64,000 nt of DNA, taken from the NCBI RefSeq assembly GCF_022829285.1, contig NZ_JAKSYI010000055.1, positions 62,001 to 126,000 of the forward strand. The letters are read 5' to 3'. Numbering within the stretch: the first letter of the stretch is position 1; every line of letters starts with the position of its first letter. Source of the DNA: Methylobacterium sp. J-078 (GTDB taxonomy: Bacteria > Pseudomonadota > Alphaproteobacteria > Rhizobiales > Beijerinckiaceae). The notes under the pieces are model-generated. The model was not told where the DNA came from, ran no database searches, and saw only the letters and a program-made list of their open reading frames with translations. This document shows positions 1 to 64,000 of this stretch, piece after piece. Position numbers and translations under genes: made by a program.

Positions 1-396
1 GCCACGGCCAAGCTCGACCGGGTCAGCCTGCAGCGCCAGGCCATGGGCGAGGACTTCGTCCAGCTTTCGGGCGAAGATGCGACGGCGCTCGGTTTCAACG
101 CCCATGGCGGCTGTGGCTGCATCTCGGTGGTGTCGAACGTGGCACCCCGGCTCTGCGCCGACCTGCAGGAGGCGACGCTGGGAGGCGACTACGCCAAGGC
201 CCTCGCGATCCAGGACCGCCTGATGCCCCTGCACGCCAGCATGTTCGTGGAGCCGAACCCCTCTCCCGTGAAGTATGCCCTGGCGCGCCTCGGCCTGATG
301 ACCGACGAGGTCCGACTTCCGCTCCTCACGGTCAGCGCGGAGACGAAGGCGCTTGTCGATGCCGCCCTGCGCCATGCGGGCCTGCTCGACGCCTGA
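1..396 (+). CDS. dapA: 4-hydroxy-tetrahydrodipicolinate synthase, C-terminal part
   Basis: This is the 3' part of a gene that begins left of the window; the reading frame is open from base 1 and about 131 residues are visible. DapA condenses pyruvate with aspartate semialdehyde in the lysine/diaminopimelate pathway in the cytoplasm. The visible part has the family's barrel C-terminus and helical tail, with a glycine- and cysteine-rich turn followed by SVVSNVAP and, later, [11 protein letters not shown], a typical DapA signature. The catalytic lysine lies in the missing N-terminal half. smpB follows 82 bases downstream on the same strand, an order seen in other alphaproteobacteria. Identification is confident; nothing can be said about its start. 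Confidence 0.93.
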
Positions 397-478
397 GCCC
401 GACTGGCGAAGCGGACCGCGCAGAACCATATTCCTCGGCCCGGTCGCGATGGCGCGGCCGGCCTGACCCGACGTTGTG

Positions 479-952
479 ATGGCTCCCAAACCCGAATCGA
501 ACCGCCGCGTCGTCGCCGACAACCGCGCCGCCCGCTACCATTACGAGATCACCGATACGTTCGAGGCGGGACTCGCCCTGACGGGGACCGAGGTCAAATC
601 CCTGCGCAAGGGCAAGGCGACCATCGGCGAGGCCTATGCCGGTCCGTCCGGCACCGACCTGATGTTGTTCAATGCCTACATCCCGGAATACGTCGAGGCG
701 AACCGCTTCAACCACGAGACCAAGCGGCCGCGTCGCCTGCTGCTCCACCGCAAGCAGATCAACAAGCTGATCGGCGCCACCCAGCGCGAGGGTTTCACCG
801 TCGTGCCCCTCAAGATCTACTTCAACGAGCGGGGCCGGGCCAAGATCGAGCTCGGCCTTGGCCGAGGCAAGAAGCTCCACGACAAGCGCGAGGCCGCCAA
901 GGAGCGCGACTGGCAGCGTGACCGCGCCCGGATCCTGCGGGATCGAGGCTAA
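479..952 (+). CDS. smpB: SsrA-binding protein SmpB
   Basis: SmpB binds tmRNA and brings it to stalled ribosomes for trans-translation. The 157-residue product matches the family length. It shows the N-terminal NRRARYHYEI-like strand (here [10 protein letters not shown]), the TGTEVKSLR motif, the [12 protein letters not shown] motif and the basic C-terminal tail containing GKKLHDKRE, which is disordered off the ribosome. A GTG codon at 476 directly precedes the ATG at 479; the ATG was chosen as the more usual start. The ssrA RNA itself was not recognised in the window. A strong hairpin overlaps the stop codon region. Confidence 0.96.
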
Positions 953-978
953 GCAGCCTCGCGTTGGCACGCCAACGC
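945..978 (+). terminator. double hairpin after smpB
   Basis: Two consecutive perfect stems overlap and follow the smpB stop. GAGGCT pairs with AGCCTC (945-950/955-960), and GCGTTGGC pairs with GCCAACGC (961-968/971-978) with a two-base loop. There is no long T run after it, so termination is inferred from position and stem strength only. Confidence 0.55.
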
Positions 979-1018
979 TTCGTCCGCTTAGGGTCTTGGT
1001 GTGTCGCGGATTGTCGTC

Positions 1019-1055
1019 GCAAAACCGGCAGCCACTTTTGCGAAATCTGCTTTGG
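1019..1055. repeat. candidate dispersed intergenic repeat unit
   Basis: The stretch containing AAAACCGG followed by CCACTTTTGCG and TCTGCTTTGG resembles a short intergenic motif that I recall as scattered through Rhizobiales genomes (AACCGG-N-CCACTTTT type). Only one copy was noticed in this window, so calling it a repeat rests on general knowledge and not on a comparison here. Confidence 0.3.
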
Positions 1056-1224
1056 TCCTCGCCCCCGAACGGTGGTCGTCGGAGATCGCGATGGTCAGCC
1101 TCGGCGCGGGGCCTTGCTGTCGATGCGATTGTCGCGAACCCGCGCTACCGCGCCCGATTCTAATCGGCACGGCAGCGCAGTATGGACGGCTCGAGGAGCG
1201 AGGGCGTCCGAAGCAACCGTCGCG

Positions 1225-1953
1225 TCAGGTTTCAGAGACCTCGTCGTTCTGACGAATGCCGTAGCGACTTTCCAGGGCCGGACTCGGCCGCACCGAGCGA
1301 TCCGCCGATCCCTCCCCGCGCGAGCGCGTGGGCGTTTCGCCATGGGGGCGTGCCTCCTGCCCACGTGTCTCGTGGTTGCGCGGTGACCGCTCGCCGGCAT
1401 CGCGTCCGATCCGCGGCAGCAGATGAGCAAGGTCGACGAATTCATCGGCTTGGCGCCTCAGATCGTCGGCAATCATGGCGGGCTGCGTCTGGATCGTCGA
1501 GACGACGGTGACCTTCACGCCGCGCCGTTGCATGGCCTTCACGAGCGAACGAAAATCGCCGTCACCCGAGAACAGGATCATGTGATCGATGCGCGGGGCC
1601 AGATCGAGGGCATCGATCGCCAACTCGATGTCGATGTGACCTTTGACTTTTCGCCGTCCCTGCGAATCCACGAACTCCTTGGCGGGCTTCGTGACAACGC
1701 AAAACCCATTGTAATCCAGCCAATCGATCAGTGGTCGAATCGAAGAGTATTCTTGATCTTCGATGACTGCCGTGTAGTAGAATGCCCGCACGAGCAAATC
1801 ACGAGACTGAAATTCTCTCAGAAGTCGCCGATAATCGATTTCCGTACCAAGAGCTTTTGTTGCCGCATATAGATTTGCTCCATCAATAAAGAGCGCACTG
1901 CGTTGACCGGAATGCATGCAATGATCCAAAATTTGTCTATCAAAATGACTCAA
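1225..1953 (-). CDS. NYN domain (LabA/DUF88-type) putative ribonuclease
   Basis: The 242-residue product carries a PIN-like NYN domain over about residues 18-160. LFIDGANLY (Asp24), GHIDIELAID (Asp108, Glu110) and SGDGDF (Asp131, Asp133) supply the acidic metal-binding set expected of this nuclease superfamily. The C-terminal 70 residues are hydrophilic, rich in Arg, Glu and Pro, and probably disordered. The physiological RNA target is unknown; LabA relatives act in circadian output, toxin-like and RNA-processing contexts. The upstream side is an unusually AT-rich intergenic stretch, likely its promoter. An alternative start lies 12 codons in (MHSGQR). Confidence 0.82.
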   Translation of the reverse strand: MSHFDRQILDHCMHSGQRSALFIDGANLYAATKALGTEIDYRRLLREFQSRDLLVRAFYYTAVIEDQEYSSIRPLIDWLDYNGFCVVTKPAKEFVDSQGRRKVKGHIDIELAIDALDLAPRIDHMILFSGDGDFRSLVKAMQRRGVKVTVVSTIQTQPAMIADDLRRQADEFVDLAHLLPRIGRDAGERSPRNHETRGQEARPHGETPTRSRGEGSADRSVRPSPALESRYGIRQNDEVSET

Positions 1954-2654
1954 TGAGCGAGATATATGATCCTGAGCGATATTAAAAACCCATTAATATT
2001 AAACTCCAATGAAGACATAAGAAATTATTCTTTACAAGCAGACAATAAAGATAAAATCGTAGCAAAAGTTGCAACTCAAGCGCTGTACAACTATTATCAT
2101 AGCCTTGGGAATGTCAATTTTGTGACCTGTGTTCGTCGTGTCGGTCATCGGCCGCTTCAGGGTAAGCGCCAACGGGTTGTCGCCATCGAATGCACCTCAT
2201 CCGCGGTCGCACCTGCCTCACGCGCGCGGTCCAACAAGGCATCGGCCTCGGAAGGCCAGCGCCGCCTCAGCAGCCCTCGCTCGCCCTTAGCTCATTGCTT
2301 TTCGACAGGAGGCGTCGTCCCTCACCCAGATCCCGTTGACCACCACGTGGACGACCGACACCGGACGGCGGCCAGCACAGGCGCAGCACATCCGAAGTTC
2401 CAGGTGCAGGTTTGCAGGCTTCGCAACTGCGACCTCCTCTGCCCCACCCGTATGGACAACCTTCAAAGCAAGGACATCTAGCGATACGCCGGCGCCCGGA
2501 TGAAGGCGAACGCCCATCTTGTCCGGCGCTCGCCATGATCGAGGCCTTCGACGCGCGGACTCCTCCGACCTGTCCGATGCGGCCGCCCCCACGCCGCCGG
2601 GCCCGGGGGCGCCCTTATTCGGTCCCGACGCGCCCGGGGGCGGGAGGATCGTCC
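1954..2654. other. gene-poor gap, AT-rich then normal GC, with possible gene remnants
   Basis: No convincing gene was found here. Bases about 1960-2110 are strikingly AT-rich for this chromosome. Bases 2157-2286 on the minus strand read as a short coding-like C-terminus (ending TTRWRLP) with no start codon and a stop just upstream. Bases 2287-2450 minus encode a stretch including VVVNGIWVRDDAS that looks like the tail of a longer protein but has no recognisable domain upstream. These could be decayed genes; the evidence is weak. Confidence 0.4.
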
Positions 2655-3143
2655 TCAGCCTTCCTTGAAGCCGTAATCCGGTACGCCTTCCTCGTTGCCA
2701 TAGTACTTGTAGGGCAGGAACTTGCCCGAAAGGTTCATCTTCACGCGGTCGCCCTTGTTGTTGGGCTCGCGCTCCATGGTCATATTAAAGTCGATCGCCG
2801 ACATGATACCGTCGCCGAACTCCTCCTGGATCAGTTCCTTCCAGGTGGTGCCGTAGACCATGACCAACTCGTAGAAGCGGTAGATCAGCGGGTCAGTGGG
2901 GGGCATCTGGGCAATGGACCCGCGGAACGGTGCCTCGTTCAGCATGCGCTCCTCGGCCTGCGAGAGGCCGAACAGGGCGGCAGCCTTGGCGGCCTGGGCT
3001 TTGGGCAGTTTCATCTGGCCCATGCAGGCGGCGGTGATCAGGATGGGCGAGATGCCACCGATCTCGTCCTGGATGTATTTCCAGGTCCAGCCCTTCTCGC
3101 GCTTGATGTCGAGGAGCTTCTCGGTGAGGTCTTCGCGCTTCAT
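2655..3143 (-). CDS. cynS: cyanate hydratase (cyanase)
   Basis: Cyanase converts cyanate and bicarbonate to ammonia and carbon dioxide via carbamate, as a cytoplasmic decamer. The 162-residue product has the N-terminal DNA-binding-like helical domain (KGWTWKYIQDEIG) and the C-terminal catalytic domain. The catalytic Arg, Glu and Ser of the E. coli enzyme (R96, E99, S122) are present at equal spacing as Arg89, Glu92 and Ser115 (IYRFYELV and GIMSAIDF). It is the last gene of an operon with the three ABC transporter genes upstream and lies 36 bases after the ATPase gene. Identification is very strong. Confidence 0.98.
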   Translation of the reverse strand: MKREDLTEKLLDIKREKGWTWKYIQDEIGGISPILITAACMGQMKLPKAQAAKAAALFGLSQAEERMLNEAPFRGSIAQMPPTDPLIYRFYELVMVYGTTWKELIQEEFGDGIMSAIDFNMTMEREPNNKGDRVKMNLSGKFLPYKYYGNEEGVPDYGFKEG

Positions 3144-3179
3144 GGCTTTCGTCTCCGTGACGGGTTGGAAGGGGATTGG

Positions 3180-4175
<996 letters not shown>

Positions 4176-4180
4176 GGCGC

Positions 4181-5020
4181 TCACTCCGGGAAGGTGACGA
4201 GGCGTTGCGCCCGCGCCAGCACCTGGTCGAGGATCATGCCCACGAGGCCGATGACCAGGATCGAGGTGATCACATTGGTGATCGAGAGGTTGTTCCACTC
4301 GTTCCAGACGAAATAGCCGATGCCGGTGCCACCCACGAGCATTTCGGCCGCCACGATGACGAGCCAGGCGATGCCGATGGAGATGCGCATGCCCGTGAGG
4401 ATGGTGGGCGCCGCCGCCGGCAGGATCACGGTGACGGCCCGGCGGAACGGGCCGACCTCCAGAGTTCGGGCGACGTTGAGCCACTCCTTGCGTGTTCCGG
4501 CGACCCCGAAGGCGGTGTTGATCAGCATCGGCCAGAGCGAGCAGATGAAGATTACGAAGATGGCCGAGAGCCCGGAATCCTTGATCGTGTAGAGGGCGAG
4601 CGGCATCCAGGCGAGGGGCGAGACCGGCTTCAGCAACTGGATGAAGGGGTCGAGCGCCCGGCCCATCAGCGGCGACATACCGATGAGGAAGCCGATCGGG
4701 ATCGCCACGATCACCGCGAGCCCGTAGCCGAGCGCCACGCGGCCGATTGAATAGGCGAGCTGAATGCCGAGCCCCTTGTCGTTCGGCCCCCGGTCGTAGA
4801 ACGGGTCCCGCAGATGCTTCCAGATCGTGGCGCCCACATCGAGGGGCCCTGGCATCGCCGACTTTCCGGTTGTGGCGCTGGCGCCCATGAGCGCGGCGTA
4901 TTCCGGGTCCATCGCCTCGGTCTTGGCCGTGCCGCTCACCGCGATCTGCCAAGTGAGCAGGAAGGCGAGCAGTAGAGCAAGCGAGACGAGGCCGGCGCGA
5001 AACCGAAGGGTGTTGGCCAT
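4181..5020 (-). CDS. nitrate/cyanate-type ABC transporter permease
   Basis: This is a 279-residue inner-membrane permease of the NrtB/SsuC class with about six or seven hydrophobic segments. The first is near residues 10-30, followed by a periplasmic stretch. The cytoplasmic EAA-like loop that contacts the ATPase is visible around NVARTLEVGPFRRAVTVILP, followed by AAPTILTGMRISIG. The gene lies 3 bases after the binding-protein gene and 5 bases before the ATPase start, so translation is likely coupled. The longer N-terminus compared with SsuC is typical of NrtB/CynB-type permeases. Nitrate, nitrite or cyanate are all possible substrates; cyanase in the operon favours cyanate. Confidence 0.93.
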   Translation of the reverse strand: MANTLRFRAGLVSLALLLAFLLTWQIAVSGTAKTEAMDPEYAALMGASATTGKSAMPGPLDVGATIWKHLRDPFYDRGPNDKGLGIQLAYSIGRVALGYGLAVIVAIPIGFLIGMSPLMGRALDPFIQLLKPVSPLAWMPLALYTIKDSGLSAIFVIFICSLWPMLINTAFGVAGTRKEWLNVARTLEVGPFRRAVTVILPAAAPTILTGMRISIGIAWLVIVAAEMLVGGTGIGYFVWNEWNNLSITNVITSILVIGLVGMILDQVLARAQRLVTFPE

Positions 5021-5023
5021 GGT

Positions 5024-6385
5024 TCAGCCCGCCCGCTTGATCTTGAACGAGTCGAGGTATTCCTTCGGCTTGGCCGGATCGAAGGTCTTGCCCATCACCA
5101 CGAAGCTCTTGGTGGTGGTCTCCGGGGGCGTGAGGCCGTTCTGCTTCATCAGCTTGGCGGCATCGGTGGCGAGGTAGACCTTGGCGGCCACGGCCGCATA
5201 GTCGACGTCGCCCTTGATCTGACCCCAGCGCTGCATCTGAGTCATGATCCAGACGGCGAAGGACTGCCAGGGGAAGGCATCGAAATCGACGCGGTCGGGC
5301 ACCTTGCGCACGTTGCCGAGGCCATCCGCGAAGGTGCCCGTCAGCACCTGCTCCACCACCGTCACGGGCTGGTTCAGGTAGTTGGCCGGGGCGATCTGCG
5401 CAGCGATCTCCTTCCGGTTCTCGGCCTTCGACGCGTAGGTGGTGGCCTCGATGATGGCCCGGAGCAGGGCCGCGTAGGTGTTCGGTGTCTGGGTGATGAA
5501 GTCCTGCGAGGCCGCGAAGGCACAGCAGGGGTGCCGGTCCCAGATCTCCTTCGACAGGATGTGGATGAAGCCGACGCCGTCGTAGACCGCGCGCTGGTTG
5601 ACGGGGTCGGGGGCGAGGAAGCCGTCGATGTTGTCGGCGCGCAGGTTCGCGACCATGTCGGGCGGCGGCACCGCGCGGATCTGCACGTCGGTGTCAGGGT
5701 CGATGCCTGCTTCCGCGAGGTAGTAGCGCAGGAGGTAATTGTGCATCGAGTAGTCGAACGGCACCGCGAGCTTGAAGCCCTTCCAGTCCTTCGGATCGCG
5801 CCGGTCCTTGTGCTTCATGGCCAGCGTGATCGCCTGCCCGTTCACGTTCTCCACCGCCGGCATGGTGTAGGGCTGCGGGTTCGAGCCGACCCCCAGCGAG
5901 ATCGCGATCGGCATCGGCGCCAGCATGTGGGCGGCGTCGTATTCCCGGTTCAGGGTTTTGTCGCGGATCACCGCCCAACCGGCGGTCTTCACCACGTCGA
6001 CGTTGAGGCCCTGCTTCTCGTAGAAGCCCATGGGTTTCGCCATGATGATCGGTGTGGCGCAGGTGATCGGGATGAAGCCGATCTTCAGATCGGTCTTCTC
6101 GGGCTTGGCGCCCTGCGCGAAGGCCTCGGCGATGAGGCCCGTGGGCAGTAACTGGCTGACGGCGGCGAGCGCCGTGCCGGCCCCGACGCTCTTCAGGAAG
6201 GCGCGCCGCTCGGCATCCCGCGGGAACAGCGCCCGCATCACCGTGCCCTCGACGACCCGCAGGATCGCCGCATCTCCGCTCGGCAAGGCCGCATCGTGCT
6301 CGCTCTGAGAATCATGCGCGCCGCAGGAGCAGCCGCCGCGACGAAGCCGGCGGGACGCATCGAAGGGATTGTCGAACAGGGCCAT
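5024..6385 (-). CDS. nitrate/cyanate-type ABC substrate-binding protein with Tat signal
   Basis: This is a periplasmic solute-binding protein of the NrtA/CmpA family, 453 residues. A Tat motif (ERRAFLKSVG, residues 59-68) precedes a hydrophobic segment ending in AEAFA-QG. Before it lies a 58-residue N-terminal extension with a CSC...H...H cluster (Cys19, Cys21, His24, His30). The mature part begins with LKIGFIPITCATPIIMAKPMGFY, the family signature, and contains residues of the anion pocket region (KTAGWAVIRD). The start at 6385 was chosen because the sigma-54 promoter at 6419-6433 excludes the upstream in-frame start at 6466, and GAGG sits seven bases before it. First gene of the cyanate operon. 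Confidence 0.93.
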   Translation of the reverse strand: MALFDNPFDASRRLRRGGCSCGAHDSQSEHDAALPSGDAAILRVVEGTVMRALFPRDAERRAFLKSVGAGTALAAVSQLLPTGLIAEAFAQGAKPEKTDLKIGFIPITCATPIIMAKPMGFYEKQGLNVDVVKTAGWAVIRDKTLNREYDAAHMLAPMPIAISLGVGSNPQPYTMPAVENVNGQAITLAMKHKDRRDPKDWKGFKLAVPFDYSMHNYLLRYYLAEAGIDPDTDVQIRAVPPPDMVANLRADNIDGFLAPDPVNQRAVYDGVGFIHILSKEIWDRHPCCAFAASQDFITQTPNTYAALLRAIIEATTYASKAENRKEIAAQIAPANYLNQPVTVVEQVLTGTFADGLGNVRKVPDRVDFDAFPWQSFAVWIMTQMQRWGQIKGDVDYAAVAAKVYLATDAAKLMKQNGLTPPETTTKSFVVMGKTFDPAKPKEYLDSFKIKRAG

Positions 6386-6418
6386 GATTGCCTCGCCGCA
6401 GGGTGATGCCCATCGTTG

Positions 6419-6433
6419 GCAAGCAGCATGCCA
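6419..6433 (-). promoter_or_regulatory. sigma-54 (-24/-12) promoter of the cyanate operon
   Basis: Read on the minus strand the site is TGGCATGCTGCTTGC. It matches the RpoN consensus TGGCAYR-N4-TTGC at every fixed position, with GG and GC separated by exactly ten bases. The predicted start point near 6407 leaves a leader of about 22 bases before the binding-protein ATG. A sigma-54 activator gene lies divergently upstream. Confidence 0.85.
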
Positions 6434-6508
6434 ACGCCCGCGGAAATCTTTCGGCAAATCTGACAACAGCTTAGCGGATCGATCGACATCTACGAGAATT
6501 TGTGATCT

Positions 6509-6541
6509 ACGAAATCACGGAGCCAGACTCCGAAGTTTCGT
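6509..6541. promoter_or_regulatory. 33-bp interrupted dyad, likely activator-binding site
   Basis: ACGAAA-N3-CGGAG (6509-6522) is mirrored by CTCCG-N3-TTTCGT (6528-6541) around a five-base centre. It lies about 80 bases upstream of the -24 element and just before the activator's start codon. This is the usual spacing for an enhancer-like upstream activating sequence and would also allow autoregulation. Binding by the neighbouring regulator is inferred. Confidence 0.6.
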
Positions 6542-6556
6542 GACACAGGACCGCCG

Positions 6557-8464
6557 ATGACCGGACATGCGGGCGGTCAGCCTGACTTCGGACTCGCCTT
6601 CGAGGAGGGTCGCGAGCCCATGCTGGTGCTTGATCCTGCAGCGGACCGCATCGTCGACGCCAACCCGGCCGCCGCCCGCCTGCTCGGGCATCCGCGAGGC
6701 GGCCTTCAGGCCATGCCCGCGAGCACGCTGCATCCCGGCCAGTTGCCGACGCTGATTGTGTTCACGCAGGCGGTGCAGGCCAAGGGCCACTGGTGGACGC
6801 ACGCGCTGAGCCCGCGCCACGGCGAGGGCAGGGCGCTGCGCCTCGAATATGCCGGCTCGCTCCTCACGAGCGCGGCGCCGCTGATGCTTGTGACGCTGTC
6901 CGACCTGGAGGATCGCCGCCATCGGCAGGTCGACGCGCAGGCCGACGCCCACATGCGCGCGGGCCTCTCCGAGTGGCAGCGCATGGAGCGGATCTTTCGC
7001 GATATCGAGCGTGAGAACCAGCTCATCCTGCGGGCGGCCGGAGAGGGCATCTACGGCGTCAACGCCGAGGGGGTGACCACCTTCATCAACCCGGCCGCCG
7101 AGCGCATGCTGGGCTGGGCCGCCACCGACCTCGTCGGCAAGGACATGCACGCCACCGTGCACCACACCCATCCGGACGGGGCGCATTACCCCCACCACGA
7201 TTGCCCGATCTACGCGGCTTTTCGCGATGGCGCCGTGCACCAGGTCGACACGGAGGTGTTCTGGCGCCGCGACGGCACCGCCTTCCCGGTGGAATACACC
7301 TCGACGCCGATCCGCGACCGGGGCCGCCTCCTCGGCGCCGTGATCGTGTTTCGGGACGTCAGCCAGCGCCGCGAAGCCGACGAGCGCCTGCGCCAGGCGC
7401 TCGCCGAGGTCGATTCCCTGCGCGAGCGCCTGGAACTCGAGAACGCCTACCTCAAGGAGGAGATCCGGCTGGAGAGCCACCACCAGGGCATCATCGGCCG
7501 CTCCCCCGCCATCGAGGCGACGCTGCGCCAGATCGACCTCGTGGCCGGCACCGACGCCACAGTGCTGGTTACGGGCGAATCCGGCACGGGCAAGGAGCTG
7601 ATCGCCCGCGCGATCCACGAGGCGAGCCGCCGCCGCGACCGGCCGCTGATCCGGGTGAACTGTGCCGCCGTCCCGCGCGAGCTGTTCGAGAGCGAGTTCT
7701 TCGGCCATGCCAAGGGCGCCTTCACGGGTGCCCTGCGGGACAGGGTCGGGCGCTTCGAGCTCGCGGATGGCGGCACGCTGTTCCTCGACGAGGTCGGGGA
7801 GATCCCCCTCGACCTCCAGGGCAAGCTGCTGCGGGTGCTCCAGGAACGCTCCTTCGAGCGCGTCGGCGACGAGCGCACCCGCGCCGTCGACGTCCGCCTC
7901 ATCGCCGCCACCAACCGGGATCTGCGCGATGAGGTCCGGCGCGGCCGCTTCCGCGAGGATCTCTACTTCAGGCTCAACGTCTTTCCGATCGCGGCGAGCC
8001 CCCTGCGCGAGCGCCCGGAAGATATTCCCCTGATCGCGCAGCATTTCCTGAAAGGGGCCGCGCGCCGCCTGAACATCCCGGAGCCGCGTCTGACGGAAGG
8101 GGATGCGCGCCGCCTTGCGCGCTATCCCTGGCCGGGAAACGTGCGCGAACTGGAGAACGTCATCGAGCGCGGCGCCATCCTGGCCGTGCGCGGCCGCCTG
8201 CATCTCGATCTGCCGGAGGCGGAGCCCACAGCGCGCGGCCGTGACGCGGTCCCGTCCCTCGCCCCAGCGATCCAGCCCGTGACGGAGGGCGAACGGCGCG
8301 CCCGCGACCGCGCCGAGATCGAGGCAGCTCTGGCGATGACCGGCGGCAAGGTGTTCGGCGAAGGGGGGGCGGCCGAGATGCTGGGGCTCCGGCCCACCAC
8401 CCTGGCCTCGCGGATCAAGGTGCTGGGGATCGACGGCCGGGCGTATCGCGGGAAACGGTCCTGA
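6557..8464 (+). CDS. sigma-54-dependent PAS/AAA+/Fis transcriptional activator
   Basis: The 635-residue product has two PAS-like domains (about 15-115 and 150-270), a short coiled coil (275-305), an AAA+ domain (about 310-540) and a C-terminal Fis-type helix-turn-helix. Walker A is GESGTGKE (340-347), the sigma-54-contacting loop is GAFTGA (387-392), and the Walker B region is FLDEVGE near 411. The second PAS holds a His-rich cluster with one Cys (198-216). It is transcribed divergently from the cyanate operon, whose promoter is a sigma-54 site, so it is very likely the operon's activator. The signal is unknown (cyanate, nitrogen status or redox). This contrasts with LysR-type CynR control in E. 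coli. Confidence 0.92.
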
Positions 8465-8482
8465 ACACCGGCGGAGGCAGCC

Positions 8483-10105
8483 TCAGCTGCGCAGGCCCGG
8501 TGCCTCCTGGCCCGTGCGGGCGACGTATTCGGTGTAGCCGCCGCCGTACTGGTGGATCCCGTCCGGAGTGAGTTCGAGGACGCGGTTCGAGAGCGCGGCG
8601 AGGAAGTGCCGGTCGTGGCTCACGAAGAGCATCGTGCCCTCGTAGTTTGCGAGCGCGGCGATGAGCATTTCCTTGGTGCCCATGTCGAGGTGGTTGGTCG
8701 GCTCGTCGAGGACGAGGAAGTTCGGCGGGTCGTAGAGCATCCGCGCCATCACCAGGCGGGCTTTCTCACCGCCGGAAAGCACGCGGCAGCGCTTCTCCAC
8801 GTCGTCGCCCGAGAAGCCGAAGCAGCCGGCGAGCGCCCGCAGGCTGCCCTGGCCGGCCTGCGGAAAGGAATCCTCCAGGAATCCGAACACCGTGCGGTCG
8901 CCGTCGAGGACATCCATGGCGTGCTGAGCGAAGTAGCCGAGCTTGACGCTGCCGCCCACCGCCACGCTGCCGTCGTCGGGCGCGGCGGTGCCGGTGACGA
9001 GCTTGAGGAGCGTCGACTTGCCCGCACCGTTGATGCCCATCACGCACCAGCGCTCGCGCCGGCGGATCGCGAAATCGAGGCCTTCGTAGATGGTGCGGCT
9101 GCCGTAGCGCTTGTGCACGTTCTTCAGCATGACGACGTCGTCGCCGGAGCGGGGGGCCGGCAGGAACTCGAAGGCGACGCTCTGGCGGCGCTTCGGGGGC
9201 TCCACCCGCTCGATCTTGTCGAGCTTCTTGACCCGACTCTGGACCTGCGCGGCATGTGAAGCGCGCGCCTTGAAGCGCTCGATGAACTTGATCTCTTTCG
9301 CCAGCATCGCCTGCTGGCGCTCGAACTGCGCCTGCTGCTGGGTCTCGTTCAGCGCCCGTTGCTGCTCGTAGAAGGCATAATCGCCCGAATAGGTGGTGAG
9401 CTGGCCGCCGTCGATCTCAACGATCTTCGTCACGATCCGATTCATGAACTCGCGGTCGTGCGAGGTCATCAGCAGGGCGCCCTCGTAGCCCTTCAGGAAA
9501 GCCTCGAGCCAGATCAGGCTTTCCAGGTCCAGGTGGTTCGACGGCTCGTCGAGGAGCATCACGTCCGGGTTCATCAGCAGGATGCGGGCGAGCGCCACGC
9601 GCATCTTCCAGCCGCCCGAGAGCTTGCCGACGTCGCCGTCCATCATCTCCTGCGAGAAGCTGAGGCCCGCCAGCACCTCGTAGGCGCGGCCCTCCAGCGC
9701 GTAGCCGTCGAGTTCCTCGAAACGGGCCTGGACCTCGCCGTAGCGCTCGATCAGGGCCTCCATCTCGTCGGCCCGGTCGGGGTCGGCCAGCCCCTGCTCG
9801 ATCTCCTTCAGCTCGGCCCCGATCGCGCTGACCTGCCCGGCACCGTTCATCACCTCGGAGACCACGGTGCGGCCGGACATCTCGCCCACATCCTGGCTGA
9901 AATACCCGATGGTGATGCCGCGATCGGCGGCGACCTGACCCTCGTCGGGCTGCTCCTCGCCGGTGATCATCCGGAACAGGGTGGTCTTGCCGGCGCCGTT
10001 CGGGCCGACGAGGCCGACCTTCTCGCCCCGTTGAAGCGCGGCCGAGGCCTCGATGAAGACGATCTGGCGGCCGTTCTGCTTGCCGATTTTTTCGAGGCGG
10101 ATCAT
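8483..10105 (-). CDS. ABC-F family ATPase (YbiT-like)
   Basis: The 540-residue soluble protein has two ABC ATPase domains and no membrane segment. Walker A motifs are GPNGAGKTT and GINGAGKST. The signatures are LSGGWKMRVALAR and LSGGEKARLVMAR, with Walker B LLDEPSNHLD and VLDEPTNHLD. The linker between the domains (about 240-310) is long, charged and helical, with many Gln and Lys, as in the ribosome-bound P-site tRNA interaction motif of ABC-F translation factors. Size and lack of a C-terminal coiled-coil extension fit YbiT better than Uup or YheS. It is convergent with the sigma-54 activator, 18 bases apart. Confidence 0.92.
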   Translation of the reverse strand: MIRLEKIGKQNGRQIVFIEASAALQRGEKVGLVGPNGAGKTTLFRMITGEEQPDEGQVAADRGITIGYFSQDVGEMSGRTVVSEVMNGAGQVSAIGAELKEIEQGLADPDRADEMEALIERYGEVQARFEELDGYALEGRAYEVLAGLSFSQEMMDGDVGKLSGGWKMRVALARILLMNPDVMLLDEPSNHLDLESLIWLEAFLKGYEGALLMTSHDREFMNRIVTKIVEIDGGQLTTYSGDYAFYEQQRALNETQQQAQFERQQAMLAKEIKFIERFKARASHAAQVQSRVKKLDKIERVEPPKRRQSVAFEFLPAPRSGDDVVMLKNVHKRYGSRTIYEGLDFAIRRRERWCVMGINGAGKSTLLKLVTGTAAPDDGSVAVGGSVKLGYFAQHAMDVLDGDRTVFGFLEDSFPQAGQGSLRALAGCFGFSGDDVEKRCRVLSGGEKARLVMARMLYDPPNFLVLDEPTNHLDMGTKEMLIAALANYEGTMLFVSHDRHFLAALSNRVLELTPDGIHQYGGGYTEYVARTGQEAPGLRS

Positions 10106-10290
10106 GGGGTGCGGATCACGGAGTCACGATGGCTCGGGCGGGTGCAGCGGCCTTACGGCATGCGGGCGCCGAGGGGTAGTGCAGCGCGGCAACCGATCGG
10201 ATCGATGCGGCCTGCGCCGACGATGGCTCTGGGCCGACGGACCGGATAGGTTCGCCCCGTCACTTCCGGAACGGCTCTCCGCGCGCAACG

Positions 10291-12189
10291 ATGGTTCACA
10301 CCGGCTACAATCCGGCGCTCGTCGCCCTGTCCATCTCCATCGCGGTGTTCGCGTCCTACACGGCGCTGGACCTCGGTGCCCGCGTCGACGCCACCGGATC
10401 GAAGCGCCGTTGGGGCTGGATCGCCGGTGCGGCGGTCGCGATGGGCGGCGGCATCTGGTCGATGCACTTCGTTGGCATGCTGGCCTTCGAGATGGGGATG
10501 CCGGCGGCCTACGATCTGCCCATCACCGCGCTGTCCCTGATCCTCGCGGTCATCTTCACCGGGGCGGCCTTCGCGTGGATCAGCTGGCGGGGTGCGACGG
10601 GCCGCAGCCTCCTGATCGCCGGCCCGGTGATGGGGCTCGGCGTCGCGGCGATGCACTATACCGGGATGGCGGCGATGCGCGTGCCGGGCAACCTCGCCTA
10701 TCACTGGCCCGTGGTGATGGTCTCGGTCCTCATCGCGGTGATCGCCGCGACCACAGCGCTCTGGCTCACATTCCGTCGAAACAGCGTCTGGCAGAAGCTT
10801 ATCGCCGCCGTGGTGATGGGCATCGCGGTGGCGGGCATGCACTACACCGGCATGGCGGCCGCGACCTTCACCGCCGAGGAGCTGGGCACCCACGCGCTCC
10901 ACGAAGCCGTCCTGAGCCATGCCCAGCAGAACCTCGCCCTCGGGGTCTCTGGCGCGACCTTCCTGATCCTCTTCCTGGCGATGCTCGCTTCCTCGTTCGA
11001 CCAGCAACGGGTCCAGGCCGAGTTGCGCGCCAGCGAGGCGCGCTTCCGGGCCGCCGTCCAGGCCGTGCGCGGCGTGCTCTGGACCAACGACGCGGAGGGC
11101 CGGATGATCGGCGACCAACCCGGCTGGAGCGCCATCACCGGCCAGACCCGCGCCGAGTACCAGGGCTATGGCTGGGCCGACGCCGTGCACCCGGATGACA
11201 AGCAGGCCAGCATCGACGCCTGGAACGAGACAGTGCGGGAGCGCCGGACCTTCGTGCACGAGCACCGGGTGCGCTCCGCCGATGGGGGCTGGCGCCACTA
11301 CGCGATCCGGGCCGTGCCGGTGACGGATGCCCGCGGGGCGATCCGCGAATGGGTGGGCGTGCACACCGACATCACCGAGCAGCGTCTGGCCGAGGCCGAG
11401 CTGCGCGAATCGAACGAGGAGATCCAGCGCTACGCCTATATCGTGAGCCACGACCTGCGCGCGCCCCTCGTCAACGTGATGGGCTTCACCAGCGAGCTCG
11501 ACGCCACCCGTGAGGACGTGCGCGCGGCCCTGGGCGATCATCCGCAGACGGCGCGGATCGACGCCGATCTCGAGGAAGCCCTCGGCTTCATCAAGGCGGC
11601 CGTGACCCGGATGGAGAGCCTGATCGCCGCCATCCTGAAGCTGTCGCGCGAGGGGCGCCGCACCTTCGCGCCGGAACGCCTCGACATGACGGCGCTCCTC
11701 AATCGCATCGCCGACGCCCAGCGCCATCAGACCGAGCGGGCGGGCGCGCGGGTGATCGTCGCCCCCGACCTTCCCGTCATCGAGGCGGACCGGCTCGCCG
11801 TCGAGCAGGTATTCGGAAACCTCATCGACAACGCCGTGAAGTACCTCGATCCCGCCCGGCCAGGCCGGGTCGAGATCCGCGCCGACGCCGTCGGCGGACG
11901 CCGGGTCTGCTTCAGTGTCATCGATAACGGCCGGGGCATCGCCGCGCGGGACCACGCTCGGGTGTTCGAGCTGTTCCGGCGCTCCGGCGCGCAGGACAAG
12001 CCGGGGGAGGGCATCGGGCTCGCCCACGTCAAAGCGCTCGTGCGCTCCCTCGGCGGGCGCATTCACATCGACTCGGAGTTGGGCATCGGCACAACCTTCA
12101 GCGTGACGCTGCCCCGCGAGAGCGTTACAGGTCATGCCTCGTCCATTCCCGATCGGGACGGGCCGCGGGTGCGGCTCGCAGCAGAGTAA
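10291..12189 (+). CDS. MHYT-PAS sensor histidine kinase
   Basis: This is a 632-residue membrane kinase. The N-terminal seven-helix MHYT sensor carries the motif three times (SMHFVGM at 57-63, AMHYTGM at 120-126, GMHYTGM at 182-188), proposed to bind copper and sense diatomic gases. A PAS domain (about 247-365) follows, then a HisKA domain with VSHDLRAPL (His387) and a HATPase domain ending with the GEGIGLAH glycine motif. The architecture resembles bacteriophytochrome-type output, which often pairs with a separate small response regulator. Exactly such a gene follows 13 bases later. The signal and output of this kinase are unknown. Confidence 0.92.
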   Translation: MVHTGYNPALVALSISIAVFASYTALDLGARVDATGSKRRWGWIAGAAVAMGGGIWSMHFVGMLAFEMGMPAAYDLPITALSLILAVIFTGAAFAWISWRGATGRSLLIAGPVMGLGVAAMHYTGMAAMRVPGNLAYHWPVVMVSVLIAVIAATTALWLTFRRNSVWQKLIAAVVMGIAVAGMHYTGMAAATFTAEELGTHALHEAVLSHAQQNLALGVSGATFLILFLAMLASSFDQQRVQAELRASEARFRAAVQAVRGVLWTNDAEGRMIGDQPGWSAITGQTRAEYQGYGWADAVHPDDKQASIDAWNETVRERRTFVHEHRVRSADGGWRHYAIRAVPVTDARGAIREWVGVHTDITEQRLAEAELRESNEEIQRYAYIVSHDLRAPLVNVMGFTSELDATREDVRAALGDHPQTARIDADLEEALGFIKAAVTRMESLIAAILKLSREGRRTFAPERLDMTALLNRIADAQRHQTERAGARVIVAPDLPVIEADRLAVEQVFGNLIDNAVKYLDPARPGRVEIRADAVGGRRVCFSVIDNGRGIAARDHARVFELFRRSGAQDKPGEGIGLAHVKALVRSLGGRIHIDSELGIGTTFSVTLPRESVTGHASSIPDRDGPRVRLAAE

Positions 12190-12202
12190 GGGCTCGGCCA
12201 GC

Positions 12203-12637
12203 GTGAACGCCGTCGAAATCGTCATGATCGAGGACGATGAGGGTCATGCCCGTCTGATCGAGCGCAACATCCGCCGGGCGGGCGTGAACAACACGATCCT
12301 GCCCTTCCGGGACGGGACGTCTGCGCTCGAGTACCTCCTGGGTGCCGACGGCTCCGGCGAGGCGAGCGCCAAGCGCCACATCCTGATCCTCCTCGACCTC
12401 AACCTGCCGGACATGACCGGCATCGACATCCTCGAGAAGGTGAAGGCGAACCCGCACACCAAGCGTTCGCCCGTCGTCGTCCTCACCACCACGGACGACA
12501 ACCGCGAGGTCCAGCGCTGCTACGATCTGGGCGCCAACGTCTACATCACCAAGCCCGTGAACTACGAGGGTTTCGCCAACGCCATCCGGCAGCTCGGGCT
12601 GTTCTTCTCGGTCATGCAAGTGCCGGAAAACCCATGA
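12203..12637 (+). CDS. single-domain response regulator (Rcp1-like)
   Basis: The 144-residue protein is a stand-alone receiver domain with the acidic pair IEDDE (10-13), phosphoacceptor Asp65 in LLDLNLPDMTG and the conserved Lys in YITKPVNYEGF. It has no output domain. The longer loop between strand 2 and the phosphorylation strand, and the extended C-terminal helix, resemble Rcp1-type regulators that partner phytochrome-like kinases. The GTG at 12203 was chosen because it removes a 56-base overlap with the upstream kinase. The neighbours on both sides are kinases, so it is probably phosphorylated by the MHYT kinase and may relay to or compete with the next protein. Confidence 0.9.
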   Translation: MNAVEIVMIEDDEGHARLIERNIRRAGVNNTILPFRDGTSALEYLLGADGSGEASAKRHILILLDLNLPDMTGIDILEKVKANPHTKRSPVVVLTTTDDNREVQRCYDLGANVYITKPVNYEGFANAIRQLGLFFSVMQVPENP

Positions 12638-12650
12638 TGTCCGCCCGCTC

Positions 12651-13700
12651 ATGACCGAGACCGTGCCTTCAGGCCGCGGACGCGTCCTCTACATCGACGA
12701 CGATCCCGGCCTGGGGCGGCTGGTGCAGCGCGCGCTCACGGCGCGGGGCTACGCCGTGGAACTGGCCCTCGACGGCGATGCCGGATTGGCCCGCCTCGGG
12801 GCGGGCGGCATCGACGTGGTGGCCCTCGACCATCACATGCCCGGCCAGACCGGCCTCGACATCCTGCCCTGCATCCGCGCCCTGCCCGAGGCGCCGCCCG
12901 TCGTCTACGTCACCGGGTCCGAGGACAGCCGCGTCGCGGTGGCGGCCCTGAAGGCCGGCGCCGTCGACTACGTCTGGAAGGACCTCCAGGGCCAGTTCCG
13001 CGAACTCCTCGGCGAGGCGGTCGACACGGCCCTACGCCAGGAGGCGCTCCGGCGCGACAAGGAGCGGGCCGAACAGGCGGTGCGCGAGGCCCGCGACCGG
13101 GCCGAGATCATGCTGCGTGAGGTCAATCACCGCGTGGCCAATTCGCTGGCGCTGGTGGCGGCGCTGACGCACATGCAGACCAACGCGGTCGTCGACCCGG
13201 CCGCCAAGGCGGCCTTGCGCGAGATGCAGGCGCGGATCTCCGCGATCGCCGGCATCCACCGACGGCTCTACACCTCCGACGACGTGGAGGCCGTCGACCT
13301 CGACGCCTACCTCGCCAGCCTCGTGGAGGAACTTCAGGCGGCGATGAAGGCAGCGGGACGCGACCACGCCATCCGCCTGGACGCGGCCCCGATGCGCCTC
13401 GCCACCGACAAGGCGGTCTCTGTGGGCGTCGTCGTCACCGAGCTCGTGACCAACGCCTACAAGTACGCCTACCCACCGGACGTGCCGGGGGAGATTCGTG
13501 TCTCGGTGGTCCGCGAGGGCGCGGACGGCCTGACCTTGACCGTGGAGGATGACGGGATCGGCTGGACCGGCGAGGGCCAGCCTCGCGGGACCGGTCTGGG
13601 CTCCCGCATCGTCAAGGCGATGGCGACGAACCTGCGCACGGCCCTGGTCTATGCCAGCGGCCGTGCGGGCACGCGGGCGACGCTGTCGTTCCAGGGCTGA
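12651..13700 (+). CDS. receiver domain-HisKA_2 histidine kinase hybrid
   Basis: The 349-residue cytoplasmic protein has an N-terminal receiver domain (acidic pair in YIDDDPG, Asp60 in ALDHHMPG). A helical linker follows, then a HisKA_2-type dimerisation domain with REVNHRVANSLALV (His160) and a HATPase domain ending in GTGLGSRIV. Lack of an N-terminal sensor and the order receiver-then-kinase suggest that phosphorylation of the receiver controls kinase activity. It starts 13 bases after the small response regulator, so the three genes probably form one operon and one relay. Kinases of this HisKA_2 class in alphaproteobacteria often feed the general stress response, which is a possibility here, not shown. 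Confidence 0.9.
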   Translation: MTETVPSGRGRVLYIDDDPGLGRLVQRALTARGYAVELALDGDAGLARLGAGGIDVVALDHHMPGQTGLDILPCIRALPEAPPVVYVTGSEDSRVAVAALKAGAVDYVWKDLQGQFRELLGEAVDTALRQEALRRDKERAEQAVREARDRAEIMLREVNHRVANSLALVAALTHMQTNAVVDPAAKAALREMQARISAIAGIHRRLYTSDDVEAVDLDAYLASLVEELQAAMKAAGRDHAIRLDAAPMRLATDKAVSVGVVVTELVTNAYKYAYPPDVPGEIRVSVVREGADGLTLTVEDDGIGWTGEGQPRGTGLGSRIVKAMATNLRTALVYASGRAGTRATLSFQG

Positions 13701-13724
13701 GGCCGGACACGCCGCCGCGACGCC

Positions 13725-14654
13725 TCAACGCCCCATCAGCGCATCCACGTGTGCCGAGACGGAAAGCCCGAGTCCCTTGAGGCTGTAGCCCCCTTCCAGC
13801 ACCGAGACGACGCGTCCGCCGGCATGCCGCTCGGCCACCTCCATGAGGCGGCGGGTGGCCCAGCCGAAATCGGCCTCGGTGAGGCGTACGCTTCCGAGGG
13901 GGTCCAGGTGGTGCGCATCGAAGCCCGCCGAGATGATGACGAGATCCGGCGCGAAGGACTCGAGGCGGCGCAGGATGACAGCCTCGAAGGCCTCGCGGAA
14001 GACGGTGCCGTCGTCGCCGGCGCGCAGGGGCACATTCACGATGGTGTCGTGGTTGCCCCGCTCGCCGGGTGCGCCGGTGCCGGGAAACAGCGGCATCTCG
14101 TGGGTCGAGGCGTACATCACGGACCGATCGTCCCAGAAGATGTCCTGGGTGCCGTTGCCGTGATGGACGTCCCAATCGACCACGGCGACGCGGGTCGCCC
14201 CATGCCTCTCGCGGGCGTGGCGGGCAGCGATGGCGGCGTTGTTGAAGAGGCAGAAGCCCATGGCGGTCATGCGCTCGGCATGGTGTCCGGGCGGACGCAT
14301 GGCCACGAACGCGTTGGCACACTCACCCGTCATCACCGCGTCGACGGCGTGGACCGCCCCGCCGACACCGCGCAGGGCCGCCTCCAGGGTGCCGGGCGAG
14401 AGCAGGGTGTCGCCGTCGATCTGGACGTAGCCGTCCTGCGGGGACGCCTCGATGATCGCCTGCACGTAGGGCACCGGATGGACGAGGGTCGGCACCTCCG
14501 GTGCGGCCTTCGGTGCCAGCGCACGCACGAGTCCGGCGAAGCGCTCGTCCTCCAGCGCCCGGTCCACGGCGCGGATGCGGTCGGCCCGCTCGGGATGCCC
14601 CTCCGGCATGGCGTGGTCAAGGGCAGCGGGATGGCTCACGTACAGCGTCGTCAC
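13725..14654 (-). CDS. histone deacetylase-like amidohydrolase
   Basis: The 309-residue member of the arginase/deacetylase superfamily probably acts as a cytoplasmic zinc amidohydrolase on acetylated polyamines or other acetylated amines. Motifs visible are RPPGHHAE (general acid/base His pair), [20 protein letters not shown] (metal ligands), ISAGFDAH (third ligand) and the C-terminal LEGGYSL. The GTG at 14654 was chosen because GGGGGA sits just upstream and the family N-terminus (TLYVSHP) begins there; the frame stays open upstream without family similarity. It is convergent with the receiver-kinase gene. Substrate not predictable; acetoin-utilisation AcuC-like proteins are related. Confidence 0.9.
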
Positions 14655-15055
14655 GGTCGTCCCCCGGCAGCATCGCGGCGCGCCGCCGCGCGGCAGCGGG
14701 CATCGCAGATGTGTCACGCCTGCGCGCGCTCCACCATGCCGGGATGCGCGCCGCGTTCCGGTTGTGCAAGCCTTCGTTTGTGCAAGCCTTCGTCGACCAG
14801 GCCACGATTTTCCAGATACGCTCCGCCGCTGACCCACACCCACACTCGGACGGTGGGCCGGGCGAGCCCGTGAAGCCTGAGATTCGCTCTACGGGGGATC
14901 TACGCTTGCATTGCGGGCCGCCCGCACGCGATGAGCCTGCGCGGAAGCGAGGCGCGACACGCGCGGAAGCGCGGGGCGGCGGCCCCGATGGTCGATCGCG
15001 AAATCACGGGCCGGCGCCGATGCACGGACACGGCCGCACAAGGGAAGTCCAGACG
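14655..15055. other. divergent intergenic region before panD
   Basis: This 400-base gap separates the minus-strand deacetylase gene from panD. It contains a perfect 16-base tandem repeat (annotated separately) and a GC-rich second half. I see no coding region with homology and no clear promoter match. Confidence 0.5.
14762..14793. repeat. perfect 16-bp tandem duplication
   Basis: The unit TTGTGCAAGCCTTCGT occurs twice head-to-tail (14762-14777 and 14778-14793) without mismatch. It may be a recent replication slippage product or a doubled regulator site between divergent genes; there is no further evidence. Confidence 0.75.
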
Positions 15056-15478
15056 ATGCAGAATTTCGTTCGCGCCAAGTTGCATGGCCTTCGGGTGACC
15101 GGCGCCGACCTCAACTATCACGGCTCGATCACCCTCGACGCCGACTTCTGCCGGGAGGTCGGACTCGATCCGCTGGAATTCGTCGAGATCTGGAACAAGA
15201 TGTCAGGCGCGCGGATCAGCACCTACGTCCTCTACGGAGCAGCCGGCTCACGCTGCTGCATCCTGAACGGGGCTGCCGCGCGGACCTGTCAGGTCGGTGA
15301 CGAGGTCATCATCGCCTCGTCGACCTACGGTTCGGTGGCGGACGTCATCGCGCAAAAGCCGAAGGTCCTCATCTTTGGTGACGGCAACACTGTTGCCGAC
15401 CGTGTCGCCTACGATGTCTTCCGCGACGCGGAGGGGCGGCTCGACATGCGCGTCCTCAGCACCGGACCGATCGCATGA
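15056..15478 (+). CDS. panD: aspartate 1-decarboxylase
   Basis: PanD makes beta-alanine from aspartate for pantothenate and CoA synthesis, using a pyruvoyl group formed by self-cleavage. The 140-residue product keeps Lys8, Tyr21, the Gly23-Ser24 cleavage site (YHGSITL), Arg53 and Tyr57 (GARISTYVL), each one position before its E. coli counterpart. It also shows NGAAAR and GDEVIIAS. The start has AGGGAAG upstream. The tail after the barrel is slightly longer than in E. coli (126 residues). It lies alone after a 400-base gap. Identification is firm. Confidence 0.95.
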
Positions 15479-15679
15479 ATCCACGCATCGCGATCGCGCG
15501 CCGAGGTTCGGCGACGCGGAAGGCAGGTCAGGATTTCGAAACGCTCATTCGTGAGCAGGCTTTAACCTGAACGTCGATTCAGATTTGTGCGTTAAGGACT
15601 TGAACGATGCCCTCCCGCATAGTCGAACTATCGAAAGACACACAGGCCGGCCAAGACAAAGCCGGGGAGGTACTAAGAG

Positions 15680-16114
15680 ATGATCAACCTTTCGCTGCAG
15701 GTTTTCTGTAACCGTATCGTCGCCGCCGGCCGCATCACCGCCGAGGACGTCCAGGCTCTCACGCGGAACGTCCTTCCCGACGGCCTGACCTGCCGGGACG
15801 AGGCCGACATGCTCATCGCCCTCGACCGCGTGGCGACCTCGGATGCCGCCTTCGGCGACTACCTCGTGACCTCTGTGGTGGATTTCGCCGTGTGGGGCGA
15901 GCGGCCGACCGGCTACATCGACGCCGAGGTGGCCCGCTGGCTCGTCGGATCACTCGGCAACGGCAGCGGCCCGACCGCGCTCGCCGCCCGAATCGCCCGC
16001 GAGGTCGTGCGCGAGGCCCAGGCCAGCGACGAGGCACTCATCGCCTTCGCGCTGGCCGCGAACCGCCACATCGCCGAGACGAAAGCCTCGGCGATGATGC
16101 TCCTGGCCGCCTGA
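15680..16114 (+). CDS. conserved hypothetical protein
   Basis: The 144-residue soluble, mostly helical acidic protein has no membrane segment, signal peptide or cysteine cluster. Two features are noticeable: ITAEDVQALTRNVLPDG near residues 18-35 and a DEADMLIALDRVA stretch, which look like paired helices. I do not recognise the family. GGGGAGG lies 8-14 bases before the ATG, supporting the start, and codon use matches neighbours. It stands alone between panD and the propionyl-CoA carboxylase gene, with gaps of about 200 bases on each side. No function is proposed. Confidence 0.75.
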   Translation: MINLSLQVFCNRIVAAGRITAEDVQALTRNVLPDGLTCRDEADMLIALDRVATSDAAFGDYLVTSVVDFAVWGERPTGYIDAEVARWLVGSLGNGSGPTALAARIAREVVREAQASDEALIAFALAANRHIAETKASAMMLLAA

Positions 16115-16325
16115 CCGGGGCACCCGCGCCGTCCGGCCGTCACGCTTCCGCGCATACAAAATCCATTTGTGCAACGCACCTTAACATGACTGCGGCGCAC
16201 GCAAGAAAACTCTGGAGACCCCCGGAGCGATCAGCTTCCCGAAGCCGCATAACTGCTTTAACGGGGACGAGCTTGGGCGTTTCGACGCGCCACAACCGAC
16301 CCAACCGAGCAGAGTGCGCGGAAAG

Positions 16326-18329
16326 ATGTTCGACAAGATTCTGATCGCGAACCGTGGCGAGATCGCCTGTCGCATCATCAAGACCGCCCGCCGCATGGGC
16401 ATCAAGACCGTGGCGGTCTACTCGGACGCCGACCGAGACGCCGTGCACGTCGCCATGGCCGACGAGGCTGTGCATATCGGCCCGGCCCCGGCCGCGCAGT
16501 CCTATCTGCTGATCGACAAGATCATCGACGCCTGCAAGCAGACCGGCGCCCAGGCGGTGCATCCCGGCTACGGCTTCCTGTCCGAGCGGGAATCCTTCCC
16601 CCGTGCGCTCGAGGCGGCCGGCATCGTCTTCATCGGGCCGAATCCGGGCGCGATCGCCGCGATGGGCGACAAGATCGAATCCAAGAAGGCCGCCTCGGCC
16701 GCCAACGTCTCGACCGTGCCGGGCTTCCTCGGCGTCATCGAGAGCCCGGAGCACGCCGTCACCATCGCGGACGAGATCGGTTACCCGGTGATGATCAAGG
16801 CGTCGGCCGGTGGCGGCGGCAAGGGCATGCGCATCGCATACTCCTCCGATGAGGTCGCCGAGGGCTTCGCTCGTGCCAAGTCCGAGGCCGCCTCGTCCTT
16901 CGGAGACGACCGCGTCTTCGTCGAGAAGTTCATCACCGATCCACGCCACATCGAGATCCAGGTGATCGGCGACAAGCACGGCAACGTGATCTATCTCGGC
17001 GAGCGTGAGTGCTCGATCCAGCGCCGCAACCAGAAGGTCATCGAGGAGGCGCCGTCGCCGCTGCTCGACGAGGCGACCCGGAAGAAGATGGGCGAGCAGG
17101 CCGTGGCCCTGGCGAAAGCCGTGAATTACGATTCCGCCGGCACGGTGGAGTTCGTGGCCGGCCAGGACAAGTCGTTCTACTTCCTCGAGATGAACACCCG
17201 GCTCCAGGTGGAGCATCCGGTCACCGAGATGATCACCGGCCTCGACCTCGTCGAGTTGATGATCCGCGTCGCGGCCGGCGAGGCCCTGCCGCTGGCTCAG
17301 GCGGACGTGAAGCTGAATGGCTGGGCCGTCGAGAGCCGCGTCTACGCCGAGGACCCGACCCGCAACTTCCTGCCTTCGATCGGCCGCCTCACCACCTACA
17401 GGCCGCCGGCAGAGGGGCAATTCGGCGCCGCGACCGTGCGCAACGACACCGGCGTGGAGGAGGGCGGCGAGATCGCGATCCACTACGATCCGATGATCGC
17501 CAAGCTCGTCACCTGGGCGCCGACCCGGGCCGAGGCCATCGAATCGCAGGGCGAGGCCCTCGACGCCTTCGCCATCGACGGTATCCGCCACAACATCCCG
17601 TTCCTGGCTGCCCTGATGGCGCATCCGCGCTGGCGCTCGGGCAATCTCTCCACGGGCTTCATCGCCGAGGAGTTTCCGGAGGGCTTCGTCGCCCCCGAGC
17701 CGAAGGGCGAGATCGCCCGGCGCATGGCGGCCGCGGCCGCGGCCATCGATCACAAGATGAACCAGCGCAAGCGCGGCATCTCGGGCCAGATGCGCGACCC
17801 CGCCCTGCTGCATTTCGAGCGCGAGCGCGTCGTGGTGCTGGCGGGCGAATCCTATCCGGTCACCGTCGAGGCGGTGGGCGGCACCCTCATCGTCAAGGCC
17901 GAGGACGGCGAAACCTGGACGGTGTCGAGCGACTGGCGTCCCGGCGAGCCGGTCTGGCAGGGTGAGATCGCCGGCACCCGCGTCGCCATGCAGGTGCGTG
18001 GCCTCCTCAACGGCGTCGCGCTCCAGCATGCCGGCGCCGCCGCCGAAGCCCGCGTCTACACGCAGCGCGAAGCAGCGCTGGCCGCCCTGATGCCCGTCAA
18101 GGAGGATGCGGGTTCGGGCAAGCAGGTGCTTTGCCCGATGCCCGGCCTCGTCAAGGCGATCCTGGTCAAGGAGGGCCAGGAGGTGAAGAACGGCGAGGCG
18201 CTCGCTATCGTCGAGGCGATGAAGATGGAGAACGTGCTGCGCGCCGAACGCGATGCCACCGTCGCCAAGATCGCCGCGAAGGAAGGCGACAGCCTCGCGG
18301 TCGACGCCGTCATCCTCGAATTCGCCTGA
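16326..18329 (+). CDS. pccA: propionyl-CoA carboxylase alpha subunit (biotin carboxylase and carrier)
   Basis: The 667-residue product starts with FDKILIANRGEIACRII, the biotin carboxylase N-terminus. It contains the ATP-grasp glycine loop GGGGKGMRI near residue 165, the ERDCSIQRR-type motif (ERECSIQRRNQKVIEE) and EMNTRLQVEHPVTE. It ends in a biotinyl carrier domain with EAMKMENVL, whose Lys is biotinylated. The central BT linker domain makes it an acyl-CoA rather than acetyl-CoA carboxylase. It carboxylates biotin for propionyl-CoA to methylmalonyl-CoA conversion, part of the ethylmalonyl-CoA pathway in methylotrophs. The beta subunit is not nearby. A GTG at 16314 is an alternative start; GGAAAG precedes the chosen ATG. 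Acetyl- or methylcrotonyl-type activity is less likely. Confidence 0.92.
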   Translation: MFDKILIANRGEIACRIIKTARRMGIKTVAVYSDADRDAVHVAMADEAVHIGPAPAAQSYLLIDKIIDACKQTGAQAVHPGYGFLSERESFPRALEAAGIVFIGPNPGAIAAMGDKIESKKAASAANVSTVPGFLGVIESPEHAVTIADEIGYPVMIKASAGGGGKGMRIAYSSDEVAEGFARAKSEAASSFGDDRVFVEKFITDPRHIEIQVIGDKHGNVIYLGERECSIQRRNQKVIEEAPSPLLDEATRKKMGEQAVALAKAVNYDSAGTVEFVAGQDKSFYFLEMNTRLQVEHPVTEMITGLDLVELMIRVAAGEALPLAQADVKLNGWAVESRVYAEDPTRNFLPSIGRLTTYRPPAEGQFGAATVRNDTGVEEGGEIAIHYDPMIAKLVTWAPTRAEAIESQGEALDAFAIDGIRHNIPFLAALMAHPRWRSGNLSTGFIAEEFPEGFVAPEPKGEIARRMAAAAAAIDHKMNQRKRGISGQMRDPALLHFERERVVVLAGESYPVTVEAVGGTLIVKAEDGETWTVSSDWRPGEPVWQGEIAGTRVAMQVRGLLNGVALQHAGAAAEARVYTQREAALAALMPVKEDAGSGKQVLCPMPGLVKAILVKEGQEVKNGEALAIVEAMKMENVLRAERDATVAKIAAKEGDSLAVDAVILEFA

Positions 18330-18396
18330 GGATCCGCCGCCGCGCGCGCTTCGCCTCTCGGACGAAGCGTGCGTGACAAGAGCCAGGGACGGGTCG

Positions 18397-18828
18397 ATGC
18401 CCCTCTATTTCGCTTACGGCGCGAACATGGACGCCGGCGCGATGGCGGCGCGCTGCCCGCGCTCAACCTTGATTGGGCAAGGCCGCCTGAACCGGCATCG
18501 CTTCATCATCATGCGCGAGGGCTATGCCTCGGTCGTACGCGATCCGCGTGCGACCGTGTTCGGAATCCTGTGGGACCTCGCCCTCGGGGACGTAGCGGCC
18601 CTCGACCGCTACGAGGGTGTGGCCTCGGGCCTCTATATCAAAGCGATGCAGCCGGTCACGGTGCCGGGTGGATCGAAACGAGCGCTGATCTACCTCGGCG
18701 GCACGAGCGTCACGGGTTCACCCCGCCCGGGCTACCTGGAAGCGGTCCTGGCCGCCGCCACCGCTGCGCAACTGCCGGCGACGTATCGCGCCGAATTGCA
18801 GGCCTGGCAGCGAGGACGAACCCCGTGA
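18397..18828 (+). CDS. gamma-glutamylcyclotransferase-like protein
   Basis: The 143-residue protein begins PLYFAYGANMD, the loop that binds the gamma-glutamyl moiety in the AIG2/GGCT (BtrG-like) fold. It continues with VFGILWDLALGDVAALDRYEGV, containing the conserved Asp-Arg-Tyr-Glu catalytic region. Family members release 5-oxoproline from gamma-glutamyl compounds; the exact substrate is not predictable. Its stop codon overlaps the acylphosphatase start (TGATG), so the two are probably co-translated. The start with AGGGAC upstream was preferred because the family N-terminus begins there; an in-frame opening further upstream overlaps pccA. Confidence 0.85.
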   Translation: MPLYFAYGANMDAGAMAARCPRSTLIGQGRLNRHRFIIMREGYASVVRDPRATVFGILWDLALGDVAALDRYEGVASGLYIKAMQPVTVPGGSKRALIYLGGTSVTGSPRPGYLEAVLAAATAAQLPATYRAELQAWQRGRTP

Positions 18829-19106
18829 TGTCCGAGATTCGTACCGTTGCCGTCATCATCCGTGGGCGGGTCCAAGGTGTCGGATACCGGATGTGGACGC
18901 GGGACGAGGCCGATCGCCGGGGCCTCGCGGGCCATGTCCGCAACCGGCCCGACGGCAGCGTCGAAGCGGTGTTCTCGGGTCCGGCGGACGCTGTCGGTCG
19001 GATGCTGGAGGCCTGCCGGCACGGGCCCCCCGGCGCGCGGGTCAACGACGTGGTCGTGTCCGATCACGGCGGGGCGCCGCCACAGGCTGGATTCGCGATC
19101 CGCTGA
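18828..19106 (+). CDS. acyP: acylphosphatase
   Basis: The 92-residue enzyme hydrolyses acyl phosphates such as carbamoyl phosphate or 1,3-bisphosphoglycerate. It shows the phosphate-binding GRVQGVGYR loop with catalytic Arg21 and GHVRNRPDGSVEAVFSG with catalytic Asn39, the two diagnostic sites. Length is normal. The start codon overlaps the preceding stop by one base, indicating translational coupling with the cyclotransferase-like gene. Confidence 0.94.
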   Translation: MSEIRTVAVIIRGRVQGVGYRMWTRDEADRRGLAGHVRNRPDGSVEAVFSGPADAVGRMLEACRHGPPGARVNDVVVSDHGGAPPQAGFAIR

Positions 19107-19221
19107 CGCCGGACGCCCTTCGATCGGTTTGAGGGTACAGGACGGGTGGACAGCCTGTCGGCATCCAGGCTAGCGCCCGGTGGGAGGCGGCCGGCCACCG
19201 GGCGTCCAGAGACCGGACCTG

Positions 19222-19944
19222 ATGCTTACCGCCGACTTCTCCTATCTCGACCTCGCGGCGCTCTGCTACTTCGTCGCGGCCTGGGCCGGATATGGCGTCG
19301 CCGTCGCGCGCATGCGCGGGCGCCGCACCAGCCTCAGCCAGATCATGAACGCCCAGCGCGCCGAGTGGACGCGCCAGCTCATCGGGCGCGACAATCGCGT
19401 GGTCGACACCACCATCAACGCCTCGCTGCAGAACGGCACCGCCTTCTTCGCCTCGACATCACTGATCGCGTTGGGCGGCGTGCTGACCCTGTCGCGCTCC
19501 GGCGACGACGTGCTCACCCTGTTCGGGGCACTGCCCTTCGGGGCCATCGCCACGCGGGTCACCTGGGAGATCAAGGTCGCGGGCCTGGCGGTCGTGTTCG
19601 TCTACGCCTTCTTCAAGTTTTCCTGGGCCTACCGCCTGTTCAATTACGGCGCGATCCTCCTCGGCGCCGTGCCGCCGAAGGGATCTGGCGCCACACCGGA
19701 ACAGATGCAGCGTGCCGCCCGCAAAGCAGCGGCGATGAACATCGCCGCCGGCAGCCACTTCGCGCGCGGACAGCGGGCCTTCTTCTTCGCCCTGGCCTAT
19801 CTCGGCTGGTTCGTGAGTCCCTGGCTCCTCATGCTGACGACCACGGCGGTGGTCCTCGTCATGTGGCGGCGGCAATTCGCCTCGAAAATTCGCGCGGCCC
19901 TGCTGGCGGAAGACGACGGGACAGGGCAGGGGTGGCAGCCATGA
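19222..19944 (+). CDS. DUF599 family membrane protein
   Basis: The 240-residue protein has four or so hydrophobic segments: near residues 8-24, 75-95, 115-145 (VAGLAVVFVYAFFKFSWAYRLFNY) and 195-220. The sequence FKFSWAYRLFNY and the conserved NRVVDTTINASLQNGTAFFAST fit the uncharacterised DUF599 family. Function unknown. The ATG at 19222 was taken as the start because the upstream in-frame residues are Pro/Arg-rich and not part of the family. Its stop overlaps the next start (ATGA), so it is co-translated with the DUF3253 gene. Confidence 0.8.
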   Translation: MLTADFSYLDLAALCYFVAAWAGYGVAVARMRGRRTSLSQIMNAQRAEWTRQLIGRDNRVVDTTINASLQNGTAFFASTSLIALGGVLTLSRSGDDVLTLFGALPFGAIATRVTWEIKVAGLAVVFVYAFFKFSWAYRLFNYGAILLGAVPPKGSGATPEQMQRAARKAAAMNIAAGSHFARGQRAFFFALAYLGWFVSPWLLMLTTTAVVLVMWRRQFASKIRAALLAEDDGTGQGWQP

Positions 19945-20348
19945 CGATTCCAAAAAAGCCGACGCGCCAGCGCACCTCCTCCCCGAAGAAGCCCCCCGAG
20001 GCGGCCAAACCGGTTGCTCAACCGGCCGCCGCGAAGGCGGGTGGGCGGCCCGAGCGCAAGGGCCCATCCGAGGAAGCCATCGCCGAGACGATCCTGCGCC
20101 TCGTCGCGGCGCGTGAGGCCGGCAAGACGGTTTGCCCCTCGGAGGTGGCGCGTGATCTCGCCGGACCGCAGCCGGAAGCCTGGAGCCCGCTGATGCAGCC
20201 CGTCCGCAGGGTCGCGGTGCGGATGACCAAGGCCGGCGAGGTCGCGATCCTGCGCAAGGGCAAGCCCGTCGAGGATCCGGACGACTTTCGCGGGATCTAC
20301 CGGCTCGGCGCCGTCTCGGCGACCTCGGACGATGCGGACGCGGATTGA
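19941..20348 (+). CDS. DUF3253 family protein
   Basis: The 135-residue protein has a basic, Lys/Pro/Ala-rich disordered N-terminus (about 1-45). A winged-helix-like domain follows, in which AREAGKTVCPSEVARDL, PLMQPVRRVAVRM and ILRKGKPVEDPDDFRGIYRL match the small DUF3253 family. Function is unknown; the fold suggests nucleic-acid binding. It overlaps DUF599 by four bases. Its last 52 bases overlap the 3' end of the convergent YdcF-like gene. Confidence 0.82.
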   Translation: MTIPKKPTRQRTSSPKKPPEAAKPVAQPAAAKAGGRPERKGPSEEAIAETILRLVAAREAGKTVCPSEVARDLAGPQPEAWSPLMQPVRRVAVRMTKAGEVAILRKGKPVEDPDDFRGIYRLGAVSATSDDADAD

Positions 20349-21139
20349 GGCGCGGGCAACAGGGCGTCGGTATAGCCGGCGAGCCTGTAGGCCACGAGGC
20401 CGAGCCATTCCTTGACCATCAGGTCGAGGAGCATCAGCCCGTCCGAGGCGAAGCCGTTGAAGCGCAGGGCATCGCTCCACCCGTTGGTGCGGTAATCCAC
20501 CGGGTAGGCGGTGACCGTAAATCCCGCCTGACGGAAACAGCCGACGGCGCGGGGCATGTGCCAGGCGGATGTCACCAGGAGCCAGCGCTCGCCGGGCTTT
20601 GGCTTCACCAAAGCCGCACTGAAGACCGAATTCTCGCGGGTGTTGCGGGAGCGATCCTCCAGGATCAGCCGGGTTCGCGGCAGGCCCATCGTTTCCGCGT
20701 AGCGCCCGACAATCTCGGCCTCGGAGGCAATGCTGCCGTTGAGGCTGCCACTGCCGCCGGTAAAGACGAGGCGGCTCTGAGGATATCGCCGGGCGAGGTC
20801 TGCCATGGCGATCTGGCGCTCGCCGGCATCGTTGACGACGAGTTGGCCCCGTTCCGCCGAGGTACGGGTCTCTATGGCACCGCCGAGCACGATGATGCCC
20901 GCCACCGGGGCGTCATCGGCAACGTGGGCGGGAAATCGCTCTTCCAGTGGCAGGGCGACCAGGCCCGCGAGGGGGGTGAAGCCGACCGTGACGAGCAGGA
21001 TGCTCCCGAGGGCACCGAGCAGGAGGCCGAGGCGCAGCCAGCCGGCTGCCGCGAGGCCGATCCCGGCAAGCACCAGAAGCGTCAGGGCATTCGACGGCGT
21101 GACCAGAAAGTAGAGGAGCTTCGAGAGCGGGAAGAACAT
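20297..21139 (-). CDS. YdcF/ElyC-family (DUF218) membrane protein
   Basis: The 280-residue protein has two N-terminal membrane helices (about 5-30 and 35-60), then a periplasmic or cytoplasmic DUF218 domain. This begins at IIVLGGAIETRTSAERGQ and includes LVFTGGSGS, DRSRNTRENSVF and LLVTSAWHMPRAVGCFRQAGF, all typical of the ElyC/SanA/YdcF group. ElyC affects envelope carbon-lipid and peptidoglycan metabolism in E. coli; the activity here is unknown. The start at 21139 was chosen because the upstream in-frame codons read as non-family residues. The gene is convergent with, and overlaps, the DUF3253 gene. Confidence 0.86.
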   Translation of the reverse strand: MFFPLSKLLYFLVTPSNALTLLVLAGIGLAAAGWLRLGLLLGALGSILLVTVGFTPLAGLVALPLEERFPAHVADDAPVAGIIVLGGAIETRTSAERGQLVVNDAGERQIAMADLARRYPQSRLVFTGGSGSLNGSIASEAEIVGRYAETMGLPRTRLILEDRSRNTRENSVFSAALVKPKPGERWLLVTSAWHMPRAVGCFRQAGFTVTAYPVDYRTNGWSDALRFNGFASDGLMLLDLMVKEWLGLVAYRLAGYTDALLPAPQSASASSEVAETAPSR

Positions 21140-21405
21140 CGGGACGCGAACTCTCGGGACGGGAACAGGGTCATACAGCAAGGCGCGAGGTGCTGTCCCG
21201 TGTCATTGCAGACCGCCATCCGACCCGCGATCGACGGCGATTCTCATCCGACGGCCCCACCCGTGCGACCGCTCGGAACCCTCCGGTCGCACGTGACAGA
21301 AATGTCCCGTGCGGCACCGAAGCGCCCTGCAGCGATTGCACTTCATGCGACAACGGCTTAGGTTAACCATGATGGTGGGATAAATTCCCACGGATACTCG
21401 GCTTC

Positions 21406-21672
21406 ATGTCCCGCTACTTCATCGATCTCCACGACGGCGCGCATTACGTCAAGGATAAGGTCGGCTTCGAGCTCGCCGATGAATCCGCCGTTCGCGGCAA
21501 GCTCGTGCGGATCATGGCCAAGATCGCGCAGGAATTCAGTCTCGACACCGAACGCCAGGACTATCTGGCGATCGTGCGCGACGAGTCCGCGGCCGTGCTC
21601 TATCGCGCCCATCTATCCCTGGACATCGAGAAGATCGACGGCACCCTCGAGATCCCGCGCAACGAATCCTGA
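21406..21672 (+). CDS. DUF6894 family small protein
   Basis: The 88-residue protein begins SRYFIDLHDGAHYVKDKVGFEL, matching the small DUF6894 family common as many paralogues in Methylobacterium and rhizobia. It ends with IEKIDGTLEIPR. There are no membrane segments or catalytic motifs, and the function is unknown. A short perfect inverted repeat (GTGGGA/TCCCAC, 21375-21391) lies in its leader. It stands alone between two minus-strand genes. Confidence 0.8.
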   Translation: MSRYFIDLHDGAHYVKDKVGFELADESAVRGKLVRIMAKIAQEFSLDTERQDYLAIVRDESAAVLYRAHLSLDIEKIDGTLEIPRNES

Positions 21673-21832
21673 CTGCGCCGCACGGATGCGGAGCTGGCCG
21701 GATCGTGAACTCCGATCGCCAGCGACGGCCTCGGCGGCGAGCGCGTCGCAGAACAGGTGACTTTTGTAGGCCGAACCGTTGGCGGTCACGAAGCGCTCGA
21801 CCGCGCCATCATAGGAGCCTTCGAGCGCATTT

Positions 21833-24496
21833 TTACTTTCCTGAACGGGTTGCCCGGCTGTGCAGCAAGTTCAAGATCAGCGCTGTCCACCCGGTCTGGT
21901 GGGACGCACCAAGTCCACGCCCTGTATCGCCATCGAAGAACTCGTGGAAGAGCAGCGCTTCATCTGAGCCCGGAGCGTCAGGGATGGGCGTACGGTTTCC
22001 GTGAAAGGGACGGTGCCCGTCTTCATTCTTTGCAAATAGCGCAATGAGGCGGTCTTCCAGAGCGTCCGCGATCGCACTGAGCGTCTTGTGCTCTCCCGAG
22101 CCAGTCGGATACTCCACCAAAAAGTCGTCGCCGTAATAGGTGTGAAACCGACGCAGCGCCTCGAGGATGAGGTAGTTCATCGGCATCCAGACAGGCCCTC
22201 GCCAGTTCGAATTGCCGCCGAACATGTTGGATGTCGAATCAGCTGGATCGTAGCGGACGGTGAAGGAAGCGCCGAACTCGTTCAACGCGTAGGATTGATC
22301 CCGATGCGCCTTCGAGAGGGAGCGGATCCCGTGGGCGGATAGGAACTCGGCCTCGTCGAGCATGCGGCGCAGCAGCGCCTTCATGCGATGACCGCGCAGC
22401 AGCGAGAGAAGCTTACGGTCCTGCACCCCACCCTCGTCCCAGCGCGAGACGAGGCAGGCGAGATGGGGGCGGTTCTCGAGAAGCCAGTTCAGGCGCCGGG
22501 CGAAATCGGGCAGGCGCTGGAGCACCCACGGTTCGATCACCTCGACAGCGAAGAGTGGGACGAGGCCGACCACCGAGCGAACTCGCAGGGGCAGCATTCC
22601 ACCACCGGGGATATCGACCTCGTCGTAGTAGAATTCGTCATCCTCGTCCCAGAGACCAAAGCCCTCGCCCCCCATGTCGGTCATCGCCTCGGCGATGAGC
22701 AGGAAGTGCTCGAAGAACTTCGAGGCGGTGCTCTCGTAGACGTCGTTATGGAGCGCCAGTTCGAGGGCGATGCGCATCATGTTCAGTGCGTACATCGCCA
22801 TCCAGGCGGTGCCGTCGGCCTGGTGGATGCGCCCAAATCCAGGCGGCGGTCGCGAGCGGTCGAACACCCCGACATTGTCGAGGCCTAGAAAGCCGCCCTG
22901 AAAGACGTTGCGGCCCTCGGCGTCCTTGCGGTTCACCCACCAGGTGAAGTTGATCAGAAGTTTGTGGAACACGCCCTCCAAGAAGGCGAGGTCGCCGCGC
23001 CCGCCGCGTCGGTCGCGATCGATTTCGAACACCCGATAGGTCGCCCATGCGTGAACCGGCGGGTTGGCGTCGCCGAATTCCCACTCATAGGCCGGAAGCT
23101 GGCCGTTCGGGTGCATGTACCATTCGCGAGTAAGGAGAAGGAGTTGCTTCTTGGCAAAGTCCGGGTCGAGCAGTGCGAGCGGAAGGCAGTGGAAGGCGAG
23201 ATCCCAGGCGGCAAACCAGGGATACTCCCATTTGTCCGGCATCGAGAGCACATCGGCCGCCGCGAAATGGCGCCAGTGAATGTTGCGGCCTTCGTTTCGC
23301 TCTTTCGGCGGCGCCGGCTGGGATGGATCCCCCTTGAGCCAGAGCCGAACATCGTAGGAATACAATTGCTTGGACCAGATAAGCCCCGCGGCGGCCTGAC
23401 GAAAGATTCCGCGCGCGTCTGCATCCGTGATGCCGTCCTGTAGCGAATCATAGAAGGCGTCCGCCTCCGCAATGCGGCGATGGATGATCGTTCCTTCGCG
23501 ATCCACCGGACGCAGGCGCGTGCCGGCCGAGAGACGCAGCGTCACGCGCGTGGTTTCCCCCGGCTCCAGCCGGCGGAAATAATGCAGCCCGAGTTTCGTC
23601 CCGGATTCGCGGCTGACCGCGGAGTCGTCGCCGTCGACGATGGCGGCGTGGAACCCGTCCTTGAAGGGACCGATGGCATTGGGCTGCCAGCCGTGGAGAC
23701 GCAGATTCGTATCGTTCTCGCAGAACAACGGATCGGGGTAGCCGTCGAAGGAGAGGCGATACGACCCAAGGCGCGGATGCTGACATGCGACGCCGCCATC
23801 CGGTCGCAGTGTCAGGCTTGGACGCCGTTGTGTCGTCCCCTCCTGCCACGACCAGGTGTTGCGAAACCAAAGTTGTGGGACGATGTGAAGATCGGCAGTC
23901 TCGACGCCCCGATTGACGGCGGTGATGACCACATGGATGTCGTCGACATCCTCCTTCGCATATTCGACCGTCACATCGAAGAAGCTGTTGTTTTTGAAGA
24001 TTCCGGTGTCTTCGAGTTCGTATTCCGGCTCGTTACGGCCCCGTCGTTGCCCCTCGCGCACCAATTCGTCGTAAGGATAAGCGGCGTGCGGATAGCGGTA
24101 GAGGAATTTCAGATAGGCATGACTCGGAACCGCGTCGAGATAGTGGTAGATCTCTTTGACGTCTTCGCCGTGGTTACCCTCTTCGTTCGCCAAGCCGAAC
24201 AAGCGTTCCTTCAGGATATGATCGTGTCCGTTCCACAGGGCTAGCGAAAGGCACATCTGTCCGCGCTCGTCGCAGAGTCCCGCGAGTCCGTCCTCGCCCC
24301 AGCGATAGGCGCGGGAGCGCGCCTCCTCATGGGGGAGAGAGCGCCAAGCGTTCCCGTCGCGGCTGTAATCCTCGCGCACGGTACCCCATTGGCGCTCCGC
24401 GAGATAAGGCCCCCAGAGCGACCATGGGCGCTCCGCCCGTGCCTGCTCGGCGATCCGGCGGCGCTCGGCCCAACCATCGAGTTCACTCACGCGCAT
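21833..24496 (-). CDS. GH63-like (MGH1-type) glycoside hydrolase
   Basis: The 887-residue cytoplasmic protein has an N-terminal beta-sandwich region (about 1-370) and a C-terminal alpha/alpha-barrel typical of GH63/MGH1 enzymes. Supporting stretches are EYPWFAAWDLAFHC, LPAYEWEFGDANPPVHAWA, GGFLGLDNVGVFDRS, LWDEDDEFYYD, and SNWRGPVWMPMNYL, near the general-base region in the family. Relatives remove terminal glucose or mannose from oligosaccharides, glucosylglycerate or mannosylglycerate; the substrate here cannot be assigned. The start at 24496 was chosen since residues upstream in the same frame lack similarity. It stands alone; the nearest gene on the same strand is rsh. Confidence 0.85.
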   Translation of the reverse strand: MRVSELDGWAERRRIAEQARAERPWSLWGPYLAERQWGTVREDYSRDGNAWRSLPHEEARSRAYRWGEDGLAGLCDERGQMCLSLALWNGHDHILKERLFGLANEEGNHGEDVKEIYHYLDAVPSHAYLKFLYRYPHAAYPYDELVREGQRRGRNEPEYELEDTGIFKNNSFFDVTVEYAKEDVDDIHVVITAVNRGVETADLHIVPQLWFRNTWSWQEGTTQRRPSLTLRPDGGVACQHPRLGSYRLSFDGYPDPLFCENDTNLRLHGWQPNAIGPFKDGFHAAIVDGDDSAVSRESGTKLGLHYFRRLEPGETTRVTLRLSAGTRLRPVDREGTIIHRRIAEADAFYDSLQDGITDADARGIFRQAAAGLIWSKQLYSYDVRLWLKGDPSQPAPPKERNEGRNIHWRHFAAADVLSMPDKWEYPWFAAWDLAFHCLPLALLDPDFAKKQLLLLTREWYMHPNGQLPAYEWEFGDANPPVHAWATYRVFEIDRDRRGGRGDLAFLEGVFHKLLINFTWWVNRKDAEGRNVFQGGFLGLDNVGVFDRSRPPPGFGRIHQADGTAWMAMYALNMMRIALELALHNDVYESTASKFFEHFLLIAEAMTDMGGEGFGLWDEDDEFYYDEVDIPGGGMLPLRVRSVVGLVPLFAVEVIEPWVLQRLPDFARRLNWLLENRPHLACLVSRWDEGGVQDRKLLSLLRGHRMKALLRRMLDEAEFLSAHGIRSLSKAHRDQSYALNEFGASFTVRYDPADSTSNMFGGNSNWRGPVWMPMNYLILEALRRFHTYYGDDFLVEYPTGSGEHKTLSAIADALEDRLIALFAKNEDGHRPFHGNRTPIPDAPGSDEALLFHEFFDGDTGRGLGASHQTGWTALILNLLHSRATRSGK

Positions 24497-24949
24497 AGCT
24501 CGACGGCGCCGTGTTCCACGCGATGGTCCCGCTCCGACCGAAACGGGTCGGATGAATGGATGTATGCTCGGCGCGGTGCCGAACTGAGGAGGCTGATCAC
24601 GTTCATTGGTTCCGGTGGCAGCGCATGGTGACCCGTGCGGATGCATCAATAGCGCCAAGAGCGTGGCGTCATATCGATTCCTCGCTCCTCGGAGGCACTG
24701 GCCTTCAACGGGCGATATCACGCCCGGCCAAAGGACCTGCGCTGGCGGCAGATCGAGCCTCCATCCGACTGCAACCAAACAGTGATCTTGTCAGATCAGG
24801 ATTCGGATCACGCTTTTCGTATCATGCGAAGAAAGCATGAGTCACCGATGGCCGGTCTCATTCAGTCGGTATTTGCAGCGCTCGGGCCACTCGATTGATC
24901 GAGTCAATCCGCCCGTCAGAAGGTCAAATCGGCGCGCGCTCCCCGCAGT
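24497..24949. other. intergenic region between rsh and the glycosidase gene
   Basis: This is 450 bases without a supportable gene. A small perfect dyad (ACTCGAT-TG-ATCGAGT, 24889-24904) lies just after the rsh stop in the direction of rsh transcription and may help end transcription. The part near 24500-24800 should hold the glycosidase promoter, but no clear match was seen. Confidence 0.45.
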
Positions 24950-27193
24950 CTATCCGTTCACGCGCTCGACCTTATTGACAGTTCGCTTTCCGCGCAGTTC
25001 GGCGATAATCGCATTCAGGTGCTTGAGATCCCACACGGATAGATCGATCACGACCTGTGTGAAATCCTGAGTCTTTCGCTTCATCGATACGTTATCGATG
25101 TTTCCGTCGTGATCCGCGATCACTTGAGCGATCTGTGCGAGTACGCCCGGCTCATTGATGGACTGCATGGCGAGACGTGCGGGAAACCGCTCGCTCGTGC
25201 CAGCTTCCACATCCCAGCGCACGTCGAGCCAGCGATCCGGTTCGTTGTCGAAGGCCGCCAACGCCGCCGACTGGATCGGGTAGATCGTGACGCCGATGCC
25301 CGGTGTGAGAATCCCGACAATCCGATCACCGGGGACCGCCCCTCCATTGGGGGCAAAGCTCACGGGCAAATCACCATCGAGACCACGGATGGGAATTCCA
25401 TCCGTCCGGCCGATGTCGCTGGTGCTGCCCTCCGGGAACGTCAGGCGCATCGTCTGATCTTTGGCCAAGCTGAGGCGGCCAGCTCCGTCCGTCGAGGCCG
25501 GCTGGGGAAGACGCGCCGGGGCGCCACGGCGCTCATCCTTATGGTCGGGATAGACAGCCCGCACCACATCGCCGGAGAACATCTCGCCACGGCCGACAGC
25601 GGCGAACACGTCCTCGGTGCTCTGGCGCGCGAGGCGCGGCAACGCTCCGCGCAGCTTATCTTCGGAGAAGCTCTTGGCGGCCCGCTCGAAAGCGCGATCC
25701 AAGATTTGACGTCCCAAGCCAGCATATTGCCGGCGCACGGCCGAGCGCGTCGCCCGTCGAATCGCCGAACGGGCTTTTCCCGTGACCACGAGGGATTCCC
25801 AGGCGGCCGGCGGCGAAGCGCCGTCGGAGCGCGCGATCTCGACTTCGTCACCGTTCACGAGTTCATGAAGAAGCGGCGCCATGCGGCCGTTGATTTTCAC
25901 CCCGACCGCCGAGTTGCCGACATCGGTATGGACCGCGTAGGCGAAATCGATCGGTGTGGCGCCCCGCGGGAGGGCGATCAAACGCCCCTTCGGGGTGAAG
26001 CAAAAGACCTGATCCTGAAAGAGTTCGAGTTTCGTGTGCTCGAGAAACTCCTCGGGACTGTCGCCCTCGGCAAGAAGTTCGATCGTTCGGCGAAGCCACT
26101 GATAGGCGCCGCTCTCTGTGGCGAGCCGGGGATGAACACCGCCGATTTCGCCCTTGCGTCCACTTTCCTTGTAATGCGCGTGGGCCGCGATGCCGTACTC
26201 GGCAATCTCCTCCATCGCGGCCGTGCGAATCTGGAGTTCGACGCGCTGGCTTTTCGGGCCGATCACCGTGGTGTGGATGGAGCGATAGTCGTTCTGCTTC
26301 GGGGTCGAGATGTAATCCTTGTATCGTCCCGGTACCATTGGCCAACTGGTGTGGACGACGCCGAGTGCGCCGTAGCAATCCGACAATGTCTTGACGACGA
26401 CCCTGAATCCGAAGATGTCGGACAACTGCTCAAAGGCGACGGATTTACGCTCCATCTTGGCGGAGATCGAGTAGGGGCGTTTCTGCCGCCCCGTCACGAC
26501 CGCTTCGATGCCTTGAGCGGCGAGCTTCGCCGTCAAATCCTGCTCGATGCTTTCGACGAGCCGCTCGGATTTCGAGGATAGATCGGTCAGACGTTGCGCA
26601 ATGGTCGCGTAGATCTCGGGCTTCAGATTTCGAAGCGCCAAGTCTTCCAGTTCCTCGCGCAGTTCCTGCATGCCCATGCGGCCGGCCAGGGGTGCGTAGA
26701 TGTCGAGGGTTTCCTGGGCGATCCGCTCGCGCTTGTCCGACCGCATATGGTGGAGCGTTCGCATGTTGTGCAGGCGATCTGCGAGCTTGACCAGCAAGAC
26801 ACGGACATCGGCCGCGACAGCCAGGAGCAACTTGCGAAAGTTCTCACCCTGAGCCGCCCTCTTCGAGACGAGGTCCAGCCGTTTCAGTTTGGTCAGGCCA
26901 TCCACCAGGGCCCCGATCTCGGGGCTGAACAGCTCCCGGATCTCGTCGAGGGTGGCGGCCGTGTCCTCAACCGTGTCGTGCAGGACCGCCGCCACGATGG
27001 TGGCATCGTCGAGTCGGAGGTCCGTGAGAATCGCTGCGACCTCAAGGGGATGCGCGAAGAACGGGTCGCCCGAGGCGCGTTTCTGAGTTCCGTGGGCGCG
27101 CATGGCGTAGACGTAGGCGCGGTTGAGCAGGGCCTCGTTCGTCGCAGGATTGTAGCGCTTGACCCGCTCGACAAGCTCGTATTGGCGCATCAT
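24950..27193 (-). CDS. rsh: bifunctional (p)ppGpp synthetase/hydrolase
   Basis: The 747-residue RelA/SpoT homologue governs the stringent response. The HD hydrolase domain is intact (AHPLEVAA with His48, LHDTVED with His72-Asp73), so it can degrade (p)ppGpp. The synthetase domain shows GRQKRPYSISAKMERK and YKDYISTPKQNDYRSIHT. TGS (DQVFCFTPKGRLIALPRGATPIDFAYAVH), a helical/zinc-finger region and a C-terminal ACT domain (INEPGVLAQIAQVI) follow. Two adjacent ATGs occur; the first was used. Alphaproteobacteria usually carry this single Rsh. rpoZ lies upstream on the same strand with a terminator between them, so they are probably separate transcripts. Confidence 0.96.
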   Translation of the reverse strand: MMRQYELVERVKRYNPATNEALLNRAYVYAMRAHGTQKRASGDPFFAHPLEVAAILTDLRLDDATIVAAVLHDTVEDTAATLDEIRELFSPEIGALVDGLTKLKRLDLVSKRAAQGENFRKLLLAVAADVRVLLVKLADRLHNMRTLHHMRSDKRERIAQETLDIYAPLAGRMGMQELREELEDLALRNLKPEIYATIAQRLTDLSSKSERLVESIEQDLTAKLAAQGIEAVVTGRQKRPYSISAKMERKSVAFEQLSDIFGFRVVVKTLSDCYGALGVVHTSWPMVPGRYKDYISTPKQNDYRSIHTTVIGPKSQRVELQIRTAAMEEIAEYGIAAHAHYKESGRKGEIGGVHPRLATESGAYQWLRRTIELLAEGDSPEEFLEHTKLELFQDQVFCFTPKGRLIALPRGATPIDFAYAVHTDVGNSAVGVKINGRMAPLLHELVNGDEVEIARSDGASPPAAWESLVVTGKARSAIRRATRSAVRRQYAGLGRQILDRAFERAAKSFSEDKLRGALPRLARQSTEDVFAAVGRGEMFSGDVVRAVYPDHKDERRGAPARLPQPASTDGAGRLSLAKDQTMRLTFPEGSTSDIGRTDGIPIRGLDGDLPVSFAPNGGAVPGDRIVGILTPGIGVTIYPIQSAALAAFDNEPDRWLDVRWDVEAGTSERFPARLAMQSINEPGVLAQIAQVIADHDGNIDNVSMKRKTQDFTQVVIDLSVWDLKHLNAIIAELRGKRTVNKVERVNG

Positions 27194-27322
27194 CCGCCGA
27201 AAGACCCTTTCACGACACGGCAGGTCCGGCAGCGGACGCGCGCCTTCGATGTGTCCCGCATCGCACGCGGGGGCGCCAGCCCCACGGCGTCGCATCCGGG
27301 GTGAATTCCGGGTTCGCCCATG

Positions 27323-27348
27323 AAAAAACCCGGCGCGGAGGCCGGGTT
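27323..27348 (-). terminator. rho-independent terminator of rpoZ
   Basis: On the minus strand AACCCGGC and GCCGGGTT form an 8-bp stem with a six-base loop. A run of T residues follows immediately. It lies 28 bases after the rpoZ stop and about 130 bases before the rsh start. This is the clearest intrinsic terminator in the window. Confidence 0.9.
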
Positions 27349-27375
27349 CTGTCGGGGCCGACGAAGCGTGAAACC

Positions 27376-27786
27376 TTACTCGGCTTCGTCGTCCGTCTCG
27401 GTGGGGGGCGCCAGATTCTCCAGGCCGCGGAGGAGATCCTCCTCGCTCATGCGGTCGAACTGCACGGCGCTGTCGTCGCTGGAGGATTGCGGAGCCACGG
27501 CGGCAGCGGCCGGAGAGCTCGAGAGCAGCGGAACGGTTTCCGCCTCCGGCTCATCGACTTCGACGTATTTCTGCATCGAATGGATGAGCTGTTCCTTGAG
27601 GTCGTCCGCCGTGATCGTCTCGTCGCCGATCTCGCGCAGCGCGCAGACGGGGTTCTTGTCGCGGTCGCGGTCGATGGTCAGCGGGGCGCCGGCCGCGAGC
27701 AGGCGGGCCCGATGGCTGGCCAGCAGAACCAGCTCGAAGCGGTTCTCGACCTTGTCGATGCAGTCTTCAACGGTGACGCGAGCCAT
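27376..27786 (-). CDS. rpoZ: RNA polymerase omega subunit
   Basis: The 136-residue product starts [27 protein letters not shown], the omega N-terminus that packs on beta-prime. It continues with [10 protein letters not shown] and a helix ending [15 protein letters not shown]. Compared with E. coli omega (91 residues) it has a longer acidic, Ser/Ala-rich tail, as is common in alphaproteobacteria. It lies next to rsh, as in many proteobacteria; omega is needed for ppGpp binding to polymerase. A terminator separates them. Confidence 0.95.
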
Positions 27787-28018
27787 GGCGGACGGCTCCT
27801 TCCTCGGACGGAATTTCTGGGCTGAGCCCGCCTCTTACACCCGATGTGCCCGCGCAACAAGCGGCGCGCGCGGGTGCATCATGCGGCGCACGTCCGGCCC
27901 CCGGGGGGCCATCCGCGCGATGCGTCACGCAAAACGCCTCGGCGACGGGCCGGATGACTTCTGTATACAGGTCTGCGGCCGAATCGCAGAACCGGTCCGA
28001 CGAGGGGGAGACGCGACC

Positions 28019-28741
28019 ATGACCATGATGCTCAGCCGCCGGGGCCTGCTCGCCTGCGGATGCCGGATCGGCGCGGCCTGCTTCGCCGCCACCACTCTGC
28101 CGAACATGAGTTTCGCCGCCGCTCCCTCGTCCAAGAAGACGACGATGAGCGCCGACCAAGCCCTGGAGGCCCTGAAGGAGGGCAACCGCCTCTACCACAC
28201 CGACAGTCCGGTTCGGGCGGTCCAGGGCCGCGAGCGCCGGATCGAGATCGCCCTCGGTCAGACGCCGTTCGTGGTGCTGGTGAGCTGCTCCGATTCGCGC
28301 GTCTCGCCGGAGATCCTGTTCGGGCGCGGGCTCGGCGAGCTCTTCATCGTGCGCAATGCCGGCAACTGCGTGGACACGGCGGCGCTCGGCTCCATCGAGT
28401 ACGCGGTCTCGCAACTCGGGGTGCCGCTCGTCCTGGTGATGGGCCACAGCCGCTGCGGCGCCGTGGAGGCCGCCGTCGATGTCGTGAAGAACAACACCGT
28501 GTTCCCCGGCTCCATCGGCCGGATGATCGAGCCGATCGTGCCCGCGGTGCTCTCGCAGCGCGACAAGCCGGGCGACTTCGTGGAGAACTGCGTGCGGGCC
28601 AACGTGAGCCGGGTGGTGAACCGCCTGCGCTCGGCCTCGGAGCCGTCCCTGCTCGACCCCCTGAAGGCGGGCCGGCTGCGGATCGTCGGCGCCTCCTACA
28701 GCCTCGACAACGGCACCGTGGACTTCTTCGACGAGGCCTGA
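28019..28741 (+). CDS. exported beta-class carbonic anhydrase
   Basis: The 240-residue enzyme interconverts carbon dioxide and bicarbonate. Zinc ligands are Cys90 (with the Asp92-Arg94 dyad, VSCSDSRVSPE), His143 and Cys146 (MGHSRCGAVEAA). An N-terminal signal with a twin-arginine motif (LSRRGLLACG) and a hydrophobic stretch ending near FAAA (about residue 35) predicts Tat export to the periplasm. GAGGGGGAG lies before the start. It is oriented toward fabD but separated by about 150 bases. A periplasmic beta enzyme could supply bicarbonate for carboxylases such as PccA; this is inference. Confidence 0.93.
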   Translation: MTMMLSRRGLLACGCRIGAACFAATTLPNMSFAAAPSSKKTTMSADQALEALKEGNRLYHTDSPVRAVQGRERRIEIALGQTPFVVLVSCSDSRVSPEILFGRGLGELFIVRNAGNCVDTAALGSIEYAVSQLGVPLVLVMGHSRCGAVEAAVDVVKNNTVFPGSIGRMIEPIVPAVLSQRDKPGDFVENCVRANVSRVVNRLRSASEPSLLDPLKAGRLRIVGASYSLDNGTVDFFDEA

Positions 28742-28894
28742 ACCGCCCGGCTCGTGCTGCGGTGCCATGTTGACACAGGGGGCGGGCGGTGCGACTGCGC
28801 CGCCCTCGCCGGGGCCGAGCCGGCTCCGGGGGGGCCCGGCACCGACGAGCGCTTCGGCAGCGAAGTGACTTCGGCACGACGACGAGGAGTTCAC

Positions 28895-29836
28895 ATGGCG
28901 CGCGCTTGCATCTTCCCCGGCCAGGGCAGCCAGGCCGTCGGCATGGGGCGGGCGCTCGCCGAGCATTTCCACCAGGCCCGCGACGTGTTCGCGGAGGTCG
29001 ACGATGCCCTCGGCCAGCCGCTCTCGCGCCTGATGTTCGAGGGCCCGGTGGAGGAGCTGACGCTCACCACCAACGCGCAGCCGGCGCTGATGGCCGCGAG
29101 CCTCGCCGCCTTGCGCGTGCTGGAGGCCGAGCGCGGCCTCGACCTGAAGCGCGACGTGGCCTGCGTGGCCGGCCATTCGCTCGGCGAGTACACGGCGCTG
29201 GCCGCCGCCGGCACCTTCTCCATCGCCGACACCGCCCGGCTCCTGCGCATCCGAGGCACCGCCATGCAGGGAGCGGTGGCCCCGGGGGAGGGCGCCATGG
29301 CGGCCCTGATCGGGGCCGATGCCGAGACCGCCCAGGCCATCGCCGAGGAGGCCGCCGAGGGCGCGGTCTGCGAGGTCGCCAACGACAACGGCGGCGGGCA
29401 GGTCGTCCTTTCCGGCACCCGGGTGGCGGTGGAGCGCGCGGTCGCCATCGCGCAGGGGCGCGGCATCAAGCGCGCGGTCATGCTCAACGTCTCGGCTCCC
29501 TTCCACTGTTCGCTGATGGCGCCGGCGGCCGAGGCCATGCGGGCGGCGCTGGCGGAGGTCGCGATGCACAGCCCCGTGGTCCCGGTCTACGCCAACGTGC
29601 TGGCGGCCCCCGTCTCCGAGACGGGCGCGATCCGCGAGGCCCTGGTGGCCCAGGTCACCGGCACCGTGCGCTGGCGCGAATCCGTCGCCGCCATGGCGGC
29701 CGCCGGCATCGACCAGTTCTCCGAAGTCGGCACCGGCAAGGTGCTCACCGGCCTCGTCAAGCGCATCGCCCCGGGGGCCGCGGCCGGCACCGTCGGCACG
29801 CCCGATGACATCGCCAGCTTCCCCGCCCTCGGCTGA
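28895..29836 (+). CDS. fabD: malonyl-CoA-acyl carrier protein transacylase
   Basis: The 313-residue enzyme loads malonate onto acyl carrier protein for fatty-acid synthesis. It shows the N-terminal FPGQGSQAVGMG, nucleophile Ser95 in GHSLGEYTAL, the conserved Arg in LLRIRGTAMQ and the catalytic His in SAPFHCSLM. The start has GAGGAG upstream, and the frame upstream lacks family residues. It is followed by fabG after 15 bases, then acpP and fabF, the usual alphaproteobacterial fatty-acid cluster. Confidence 0.97.
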   Translation: MARACIFPGQGSQAVGMGRALAEHFHQARDVFAEVDDALGQPLSRLMFEGPVEELTLTTNAQPALMAASLAALRVLEAERGLDLKRDVACVAGHSLGEYTALAAAGTFSIADTARLLRIRGTAMQGAVAPGEGAMAALIGADAETAQAIAEEAAEGAVCEVANDNGGGQVVLSGTRVAVERAVAIAQGRGIKRAVMLNVSAPFHCSLMAPAAEAMRAALAEVAMHSPVVPVYANVLAAPVSETGAIREALVAQVTGTVRWRESVAAMAAAGIDQFSEVGTGKVLTGLVKRIAPGAAAGTVGTPDDIASFPALG

Positions 29837-29851
29837 ACGACAGGATAGCCC

Positions 29852-30592
29852 ATGTTCGACCTGACCGGCCGCAAGGCCCTCGTCACCGGCGCCACTGGCG
29901 GCCTCGGCGGCGCCATCGCGCGGGGCCTGCACGCCCAGGGCGCCACCGTCGCCATCTCGGGCACCCGCCAGGCGGCGCTCGAGGCCTTCGCGGCCGAGCT
30001 CGGGGGCGAGCGCGTCCACGTCGTGCCGGGCGATCTCTCCGACAAGGCCTCGGTGGAGGCCCTGGTGCCGGCGGCGGAAGCGGCTTTGGGCGGCCTCGAC
30101 ATCCTGATGAACAATGCCGGCATCACGCGCGACAACCTCGTGCTGCGCATGAAGGACGACGAGTGGGATGCGGTCATCGCCGTCAACCTCTCGGCGGCGT
30201 TCCGGCTCTCGCGGGCGGCCGTCAAGGGCATGATGAAGCGCCGCCACGGCCGCATCGTGAACATCGGCTCCGTGGTGGGCGCCACCGGCAATCCGGGCCA
30301 GGTCAACTATGCCGCCGCCAAGGCCGGCCTCGTGGGCATGACGAAGGCGCTGGCCGCCGAGGTCGCCACCCGCAACCTCACGGTCAACTGCATCGCGCCG
30401 GGCTTCATCACCTCGCCGATGACGGATGCCCTCAACGACAAGCAGCGCGAGGGCATCCTCACCCGCGTGCCCATGGGGCGCCTCGGCACCGGCACCGACA
30501 TCGCGGCGGCCGCGATCTACCTCGCCTCGGACGAGTCCGCCTACGTCACCGGCCAGACGCTCCACGTGAACGGCGGCATGGCGATGTATTGA
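29852..30592 (+). CDS. fabG: 3-oxoacyl-ACP reductase
   Basis: The 246-residue short-chain dehydrogenase performs the first reduction in fatty-acid elongation with NADPH. The cofactor loop is TGATGGLGGAIA (12-23), with NNAG at 87-90. The catalytic Ser140, Tyr153 and Lys157 (GSVVGATGNPGQVNYAAAK) are all present. It ends ...HVNGGMAMY, the FabG C-terminus. It lies 15 bases after fabD and is likely co-transcribed with it. A GC-rich repeat follows its stop. Confidence 0.97.
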   Translation: MFDLTGRKALVTGATGGLGGAIARGLHAQGATVAISGTRQAALEAFAAELGGERVHVVPGDLSDKASVEALVPAAEAALGGLDILMNNAGITRDNLVLRMKDDEWDAVIAVNLSAAFRLSRAAVKGMMKRRHGRIVNIGSVVGATGNPGQVNYAAAKAGLVGMTKALAAEVATRNLTVNCIAPGFITSPMTDALNDKQREGILTRVPMGRLGTGTDIAAAAIYLASDESAYVTGQTLHVNGGMAMY

Positions 30593-30596
30593 GGGG

Positions 30597-30735
30597 GGTA
30601 CCCCGAACCCCTCCCCCCAATGCGGGGGAGGGTGCCTGCGGAGCAGGCGGGAGAGGGGAGCGCGCAGTCCGGAGAGGTCGCCCCCTCACCCGACCCGCTT
30701 CGCGGGCCACCCTCTCACGCAGAGGGGAGAGGGAC
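30597..30735. repeat. GC-rich hairpin-rich intergenic repeat block after fabG
   Basis: The block consists of several short palindromes: CCCTCCCCC...GGGGGAGGG, GCCTGC-GGA-GCAGGC and CCCGCTTCGCGGG, interleaved with CCTCTC/GAGAGG runs. Such mosaic blocks are typical of dispersed intergenic palindromic repeats in high-GC alphaproteobacteria. As only one copy was seen here, its multiplicity is inferred from type. Confidence 0.6.
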
Positions 30736-31133
30736 GCACGGGCTGCATCGGCCTTGCGAAACTCGACAAACTGACCGGCAGCAACAGGATTCTGTTGCAT
30801 CGCACAGCCCAAAAAATTCGGCGATTGGCTCGGAAAAGCCACACCGATGAACGGGTTGTGAACCGCCACTCGCCAGCGTCGGAACCCTGTGTTAACACCC
30901 CGGCTGCCGTGCGAGGGGGGTGCCGATTCAGCGTGTTGCGGACGTCTTAAAAAACCCGGGTCACCGACTGGACAAACCCGGTGACTTGACCGAAACGCGC
31001 GATCGAACACACCGGCCGCCTCAAGACACAGTCCCGGGACGGGACGGCGGCCACGGCACCTTCACCAGCAAGATCCTTCACCAAACAAGATCCTTGCACC
31101 ATCACGACCTTGAAGAGCTAAGGACCAAGACCG
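30736..31133. other. acpP upstream region
   Basis: This 400-base noncoding region precedes acpP. It includes a stem (GTCACCG at 30960-30966 with CGGTGAC at 30979-30985) flanked by two copies of AAACCCGG, which might be a terminator or a leader structure. The remainder presumably holds the strong acpP promoter; I could not pick -35/-10 elements reliably. Confidence 0.5.
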
Positions 31134-31370
31134 ATGAGCGATATCGCTGAGCGCGTGAAGAAGATCGTTGTCGAGCACCTCGGCGTTGAGCCGGAGAAGG
31201 TGGTCGAGGGCGCGAACTTCATCGATGATCTCGGCGCCGACAGCCTCGACACCGTCGAGCTCGTGATGGCGTTCGAGGAAGAGTTCAACGTCGAGATCCC
31301 GGACGACGCCGCCGAGACCATCCAGACGGTCGGCGACGCGGTGAAGTTCCTCGAGAAGAACTCCGCTTAA
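31134..31370 (+). CDS. acpP: acyl carrier protein
   Basis: The 78-residue acidic four-helix protein carries growing acyl chains on a phosphopantetheine attached to Ser37 ([18 protein letters not shown]). Sequence and length are canonical. It lies between fabG and fabF with its own long upstream region and a hairpin 21 bases after its stop, fitting the high, partly independent expression of acpP. Confidence 0.98.
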
Positions 31371-31391
31371 AACGCCACGGGTTGTGCGTGA

Positions 31392-31414
31392 GCGGGGTCT
31401 GAAACGGACCCCGC
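31392..31414 (+). terminator. hairpin after acpP
   Basis: GCGGGGTC (31392-31399) and GACCCCGC (31407-31414) form a perfect 8-bp stem with a seven-base loop between acpP and fabF. No T run follows, so it may attenuate transcription or protect the acpP mRNA end rather than terminate fully. Confidence 0.55.
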
Positions 31415-31456
31415 GCGCCATTCGTTGTGATGACAGGACCGGTTCGGGATAGCGCG

Positions 31457-32719
31457 ATGCGTCGGGTAGTGGTGACGGGCTTGGGGATGGTGACGCCGCT
31501 GGCCAGCGGAGTCGAGGCCACCTGGAGCCGGTTGATCGCCGGCGAGTCGGCGGCCAAGGTCGTGACGGCGTTCCCCGTCGACGATCTGGCCTGCCGCATC
31601 GCCTGTTCCGTGCCGTTCGGCGACGGCGCGAACGACACCTTCAACCCCGACGCCTTCATGGAGGCCAAGGAGCAGCGCAAGGTCGATCCGTTCATCGTCT
31701 ACGCCATGGCGGCGGCGAGCGAGGCGCTGGCCGACGCCGACTGGCACCCGACGAGCTACGAAGACCAGTGCGCCACCGGCGTCATGGTCGGCTCCGGCAT
31801 CGGCGGCATCGGCGGCATCTACGACGCCTCGGTGACCCTGCACGACAAGGGCCCCCGCCGGATCTCCCCCTTCTTCATTCCCGGCCGCATCATCAACCTG
31901 GCCTCCGGCCAGATCTCGATCGCGCACGGGCTCAAGGGTCCCAACCACGCGGTGGTGACGGCCTGCTCGACGGGCGCGCACGCCATCGGCGACGCGGCCC
32001 GGCTGATCCAGTTCGGCGATGCCGACGTCATGGTGGCGGGCGGCGCCGAATCGCCCGTGAACCGCCTCGCGCTCGCCGGCTTCGCCGCCTGCCGCGCCCT
32101 CTCCACCGGCTTCAACGACGACCCCGCACGAGCCTCGCGCCCCTACGACAAGGACCGCGACGGCTTTGTGATGGGCGAAGGCGCCGGCGTCGTCGTGCTG
32201 GAAGAGTACGAGCACGCCAAGGCCCGCGGCGCGAAGATCTACGCCGAGGTGATCGGCTACGGCCTCACCGGCGACGCCTACCACATCACCTCGCCGGCCC
32301 CGGACGGCGACGGCGCCTTCCGCTGCATGAGCGCCGCCGTGAAGCGCGCCGGCATCCAGGCCAGCGACCTCGACTACATCAACGCCCACGGCACCTCGAC
32401 GCCCATGGGCGACGAGTTGGAGCTGAAGGCCGTGGAACGCCTGCTCGGCAACCACGCCGCCAAGGCCTCCATGTCCTCCACCAAGTCCTCCATCGGCCAC
32501 CTCCTGGGCGCCGCCGGCTCCGTGGAAGCGATTTTTTCGATTTTGGCCATCCGCGATGGCATCCTCCCGCCGACCCTCAACCTTGACAACCCCTCCGTCG
32601 AGACCGCGATCGACCTCGTGCCGCACGAGGCCAAGCGCAAGCGGGTGGATACGGTGCTGTCGAACTCGTTCGGGTTCGGTGGGACGAATGCGAGCTTGGT
32701 GATGCGACGGGTGGATTGA
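31457..32719 (+). CDS. fabF: 3-oxoacyl-ACP synthase II
   Basis: The 420-residue condensing enzyme elongates acyl-ACP with malonyl-ACP. The Cys-His-His triad is visible: Cys170 in VVTACSTGAHAIG, His in NAHGTSTPMGD, and His in SSIGHLLGAAGS. The start at 31457 (MRRVVVTGLGMVTP) was chosen over 31427 because the family begins there. It follows acpP. Immediately after its stop, base composition drops sharply at the AT-rich peptidase island, whereas mltG would be the usual neighbour. Confidence 0.97.
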   Translation: MRRVVVTGLGMVTPLASGVEATWSRLIAGESAAKVVTAFPVDDLACRIACSVPFGDGANDTFNPDAFMEAKEQRKVDPFIVYAMAAASEALADADWHPTSYEDQCATGVMVGSGIGGIGGIYDASVTLHDKGPRRISPFFIPGRIINLASGQISIAHGLKGPNHAVVTACSTGAHAIGDAARLIQFGDADVMVAGGAESPVNRLALAGFAACRALSTGFNDDPARASRPYDKDRDGFVMGEGAGVVVLEEYEHAKARGAKIYAEVIGYGLTGDAYHITSPAPDGDGAFRCMSAAVKRAGIQASDLDYINAHGTSTPMGDELELKAVERLLGNHAAKASMSSTKSSIGHLLGAAGSVEAIFSILAIRDGILPPTLNLDNPSVETAIDLVPHEAKRKRVDTVLSNSFGFGGTNASLVMRRVD

Positions 32720-32820
32720 GCCTCTTTTCTATATCCGCATTGTTATTGGACCAATCTGCGCAGAATTATTGCACGTATGATATATTAAGCCAATTAAATA
32801 AAGATGCTGCGAGAAGGTCG

Positions 32821-33744
32821 ATGATCTCTGATGTAGATGAGGTATCATTTCTTCCAGGTCACCCTGTTAGCTATACTACAACACAAATAGTTTGCTATTT
32901 CAATGATCAAAAACTTGCCTCGGCGACTGCCTTCGTTCTGCAATTCGCAGGTCAATACGGCCTTATAACGAATTGGCACGTACTTACAGGCAGGAGTCCC
33001 ATCGACGGCAAGTGTCTTTCAAAGACGGGCGGAATTCCAAACAATATAAAATTTCACGTAGTAGTATCGTGGCCCGACGCAGATGGGCCAGACAAAGGTG
33101 AAACGCTATTTTTCAAGCCAATGCATATCGAGCTCTATAAAGACAACGATTTTCTTGATCCAATATGGTTTGATGACCGGGATAGAAATTCTCAGAGCGA
33201 CTTTTGCTTGATTTTGCTTAATGATCGTATTCCAGAGCTAAAAGAAGCGGGCTCCCGACTACGCGCAATACAAGGTGGAAATGTAGCGATCTCAGGTGAA
33301 TTTGCTTCAAAACCAAGTCTTCTGGAAGTTCCGAAAGAAGCTGTTCGTAGATATTACCCGGCAGTAGGTCGACAAGTATTCGTAGTTGGATATCCGGTAG
33401 GCATTAGTTTTTCAAATGTCTTTCCAATATGGAAGGGCGCAACAATAGCATCGGAGCCGCTCGTTTCCACAAATTTATCTGGATATATTACAAACGAAGT
33501 TTTTCTGGTGGATGGGCTGACTCGATCCGGAATGAGCGGCGCTCCAGTAATACGGTTGCTTGACCCAGACGAGCCACTATTTACTGAAGGTGGTGGCACT
33601 GTCTTAGGAAAAAACAGAGATCCTTTACTTCTGGGAGTATATGCGGGGCGCGAGGGCGTAACAACGAACGAAGCAGATTTAGCGCTCGGTCGAGTTTGGA
33701 AGGTTGGAGCCATCGAAGAACTGTTCATGAAGGCTCTCAATTGA
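32821..33744 (+). CDS. trypsin-like serine peptidase domain protein in AT-rich island
   Basis: The 307-residue protein has a chymotrypsin-fold catalytic triad: His53 (LITNWHVLTG), Asp127 (QSDFCLILL) and Ser239 (RSGMSGAPV). There is no signal peptide or membrane segment, so it should be cytoplasmic, unlike DegP-type proteases, and there is no PDZ domain. The ATG at 32821 follows GAGAAGG; the frame is also open upstream to the fabF stop, so an extra 35 residues are possible. The gene and flanks are far more AT-rich than all neighbours and split the fabF-mltG pair, pointing to horizontal acquisition. Cytoplasmic trypsin-like proteins of this kind occur in stress and phage-defence contexts; the function here is unknown. 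Confidence 0.8.
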   Translation: MISDVDEVSFLPGHPVSYTTTQIVCYFNDQKLASATAFVLQFAGQYGLITNWHVLTGRSPIDGKCLSKTGGIPNNIKFHVVVSWPDADGPDKGETLFFKPMHIELYKDNDFLDPIWFDDRDRNSQSDFCLILLNDRIPELKEAGSRLRAIQGGNVAISGEFASKPSLLEVPKEAVRRYYPAVGRQVFVVGYPVGISFSNVFPIWKGATIASEPLVSTNLSGYITNEVFLVDGLTRSGMSGAPVIRLLDPDEPLFTEGGGTVLGKNRDPLLLGVYAGREGVTTNEADLALGRVWKVGAIEELFMKALN

Positions 33745-33990
33745 TTGGGATTGATTATAGCTTCAACATCAGTGCTTTGTACGGCAAATTTGCTAGTAGG
33801 ATAATTTTTAGGAATTTTATCAAAGAAGGACTCCAAACCCAAACACAGCAGGGAGCTAAATCTCGCCACAAAACCCACCAAGTTCGCGCGCCAAAATCCA
33901 TGCCCCGCGCGCGCGATGACTCGACGCGTGAGCAAAAGATCCCCTAACACTCCAGCGGCGGCCGGGGCGGGGACCTGAGGCCCGAACAGG

Positions 33991-35358
33991 ATGTCCATGT
34001 TCTTCCGCAAACGCCCAGATCCGGCGCCGACGCCGATCCCCTCCGACGAGCCGGCCCTGCCCAACCGCCTGTCGCCGCGCAGCCCCTCCGAGGCGATCAA
34101 GCCCACCGCCGCGCCGCCGCCGCCCGACCGTCCGGTCCGTGAGCGCGGCGGGCTGCTCGCCCGCATCTCCGGTTTGCTCACCGCCTCCGTGGTGCTGGCC
34201 ATCGCGGTGATGATCGGCGTGACGCTGTTCGAGCGCCAGACCAAGGAGCCGGGGCCGCTGCCCGCCGACAAGGTCGTGGTGATCCCGCCCCGCAGCGGCA
34301 CCACCGAGATCGCCGAGGCGCTCTCCCGCGAGGGCGTCATCAGCCACACCGCCCTGTTCGAGTGGGCGGCCCGGCTCTCCGGCAAGGCGCTGAAGGCCGG
34401 CGAGTACACCTTCAAGGCGCATGCCAGCATCGGGGAGGCCATCGACACCCTGGCCTCCGGCCGGCAGGTGCAGCACGCCATCACCTTCCCGGAGGGGCTG
34501 ACCTCCGAGCAGATCGTGGTGCGCCTCAACGACAACGACATCCTCACGGGCGACATCAACGAGATCCCCCCCGAGGGCTCGCTCCTGCCCGACACCTACA
34601 AGTTCGAGCGCGGCGCCACCCGCCAGCAGATCGTCAACCTCATGCGCGCCAAGCAGCGCGAGGTCCTGAACCAGATCTGGCTGCGCCGCTCGGCCGAAAT
34701 CCCGGTGAAGACGCCCGCCGAGATGGTGACGCTGGCCTCCATCGTCGAGAAGGAGACGGGCCGGGCCGACGAGCGGCCCCGCGTGGCGGGCGTGTTCGTC
34801 AACCGCCTCAACAAGCGCATGAAGCTGCAATCCGACCCCACCATCGTGTACGGGCTGGTGGGCGGGCGCGGCACCCTCGGGCGCGGCATCCAGCGCTCCG
34901 AGATCGAGCGGGCGACGCCCTACAACACCTACGTGATCGAGGGCCTGCCCCCGGGGCCCATCGCCAATCCGGGCCGCGCGGCCCTGGAGGCGGTGGCCAA
35001 CCCCTCGCGCACCAAGGACCTGTTCTTCGTGGCCGACGGCACCGGCGGCCACGCCTTCGCCGAGACCCTGGAGGGCCATTCCCGCAACGTCGCCCGCTGG
35101 CGCCAGGTCGAGAAGGCCCGCCAGGCCCCGACCCCGGACGCGGCGGTGGACAAGGCCGATCCGCCGGGCGCCTCCGCCGTGCCCGGCACCGCCTCGGCCT
35201 ACGCGCCCGACGGCACCAACATGGCGGCGACCCCCGAGCCCGGCACCGTGCGCCCCAAGGCCTTCGACGCCTCCGAGGGCACCCGCCTCGATCCCTTGCG
35301 CAACAAGACCTTCGACCTGAACTCGCCGAAGACCGTGCCGGTGCTGAAGCAGCCGTAG
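33991..35358 (+). CDS. mltG: endolytic murein transglycosylase MltG (YceG)
   Basis: The 455-residue inner-membrane protein has a Pro-rich cytoplasmic N-terminus, one transmembrane helix (about 58-80) and a periplasmic domain. This contains a LysM-like part (VVVIPPRSGTTEIAEALSREGVI) and the YceG catalytic region LASIVEKETG with catalytic Glu253, then RLNKRMKLQSDPTIVYGL. It cuts nascent glycan strands to set their length. The C-terminal 80 residues are low-complexity. It is followed by yicC after 13 bases. In relatives mltG follows fabF directly; here the AT-rich island intervenes. Confidence 0.95.
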   Translation: MSMFFRKRPDPAPTPIPSDEPALPNRLSPRSPSEAIKPTAAPPPPDRPVRERGGLLARISGLLTASVVLAIAVMIGVTLFERQTKEPGPLPADKVVVIPPRSGTTEIAEALSREGVISHTALFEWAARLSGKALKAGEYTFKAHASIGEAIDTLASGRQVQHAITFPEGLTSEQIVVRLNDNDILTGDINEIPPEGSLLPDTYKFERGATRQQIVNLMRAKQREVLNQIWLRRSAEIPVKTPAEMVTLASIVEKETGRADERPRVAGVFVNRLNKRMKLQSDPTIVYGLVGGRGTLGRGIQRSEIERATPYNTYVIEGLPPGPIANPGRAALEAVANPSRTKDLFFVADGTGGHAFAETLEGHSRNVARWRQVEKARQAPTPDAAVDKADPPGASAVPGTASAYAPDGTNMAATPEPGTVRPKAFDASEGTRLDPLRNKTFDLNSPKTVPVLKQP

Positions 35359-35371
35359 GGAGAGCGACGCC

Positions 35372-36250
35372 GTGATCCTCTCCAGCATGACCGGGTTCGC
35401 CCGCGCCTCGGGCACCACCGGCCCGGCGCAGTGGGCCTGGGAGGCCCGCAGCGTGAACGGGCGCGGCCTCGACGTGCGCCTGCGGGTGCCGAACGGCTAC
35501 GACGCCATCGGCGAGGTCGCCCGTACCGCCCTCCAGAAGACCCTGACCCGGGGCCAGTGCCAGCTGAACCTCAGCCTGACCCGCGCCGACACCGCGCCCC
35601 GCGTGCGGATCAACGAAGCGCTGCTCGCGGAACTCGCCGCCACGATCGCCCGCGTGCCCCGCCCGGAGGGCATCGCGCCCGCCACCCTCGACGGGCTGCT
35701 AACGGTGCGGGGGGTGATCGAGGCCGACGAGGAGCCGGGCGCCGACACCGAGGCCCTCGCCCGGGATCTGGCCGAGGGCGTGGTCCGGCTGGTCGCCGAC
35801 CTCGTGGAGGCCCGCCGCGCCGAGGGCAGGGCGCTGCGCACGGTGATCGAGGGCCAGCTGTCCGAGATGGCCCGGCTGACCGCCCTCGCCGAGGCCTGCC
35901 CGGCCCGCACGCCCGAGGCCGTGAAGGCGCGCCTCGCCGCCACCGTCGCGAGCCTGGTGGAGGCCGGCGGCCTCGACCCCGACCGCCTGCATCAGGAGGC
36001 CGTGCTGCTCGCCGCGAAGGCGGATGTGCGCGAAGAACTCGACCGCCTCCAGGCGCATCTGGCGAGTGCGGCCGAACTCCTGGCCGCCGGCGGCCCGATC
36101 GGTCGCAAGCTCGATTTCCTGGCCCAGGAACTCGGGCGCGAGGCCAACACCCTGTGCGCCAAGGCCAACGACATCGCCCTCTCGCGGATCGGACTCGACT
36201 TGAAGGCCGTGGTGGAGCAATTCCGCGAGCAGGTTCAGAACGTCGAGTAG
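35372..36250 (+). CDS. yicC: YicC family endoribonuclease
   Basis: The 292-residue protein starts ILSSMTGFARASG and contains AWEARSVNGRGLDVRLRVP, GQCQLNLSLTR, and the C-terminal GRKLDFLAQELGREANTLCAKANDI and KAVVEQFREQVQNVE, hallmark YicC segments. E. coli YicC is an RNase affecting sRNA turnover. The start is a GTG; no in-frame ATG fits the conserved N-terminus. It is placed between mltG and gmk, as commonly seen, with 12-13-base gaps suggesting one operon. Confidence 0.95.
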   Translation: MILSSMTGFARASGTTGPAQWAWEARSVNGRGLDVRLRVPNGYDAIGEVARTALQKTLTRGQCQLNLSLTRADTAPRVRINEALLAELAATIARVPRPEGIAPATLDGLLTVRGVIEADEEPGADTEALARDLAEGVVRLVADLVEARRAEGRALRTVIEGQLSEMARLTALAEACPARTPEAVKARLAATVASLVEAGGLDPDRLHQEAVLLAAKADVREELDRLQAHLASAAELLAAGGPIGRKLDFLAQELGREANTLCAKANDIALSRIGLDLKAVVEQFREQVQNVE

Positions 36251-36262
36251 GTTTTCCAGACC

Positions 36263-36925
36263 ATGCAGGTCTCATCAACGGGCAGTGCCACGGCCATCGG
36301 GCGGCGCGGGTTCATCCTCATCCTGTCCTCCCCCTCGGGGGCGGGCAAGACCACGCTGACGCGGGCGGTGGCGGGCGACCCGAAATGGGGGCTCGACCTC
36401 TCGATCTCGGTGACGACCCGCCAGCGCCGCCCCTCCGAGATCGACGGCAAGCACTACCAGTTCATCGACCGCGAGGCCTTCGACGCGCTCCGCAGCGCCG
36501 ACAACCTCCTCGAATGGGCGGAGGTGCACGGCAATTTCTACGGCACCCCGCGCAAGCCCGTGGAGCGGGTGCTGGGCGCGGGCCGGGACATGATCTTCGA
36601 CATCGACTACCAGGGCACCCGGCAGGTGCGGGCCAAGCTCGCCGACGACGTGGTCACGGTGTTCATCCTTCCGCCGTCGCTCGCCGAGCTGCGCCACCGC
36701 CTGGAGCGCCGGGCCGAGGATTCGCCGGACACCATCGAGAAGCGCCTCGCCAACGCCCGGATGGAGATCCAGCGCTGGAGCGAATACGACTACGTCATCG
36801 TCAACGACGACCTCGACGACGCCTTCCGCTCCCTGGAGGGCATCCTCATCGCCGAGCGCCTGAAGCGCGACCGCCGCACCGGCCTCACCCCCTTCGTGGA
36901 AGGGCTTCTGGCCGAGCCGGACTGA
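36263..36925 (+). CDS. gmk: guanylate kinase
   Basis: The 220-residue enzyme phosphorylates GMP to GDP. The P-loop is SSPSGAGKTTL. The GMP-binding region is seen as SVTTRQRRPSEIDGKHYQFIDREAF and EWAEVHGNFYGTPRKPVE, and the lid with RRAEDSPDTIEKRLANA. It lies 12 bases after yicC. The first 12 residues before the P-loop strand are not conserved, so the exact start is less certain than the identity. Confidence 0.97.
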   Translation: MQVSSTGSATAIGRRGFILILSSPSGAGKTTLTRAVAGDPKWGLDLSISVTTRQRRPSEIDGKHYQFIDREAFDALRSADNLLEWAEVHGNFYGTPRKPVERVLGAGRDMIFDIDYQGTRQVRAKLADDVVTVFILPPSLAELRHRLERRAEDSPDTIEKRLANARMEIQRWSEYDYVIVNDDLDDAFRSLEGILIAERLKRDRRTGLTPFVEGLLAEPD

Positions 36926-36959
36926 GGCGGTTTCCGGCGGATTGCTTCGGTCTGCCGGC

Positions 36960-38618
36960 CTATTCCTCCGCGCCGATCCCGCGCAGGGGCGCGGTGAGTT
37001 CGCAGACGAGGCCCGCTTCCGCGTAGGTGGTGCGCACCGTGCCCCCCACCGCGCCGGCCAGGCCCCGCTCGATCAGCCGGCTTCCGAACCCCCGGTGCGT
37101 GGGGGTGGCGACCGCCGGGCCGCCGCGCTCGGTCCAGCGCAGGGTCAGCATCGCCTCGGGGCCGCTCTCGTCGATGGACCAGGCGACGGTGACGGTGCCG
37201 GTGGGGCAGGACAGGGCCCCGTACTTGGCGGCGTTCGTCCCGAGTTCGTGGATCATCAGGGCGAGCGACAGGGCGGCCTGGGAGCCGACCTGGATGGCAG
37301 GGCCCTCGCGCCGCAGGCGTTCCGAGCGGGCATCGTCGTGAATCGCGAGGGCGCCCCGGATGACGGCCTCGATGCCGGCGCTCTCCCGGGTGCCGGCGAG
37401 CAGCAGGTCGTGGGCCTTGCCCATGGCGATCAGCCGGTCGGCCAGGACGTCCCGGGCCGTCTCGAGGTCGGGCGCGGTGCGCAGGGTCTGAGTGGCGATG
37501 GCCTGGACCATGGCCAGCATGTTCTTCATGCGGTGGCTGAGCTCGCGGTTGAGCACCGCCTGCTGCTCCTCGGCGCGCAGCCGCGCGATGCCGACCTGAA
37601 CGCGGTCCGCGACGTTGCGGACGAAGGCGACCTCCTCGGGGCGCCACGCGCGTGGGGCAGCGCTGTGCACGAAGAACAGTCCGACGTTGCGCTCGCGCTC
37701 GCGCACGGGCACGGGCACGTTCAGCATGGCGCCGACGCTCATACGGGCCGCGTGGGCGGCGGTATCGAGGGTGCGGGGGTCGTCCGCCAGGGCGTCGACC
37801 ACCAGGGTCTCCCCCCGCGAGAGGTCGGGACCCAGGGTCTCGTGGTTGAGGAAGCGGTGGCGCCCCACGAGGCTCTCCGAGCCGGGGGTCGTCCAGTCGC
37901 GATGGATGATGACGTGAGTGCCGGCGGCGTCGAGTTCGCCGTAGCCGGCCCGGTTCGCATCCAGGGTCCGGCCCACGATCTCCGCCGCCCGGTGGGTCAT
38001 GGCGGGGATCGACGATTCGTGGCGCAGGAAATCCCCGAGTTCGATCAGGGCGGCGCGCCGAAGTGAGGCCGCGCGGGCGTAGATCTCCTCGGCCTTGACC
38101 CGGGCGATCTGCTGACGCTCGCTCAGCAGGGTCGTGACCTGCCGCCCGAGGCGGCGGAGCCCGTCCGCCTGATCGTCCGTCAGCCCGTCCGGGCGCGGCT
38201 GATGGTCGAGCACGCACAGGCTGCCGAGCACCTGGCCACTCGGCATCCGCAGGGGCGCCCCGGCATAGAAGCGGATATGCGGCTCGCCCGTCACCAGGGG
38301 GTTCCGGCGGGTACGGGGATCGCGTGCCAGATCGGGGATGACGAGGAGGTCGGGCTCGCTCAGGGCATAGACGCAGACGGATGCACTCAGATCCGTCTCG
38401 CAGGGCGGGAAGCCGGCGCGCGCCTTGAACCATTGCCGGTTGCCGTCGACGAGGCTGACCAGAGCGACCGGGGCCCCGCAGAGAAGCCGGGCCAGTTGAA
38501 CGACGTCGTCGTAGGCCTGCTCCGGAGGGGTGTCGAGGATCTGGAGCCCGGCCAGTTCGTCGAGCCGCACCGCGTCGGATGTATCCGGCCTGATGCCCTG
38601 GTCGAGATGGTAGCTCAT
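36960..38618 (-). CDS. GAF-GAF HWE-family sensor histidine kinase
   Basis: The 552-residue cytoplasmic kinase has two GAF domains (about 20-170 and 200-350) and an HWE-type transmitter. This has the phosphoacceptor region LNRELSHRMKNMLAMVQAIA and an ATPase part containing MIHELGTNAAKYGALS, LRWTERGG and GFGSRLIERGL. The W and E of the HWE signature are visible in LRWTE. First-GAF features (SLVDGNRQWFKAR, YAGAPLRM, LGSLCVLD) resemble light- or metabolite-sensing GAFs but lack an obvious bilin Cys. No response regulator is adjacent. It is convergent with gmk. MGKVPIM upstream gives an alternative start. Confidence 0.9.
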   Translation of the reverse strand: MSYHLDQGIRPDTSDAVRLDELAGLQILDTPPEQAYDDVVQLARLLCGAPVALVSLVDGNRQWFKARAGFPPCETDLSASVCVYALSEPDLLVIPDLARDPRTRRNPLVTGEPHIRFYAGAPLRMPSGQVLGSLCVLDHQPRPDGLTDDQADGLRRLGRQVTTLLSERQQIARVKAEEIYARAASLRRAALIELGDFLRHESSIPAMTHRAAEIVGRTLDANRAGYGELDAAGTHVIIHRDWTTPGSESLVGRHRFLNHETLGPDLSRGETLVVDALADDPRTLDTAAHAARMSVGAMLNVPVPVRERERNVGLFFVHSAAPRAWRPEEVAFVRNVADRVQVGIARLRAEEQQAVLNRELSHRMKNMLAMVQAIATQTLRTAPDLETARDVLADRLIAMGKAHDLLLAGTRESAGIEAVIRGALAIHDDARSERLRREGPAIQVGSQAALSLALMIHELGTNAAKYGALSCPTGTVTVAWSIDESGPEAMLTLRWTERGGPAVATPTHRGFGSRLIERGLAGAVGGTVRTTYAEAGLVCELTAPLRGIGAEE

Positions 38619-38922
38619 GATGGGAACTTTCCCCAACGGTTCGCCGTTATATCTCCCGTTTTCTTCCCTGTCACTCGGCTCGAACGGTCCCGGACGGGCC
38701 CTGCTGTCGCATCGTTGCTGGAACGTGGTGACTACACCGCGAGAAGGCGGAAGCGTTCCCCGAGACCGAAGAGCTATCTTTCACCCAGCTGATATGCACA
38801 GGCGCACAGAGTGGGTGCAGCCGAGTGAAGCTTCGGTTCGCGGAGCCGCCCACGCAGTTTTTTAGAAGATCCTCCATGGCTTCAGCGTCCTTACATGCCT
38901 TCGATGGACAGCGGCCCCTCGC
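38619..38922. other. intergenic region, no gene seen
   Basis: About 300 bases lie between the GAF kinase (transcribed away) and the 3' end of the small Cys protein gene. I see no coding sequence, strong hairpin or recognisable promoter. Confidence 0.4.
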
Positions 38923-39201
38923 TCAAAGATTCAGGGAGATGCACTCAGGCGTATTGCACGCCATCTGTCCGATCAGCGGCGCTTTTCGCCAATACTTGAC
39001 GATGCCGATCTCGCAGATGGGGCACGGAGCCTCCGAGACGAACGGGTGGTGGTCCCGCCCTCGCTCGAAAGCCTTCAACAAGGCGTAAGCAGGTTCCATC
39101 GCCCGCTCAATACGCTCGCCGCGCTCCGGATCTGTCGCACTAGGCGGGATTGAGAGTTCGGCCTTGAGACTGTCCCAGCGGGCCTTTGCATCGCTCATCA
39201 T
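38923..39201 (-). CDS. small hypothetical protein with CxxC/CxxxxC cluster
   Basis: The 92-residue protein has an N-terminal helical part (DAKARWDSLKAEL) and a C-terminal CPICEIGIVKYWRK...GQMACNTPEC. That is two cysteine pairs spaced like a small zinc ribbon. The ATG at 39201 with GAGAG upstream was chosen; a longer in-frame opening to 39372 has non-protein-like sequence. No family is recognised. It lies alone between intergenic regions. The zinc-ribbon reading is an inference from cysteine spacing. Confidence 0.55.
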   Translation of the reverse strand: MMSDAKARWDSLKAELSIPPSATDPERGERIERAMEPAYALLKAFERGRDHHPFVSEAPCPICEIGIVKYWRKAPLIGQMACNTPECISLNL

Positions 39202-39586
39202 TTCGCTCTCGCAAACACAGGCCGCTTCGGGCCTGTCTTCATCTCGGCGAGAAAGCACAACCCGCGGTCGTGGACCTGTTCTCTCCGCAGTGAATATGCA
39301 ACCTCGCTGGAGTTGGGTTGTGAGGCAGTCAGAAACCCTGTCACGGAACACCCATCTCGTTTGCAGAGCCATGCGTTCATGGCAATCGCGCTTTTACTCG
39401 CCCTCGGGCGATCTCGGACACGTTGCCGTTTCGTGCAATCTCGGAGGCTGCGCCCGATCTCCCCACCATCATCCGCCCGAAGCGGAACGGCGCCCACGAT
39501 CGGAGGATCGCGGGCGCCGGTCAGGTCTGGGACCCGGCCGCCGGAACGGCGGGCCGGGTCGTTGTGTCGGTGGTCCGACGGGTCGC
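39202..39586. other. intergenic region with two strong hairpins after the Hint gene
   Basis: Nearly 400 bases are without a supported gene. At 39488-39519 CGGCGCCC-N2-GATC mirrors GATC-N2-GGGCGCCG with one mismatch. At 39531-39560 GACCCGGCC-GCCG mirrors CGGC-G-GGCCGGGTC around a GAA loop with one bulge. Both lie downstream of the Hint gene stop and probably end its transcript. There is no T tract. Confidence 0.6.
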
Positions 39587-41056
39587 TTAGGCGGCGCGCT
39601 CCGTGTCCGCGGAGGCGTCGACCGCTCCGGCGGTCGCGTCGACCGTGGACGGGGCCTGCCAGGCCAGCAGGGTCCCGCGATCGGCGGCGATTTCCACGCT
39701 GAGCGTCACCGCCTCCGTGGTGCCGGCCCAGAGCGCTGCCGGGAGCGTGGCGTTGCCGTCCGTCCAGCGCCAGGCATCGCCCTCGGCGGTCTGCACGAAG
39801 GAGTAGCCGTCCGTCAGCAGCGCATGGTCGATCGGCAGGCTGCGGACGACGCCGGCGCCGTCGACGGCCGAGAGGCCGCGCAGGGGCAGGCCGAGGCGGC
39901 GGCCGTCACCGGCCCCCACCCGCACGCGCTCCGGCACGAAGCTGCGCGAGACGAGGCGGGCCTCGACCGTGCCAGCCGGGATTGCGAAGCGAGCGACGGC
40001 CCCGTCACGCTCGGGCTGGATCGCAACGCCGTCGGCCATGACGTGCAGGTCATCGGTATCCGTCAGGGTCCAGCCGAGGGCGGCGGCCCGGGCCAGCAGG
40101 CGGACGCGCACGGCATCGACGATCGGGCCTTCCTGCACCAGCGGCAGGCAGAACCCGTCCATGGAGAGCGGGCTGAAATCGGGGTGCAGCGCCATGAACG
40201 CGCCGGCATTCTCGAAACCGTTGCGCACGCCCGTGTCGAGGAAGCTCTCGGTCGGCAGGCCCTCGGCGACGAGGATGTCGTGCGCGTCGAGTTCGACGTG
40301 CCAGTAGGTCACCGTCTCGGACTTCACCTGGGTGATGGTCGCGTCGTTGACGAGGTGCTTGACCGGAATCAGGACCTCGTCGAGGACGCTCACGCGCACC
40401 GCGTGGTCGGGCGAGAGCCAGAGGTCGCGCCGGGGCAAGTCTTCGCCGAAGGCGCCGGCGAGCACGCGCACGGGCCAGATGGCGTCGGGGATGCGGTGAC
40501 GGGTGCAGTCGATGCTGCGCTGGCCGATCCACACGATGGGCCGGTGCGCGCCGGAGGCCGTCACCACCGTGTCGCCGACCGCGAGTTCTTCCACCGCGAC
40601 CTCGCCGCGATCCGTCAGGATCAGCGTGCCGCTGGCAAAGCAGGGCACGGCCGCCACGTTGTAGCTGTTGAGGCTATTGTCGGTGTCGGCGGTGAAGCGC
40701 GTCCGGGTCTGTCCGGCGGGGGGCGGGCTTCCATAGACCTGCGTGTTCGACAGGAGGTAGCGGTAGGTGCCCGCATCGACCTCGCCGGGCGGAATGCTGG
40801 TGCTGGTGAAGAGGATCTGGTTCGAATTGTCGAGGGACGAGGCCGTCAGGGTGACGGCGCGGTTCGCGTAGGCAGCCGGTGCATCGGCGCCGTAGGTCAT
40901 CGTGACCGTGTCGCCGGCCTGGTTCACCGTGCCGTTGACCCGCACAGTATAGGTCGACGGCGAGTCGACCTGAAATGTTCCGTTAGCCGGAACACCACCA
41001 TCATCGATACCGAGAAAGCCGGGTGGATAGGTGGTGTTGTTGAAAGTAATCGCCAT
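39587..41056 (-). CDS. Hint-domain (Hint_2) protein
   Basis: The 489-residue protein has a beta-rich N-terminal domain (1-135), then a Hint module starting at VPCFASGTLILTDRGEVAVEELAVGD. The nucleophile is Cys139. It continues WLSPDHAVRV and YWHVELDAHDILVAEGLPTESFLD, typical of the Hint_2 family found in alphaproteobacterial exoproteins. Hint modules can self-cleave or transfer esters, but many bacterial copies have unknown roles. No Sec signal is seen, so export, if any, would be by type I or an unknown route; no T1SS gene is adjacent. The C-terminal 150 residues are beta-rich. Confidence 0.88.
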   Translation of the reverse strand: MAITFNNTTYPPGFLGIDDGGVPANGTFQVDSPSTYTVRVNGTVNQAGDTVTMTYGADAPAAYANRAVTLTASSLDNSNQILFTSTSIPPGEVDAGTYRYLLSNTQVYGSPPPAGQTRTRFTADTDNSLNSYNVAAVPCFASGTLILTDRGEVAVEELAVGDTVVTASGAHRPIVWIGQRSIDCTRHRIPDAIWPVRVLAGAFGEDLPRRDLWLSPDHAVRVSVLDEVLIPVKHLVNDATITQVKSETVTYWHVELDAHDILVAEGLPTESFLDTGVRNGFENAGAFMALHPDFSPLSMDGFCLPLVQEGPIVDAVRVRLLARAAALGWTLTDTDDLHVMADGVAIQPERDGAVARFAIPAGTVEARLVSRSFVPERVRVGAGDGRRLGLPLRGLSAVDGAGVVRSLPIDHALLTDGYSFVQTAEGDAWRWTDGNATLPAALWAGTTEAVTLSVEIAADRGTLLAWQAPSTVDATAGAVDASADTERAA

Positions 41057-41360
41057 CGTACGACTCCCTACACGCGGTCTGAGATTTTTTTATCTTGAGT
41101 TTTTGGCCGCATATCTGCGCCTGAGCCGGAGAATGCCGCGCCCGGGTGGCCCGAGCAATGGATCACCCATCTCCAATCCCTGAATATACGGGACAGGCCC
41201 GACTGTTCTCAGGCAATGTTGCGCGTCGGCCACAAGCATCTGCGGATATACAAGAATTCCGGGATAAGTACGCAGCCTGTTCGGTCCATTTAGGCAAACG
41301 GACTGCAAGATAATCCCGATCGAATTGCCATTTTATCCCGACTGCCGGCGTGGGGCCGCT
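41057..41360. other. intergenic region upstream of the Hint gene
   Basis: About 300 bases of lower GC content than the flanks. Short open frames on both strands lack codon bias and recognised similarity and are not called. It probably contains the Hint gene promoter. Confidence 0.4.
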
Positions 41361-42230
41361 TCAGGCCGGCAGGACCGGGGCGGCCAGGGGGCGCCGCCGC
41401 TGCGTGCTGACCGTATTGCCCACTGAGGCGACGACGATGCAGGCGATGGCGAACCATTCCGTGGCGCTCAGGCGCTCGCCGAGGATGGCGAGGCCGGCCA
41501 GCGAGCCGATAGCCGGTTCCAGGCTGAGGAGAACACCGAAGCTCTGCTTCGGCAGGCGCTTCAGCGCCACCATCTCCAGGGAGTAGGGCAGGGCGCTCGA
41601 CAGGGCCGCGACGGCGAGGCCGAAAGCGAGGGTCGCGGGATCGAGGAGGGCGGCGCCCGCGCGCGCGATCCCGAAGGGCAGCACCACCAGGGCGGCCACC
41701 GACATGCCGATGGCGACGGAGCGGCCGCCATGAAGGTGGCCGACGCGCTGGCCGAAGACGATGTAGAGCGCCCAGCACAGGGCGGCCCCGAGGGCACAGG
41801 CCACGCCGACCGGATCGAGCCCGCCGGAGAGGCCCCCAAGCGGCAGGAGGAGCGCGAGGCCGAGCACCGCGCAGGCGATCCAGACGAAGTCGATCGGCCG
41901 TCGCGAGACGGCCAGCGCCAGGGTGAGGGGCCCGGAGAACTCGATGGCGATGGCGAGGCCGAGGGGAATCGTCCGCAGGGACAGGTAGAAGAGCAGGTTC
42001 ATCGCGCCGAGCACGCCGCCGTAGAGCAGGAGCGCGCCGGCATCCGCCCGGCTCGGCCGCAGGTGCCAGGGGCGCCAGACCGCGACCAGGATCAGCGCCG
42101 CGAGGCCGACCCGCAGGGCGGTCGTGCCCTCGGCGCCCACCGTGGCGAACAGGTGCTTGGCGAACGAGGTCCCGACGCTGAGGGAGACCATGCTGGCGAC
42201 GAGGGCCGCGACCGGGGCGAGGCTCCTCAC
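41361..42230 (-). CDS. EamA-family exporter, RhtA-like
   Basis: The 289-residue inner-membrane protein has ten predicted helices in two EamA repeats. The start VAALVASMVSLSVGTSFAKHLFATVGAEGTTALRVGLAALILVAVWRP and the segment ALPYSLEMVALKRLPKQSFGVLLSLEPAIGSLAGL closely match RhtA threonine/homoserine exporters (E. coli 295 residues). Substrate by homology: threonine, homoserine or other amino acids. It is followed by a 34-base gap to the HpnL-like gene upstream on the same strand. Confidence 0.85.
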   Translation of the reverse strand: MRSLAPVAALVASMVSLSVGTSFAKHLFATVGAEGTTALRVGLAALILVAVWRPWHLRPSRADAGALLLYGGVLGAMNLLFYLSLRTIPLGLAIAIEFSGPLTLALAVSRRPIDFVWIACAVLGLALLLPLGGLSGGLDPVGVACALGAALCWALYIVFGQRVGHLHGGRSVAIGMSVAALVVLPFGIARAGAALLDPATLAFGLAVAALSSALPYSLEMVALKRLPKQSFGVLLSLEPAIGSLAGLAILGERLSATEWFAIACIVVASVGNTVSTQRRRPLAAPVLPA

Positions 42231-42264
42231 CGCTGACCTGCCCTCGGGTCACGCATGCGGGTGT

Positions 42265-43344
42265 TCAGGCGCGCGGCGGCAGGATGGTGCCGCGGCGGGC
42301 CTCCAGCGTCTGCCAAAGGATCAGGGCGGGCAGGCCCAGCACCACGTCCGGCACCCGCTTGACCAGCGAGAGCGCCAGCGCGGTGCCCGCATCGATGCCG
42401 AACAGCCCGCCGAGGAGCACGAACCCGCCCTCCTGCACGCCGAGGCCGCTCGGCACCGGAAAGGCCGCCGACTTGATGGCCTGGCTCAGCGCCTCGATGA
42501 TGAGGATCTCGGCGACGCCCACCGAGGGGACGCCGATGCAGGCGAGCGCGATGCCGATCTCCACCGCGCCGATGAGCCAAGCCGCCAGGTGGAGCAGGAT
42601 CGCGGCCGCCAGGTTGCCCCGGCGCGCGGGGTCCCAGATCGCGTCGAGGGCGCCGTAGACGCCACCGCCTTCCGGCGAATCGGCGGCCTCGGGTCCGCGC
42701 AGGGCCCGGCGGCCCCAGGCCACGACGCGCCGCGCGGCCGCCCGCGCCGCCGGGCTGCGCTGGGCGGCCACGAACCCGGCGAGGAGGAGCGCGGTAACCG
42801 CGAGTGCCCGCAGCACCCAGGTTGCGAGGGCGTGGGCCGATTCACCGCCGACCTGGAGCAGCAGGCCGACGCCCAGCAGGGCGAAGACCGCCTGCGTGCC
42901 GGCCTGGAACAGCATGTCGACCATGATGGAGGCCGCCGCCAGGGCCCCCGTGGCCCCCCAGAAAGTCAGCAGGCGTCCGCCGACGACGTCACCGCCGACC
43001 GAGGCGACCGGCAAGAGAACATTGATGCCCTCGCGCACGAAGCGCAGGACCGCGAAGGCACCGGACCCGGCCTGCCCGATCCCCGCGAGCCCCCGGATCG
43101 CCTGGCCCCAGGCCATGCCGCAGAGGATGAGGATGAGGACGCGCACCAGCACGATGGCGGCGAGGCCCAGGGCGCCGACGCGGCCGAAGGCATCCGCGAT
43201 CGCACCGAGATCGTTGGTGGCCACGAGCCACGTGCCCAGGGCGAGCCCCAGCAGCGTGCCGGCGAGCGGCAGACGCCGCAGGACGGCGCGGCCGAGGGTG
43301 CGCGCCGGACGTGGTCGGTCCGTATCGAGGGCGGGATCGGTCAA
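42265..43344 (-). CDS. HpnL-like membrane protein (LPG synthase TM family)
   Basis: The 359-residue protein has about eight hydrophobic segments and resembles the lysylphosphatidylglycerol synthase membrane-region family. Matching parts are FVREGINVLLPVASVGGDVVGGRLL, SIMVDMLFQAGTQAVF and AIKSAAFPVPSGLGVQEGGFVLLGGLFGI. Size and sequence suggest HpnL, linked to hopanoid biosynthesis in alphaproteobacteria, but no other hpn genes are present here. It could be a phospholipid flippase-like protein. Assignment to HpnL is moderate, family assignment strong. Confidence 0.78.
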   Translation of the reverse strand: MTDPALDTDRPRPARTLGRAVLRRLPLAGTLLGLALGTWLVATNDLGAIADAFGRVGALGLAAIVLVRVLILILCGMAWGQAIRGLAGIGQAGSGAFAVLRFVREGINVLLPVASVGGDVVGGRLLTFWGATGALAAASIMVDMLFQAGTQAVFALLGVGLLLQVGGESAHALATWVLRALAVTALLLAGFVAAQRSPAARAAARRVVAWGRRALRGPEAADSPEGGGVYGALDAIWDPARRGNLAAAILLHLAAWLIGAVEIGIALACIGVPSVGVAEILIIEALSQAIKSAAFPVPSGLGVQEGGFVLLGGLFGIDAGTALALSLVKRVPDVVLGLPALILWQTLEARRGTILPPRA

Positions 43345-43437
43345 GCGGCTGGCTCGCGGCTGGCCGGGCGCGCCGGGCGCGCCGGTGAGGGAAGCGGGGC
43401 GCGCGGCGGGCGCGCGCTCGTTCGGAACGCGGGCGCC

Positions 43438-43812
43438 TCACGGCTCCCGCATGCGGGTGAGGTCTCCGGTTAGGCTTCCTTTGGGGCCGAAATCGGGGAA
43501 GAGCGCGTCGACCGCCTGGGCCGGGGTGGCGGCGGGGTCCAGAAGGTGGATGCGCTGCTTGGCCAGGCTGTCGGCGGTGGCGACGGCGAGCGCCCGCTTC
43601 GGGCAGGGCCCGAGGCAGCCGACCTCGACCACCCGCGGCTTGCCGGGCATGGTCCTGCCCTTCAGTTCGCGCTTGATGCGTGAGCGCAGGGCGCCCTTCT
43701 TCAGGCCCTGGCGCTTGACGCACTTCGTGCAGACGAGCACGAGTTCGGAGAACCCGGCGCGGGCCATGCGGATCCGTGCCGGCCTCGGCGCGGTCCCGTC
43801 CTTGCTGTCCAT
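43438..43812 (-). CDS. thioredoxin-like [2Fe-2S] ferredoxin
   Basis: The 124-residue protein has LVLVCTKCVKRQG (Cys28, Cys31) and VVEVGCLGPCPKRALAV (Cys66, Cys70). This is the C-x2-C...C-x3-C pattern of thioredoxin-fold [2Fe-2S] ferredoxins related to the NuoE and Shethna types. About 20 residues precede the fold. Its redox partner is unknown; (2Fe-2S) ferredoxins of this class occur beside cobalamin and metabolic genes in some genomes, but here its neighbours are a membrane protein and a divergent KpsE-like gene. Confidence 0.85.
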   Translation of the reverse strand: MDSKDGTAPRPARIRMARAGFSELVLVCTKCVKRQGLKKGALRSRIKRELKGRTMPGKPRVVEVGCLGPCPKRALAVATADSLAKQRIHLLDPAATPAQAVDALFPDFGPKGSLTGDLTRMREP

Positions 43813-43975
43813 GAACCCCCCAGACTTCGCTTACCCGGTCGCGCCGATCCGATACGGGGAAAGCGACGCCTTAAAAAGGGCCGAAAAACACGGGATTGCC
43901 GGGGACAACGGCAACGTGTCGAGAGGGCTCCGCGGGCGTGACCATTTGCACCGTCGCGGGGCGCACGCGCCCCGG

Positions 43976-45337
43976 ATGTCCACCCGTGACCCGACCGCGC
44001 CGAGCCCCTGGAAACCGGAATCCATGAAGGTCGACGAGATCAAGCCGACGGACCGCGTGCGCGGGATGATCGACCTCGCGCTGCGCTCCGTGCCGGATCT
44101 GCGGCGCAACGCCGAGACTGTCACCCCCGTCGCACCCGTCAGGCTGCCCGCGCTCCTGCGCCGGGCGCGGGAGCGGCTCGACTGGCGCCAGCTGCCGGGC
44201 ATCCGCCGTCCGCCGTCCCGTCCGCAGAACATCATCGGCGGCGTGGTCAAGCAGTTCGCGATCTTCGTGCTGCTGCCGACCCTGATGGCGACGTTCTACT
44301 TCTACGTCTTCGCCAGCGACCAATACATCGCCACGGCGCAATTCGCCGTGCGCGGCAACGTCGAGCCGATGGAAGACAGTGCCAGCGCGGGCTTCGCCGG
44401 CCTAGCCCAGAAGCACAACAGCCAGGACAGCTTCATCGTCAAGGACTACGTCCAGAGCCAGACCCTGGTCTCCGCGGTGGAGGCCAGCCTGAAGGTCTCG
44501 ACCATGTTCTCGCGCCCGGGCGTGGATTTCTGGGAGCGCTACGACACGAACCAGCCGGTCGAGGAACTGGTGAAGTACTGGCGCAAGCGCGTCACCACCC
44601 GGATCGAACCAATCTCGGGAATCATCACCCTCAACGTGCGGGCCTTCACACCGGAGGACGCCCTCGTCATCGCCCGCGACGTGGTCGCCCGCAGCGAGCG
44701 CCTTATCAACGACATCTCCCGGCGCGCCCAGGCCGACATGCTCACCCATGCCGAGGGGGACGCCGCCAAAGCCCAGGACCGCCTGCGCAAGGCCCACCTG
44801 GCCCTCCAGACCTATCGCAACCGCTGGGGCATCATCGATCCGGCCAAGACCGCCGAGGCCGTGCTCACCACGATCGGCGGCCTGCGCAAGGAGCGGCTGA
44901 AGGCGGAATCCGACCTCGTCGTGCTGCGGGGTTCGAATCTCGACGAGAAGGCCCGCAGCGTCCAGAACCTGGTTTCGCTGGTGACCGCCCTCGACCAGCA
45001 GATCAAGAAGCTCACTGACCAGCTCACCACCGAGGCGAGCACGGGGCCGGACATCACCAACAACATGACGAAGGCGCTCCTGGAATTCGAGGGCCTCCAG
45101 GTCGAGCGCACCATCGCGGGCAAGCTCAACGAATCGGCCAACCTGATGGTCGACCGGGCCCGCATCGCGGCCGGCAAGCAGCAGATCTTCCTCGCGACCT
45201 TCGTGGAGCCGGCGTTGCCGGGCGACTCGCTCTATCCGCTGCGCGGTCACGCGATCCTGGTGGTGTTCTTCTGCTGCCTTGTGACCTGGAGTTCCATCGC
45301 CCTCATCATCGCGGGCATCAACGACCAGCGCCTCTGA
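43976..45337 (+). CDS. KpsE/Wzz-like polysaccharide chain-length or export protein
   Basis: The 453-residue inner-membrane protein has a first helix (QFAIFVLLPTLMATFYFYVFASDQY), a large periplasmic coiled-coil domain and a C-terminal helix (HAILVVFFCCLVTWSSIALIIAG). This is the topology of the capsule export/PCP family, with AVRGNVEPMEDSASAGFAGL after helix 1 as in KpsE/CtrB. The start at 43976 was preferred for coding-like third positions; 44024 is an alternative. Partners such as KpsD, KpsT and KpsM are not in the window; an 88-residue gene follows after 53 bases. Confidence 0.85.
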   Translation: MSTRDPTAPSPWKPESMKVDEIKPTDRVRGMIDLALRSVPDLRRNAETVTPVAPVRLPALLRRARERLDWRQLPGIRRPPSRPQNIIGGVVKQFAIFVLLPTLMATFYFYVFASDQYIATAQFAVRGNVEPMEDSASAGFAGLAQKHNSQDSFIVKDYVQSQTLVSAVEASLKVSTMFSRPGVDFWERYDTNQPVEELVKYWRKRVTTRIEPISGIITLNVRAFTPEDALVIARDVVARSERLINDISRRAQADMLTHAEGDAAKAQDRLRKAHLALQTYRNRWGIIDPAKTAEAVLTTIGGLRKERLKAESDLVVLRGSNLDEKARSVQNLVSLVTALDQQIKKLTDQLTTEASTGPDITNNMTKALLEFEGLQVERTIAGKLNESANLMVDRARIAAGKQQIFLATFVEPALPGDSLYPLRGHAILVVFFCCLVTWSSIALIIAGINDQRL

Positions 45338-45390
45338 GTCCCGTCCGCCCGGATCCTCACGCCCGACCGCCTCACCGAGCCCTGCCGATC

Positions 45391-45657
45391 ATGTCCGAGT
45401 TCAGCGACCTCGTCGCCCGCGCCGTCAACCCCGCGATGTCCCGCACCGAGCGCGAGGCGGTCTACGGCGTCGTGAAGCAGGCCGTCGCACGGCTTCAGAC
45501 CCGGGACGGCCTGACCCCCGACGATCCGCGCATCGCCCTGCAGCAGCACCTCGTCGAGGAGACGATCCGCGACGTCGAATCCGACATCGCGCGGTTTCTC
45601 TCCTTCGAGAAGCTGGAGCGGGCGCATTCGGCCCAGATGGGTGCCGAGAAGCGCTGA
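45391..45657 (+). CDS. conserved hypothetical protein
   Basis: The 88-residue, fully helical, charged protein has AVNPAMSRTEREAVYGVVKQAVARL and LVEETIRDVESDIARFLSFEKLE. The pattern is a helical hairpin with no catalytic motif. It is 53 bases downstream of the KpsE-like gene, on the same strand and convergent with flbD. I do not recognise a family. Codon use is normal, so it is likely real. Confidence 0.65.
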   Translation: MSEFSDLVARAVNPAMSRTEREAVYGVVKQAVARLQTRDGLTPDDPRIALQQHLVEETIRDVESDIARFLSFEKLERAHSAQMGAEKR

Positions 45658-45696
45658 CCCGCCGCGCGACGGATCTCCGTGCCGGCGCCGATCGCC

Positions 45697-47064
<1,368 letters not shown>

Positions 47065-47132
47065 GGACGAAGGTCTCCGTCAGGGTCGGCTTCGCGCAGG
47101 GCGCGCGCGGCAGCCGGCAGGGTGAAGGGGGG

Positions 47133-47477
47133 TCAGTGGTCGCTCTTGATGATCTCGGTCATCGTCACGCCGAGGCGTTCCTCGACGAGCACGACCTCGC
47201 CGCGGGCCACGAGGCGGTTGTTCACGTAGATGTCGATGGCCTCGCCGACCTTGCGGTCGAGTTCCAGCACGGCGCCGGGCTGGAGCCGGAGCAGGTCGCC
47301 GATCGGCATGCGCGAGGAGCCGAGCACCGCCGAGACCATCACGGGCACGTCGAAGACCTGCTCGAGGTCGGCCGCGCTCTTCGGCGTGGTGGGGGCCTCG
47401 CGGATCGACTCGGTGCCGAGCCCGTCGAAGGAGGCATCCGTTCCGTTGAGCTGGGGCAGGCTGAAATCGTCGGACAT
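47133..47477 (-). CDS. fliN: flagellar motor switch protein FliN
   Basis: The 114-residue C-ring component contains a SpoA domain: FDVPVMVSAVLGSSRMPIGDLLRLQPGAVLELDRKVGEAIDIYVNNRLVARGEVV. Length is typical. It lies between fliH and flbD in the order known from Caulobacter (fliF-fliG-flbE-fliN-flbD). With FliG and FliM it forms the switch and binds FliH at export. Confidence 0.95.
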   Translation of the reverse strand: MSDDFSLPQLNGTDASFDGLGTESIREAPTTPKSAADLEQVFDVPVMVSAVLGSSRMPIGDLLRLQPGAVLELDRKVGEAIDIYVNNRLVARGEVVLVEERLGVTMTEIIKSDH

Positions 47478-47501
47478 GGGGGGCTCGCGGGTTTACGGGG
47501 A

Positions 47502-48101
47502 TCAGACGACGATGCCGAGGGCGGACAGGACGGCGCCCTCGATGCGGGCGCGGTCGCGGACGACGCCGCCATCGGCCCATTCCATGCGGGCGTCGCCCGG
47601 AGATAGGTCGGGCTCGCCGAGGACGACGAGGCGGCCCTCGAAGCCGCGCTCGCGCGCCAGGCGCTTCACCAGGGCCTCGGCTTCGTCGACGAGGCTCTCG
47701 TGGACCCGGACGACGAGGTGGGGCACGCCGCGCAGGTGCTGGAGCGCGGCCCGCGCCGCGTCGCCGATGGCGGCCAGCGGATGCGCGTCGAGGGCCTCGC
47801 CGGCGATCCTGCGGGCCAGCGCGATGGCGAAGTCCATCGCCTCGTCCTCGCGGGCCGCGTCCCGGGCGTCGGACTGGCCGATCAGCCCCGCGGCGGCGAG
47901 GCCGAGGCGGGTGATGGCGTCCGAGAGCCGGGCCTGGACCTGCTGCTCGGCCAGGGCCTGGCCCTCGCGCAGGCCCCGCGCATAGGCCTCGGCCTCGGCC
48001 CGCGCCACGGCCTCCGCCTGGGCGGCCGCCTCCTGCGCCTGGACGGGGTTGTCCGGCCGGGGCCGGAAATCGGTGTCGAAGAGGAACCGGCGCGCGTTCA
48101 A
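47502..48101 (-). CDS. fliH: FliH-type flagellar assembly protein (FlbE position)
   Basis: The 199-residue protein has an N-terminal Ala/Glu/Gln-rich coiled coil (QEAAAQAEAVARAEAEAYARGLREGQALAEQQ) with the Gly-containing helix repeats of FliH. A C-terminal domain like V-ATPase subunit E follows (VRVHESLVDEAEALVKRLARERG ... WADGGVVRD). It links the FliI export ATPase to the C-ring. The only good start is a TTG whose codon overlaps the fliG stop (TTGA), fitting translational coupling. Its position corresponds to flbE in Caulobacter. Confidence 0.85.
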   Translation of the reverse strand: MNARRFLFDTDFRPRPDNPVQAQEAAAQAEAVARAEAEAYARGLREGQALAEQQVQARLSDAITRLGLAAAGLIGQSDARDAAREDEAMDFAIALARRIAGEALDAHPLAAIGDAARAALQHLRGVPHLVVRVHESLVDEAEALVKRLARERGFEGRLVVLGEPDLSPGDARMEWADGGVVRDRARIEGAVLSALGIVV

Positions 48102-49150
48102 TAGACCAGCTCCTCCTCGCCGCTCGACTTGGCGATCATGATTTCGCCCTTCTCGGCCAGGTCCTTGGCGAGTTCGGTCATCTTGGCCTGGGCCTCGTCG
48201 ACGTCCTTGAGGCGGATGGGCCCGAGCGAACCCATCTCGTCGGTGATGTTCTTGGCCGCCCGGGTGGACATGTTCTTCAGGAAGAAGCCGCGCACGCGCT
48301 CGTCGGCACCCTTGAGGGCCCGGCACAGGGTCTCGTTGTCGACCTTGCGCAGCAGCGTCTGGACGCTGCCCGCATCGAGCTTGAGCAGGTCCTCGAAGGT
48401 GAACATGAGCTGGCGGATCTTCTTGGCCGAGCCCCGGTTGGCCTGGTCGAGGGCCGTAAGGAACCGCCCCTCCGTCTGCCGGTCGAAGGCGTTGAAGACG
48501 TCGGCCATCAGTTCGTGGGCGTCGCGCCGGGTGGTCTGCGCGATGGTGGAGACGAACTCGACGCGCAGGGTCTCCTCGATGTGGCGCAGGGCCTCCTTCT
48601 GCACCGTCTCCATCCGGAGCATCCGGTTGAGGACGTCGATGGCGAATTCCTCCGGCAGGATGGTCAGCACCTTGGCGGCGTAGTCCGAGCGCACCTTGGA
48701 GAGCACCACCGCCACGGTCTGCGGGTACTCGTTGCGCAGGAACGAGGCCAGGATCTCGGGGTCGATCTGGGTCAGGCTCGCCCAGACGCGCTTGCCCGAG
48801 GCGCCCTTGATCTCCGCCATGATCGCCGAGACCTGCTCGGTGGGGAAGATCTTCAGGAGGAGCGATTCCGTGCGCTCGAAGTTCGAGGTGATGCCGCCGC
48901 CGGAGGACAGGCGCGAGACGAAGTCGACGATGAGCTTCTCGACCGTCTCGGCCTCCAGGGAGCCGAGCTGGACCATGGCGTGCGAGACGAGCTTGACCTC
49001 GTCCTCGTCGAGCATCTGCCAGATCGGCGCGCCCTCGCTCTCGCCGAGCAGCAGCAGGAGCGCGGCGGCGCGCTGGGCGCCCGTCATGGCCCCGAAGGCG
49101 CCGCTGCTGCCCTTGGCGAGCTCGGCCTGGATGTTCAGTCCCGACGACAT
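48098..49150 (-). CDS. fliG: flagellar motor switch protein FliG
   Basis: The 350-residue rotor protein has N-terminal FliF-binding (AQRAAALLLLLGE), middle (EYPQTVAVVLSKVRSDYAAKVLTILPE) and C-terminal torque domains. The torque helix has charged residues in VDNETLCRALKGADERVRGFFLKNMSTRAAKNITDEM. It includes the conserved EHPQT-like motif as EYPQT. It lies 39 bases after fliF. Its end overlaps the fliH start. Confidence 0.97.
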   Translation of the reverse strand: MSSGLNIQAELAKGSSGAFGAMTGAQRAAALLLLLGESEGAPIWQMLDEDEVKLVSHAMVQLGSLEAETVEKLIVDFVSRLSSGGGITSNFERTESLLLKIFPTEQVSAIMAEIKGASGKRVWASLTQIDPEILASFLRNEYPQTVAVVLSKVRSDYAAKVLTILPEEFAIDVLNRMLRMETVQKEALRHIEETLRVEFVSTIAQTTRRDAHELMADVFNAFDRQTEGRFLTALDQANRGSAKKIRQLMFTFEDLLKLDAGSVQTLLRKVDNETLCRALKGADERVRGFFLKNMSTRAAKNITDEMGSLGPIRLKDVDEAQAKMTELAKDLAEKGEIMIAKSSGEEELVY

Positions 49151-49189
49151 GGGCTCAACGCCTCGCGGCTGCGTGAGGGGGGATCGGCA

Positions 49190-50815
49190 TCAGCTCTCGT
49201 GAATCCAGTTGCGAAGGACTTCCACGGTCTCGCTGGGGCTGGCGCGGACCATGTCGACCACGCGCTGCACCGTCTCGGCCTGGACCTTGCCGTTCAACTG
49301 GGCGAAATCCACCAGCCGGGCGGTGGGATTCTCGGGCTGCGCCAGCAGGGCCTCCGGGCTTCCCGCCACGGCGGCACCCCCGGCTCCGGCCACCAGGGCG
49401 ATCTGGATCGGTTCCGAGGCCAGCACCTTCTTGAGGAGGGGGCGCACCACCGACATCAGCACGATCAGCGTCAGCATGGTGAGGACGGCGAGTTCAACGA
49501 TGTGCATCACCTCCTCCTTGGAGGGGCTGAGCAGCGACTGGATCAGGGTCGGCTCGACGAACTCGGCCTGGGCGGGCGATTCGGCGAAGCGCAGGTTCAC
49601 CACCTCGACCTGATCGCCCCGTGCCTTGTCGAAGCCGATGGCGGTGCGCACCAGGGCGGCAATCCGCTCGACCTCCGCCGCCGGGCGCGGCTGATAGACC
49701 GCCTTGCCGTCGGGTCCGGCCACGTAGGCGCCGTCGATCACCACCGCCACCGAGAGCCGCTTGACCCGGCCGCCCTCGGCGACCTCGGTCTTGGTGACGC
49801 GGGAGATCTCGTAGTTGGTGGTCTCCTCGTTCTTGTTGGTCGAATCCTTCTGGGTCGGGGCCTGGCCGGGCTGGTTGGCGCCGGGCAATTCGTTGCCGAC
49901 GCTGACCGCGCCCTCGTTGCCGCCCGAGAGGGCGTTCTCGCTGCGGGTCTGGGTGGAGCGCACGACCCGGCTCTCGGGATCGTAGCTTTCCGAGCGGCTC
50001 TCGATGCGGTTGAGGTCGAGCTCGGCGCTGACCTGGACGCGGGCGCGCCCGGCCCCGACGATGCCCGCGATGATCTCCTCGATCTGGGAGCGCAGGCGCC
50101 GCTCGATGCCGACCTGCTTCTCCTCCATGCCGGCCCCGGTCTCGGCCTCGGCCCCGCGCGCGCCGTCGGCCAGGAGCCGCCCGCGCTCGTCCACGATGGA
50201 GACCCGCTCGGGCTTGAGGCCCTCCACCGCCGAGGCGGCGAGGTGGCGGATGGCGCGCACCTGCGAGGCGTCGAGGTCGCCCATCAGCTTGAGGACGATA
50301 GCCGCGCTCGGGCTCTCGCGGTCGCGCTCGAACAGGCGGCGCTCCGGGATCACGAGGTGGACGCGGGCGGCCTGAACGCGCCCGATCGCCCGGATCGAGC
50401 GGGACAACTCGCCCTCGAGCGCCCGCAGGTGGTTCACGTTCTGGACGAAGTTGGTGGACGAGAAGGCGTCGCCCTTGTCGAAGATCTCGTAGCCGACGCC
50501 GGCCTGGCTCGGCAGGCCCTTGCCGGCGAGATCCATGCGCAGGCGGGGCAGGTCGGCGCGGGGCGCCATCACGGTCTGGCCGGCATCGCCCCGGGTCTCG
50601 TACTTGATGCCGCGCGCATCGAGGTCGCGGATCACGGCCGAGGAATCCGACATCGACAGGTCGGCGAAGAGCACGCCCATATCGGGCTTCGAGACGCGCA
50701 GGATCACGAAGGCGAAGAAGCCGATCAGCGTCATCGTGACGGCGGCCATGGCGGCGAGCCGTGCCGGGCCGAGCTTTGTCACGAGGTCGAAGACCGGTTT
50801 CACGACGCCACGCAC
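49190..50815 (-). CDS. fliF: flagellar MS-ring protein FliF
   Basis: The 541-residue protein forms the MS ring. An N-terminal membrane helix (MAAVTMTLIGFFAFVIL) is followed by ring-building motifs, including FADLSMSDSSAVIRDLDARGIKY. Further segments are AARVHLVIPERRLFERDRESPSAAI, NYEISRVTKTEV, a second helix (LAVLTMLTLIVLMSVV) and a C-terminal FliG-binding tail ending WIHES. The start used is a GTG; the GTG five codons in is an alternative. A CtrA-like box lies about 65 bases upstream. First gene of the fliF-fliG-fliH-fliN-flbD operon. Confidence 0.95.
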   Translation of the reverse strand: MRGVVKPVFDLVTKLGPARLAAMAAVTMTLIGFFAFVILRVSKPDMGVLFADLSMSDSSAVIRDLDARGIKYETRGDAGQTVMAPRADLPRLRMDLAGKGLPSQAGVGYEIFDKGDAFSSTNFVQNVNHLRALEGELSRSIRAIGRVQAARVHLVIPERRLFERDRESPSAAIVLKLMGDLDASQVRAIRHLAASAVEGLKPERVSIVDERGRLLADGARGAEAETGAGMEEKQVGIERRLRSQIEEIIAGIVGAGRARVQVSAELDLNRIESRSESYDPESRVVRSTQTRSENALSGGNEGAVSVGNELPGANQPGQAPTQKDSTNKNEETTNYEISRVTKTEVAEGGRVKRLSVAVVIDGAYVAGPDGKAVYQPRPAAEVERIAALVRTAIGFDKARGDQVEVVNLRFAESPAQAEFVEPTLIQSLLSPSKEEVMHIVELAVLTMLTLIVLMSVVRPLLKKVLASEPIQIALVAGAGGAAVAGSPEALLAQPENPTARLVDFAQLNGKVQAETVQRVVDMVRASPSETVEVLRNWIHES

Positions 50816-50876
50816 CCATCCGACCGGCGGCGACGGACCCTCCGCGCTCGCCCGGCAAAATTTGCCCAGGTCGTGG

Positions 50877-50892
50877 TTAGCGTCCGGTTAAC
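50877..50892. promoter_or_regulatory. CtrA-like box upstream of fliF
   Basis: TTAG-N7-TTAAC matches the CtrA consensus TTAA-N7-TTAAC with one mismatch. It is 61 bases before the fliF start and downstream of sciP. CtrA activates the fliF operon in Caulobacter, so control is likely conserved; it could also influence readthrough from sciP. Confidence 0.6.
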
Positions 50893-50934
50893 GAATGGCG
50901 CGCACGGCGCCGGGTCCCGGCAACGGAAACGCGA

Positions 50935-50964
50935 AAGCCGCGCCCGGGTGAGGGGACGCGGCTT
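50935..50964 (-). terminator. hairpin terminator after sciP
   Basis: AAGCCGCG (50935-50942) pairs with CGCGGCTT (50957-50964) around a 14-base loop, 50 bases after the sciP stop. It probably separates sciP from the fliF operon. A short T-rich stretch follows on the minus strand. Confidence 0.55.
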
Positions 50965-51013
50965 CCGATGACGGGGCTTCGTGGTTCGGCCGATGCCCCT
51001 GGGGGCCTCGCGC

Positions 51014-51289
51014 TCAGTGACGGTAGTGCTGGATGCGCGTGGTGCGCAGGCCGGCCAGACCGTGCTGATCGATGGAGAACTGCCAGCTCAGAAATTCCTC
51101 GGTGGTGAGGGTATAGCGCTGGCAGGCTTCTTCGAGACTTAAGAGACCGCCCCTGACGGCGGCGACCACTTCGGCCTTGCGACGGATGACCCATCGACGC
51201 GTGGTGGTCGGCGGAAGGTCCGCAATGGTTAACGGACTTCCATCAGGCCCGATCACGTACTTCACTCTCGGGCGGCTTGGTTCGGTCAT
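51014..51289 (-). CDS. sciP: CtrA inhibitor SciP (DUF1153)
   Basis: The 91-residue helix-turn-helix protein begins RPRVKYVIGPDGSPLTIADLPP and includes RRWVIRRKAEVVAAVRGGLLSLEEACQRY and IDQHGLAGLRTTRIQ, almost identical to Caulobacter SciP. SciP binds the cell-cycle regulator CtrA and blocks activation of its promoters in G1. Its position beside the flagellar operon, as I recall also in Caulobacter, ties cell-cycle control to flagellum genes. A CtrA-like box is upstream. Confidence 0.96.
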   Translation of the reverse strand: MTEPSRPRVKYVIGPDGSPLTIADLPPTTTRRWVIRRKAEVVAAVRGGLLSLEEACQRYTLTTEEFLSWQFSIDQHGLAGLRTTRIQHYRH

Positions 51290-51343
51290 GATACGCTCTA
51301 CAACTCGACTGACCTGTCGAGATTGGAAGCTAGTCCTGCCCGC

Positions 51344-51358
51344 TTAAGATATCTTGAA
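51344..51358. promoter_or_regulatory. CtrA-like box upstream of sciP
   Basis: TTAA-N7-TGAA, one mismatch from TTAA-N7-TTAA, lies 55 bases before the sciP start in an AT-richer patch. A GANTC site (GAATC near 51377) is close by. CtrA activates sciP in Caulobacter, so a feedback loop is plausible. Weaker than the fliF box. Confidence 0.4.
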
Positions 51359-51389
51359 GCGGTTCGATCGCTTTGGAATCATAGCGCCT

Positions 51390-52064
51390 TCATGTGGACA
51401 ACTTCGCGCCGATGTTCTGAACGGCGGAGAGTGGAACCCGGGTCGTGCCGAGCAGGAGCACAGGCTCCGTTCCCGTGAGGTCGACGCCGTCCACGGTGCC
51501 GGCAACCTTGGTGTCCACCGCCACCTGGGCGCCCGTCGCGTCCACCGCATCCACCTTGATCGCGTAGGTGCCGTCGGCGGAGGTGAAGCCGCTGGTGGAG
51601 CGGCCGTCCCAGGCGAAGGTCTGGACGCCGGCGGCCAGCGCCTTGGTCTGGGTCGCGACCACGTTGCCCTTGGCGTCGCTGATCGTGATCCGGGCCTGCG
51701 TGGCGGCCCGGGCCGGCGTCAGGGTCCAGCTGGCCGCGCCGCTCTTCAGGGCGGTGGACTTGCCGTCCGCCGTGATGGTCTGGCCGATGAACCCGGTGGC
51801 CGAGGCCGCGCTCGACGATTTGGCGTTGCTCAGGATCGAATCGAGGCGGTCGTTCGACTTCAGCTGCTGCTCGACCCCGGCATATTGCACCAGTTGCTGC
51901 GTGAACTGGTTGGTATCCATCGGGTCGAGGGGGTTCTGGTTCTTCAGCTGCGTGGTGAGCAGCGTGAGGAACTGCGTGAAGTTGCCCGCCAGTTCCTGCG
52001 TTGAGGTCTTGGTGGCCGCACCCGTCGCGGTGCCGCTCGTGGTGCTGCTGATGCCGGACGCCAT
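51390..52064 (-). CDS. flgD: flagellar hook capping protein FlgD
   Basis: The 224-residue hook scaffold protein has the N-terminal export/capping region NFTQFLTLLTTQLKNQNPLDPMDTNQFTQQLVQYAGVEQQLKSN, the defining FlgD motif. A Tudor/Fn3-like domain follows (ARITISDAKGNVVATQ ... FAWDGRSTSGFTSADGTYAIKVDA). It lies 12 bases after fliK, so both share the sigma-54 promoter. flgE, often next, is not between flgD and sciP here. Confidence 0.95.
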   Translation of the reverse strand: MASGISSTTSGTATGAATKTSTQELAGNFTQFLTLLTTQLKNQNPLDPMDTNQFTQQLVQYAGVEQQLKSNDRLDSILSNAKSSSAASATGFIGQTITADGKSTALKSGAASWTLTPARAATQARITISDAKGNVVATQTKALAAGVQTFAWDGRSTSGFTSADGTYAIKVDAVDATGAQVAVDTKVAGTVDGVDLTGTEPVLLLGTTRVPLSAVQNIGAKLST

Positions 52065-52076
52065 GGGATCGGTTCC

Positions 52077-53729
52077 TCAGATGCGGATGTCGAGGCCGCG
52101 CCCGGCGCCGTAGAGGCGCAGCGGCACGGCGTTCAGGGGGCTTTGGGTCTCGTGGCCGGGGCGGCGCGGCTGGCCCTGGGGGCCGGAGCCCTGGCCGTTC
52201 GAGCCTTGACCGTTCGCGCCCTGGCCGCCGGAGCCCTGACCGTCCGCCCCCGCGTCGCTGCCGGCGCCGTCGCCGCGCAGGCTCACGGTGATGCTGCCGT
52301 CGGGGGCGTCGAGGCCGGCCTGGGTCAGCGCCTGCTGGAGGTTGCCGGCGTCGCGCTGGAGGAGCGCCAGGGTCTCGGGCCGGTCGACCACCAGGCTGGC
52401 CTGGACCGCGCCGGTCTCCTTGTCGATGGCGAGGTTGACCTCGATCCGGCCGAGATCCTTCGGATCGAGGCGGATCTCGAAGGTGTTGCTGCCCGAGAGC
52501 GAGCGCAGGCCGATCGTCATCGGCACCACCCCCAGGGGGATGGGCGCCGGGGCCGGGGCTTCGTGCCTGGCCGGAATCGCCGCTTCCAAGGTGGGCGCGT
52601 GAGGTGCCGCCGCCGTGGGCGCTTGCGCGAGAAGCGCCGACGGATCGGCGTCCGCCGCGAGGAACGAAGCGGGTTCGCCCTCCTTGGTGGACGCCGTGGT
52701 TTCGCCCGACGTCGCGGCCTCGCCCCGCCCCGGGCGGGACGCGCCGCGCGCGGCGGAGGCGGCCGCGCCGACGAGCTGCGCTCCAGCAGTCTGGGCTGGG
52801 ATCTCCCCCGGCTGGTTCGCGGAGGGCGGCTGAATCGGGGTTCCCGGTAGATTCGCGCCTGGACCTGCGGGCTGGAGCGACGCGAGGGCCGCGGCGAGGC
52901 CGGCCTCGGCCGGCGCCGAGCGGGACGCAACCGGCTGCGCGGATGACGGCTCGCCGGTCTCGACGTTCGGCGTCGCGGCGGACGCTGCATTCGGCCCAGT
53001 ATCCGCCGCCTGGGTCGCGGACGCAGCGACCGGGCCCCGCGCGGCGGACGTGCGGGCGCCCGGCGTCGCCGGGACCGTTCCCTCGGGCGGCGGCGTCACG
53101 GCGGGAGCCGGGGGGAAAGGCGGCGGCGGGGCGGGCTGCGCGATCGCGACAGGGGGGGGCGTCGAGTTCGCCGGGGCAGCCTGCGTCTCCGCAGGCAGGT
53201 CGCCCACTGTCTTCGAATCCGGCTCCGTGGACGGGTCGGGCGCGGCGCCCGAGGCGTCCGGCTTCGCTGCTTCGGCGACCGGCATGGTCCCGGAGGCCGG
53301 CTCGGGCGGCAGGACGGCGCCGAGGGGGGCAGGCGGTAACAGCCCGGCGGAGCGCGCGGAACCGCCATCCGGCGGCGAACCGGCATCCGGCGCGACCGGA
53401 GTCGCCACGGTCCGGGCTGACAGGCTGCGGGTGGCCGGGGTCGCCTGCGCCGCCGCCTGGCCCAGCGGTGACGCCTGGCCTGCCGCTGCTGATGGCCCCT
53501 CCAGAAGGGCCAGGAAGTCCGTCGCCGCGGCGGAGGCGTCCGGATCGATCGCGGGCGTCGTGGGCACCGTCGCTGCGGAAACTTGGCGCACGAGCACCGG
53601 CGGCGGCGCGGCCTCCGGTGCCGAAAGGTCGATCGTGAAGGCGTGGGCGCCCGGCTCCCGCGATCGGGCGGGCATCGCCGAGGCGAGGCGCAGGGTCGAG
53701 GAATCCATATCAATCGCCGGAAAGGCCAT
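52077..53729 (-). CDS. fliK: flagellar hook-length control protein FliK
   Basis: The 550-residue Ala/Pro-rich protein is disordered over about 1-400 and ends in a Flg_hook domain (IGLRSLSGSNTFEIRLDPKDLGRIEVNLAIDKETGAVQASLVVDRPETLALLQ). A Gly/Gln/Ser repeat tail (GQGSGGQGANGQGSNGQGS) follows. FliK acts as the ruler that switches export specificity when the hook is complete. The start at 53729 follows GGGAG and lies about 18 bases after the predicted sigma-54 start point; the frame is open further up but the promoter excludes that. Operon with flgD. Confidence 0.88.
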   Translation of the reverse strand: MAFPAIDMDSSTLRLASAMPARSREPGAHAFTIDLSAPEAAPPPVLVRQVSAATVPTTPAIDPDASAAATDFLALLEGPSAAAGQASPLGQAAAQATPATRSLSARTVATPVAPDAGSPPDGGSARSAGLLPPAPLGAVLPPEPASGTMPVAEAAKPDASGAAPDPSTEPDSKTVGDLPAETQAAPANSTPPPVAIAQPAPPPPFPPAPAVTPPPEGTVPATPGARTSAARGPVAASATQAADTGPNAASAATPNVETGEPSSAQPVASRSAPAEAGLAAALASLQPAGPGANLPGTPIQPPSANQPGEIPAQTAGAQLVGAAASAARGASRPGRGEAATSGETTASTKEGEPASFLAADADPSALLAQAPTAAAPHAPTLEAAIPARHEAPAPAPIPLGVVPMTIGLRSLSGSNTFEIRLDPKDLGRIEVNLAIDKETGAVQASLVVDRPETLALLQRDAGNLQQALTQAGLDAPDGSITVSLRGDGAGSDAGADGQGSGGQGANGQGSNGQGSGPQGQPRRPGHETQSPLNAVPLRLYGAGRGLDIRI

Positions 53730-53758
53730 GCGCTGCGTTTCTCCCTCGGCGACGGAGC

Positions 53759-53773
53759 GCAAACGTCGGGCCA
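53759..53773 (-). promoter_or_regulatory. sigma-54 promoter of fliK-flgD
   Basis: On the minus strand the element reads TGGCCCGACGTTTGC. It fits TGGCACG-N4-TTGC with one mismatch (C for A), GG and GC ten bases apart. The predicted start is about 18 bases before the fliK ATG. FlbD, encoded in the next flagellar operon, is the likely activator. Confidence 0.72.
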
Positions 53774-54012
53774 GACGTGGCACTCGACAAGCCGCTGCAA
53801 ACAATGGGTTTTCCGTGAACCGGCATCGACCGGGATCGCGCGGCCCGGCAATTCCTGCCCCGACCCGGCAGCTTTGACCGCTCGCCCCACCCGACCGGCG
53901 CGCACGTCCTCCGGGGTGGGTCACGATGCGCCCGCCCTGGAAACCGGGGGCGAGGATCGCTATAGACTCACGCGAAGGGCCGGACCGGCCCCTTCCGGTA
54001 AACCCTGGCGCG

Positions 54013-55164
54013 ATGAACTCCCTCGATCTTCCCAAGGCTCCGCACGAGACGCGCGTCGTCGTCGCCATGTCGGGCGGCGTCGATTCCTCCGTCGTGGCCG
54101 GGCTCCTGAAGCGCCAGGGCTACGACGTCGTCGGCATCACGCTCCAGCTTTACGATCACGGCGCCGCCACGCACCGCAAGGGCGCCTGCTGCGCCGGCCA
54201 GGACATCCACGATGCCCGCCGGGTGGCCGAGGCCCTCGACATCCCGCACTACGTCCTCGACTACGAGGACCGCTTCCGCGAATCCGTGATCGACCGCTTC
54301 GCCGAGAGCTATCTGGCCGGCGAGACGCCGATCCCCTGCGTGGAATGCAACCGCTCGATCAAGTTCCGCGACCTGCTGCGCACCGCCCGCGATCTTGAGG
54401 CCGACTGCCTCGCCACGGGCCATTACGTGGCGAGCCGCCCGGAGGCGTCCGGCGGGCGCGGGCTCTACCGGGCCCTCGATCCGGCCCGCGACCAGAGCTA
54501 CTTCCTCTACGCCACCACGGACGAACAGCTCGCTTTCCTGCGCTTCCCCTTGGGCGAGTTGCCAAAGGACGAGACGCGGCGGCTCGCCCGGGAGCTGGGC
54601 CTCGCGGTGGCCGAGAAGGCCGACAGCCAGGACATCTGCTTCGTGCCGCAGGGCCGCTACGCCGACGTGATCGCGCGCCTGCGCCCCGACGCAGCCCGGG
54701 CCGGCGATATCGTCGACCTCGGCGGGCAGGTGCTGGGGCGGCACGAGGGCATCATCCACTACACGGTCGGCCAGCGCCGGGGCCTGCGCCTCGCCTTGGG
54801 CGAGCCCCTCTACGTGATCCGCCTTGAGCCGGACACCGCCCGCGTGGTGGTCGGCCCGCGCACGGCCCTGGCCACGAGCCGGATCCGCCTCGGCGACCTG
54901 AACTGGCTCGGGGGTCCCGGCGACGGAGCCGCGCGGCCCGTCGCGGTGCGCGTGCGCTCCACCCGCGAGCCCCGGCCGGCGCTCCTCTTCCGCGACCCGC
55001 AAGGCGACGGGGCCGAGATCGAGCTGGCGACCCCCGAGGACGGCGTCTCGCCGGGGCAGGCCTGCGTGATCTACGCCGATGACGGCCCACGCGCCCGCGT
55101 GCTCGGCGGCGGCACCATTCGCCGGGTCGACGCGTTGGCCAGCGGCGCCGCACGAGCCGCCTGA
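54013..55164 (+). CDS. mnmA: tRNA-specific 2-thiouridylase MnmA
   Basis: The 383-residue enzyme adds sulfur to U34 of tRNA-Lys, -Glu and -Gln. It shows the PP-loop [18 protein letters not shown], the catalytic Cys in [14 protein letters not shown] (first Cys), [16 protein letters not shown] and the persulfide Cys in [12 protein letters not shown], then the C-terminal beta-barrel domain. The start at 54013 was chosen because the family begins shortly after; the frame is open upstream. It is divergent from fliK. Confidence 0.96.
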
Positions 55165-55212
55165 ACGCGCGGCCCGATCCACCCTCTTCCCCCACAGGAC
55201 TTCGAGATCGAC

Positions 55213-55866
55213 ATGCTGAGCGAGCCGCGGGAGGCCGGTCCGAGCACCGCCCTGATGCGCAAGGCCTATGCGCGCTGGGCGCCGGTCTACGACGTCGTCT
55301 ACGACAAGCTCACCGAGCCGGCCGCCCGCGACGCGGTCGAGGCGGCCGTCGCCTGCGGCCCCCGCATCCTCGAGGCCGGCGTCGGCACGGGGCTGTCCCT
55401 CGGCTACTATCCCTCCACGAGTTTCGTCTGCGGCGTCGACCTCTCCGAGGACATGCTCAAGCGCGCCCGCGCCAAGGTGCTGCGGCGGGGCCTGCGCCAC
55501 GTGCGCGGCCTCCAGGTCATGGATGTCTGCCGCCTCGGCTACGCCGACGCCAGCTTCGACGCGGTGGTGGCCCAGTTCCTCATCACCCTGGTGCCGGACC
55601 CGGAAGCCGCGCTCTCCGAGTTCCTGCGCGTGGTCCGGCCCGGCGGCGAGATCGTGCTCGCCAACCATTTCGGTCAGAGCACCGGCCCGGTGGCCAAGGT
55701 CGAGGAAATCGTCGCCCCGCTCTGCACCAAGATCGGCTGGTCCTCGGACTTCAAGTCGACCCGGATCGAGGCCTGGGCCCGGTCGCACGGGGTCGAGTTC
55801 ATCGGCGTGGCGCCGACTTTCCCCGGCGGGTTCTTCAAGATCCTGCGGATGCGCAAGCCCGGGTGA
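55213..55866 (+). CDS. phosphatidylethanolamine N-methyltransferase-like SAM methyltransferase
   Basis: The 217-residue class I methyltransferase has MRKAYARWAPVYDVVYD at the N-terminus, the SAM loop ILEAGVGTGLSLGYYP, acidic GVDLSEDML, and VVAQFLITLVPDPEAALSEFLRVVRPGGEIVLANHF. These match the Rhodobacter PmtA type, which makes phosphatidylcholine by methylating phosphatidylethanolamine. Membrane association would be peripheral. The stop overlaps the next gene's GTG start. UbiE-like methylation is a less likely alternative. Confidence 0.82.
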   Translation: MLSEPREAGPSTALMRKAYARWAPVYDVVYDKLTEPAARDAVEAAVACGPRILEAGVGTGLSLGYYPSTSFVCGVDLSEDMLKRARAKVLRRGLRHVRGLQVMDVCRLGYADASFDAVVAQFLITLVPDPEAALSEFLRVVRPGGEIVLANHFGQSTGPVAKVEEIVAPLCTKIGWSSDFKSTRIEAWARSHGVEFIGVAPTFPGGFFKILRMRKPG

Positions 55867-56702
55867 GCACGCCACCGCCTCCCTCGTCCGAGCCGACGCC
55901 GGAGCCTTCGGCGCGGCCCACGCGGATGCGGCGGGTCCTGCGCTGGCTTCCACTTCTGCTCCTGGTCGGGACCTCGCTCGCCGTGCTGGTCTCGGGCGCC
56001 TCGCACCTTCTCAGCCTCGACCGGCTCCTGGCTTCGCGGACCTGGCTGATCGCCTGGGTGGCGGAGGACCGCTTCCGCGCCATGGTGGTGGCCTTCCTCG
56101 TCTACGTCTCGGCCGTGGTCGTCTCGGTGCCGGCCTCGCTGTTCCTGACGATGCTGTGCGGCTTCCTGTTCGGCATCGTTCCGGGAGCCCTCATCGCCCT
56201 GGCCTCGGCGACGACGGGGGCGGCGATCGTCTTCACCATCGGGCGCGGGGCGGCGGCCGACCTGCTGCTGCGCCGGGCCGGACCCCGCCTCGCCGGCCTC
56301 GCGGCCGGATTCCGCGCGGATGCCTTCGGCTACATCGCCTTCCTGCGGCTGCTGCCGATCTTCCCGTTCTGGATGACGAACCTCGCGCCGGCCGCCTTCG
56401 GGGTGAAGCGCAGCACCTTCGTGCTCGCGACCCTGGTGGGACTGCTGCCCGGCGTCTTCATCTACGCCTCCACCGGGGCGGCCATCGAGGACGTGGTCCT
56501 CGCCCACGAGAGCGCCAAGGCCGCGTGCCTGGCGGCCGACGGCCTTGACTGCGACAACGCCCTGACCCTGCGGGCCCTGGTGACCCCCAAGATGGTCGCG
56601 GGCCTGGGCGCCCTCGCGGCCTTCGCGCTGCTCTCGGTATTCCTCCGCAGGCGCTTCCAGCGCAGAATGCCGGCCGGTGCCGCCGGTTCGGACGGACCGT
56701 GA
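55863..56702 (+). CDS. TVP38/TMEM64 (VTT domain) membrane protein
   Basis: The 279-residue inner-membrane protein has about six helices. VVSVPASLFLTMLCGFLFGIVPGALIALASATTGAAIVFTIGR and AFLRLLPIFPFWMTNLAPAAFGVKRSTFVLATLVGLLPGVFIYASTGAAIE are signature VTT-domain segments, with a re-entrant helix characteristic of DedA-like lipid scramblases/transporters. The GTG start overlaps the methyltransferase stop (GTGA), suggesting coupled expression and a joint role in membrane lipids. Confidence 0.9.
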   Translation: MSTPPPPSSEPTPEPSARPTRMRRVLRWLPLLLLVGTSLAVLVSGASHLLSLDRLLASRTWLIAWVAEDRFRAMVVAFLVYVSAVVVSVPASLFLTMLCGFLFGIVPGALIALASATTGAAIVFTIGRGAAADLLLRRAGPRLAGLAAGFRADAFGYIAFLRLLPIFPFWMTNLAPAAFGVKRSTFVLATLVGLLPGVFIYASTGAAIEDVVLAHESAKAACLAADGLDCDNALTLRALVTPKMVAGLGALAAFALLSVFLRRRFQRRMPAGAAGSDGP

Positions 56703-56893
56703 ATTCCTGATCCAATTTAGCCATAAGTCTGATCAAAAACTGTGAGGTGCGAGGCAGCCTAACGGCCTCAGAGGCGTTATGAGGTGCAATTGCGCATCGA
56801 GCTTACGCTCTGGAAACGCCGTCGGGTCACCGTCAGCCGGACCTCCAGCCGACACCCGCCGCGCCGAGGGGACCGGGAACCCGAAGAGCCAAG

Positions 56894-58369
56894 ATGGGTG
56901 TGAATTCTCGCGTTGTGTTCGGTCAGGACGTCGCCGCCCCCAGCGTGCCGGCGGCGCGCGGCCTCGGCCGGCACCTCGGCCTGTCCGGGCGCCTCTTCCT
57001 GCTCACCGTGGCTTTCGTGGCCTTCATCGAGGTGCTGATCTACGTGCCGACGGTGGCCAATTACCGGCGCATGTGGCTCTCCGACCGGATCGCCGCCGCG
57101 CAGGTGGCCGCCCTGGTACTCGACGCAGCCCCCGACCAGCGCGTCTCGGAGAGCCTCGCCCAGCGCCTCCTGGCGGGGGTGGGCGCACGGGCCATCGTGG
57201 TGCAGGGCAACGGCACCCGGCGCCTGCTCTCAGACGAGACGGTTCCGGACGCGGTCTCCGACCACATCGACCTGCGCAACGAGGACCTGATCGAGTCGAT
57301 CCGGGGCGTGGCCCGAACCCTGATGGCGGACGGCACCCGGCCGATCCGCGTGATCGGGCACGGCCGCGACGGCTTCGACCTCGTGGAGATCCTCATCGAT
57401 TGCCTGCCGGTGCGCGACGCCGTGACGGCCTTCGCGATCCAGCTCGCCCTGTCCTCGCTGGCCATCGCGGCGGCGGTGGCCGGCCTGATCTTCCTCGTCC
57501 TGCAGCGGGCCATCGTCCGCCCCGTGCGGCGGCTCGTGCACAACATCACGGAATTCGCGCAGGATCCGGAGGCGGCCGCCGGCGTCATCGTCCCCTCGCG
57601 GCGCACCGACGAGATCGGCCACGCGGAGGTGGCGCTGGCGCAGATGGAGACCGCCCTGGCGCGGGAACTGCGCGAGAAGCGGCATCTGGCCGACCTCGGT
57701 CTCTCGGTGAGCAAGATCAACCACGAGCTGCGCAATCTCCTGACCACGGCGCAGCTTCTGAGCGACCGCCTCGACGGGGTCGCCGACCCCTTGGTCCAGC
57801 GCGTCGCCCCGCGCCTCGTTGCGACCCTCGATCGCGCGATCCGGTTCTGCGAGGAGACCCTGGCCTACGGCCGTGCCACGGAGCGCAACCCGAACCGGCG
57901 CCTCGTGCCGCTGGCCCCCATCCTCGCCGAGCAGGCGGACCTTTCCGGGCGCGAGCGCGATTCGGACATCGTGATCCGCGCGGTCTGCCCGAACGGGTTG
58001 CAGATCTGCGTCGATCCGGATCAGTTCTCCCGGGCGCTCGCCAACATCGTGCGCAACGCCGTGCAGGCCCTGGCGCCGCCCGGCCCCGGCTACGAGGCGG
58101 TGACGCGCGCCGATCCGACCATCACCATCGAGGCGCGGCGCATCGGGACCGGGACGATGGTCCTGATCACCGACAACGGCCCGGGCCTGCCGGCGCGGGC
58201 GCGCGAGCACCTGTTCAGCCCCTTCAAGGGCGCCTCGCGCCCGGGCGGCACCGGACTCGGCCTCGCCATCGCGTCGGAGCTGATCCAGCTCAACGGCGGG
58301 ACCCTGTCCCTCGACGAGACACCGGTCGGCACCCGCTTCCGGATCGTGATCCCCGACCCGGTGGGTTGA
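56894..58369 (+). CDS. HAMP sensor histidine kinase
   Basis: The 491-residue membrane kinase has helix 1 (RLFLLTVAFVAFIEVLIYV), a periplasmic domain of about 115 residues, helix 2 (AIQLALSSLAIAAAVAGLIFLVL) and a HAMP segment. A HisKA-like domain follows with SKINHELRNLLTTAQLL (His277), and an ATPase domain with NIVRNAVQAL, DNGPGLP and GGTGLGLAIA. No response regulator gene is adjacent. The ligand is unknown. The region before it is about 190 bases and may hold a promoter. Confidence 0.92.
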   Translation: MGVNSRVVFGQDVAAPSVPAARGLGRHLGLSGRLFLLTVAFVAFIEVLIYVPTVANYRRMWLSDRIAAAQVAALVLDAAPDQRVSESLAQRLLAGVGARAIVVQGNGTRRLLSDETVPDAVSDHIDLRNEDLIESIRGVARTLMADGTRPIRVIGHGRDGFDLVEILIDCLPVRDAVTAFAIQLALSSLAIAAAVAGLIFLVLQRAIVRPVRRLVHNITEFAQDPEAAAGVIVPSRRTDEIGHAEVALAQMETALARELREKRHLADLGLSVSKINHELRNLLTTAQLLSDRLDGVADPLVQRVAPRLVATLDRAIRFCEETLAYGRATERNPNRRLVPLAPILAEQADLSGRERDSDIVIRAVCPNGLQICVDPDQFSRALANIVRNAVQALAPPGPGYEAVTRADPTITIEARRIGTGTMVLITDNGPGLPARAREHLFSPFKGASRPGGTGLGLAIASELIQLNGGTLSLDETPVGTRFRIVIPDPVG

Positions 58370-58403
58370 GCGGGCGGGTTCGCGAAGGGCCGGGGACCGC
58401 GCC

Positions 58404-59423
58404 TTATTCCGCGGCCGCCAGGGTCAGGCCCGGCACCGCGATGCCGAGGTCCTGCAGCAGTTCGGCGTCCGAATCGGTCTCGTTGTTGGCGGTGGTGAGC
58501 AGGCGCTCGCCGTAGAAGATCGAGTTCGCGCCGGCCAGGAAGCAGAGGATCTGGGCCTCGCGGGTCAGGCCCTTGCGGCCGGCGCTGAGGCGCACGCGGG
58601 CGCGCGGCATCACGATGCGGGCCGTGGCGCACATGCGCACGAGGTCGAGGGGGTCGACCGCCGGGCGGTCCTCCAGGGGGGTGCCCTCCACCGCCACGAG
58701 GGCGTTGATCGGCACGCTCTCGGGGTGGGGCGCGTGGTTCGCCAGGACCTGGAGCATGCCGGCCCGGTCCTTCACGCCCTCGCCCATGCCGACGATGCCG
58801 CCGCAGCAGACGCCGATGCCGGCCGCGCGCACGTTCTCCAGGGTGGTCAGGCGGTCCGCGTAGGTCCGCGTGGAGATGATGTCGCCGTAGAAGTCCGGGC
58901 CGGTGTCGAGGTTGTGGTTGTAGGAGGTGAGCCCGGCCTCCGCGAGGCGCCCGGCCTGCGAGGGGGTGAGCATGCCCAGCGTCACGCAGGCCTCCATGCC
59001 CAGACCGCGCACGCCCCGCACCATGGCGAGCACGGCGTCGAATTCCGGCCCGTCCTTGGGCTGGCGCCAAGCCGCGCCCATGCAGAAGCGATGCGCCCCG
59101 TTTGCCTTGGCGGCGGCGGCCTCCCGCAGCACGGCGTCGACCGGCATCAGCCGCTCGCGGGCCATGCCGGTGCCCTTGTGGTGGGCCGATTGCGGGCAGT
59201 ACGCGCAATCCTCCGGGCAGCCGCCGGTCTTGATCGACAGCAGGGCGGCGCGCTGGATGTCGGCCGGGTCGTTGTGGGCGCGGTGTACCGCGGCCGCCCG
59301 GTAGACGAGGTCGAGGAGCGGCAGGTCGTGGATCGCCTGGATCTCGGCCACGCTCCAGTCGTGGCGGATCGCGGCGGGCTCGACGGCCGGGGTGGATGCG
59401 CGGGGGGCCAGGGTCTCGGTCAT
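58404..59423 (-). CDS. bioB: biotin synthase
   Basis: The 339-residue radical SAM enzyme inserts sulfur into dethiobiotin. The cluster motif [11 protein letters not shown] (Cys69, Cys73, Cys76) is preceded by LLSIKTGG. Further motifs are [20 protein letters not shown] and [35 protein letters not shown]. It supplies biotin for carboxylases such as PccA in this window. It stands alone, convergent with the sensor kinase; no other bio genes are near. Confidence 0.97.
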
Positions 59424-59472
59424 GCCCCCATGAGGCGAATCCCGGCCTAAAAATCAAGCCGGCCGTGCGGCC

Positions 59473-60357
59473 TCAGTTCGTCGGCTCGCCCGCCGCGACC
59501 TTGGCGGTCCAGTCGTCGAAGGCGACGATCTCCTGGCGCTGCGCGCCGAGACCCGCGATGCCGAGGGTCATCACGTCGCCGCTGCGCAGGAAGCGCGGGG
59601 GCTTGCGGGCCATTCCGACGCCGGGGGGCGTGCCGGTGGTGATGACGTCGCCGGGCTCCAGCATCATGAAGTGCGAGACGTAGGCCACGAGTTGCGCGGG
59701 ATCGAAGATCATCGTCGCGGTGGAGCCCGTCTGCATGCGCGTCCCGTTCACGTCGAGCCACATGGGAAGGTTCTTGAGGTCCGGGATCTCGTCGAGGGTG
59801 ACGAGCCAGGGGCCCAGCGGGCCGAAAGTCGGGCAGCCCTTGCCCTTCGCCCAGGTGCCGCCGCGCTCCATCTGGAATTCGCGCTCGGAGACGTCGTTGC
59901 AGATGCAGGCGCCCGCCACGTAGGACAGGGCCTCGTTGGTATGCACGTAAGAGGCGCGCGCGCCGATCACGAGGGCGAGTTCCACCTCCCAGTCGGTCTT
60001 GGCCGAGCCCTTGGGAAGGATCACCCGGTCGTTGGCGCCCGCGAGGCACGAGGGCGCCTTGTTGAACAGGATCGGCTCCGGCGGGATGTCGGCGCCGATC
60101 TCGGCGGCGTGGTCGGTGAAGTTCAACCCGATGGCGACGACGTTGCGGGTGCCGCCGACGCAGGGGCCGAGGCGGGTCGCCGGCGGCAGGAGCGGCAGGC
60201 TCTCGGGGTCGATCCGGCGCAGACGCTCCAGGGTCTCCCGCGACAGCACGGATCCGGCGATGTCGCGGACATGGTCCGAGAGGTCGCGCAAGCCGCCGCG
60301 CGCATCGACGAGGCCGGGCTTCTCGTCGCCGCTCTCGCCGTGACGGATCAGTTTCAT
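59473..60357 (-). CDS. fumarylacetoacetate hydrolase family protein
   Basis: The 294-residue protein is a metal-dependent C-C bond hydrolase or decarboxylase of the FAH superfamily. It shows RNVVAIGLNFTDHAAE, a metal-site run DWEVELALVIG, CNDVSEREFQ, KGCPTFGPLGPWLV, GSTATMIFDP and PGDVITTGTPPGVGMAR. Typical substrates are 2-oxo acids from aromatic or sugar degradation. It is upstream of bioB with a 50-base gap, but no functional link is evident. The exact reaction cannot be predicted. Confidence 0.9.
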   Translation of the reverse strand: MKLIRHGESGDEKPGLVDARGGLRDLSDHVRDIAGSVLSRETLERLRRIDPESLPLLPPATRLGPCVGGTRNVVAIGLNFTDHAAEIGADIPPEPILFNKAPSCLAGANDRVILPKGSAKTDWEVELALVIGARASYVHTNEALSYVAGACICNDVSEREFQMERGGTWAKGKGCPTFGPLGPWLVTLDEIPDLKNLPMWLDVNGTRMQTGSTATMIFDPAQLVAYVSHFMMLEPGDVITTGTPPGVGMARKPPRFLRSGDVMTLGIAGLGAQRQEIVAFDDWTAKVAAGEPTN

Positions 60358-60795
60358 CGCTCGTTCCTCCGCGCAGGATCTTTCCGGCAGACATCGATCG
60401 GACGGACCGGAACGGCAAGGGGCGCGGGACGCGGTCCGGTGGGCAAATCGCCGGCACGACCGCTGCCGGGACAGCCCGGGTTGCCCGATTCGTCACCAAA
60501 AGGTCACACCGCCGCCCCGAGATGCGGCACCGGCCCGTTTTTCTGCTTCGACGCTTATTCACGCCGACGAGAGTTTAGATGTGAACCATTCTGCCTGTGC
60601 CGATCGGATAGAGGCTCGGGCCCTGCAATATCGCGCAAATTCCAATGCAGTGACACAATTCATCTTGGTTTTTACTTATGGCGTCAGGCATTGCGCAGTC
60701 GCGGAGGTCGCGCCATTGTCGTGTCCAAGGTGCAGCACCCGGTCCGACAGGGCGGGACCAAGCCAAGCACCATGCACAGGGGTGGGTCTCACGAC
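60358..60795. other. divergent intergenic region before fadL-like gene
   Basis: About 440 bases separate the FAH gene and the porin gene. The middle (about 60550-60690) is AT-richer and likely contains promoters in both directions. I see no coding region, strong hairpin or recognised operator. Confidence 0.4.
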
Positions 60796-62133
60796 ATGAC
60801 GGGCACGATTCGGAGCCGTTCTTACCGCAACTGGGCGCGCTCGGGCGTTTCCGTCGCGCTCCTCGCCGCCGGCGTCACGCAGGCTTCGGCCGGGGCCTTT
60901 GGCATCCGCGAGCAGAGCACGGAGGCGCAAGGGCTCGCCTTCGCGGGCACGGCCTCCGGCTCCGGCGGCGTCTCGTCGATGTTCTGGAACCCCGCCACCG
61001 TGACGATGCGGCCGGGCTGGGTCACCGAGCAGAACCTCAGCCTGATCAACCTGTCCGGCAAGATCACCCCGGAGGCGGGCACCAACCCGGCCTTCGCGCG
61101 CCTGGGCGACAGCGGCGACATCGGCCAGGGCGCGATCGTGCCGGCGGGCGCCACCTCCTACCAGCTGAACGACCGGCTCTGGATCGGCATCCAGACCGGA
61201 GCGCCCTTCGGCCTCGTGACGAAGCCGCGCGACACCTGGGCGGGCGAGCTCTACGGCCGCTCGAACCGGATCTTTACCCTCGCCTTCAACCCGGTGATCG
61301 GCTTCAAGGTGAACGAGTGGCTCTCCATCGCCGCCGGTCCCAACATCGAGTATTTCAAGCTCACCCTGAAGCAGGCGCAGATCACCGGGGTGCCCTTCGA
61401 CCCGGCGAACCTCGCGAGCGCGCGCCTGACGGGCGATTCCTGGGGCGTCGGCTTCACGGCGGGCGTGCTGATCACCCCCTGGGCCGGAACCGCCTTCGGC
61501 GTCGGCTACCGCTCCACGGTCCATCACGACATCGAGGGTTCGCTTCGGCTGCCCGGCCCCGCCGCCGCCCTCGGCGGTCCGGTGGCGGCCAACCTGAACA
61601 CGCCCGAGAAGGTCACGGTGGGCGTGACCCAGGCGATCAACCCCGTCACCCGCGTCAATTTCGGGTTCGAGTGGGACAATTGGAGCCGCCTGAAGAACGT
61701 CGCCGTCGTTCCGCTGGTCCTCGGCCGCGCCGGGACCGCGCTGCCCCTGAACTACAAGGACGGGTTCACCTACGCGGTCGGCGCCGAGTACGACTGGTCG
61801 CCGGCGCTCACGGTGCGGGCCGGCGTCGCCTACGAGGTCTCGCCCATCGACTTCGAGAACCGCTCGGTGCGCCTGCCCGACGCCAACCGCGTCAACGTCT
61901 CGGTGGGCGCGAGCTACCGCTGGAGCGAGAAGCTGACCCTGACCGCCGCCTACTCGCACTTCTTCGTCGAGAAGGGCCGCATCCTGTCGGGCGTCGGGCG
62001 GGACTACAACGTGCAGAACGTCGCCTTCGCGGGCGTCGCCGACAGCAGCGCAGACATCGTCTCGGTGGGCTTCCGCTACATCTTCGGCGAGCCGGCGGTC
62101 GCCGCCCCGGCGCCGATCGTGCGCAAGTTCTGA
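60796..62133 (+). CDS. FadL/OmpP1-family outer membrane transporter
   Basis: The 445-residue precursor has a signal peptide (about 1-32, cleaved near ASA-GAFG) and the FadL N-terminal hatch FGIREQSTEAQGLAFAG ... SSMFWNPATVT. Alternating beta strands to the terminal FRYIFGEP...VRKF follow. Family members take up long-chain fatty acids or aromatic compounds. The start at 60796 was chosen for the signal peptide; an upstream ATG (60772) is possible. Transcribed toward the convergent MFS gene. Confidence 0.92.
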   Translation: MTGTIRSRSYRNWARSGVSVALLAAGVTQASAGAFGIREQSTEAQGLAFAGTASGSGGVSSMFWNPATVTMRPGWVTEQNLSLINLSGKITPEAGTNPAFARLGDSGDIGQGAIVPAGATSYQLNDRLWIGIQTGAPFGLVTKPRDTWAGELYGRSNRIFTLAFNPVIGFKVNEWLSIAAGPNIEYFKLTLKQAQITGVPFDPANLASARLTGDSWGVGFTAGVLITPWAGTAFGVGYRSTVHHDIEGSLRLPGPAAALGGPVAANLNTPEKVTVGVTQAINPVTRVNFGFEWDNWSRLKNVAVVPLVLGRAGTALPLNYKDGFTYAVGAEYDWSPALTVRAGVAYEVSPIDFENRSVRLPDANRVNVSVGASYRWSEKLTLTAAYSHFFVEKGRILSGVGRDYNVQNVAFAGVADSSADIVSVGFRYIFGEPAVAAPAPIVRKF

Positions 62134-62158
62134 GTACGCTCAGGGCCCCTCCGCGCCG

Positions 62159-63397
62159 TCAGCGTCGCGGCGCGGCCGGCGCGAGGCTGCTCGACAGGAC
62201 GAGCATGACGGGCACGGCGGCGAGCGCGGTTGCCGCCGCCGCCAGCATCGCGGCCCGCGGTCCCACCGCATCCCCGAGGGGGCCGTAGAGCAGCGGGGCC
62301 GCAAGCGCGCTGCCGCCCAGCGTCCAGGTGTAGAAGACCGCGAAGGCCCGCTGGACCTGCCCGCCGGGCGCGAGTTCCGGCACCGTGCCGTAGAGGACGG
62401 ACGAGGTCCCGTTCAGCATCACGCCGAGCACCGGCAGCACGGCGAGGACCGGGGCGAGCGGCAGCAGGATCACGGCGAGGATCGCGAGCGCCGTGCCGGT
62501 CTCGGTCAGCACCACCGTGCGCGTCACGCCGAGGCGCTCGCCGAGCCGTCCGCAGACCGCCTTGCCCAGCGCGCCGCCGACGAAGACGGCCGAGAGCGCG
62601 AAGCCGACCGTCGTCAAACCGGCACCCTTCTGTTGGAGCAGGAACGGCAGGTAGAGCAGGAAGGCCGGGCGCGCGGCGTTGTCGAGGATGCCGATGGCCA
62701 CCAGCAGGGGAAATCCGCGCGCCGGTTCCGCGCGTGAATCCCCGGTGCCTGAGGCGGGCGAGGTCCGCGCCGCCGCTTCGGAGCGCGCACCGGGATCGCG
62801 GGGCAGGAGCCACGGCAGGCTCGCGGCGACCGCGACGCCGAGCGCCGCGATCAGCCACAGGGCAGTGCGCCAATCCGTCAGCGTCAGCAGGAGGCCGACG
62901 AGGGGCGGCACGCTCGCTTTGCCGAGGTCGCCCGTGAAGTTGTAGGTCCCGAGGGGCCCACGGGCGTTGCGGCCGTATGCCCGGGCGATCAGCGTGGAGG
63001 CGAGGGGATGCTGGGTGCTGCTGCCCGTGCCCCCGAGGGTCAGCGCGACGCTGAGGCCGATCAGCGAACCGGAGATACCCGCGAGGGCGTAACCGGCGGC
63101 GCTGAGCAGGGTGCCGAGGATCAGCACCGTCCGCACACCGAGGCGTTCCGCGAGGCGGCTCGCCGGCATCTGCAGGGCGGCGAGCGCGCCGTTGTAGAGG
63201 CTCCGCAGCAGGGCGAGGGCCGCGAAGCCGAGGCCGAATTCCGCCTGCCAGACCGGAAGCAGCACGTAGATGAGATCCGTGTAGCCGTCGTGCAGGGCGT
63301 GGTTGATGCCGACGCCGATCAGCGTGCGGCGGGTCTCGGGCGGGCTTGCGGGTTCGAGGGACGGGCGCGGCGATGTCAGGTCCGGTGCGAGCGGCAT
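62159..63397 (-). CDS. MFS transporter, fosmidomycin resistance (Fsr)-like
   Basis: The 412-residue transporter has 12 predicted helices. NHALHDGYTDLIYVLLPVWQAEFGL in helix 1 is the signature of the Fsr-like MFS group. A central cytoplasmic loop (RSEAAARTSPASGTGDSRAEPARG) divides the two halves. It probably exports a small molecule; drug specificity is unproven. The start at 63397 was chosen because residues further upstream in frame are not conserved. Confidence 0.88.
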   Translation of the reverse strand: MPLAPDLTSPRPSLEPASPPETRRTLIGVGINHALHDGYTDLIYVLLPVWQAEFGLGFAALALLRSLYNGALAALQMPASRLAERLGVRTVLILGTLLSAAGYALAGISGSLIGLSVALTLGGTGSSTQHPLASTLIARAYGRNARGPLGTYNFTGDLGKASVPPLVGLLLTLTDWRTALWLIAALGVAVAASLPWLLPRDPGARSEAAARTSPASGTGDSRAEPARGFPLLVAIGILDNAARPAFLLYLPFLLQQKGAGLTTVGFALSAVFVGGALGKAVCGRLGERLGVTRTVVLTETGTALAILAVILLPLAPVLAVLPVLGVMLNGTSSVLYGTVPELAPGGQVQRAFAVFYTWTLGGSALAAPLLYGPLGDAVGPRAAMLAAAATALAAVPVMLVLSSSLAPAAPRR

Positions 63398-63527
63398 GCA
63401 GGCGCTTTCTATTTTTGCCGGCTCAAGATCGCGCCCGAGGGCCCGATTGGCAAACGCTTGGCCAGCAGGCGACCCGACGGCCCGAATCACGCTCGCGGGG
63501 AGCCGATGGGACCGGCCGGCGACCGGC

Positions 63528-63992
63528 TCACACCGCCGGCACCGGTCCCGTCAGGCGTTTCACGTAGAAGATGCGGTCGTGGCCGGGCGGGTAATCCGTG
63601 ATCCGCCCGCATTCCGAAAAACCCAGGCGCTCGTAGAAGGCCGGCGCCTGGAAGGTCCAGGTGTCGAGCCAGATGCCGGCGAGCCCGCGCCGCCGCGCCG
63701 CGTCCTCGGCCAGCGCCATCACACGGCGTCCGAGGCCCTGGCCCCGTGCGGGACCGAGGGCGAGCAGTTCGACGAACAGCATGCCGTAACCGGTGCGGCC
63801 CCAAAGGCCGCCGACGATGGCTCCCCCCGCATCGCGAACCGTGACCGCGAACAGGTCCCAGTTGCCCCCGGGCACCTGGGCTTCGTTGTACGCGACGAGT
63901 GGCGCCAGGATGTCGGCACGCATGGCTGGGTCCGGCTCCGCTTCCAGCCGCAGGGTCCAGTCCGTGCCGCTCGGGCCTTCGTGGCCGCTCAC
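63528..63992 (-). CDS. GNAT family N-acetyltransferase
   Basis: The 154-residue protein has the acetyl-CoA loop LLALGPARGQGLGRRVMALAEDAARRRG and the FYERLGFSECGR C-terminal motif. Substrate unknown. The GTG start overlaps a TGA stop (GTGA at 63989-63992) of an upstream frame entering from the right edge, which suggests coupling with a neighbouring gene outside the window. Confidence 0.88.
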   Translation of the reverse strand: MSGHEGPSGTDWTLRLEAEPDPAMRADILAPLVAYNEAQVPGGNWDLFAVTVRDAGGAIVGGLWGRTGYGMLFVELLALGPARGQGLGRRVMALAEDAARRRGLAGIWLDTWTFQAPAFYERLGFSECGRITDYPPGHDRIFYVKRLTGPVPAV

Positions 63993-64000
63993 GCCTTCAT

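Follow-up and report, generated by a model that had tools for sequence, protein, structure and literature searches.

The DNA analyzed here, a 64,000-nucleotide stretch from Methylobacterium sp. J-078 (hereafter, the window), carries a set of cyanate genes arranged around a short divergent intergenic region (Table 1). An initial annotation, made from the sequence alone, had described a 171-bp divergent gap at 6386–6556, flanked by an operon for a binding protein, permease, ATPase, and cyanase and by the gene for an AAA+ activator. The open reading frame (ORF) coordinates confirmed the gap, and the ORFs together with Pfam matches bore out the flanking genes, the activator having a PAS-PAS-AAA+ architecture. 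These ORFs and domains make up a CynF-type module, in which a gene for a sigma-54 activator is divergent from cynABDS. The operon and activator ORFs are open in the window, and cynS was the sole PF02560 match when the genome was searched by profile. The genome has one RpoN gene (a single PF04552 match). With its AAA+ domain (PF00158) and a GAFTGA motif in the alignment, the activator has the hallmarks of a sigma-54 enhancer-binding protein; its structure prediction had a mean pLDDT of 77 and a pTM of 0.40. In the second PAS domain, residues H198, H202, and C216 are invariant in 14 aligned relatives and could possibly form a ligand or metal site.

Table 1. Features of the cyanate locus, in window coordinates. 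Clade-left-out scores were obtained with the window's three-genome clade removed from the profile; a perfect site scores 21.0 bits.
Feature	Positions	Strand	Remarks
cynS, cyanase	2655–3143	-	PF02560 (2e-35) and PF21291
cynD, ABC ATPase	3180–4160	-	PF00005; start codon provisional
cynB, ABC permease	4181–5020	-	PF00528
cynA, cyanate/nitrate-type ABC binding protein (NMT1/NrtA-type)	5024–6385	-	PF13379 (5e-88)
Sigma-54 (-24/-12) promoter of the cyn operon	6418–6434	-	TTGGCATGCTGCTTGCC; 12/13 scored positions; conserved
IHF-like core	6464–6473	+	CAACAGCTTA; CAA-N4-TTR, between array and promoter
Enhancer site 1 (predicted)	6492–6503	.	ACGAGAATTTGT; 10.5 bits; 8.8 with clade left out
Enhancer site 2 (predicted)	6509–6520	.	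ACGAAATCACGG; left half of the dyad; 8.8 bits; 5.3 with clade left out
Enhancer site 3 (predicted)	6530–6541	.	CCGAAGTTTCGT; right half of the dyad; 10.0 bits; 7.9 with clade left out
CynF-like activator, 635 aa, PAS-PAS-AAA+-HTH	6557–8464	+	PF00158 (6e-73), PAS families, GAFTGA

For the cyn operon, the initial annotation had proposed a full-consensus RpoN site. Such a site is present and in the right place, with correctly spaced sigma-54 GG and GC dinucleotides in TTGGCATGCTGCTTGCC, but as 12 of the 13 scored positions are matched, it is near-consensus and not quite "full consensus." The transcription start predicted from the -12 C at 6419 agrees with the claimed start near 6407. Without mismatch, TGGCAYG-N4-TTGC occurs at six places in the 5.5-Mb genome, the window site among them. 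To describe conservation, we used 61 loci from 60 genomes of Methylobacterium and Methylorubrum (L009–L069, the genus loci; genome G035 is represented twice, and the gap of G047 was left out). A sigma-54 site with 11 to 13 matches was kept in 60 of these 61. In the exception, L065, TGGCACG-N4-TTGA is found at the promoter position, which by eye is a change in the -12 GC. When the window was scanned loosely, allowing two mismatches, there were 28 matches against 38.5 expected, fewer than chance. Consequently, the case for the sigma-54 site is one of match quality and conservation. The -24/-12 element is also a near-palindrome (TTGGCA-N7-TGCCAA) that scores on the plus strand, and a sigma-54 promoter facing the activator gene was considered; because this symmetry is present in just 11 of 61 loci, it was not adopted. 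A simple scan of 6386–6600 revealed no sigma-70 promoter for the activator.

A refined profile identified a 12-bp palindrome, ACGARATYTCGT, common to the 61 genus gaps. The profile found 183 sites, with three in 57 gaps, two in two gaps, and four in two gaps, compared with a mean of 4.5 and a maximum of 10 in 50 shuffled gap sets (dinucleotides not kept) and with 4 when the gaps were read backwards. Neighboring sites were 17 bp apart in 59 cases and 21 or 22 bp apart in another 59, with four other spacings. Fitting the best triple at each locus gave 17 bp followed by 21 or 22 bp in all 61 loci (17+21 in 44 and 17+22 in 17). We predict that this array is a newly defined three-site enhancer of a known type of regulator. 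The initial annotation had missed the third site at 6492–6503, and with it the three-site array, as well as an IHF-like core at 6464–6473. Dinucleotides were preserved only in the shuffles for dyad symmetry and for the window triple; those for profile site counts, the IHF-like core, best-triple scores, and helical phasing did not keep them.

The window has the lowest-scoring triple of the 61 genus loci (29.3, from a profile built on all 61, the window locus included), and its relative L011 has the next lowest. None of 2,000 shuffles reached this score, and the next-best place in the 64-kb window scored −1.5. The copy in this strain could be decaying, such that affinity of the array has been lost and the operon is poorly induced. 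Besides the low rank of the window and L011, this explanation fits the clade-left-out scores, which are 5 to 9 bits per site where a perfect site has 21. However, decay is hard to reconcile with intact ORFs for the operon and the activator, with the good matches of the sigma-54 site and the IHF-like core, or with exact spacing, and the nearest relative, L010, retains two strong sites (16.6 and 15.1). We consider it unlikely that the window copy is decaying.

Outside the genus, 32 of 37 held-out loci (L071–L107, full-length relatives) had a triple of at least 30 bits. The spacing in these 32 was 17 bp (31 loci) or 18 bp (one locus), then 21 to 23 bp, and 34 of the 37 held-out loci beat all 740 shuffles. 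Array scores were marginal in L090 and L093, where the shuffles were beaten by little, and no array was found in L092, L095, and L101, despite a divergent binding-protein gene and a sigma-54 site. By eye, more diverged repeats are visible in several of these five. Among further relatives (L125–L142), 17 of 18 scored at least 29.9, and L132 had just two strong sites; this set overlaps with the others, as L125 and L126 repeat genus contigs and L130 repeats L077. No array was found in the partial relatives L143–L150, nor in L108–L114. The scoring of named relatives covered L125–L150, among 80 loci, with L152–L204 left out. An additional 21 loci (L210–L230) comprised eight that are cyn-linked, scoring 19.4 to 58.5 (two of them repeat L104 and L106), and 13 that are not, four of which (L219, L220, L222, and L223) scored 23.9 to 39.4 while nine never rose above −13.8.

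Within the genus, the array goes with the activator, and the sigma-54 site does so just in part. A genome-wide scan that took in 110 of 111 genomes found the 17-bp pair, with at most one mismatch, in 54 genomes and a reversed control pattern in two. In 52 of the 60 cynF-bearing genomes, tallied by hand from the listing, the pair is located at cynF; four other matches (in G021, G058, G072, and G106) lie away from cynF, with one mismatch each. The cynS gene is more widespread, being present in 107 of 110 genomes, 48 of them without cynF. Upstream of cynS in 20 genomes sampled from these 48, no array was detected (best score, −12.4), and nine of the 20 (L240–L259) have a sigma-54-like site with 12 matches before cynS. 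Such a site alone is therefore no proof of CynF control, and another activator may be acting at these promoters. A further target elsewhere in this genome was sought and dropped: plain ACGA-N4-TCGT occurs 36 times and the reversed pattern 29 times, which is near chance, and two sites on contig C128, 34 bp from each other, were set aside, the ORFs around them looking unrelated by eye. The 463-kb plasmid pMaq22A_2p of Methylobacterium aquaticum (L208) carries a complete cyn module, and its array is strong (60.5). Lying there between SOS-type and transposase genes, the module appears able to move as a unit.

The distance from array to promoter is also conserved. From the center of site 1 to the -24 GG there are 64.5 to 67.5 bp in 60 of 60 loci, irrespective of whether cynABDS or cynS is downstream. 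The leader from the promoter to the first gene is 32 to 40 nt where the binding-protein gene comes first (37 loci) and 80 to 204 nt where cynS does (23 loci). As the array–promoter distance is constant with leaders of 32 to 204 nt, promoter and array appear to act as one module that is kept as transporter genes come and go. In L016, one of the two loci from G035, 41 codons of the binding-protein gene precede cynS, an apparent trace of transporter-gene loss; the same genome also carries a second, complete-looking copy (L039). Between array and promoter, the motif CAA-N4-TTR occupies a single fixed place, exact in 28 of 61 loci and with the TT in 90–95%, compared with a maximum of 3 in any 4-nt band over 500 shuffles. 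An A-rich stretch lies upstream of it. In the window, this motif (CAACAGCTTA) looks like a candidate IHF core, by comparison with the IHF consensus. Outside the genus, the distances from array to promoter fall into clusters near 55, 66, 76, 88, 98, and 109 bp. This suggests helical phasing (29 groups, R = 0.74 at 11 bp, reached by 0 of 5,000 uniform draws; for the 13 distinct values alone, by 58 of 5,000), and since the groups were hand-chosen and hand-entered from the locus results, the phasing is suggestive only.

The central proposal of the initial annotation had been that the neighboring AAA+ activator acts from an upstream enhancer on a sigma-54 promoter of the operon, and the conservation of the predicted elements backs it as the best reading. 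We think it very probable that the locus is a CynF-type cyanate module, in which the activator on three palindromes, an IHF bend, and sigma-54 polymerase would together bring about cynABDS transcription. Dimers of the divergent activator, presumably through the C-terminal helix-turn-helix, would bind the three copies of ACGARATYTCGT, which stand 17 and 21 or 22 bp apart, and with three dimers there would be six subunits for an AAA+ ring of the kind described for NorR. DNA bending at 6464–6473, probably by IHF, would carry this ring to the sigma-54 polymerase at 6418–6434, and cynABDS would then be transcribed. By extension from Pseudomonas CynF, the signal may be cyanate, perceived via the PAS domains. 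With just 15 nt between the end of the array and the activator ATG, autoregulation is likely, and the bound activator would probably tune its own gene too. A link between the recognition helix (TTLASR or TTLYSR) and the array was also considered and proved loose; for example, L097 and L099 have TTLYSR with good arrays.

The short distance to the activator ATG also fits another arrangement, in which the array would serve chiefly for autoregulation of the activator, and NtrC or some other enhancer protein would be needed for cyn transcription. The sigma-54-like sites at nine of the 20 cynF-less cynS genes are in line with this, as is the repression of the Pseudomonas cyn genes by ammonium described in PMC6627978. 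However, autoregulation alone does not require a constant array–promoter distance with an IHF-like core in between. With up to four mismatches allowed, the window gap showed no NtrC site, and with up to three, 2 of the 61 genus gaps had one. The requirement of cynABDS for CynF in Pseudomonas (PMC6627978) also speaks against this arrangement. We judge it quite improbable and favor activation of cynABDS from the array by the CynF-like protein.

As the operator, the initial annotation had instead put forward a 33-bp dyad, ACGAAA-N3-CGGAG-N5-CTCCG-N3-TTTCGT. These letters are present at 6509–6541, centered 93 bp from the -24 GG, but they are not a conserved unit, and their symmetry (11 of 14 arm matches) is barely above chance, being reached by 17 of 400 dinucleotide shuffles. 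Conservation beside orthologous activators, which had been suggested as a check, fails for the dyad: a single one of the 61 genus loci has all of it, and three have CGGAG-N5-CTCCG. The dyad is composed of sites 2 and 3 of the array, with inner halves that are altered mirror-wise in the window's three-genome clade. That the dyad itself is the operator, bound by the activator or by some other dimeric protein, is highly improbable and was rejected, since its halves coincide exactly with two sites of the conserved array, although its inner part is retained in the two nearest relatives (L010 and L011). The operator is predicted to be the array of three 12-bp palindromes. In place of a doubtful dyad, there is now a conserved, exactly placed predicted operator that can be used for CynF footprinting and for finding cyn and nit promoters in genomes. 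It would also allow a test of whether unequal three-site spacing is a general means of loading AAA+ activator rings.

Similar arrays also occur beside other gene clusters. In PMC11049912, the regulator of Pseudomonas nit1C is named NitA; like the window activator, it belongs to the Fis family of sigma-54 activators, and its gene and operon are divergent. In contrast to cyn, NitA/nit1C is concerned with cyanide/nitrile assimilation. A like three-site array was found in five nit1C-linked loci (L136 and L138 from Pseudomonas, L141 and L207 from Acinetobacter, and L102), with spacings of 18 and 22 to 23 bp and 98.5 to 109.5 bp to the promoter. Site 1 is weak (2.9) in L136 and L138. In a quick tree of 93 rows, the nit1C-linked regulators group as a single clade, with support of 100, that lies nested within the cyn-linked rows, and the two branches above this clade have support of 87 and 94. 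L219, L220, L222, and L223, relatives whose match falls mostly outside the N-terminal part and whose neighboring genes are unrelated, likewise have ACGA-N4-TCGT-like palindromes upstream, two or three in number and at 17/22 bp. Arrays of this kind are thus not confined to cyanate genes, and the grammar may be wider.

Transport genes vary as well. A gene for an FNT-family channel is found beside cynS in L100, L104–L107, and L140, where other loci have the ABC transporter. Seven loci, picked for their unusual-looking neighbors, were read further out, and five of these (L231–L235) have an FNT-type channel gene beside cynS; no binding-protein gene was found there within the stretch examined. From its gene neighborhood, the FNT channel is a candidate cyanate channel. 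We give about even chances to a broader reading, in which one regulator lineage and one enhancer grammar (three ACGA-N4-TCGT sites, 17–18 and 21–23 bp apart, placed near whole helix turns from the -24) would serve both cyanate, through CynF, and cyanide, through NitA/nit1C. NitA would have arisen from CynF with the array kept, and an FNT-type anion channel would replace the absent ABC transporter as the likely cyanate channel. Cyanate and cyanide assimilation would then be linked through one regulator line, with a candidate cyanate channel indicated.

The activator had been taken as uncharacterized, yet a regulator of the CynF type has been published, and it is essential for cynABDS expression in Pseudomonas (PMC6627978). 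In P. pseudoalcaligenes (oleovorans) CECT5344, as given there, cynF and cynABDS are divergent, a putative sigma-54 site precedes cynA, a putative sigma-70 site precedes cynF, and expression is induced by cyanate and repressed by ammonium (PMC6627978). The window resembles this cynFABDS locus in having a gene for a Fis-family sigma-54 activator divergent from cynABDS and a sigma-54 site before cynA. The gaps differ, with 171 bp in the window, from an alphaproteobacterium, and 268 bp in CECT5344 (PMC6627978). In the main text of that report, Figure S1 excluded, words beginning with "palindrom-" and the terms inverted repeat, operator, and IHF are absent. The nearest cyn-linked relative compared, Pseudomonas toyotomiensis L137, has an activator that is 59% identical and a near-perfect array. 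Among the matches listed for literature on cyanate and enhancers and on cyanase and Methylobacterium (titles and abstract openings), we found no description of a three-site enhancer, and four common array 12-mers had no whole-word occurrence in the literature searched. In E. coli, a cyanase operon is likewise the target of control, cynTSX being under CynR, a LysR-type regulator. The contrast drawn with CynR holds, but through CynF it was already in print.

By analogy only, the three-site enhancer parallels that of NorR in E. coli, where three enhancer sites are needed and scaffold the ring, as summarized in PMC2941729 and PMC4987338. NorR–norVW and the window share three unequally spaced sites, a divergent gene pair, and a sigma-54 activator, and by our reading the NorR-like sites in E. 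coli K-12 are 21 and 24 bp apart. However, NorR has a GT-N7-AC site, a GAF sensor of NO, and another helix-turn-helix, whereas the window has ACGA-N4-TCGT sites and PAS rather than GAF domains. The helix-turn-helix of E. coli FhlA is similar to that of the CynF type (GPKGAAQRLGLKRTTLLSRMKRLGI against a 25-residue counterpart), and its enhancer half-site, ACGAAA/TTTCGT, is the half-site of the array. In the FhlA enhancer as listed in PMC4987338, CATTTCGTACGAAATG, the half-sites are in the opposite order, a form that the window array does not take, and the regulon is that for formate. The system is ordinary in kind, a well-conserved sigma-54 enhancer-dependent operon; the type of regulator was already known, while the exact operator and the link with cyanide regulation are new.
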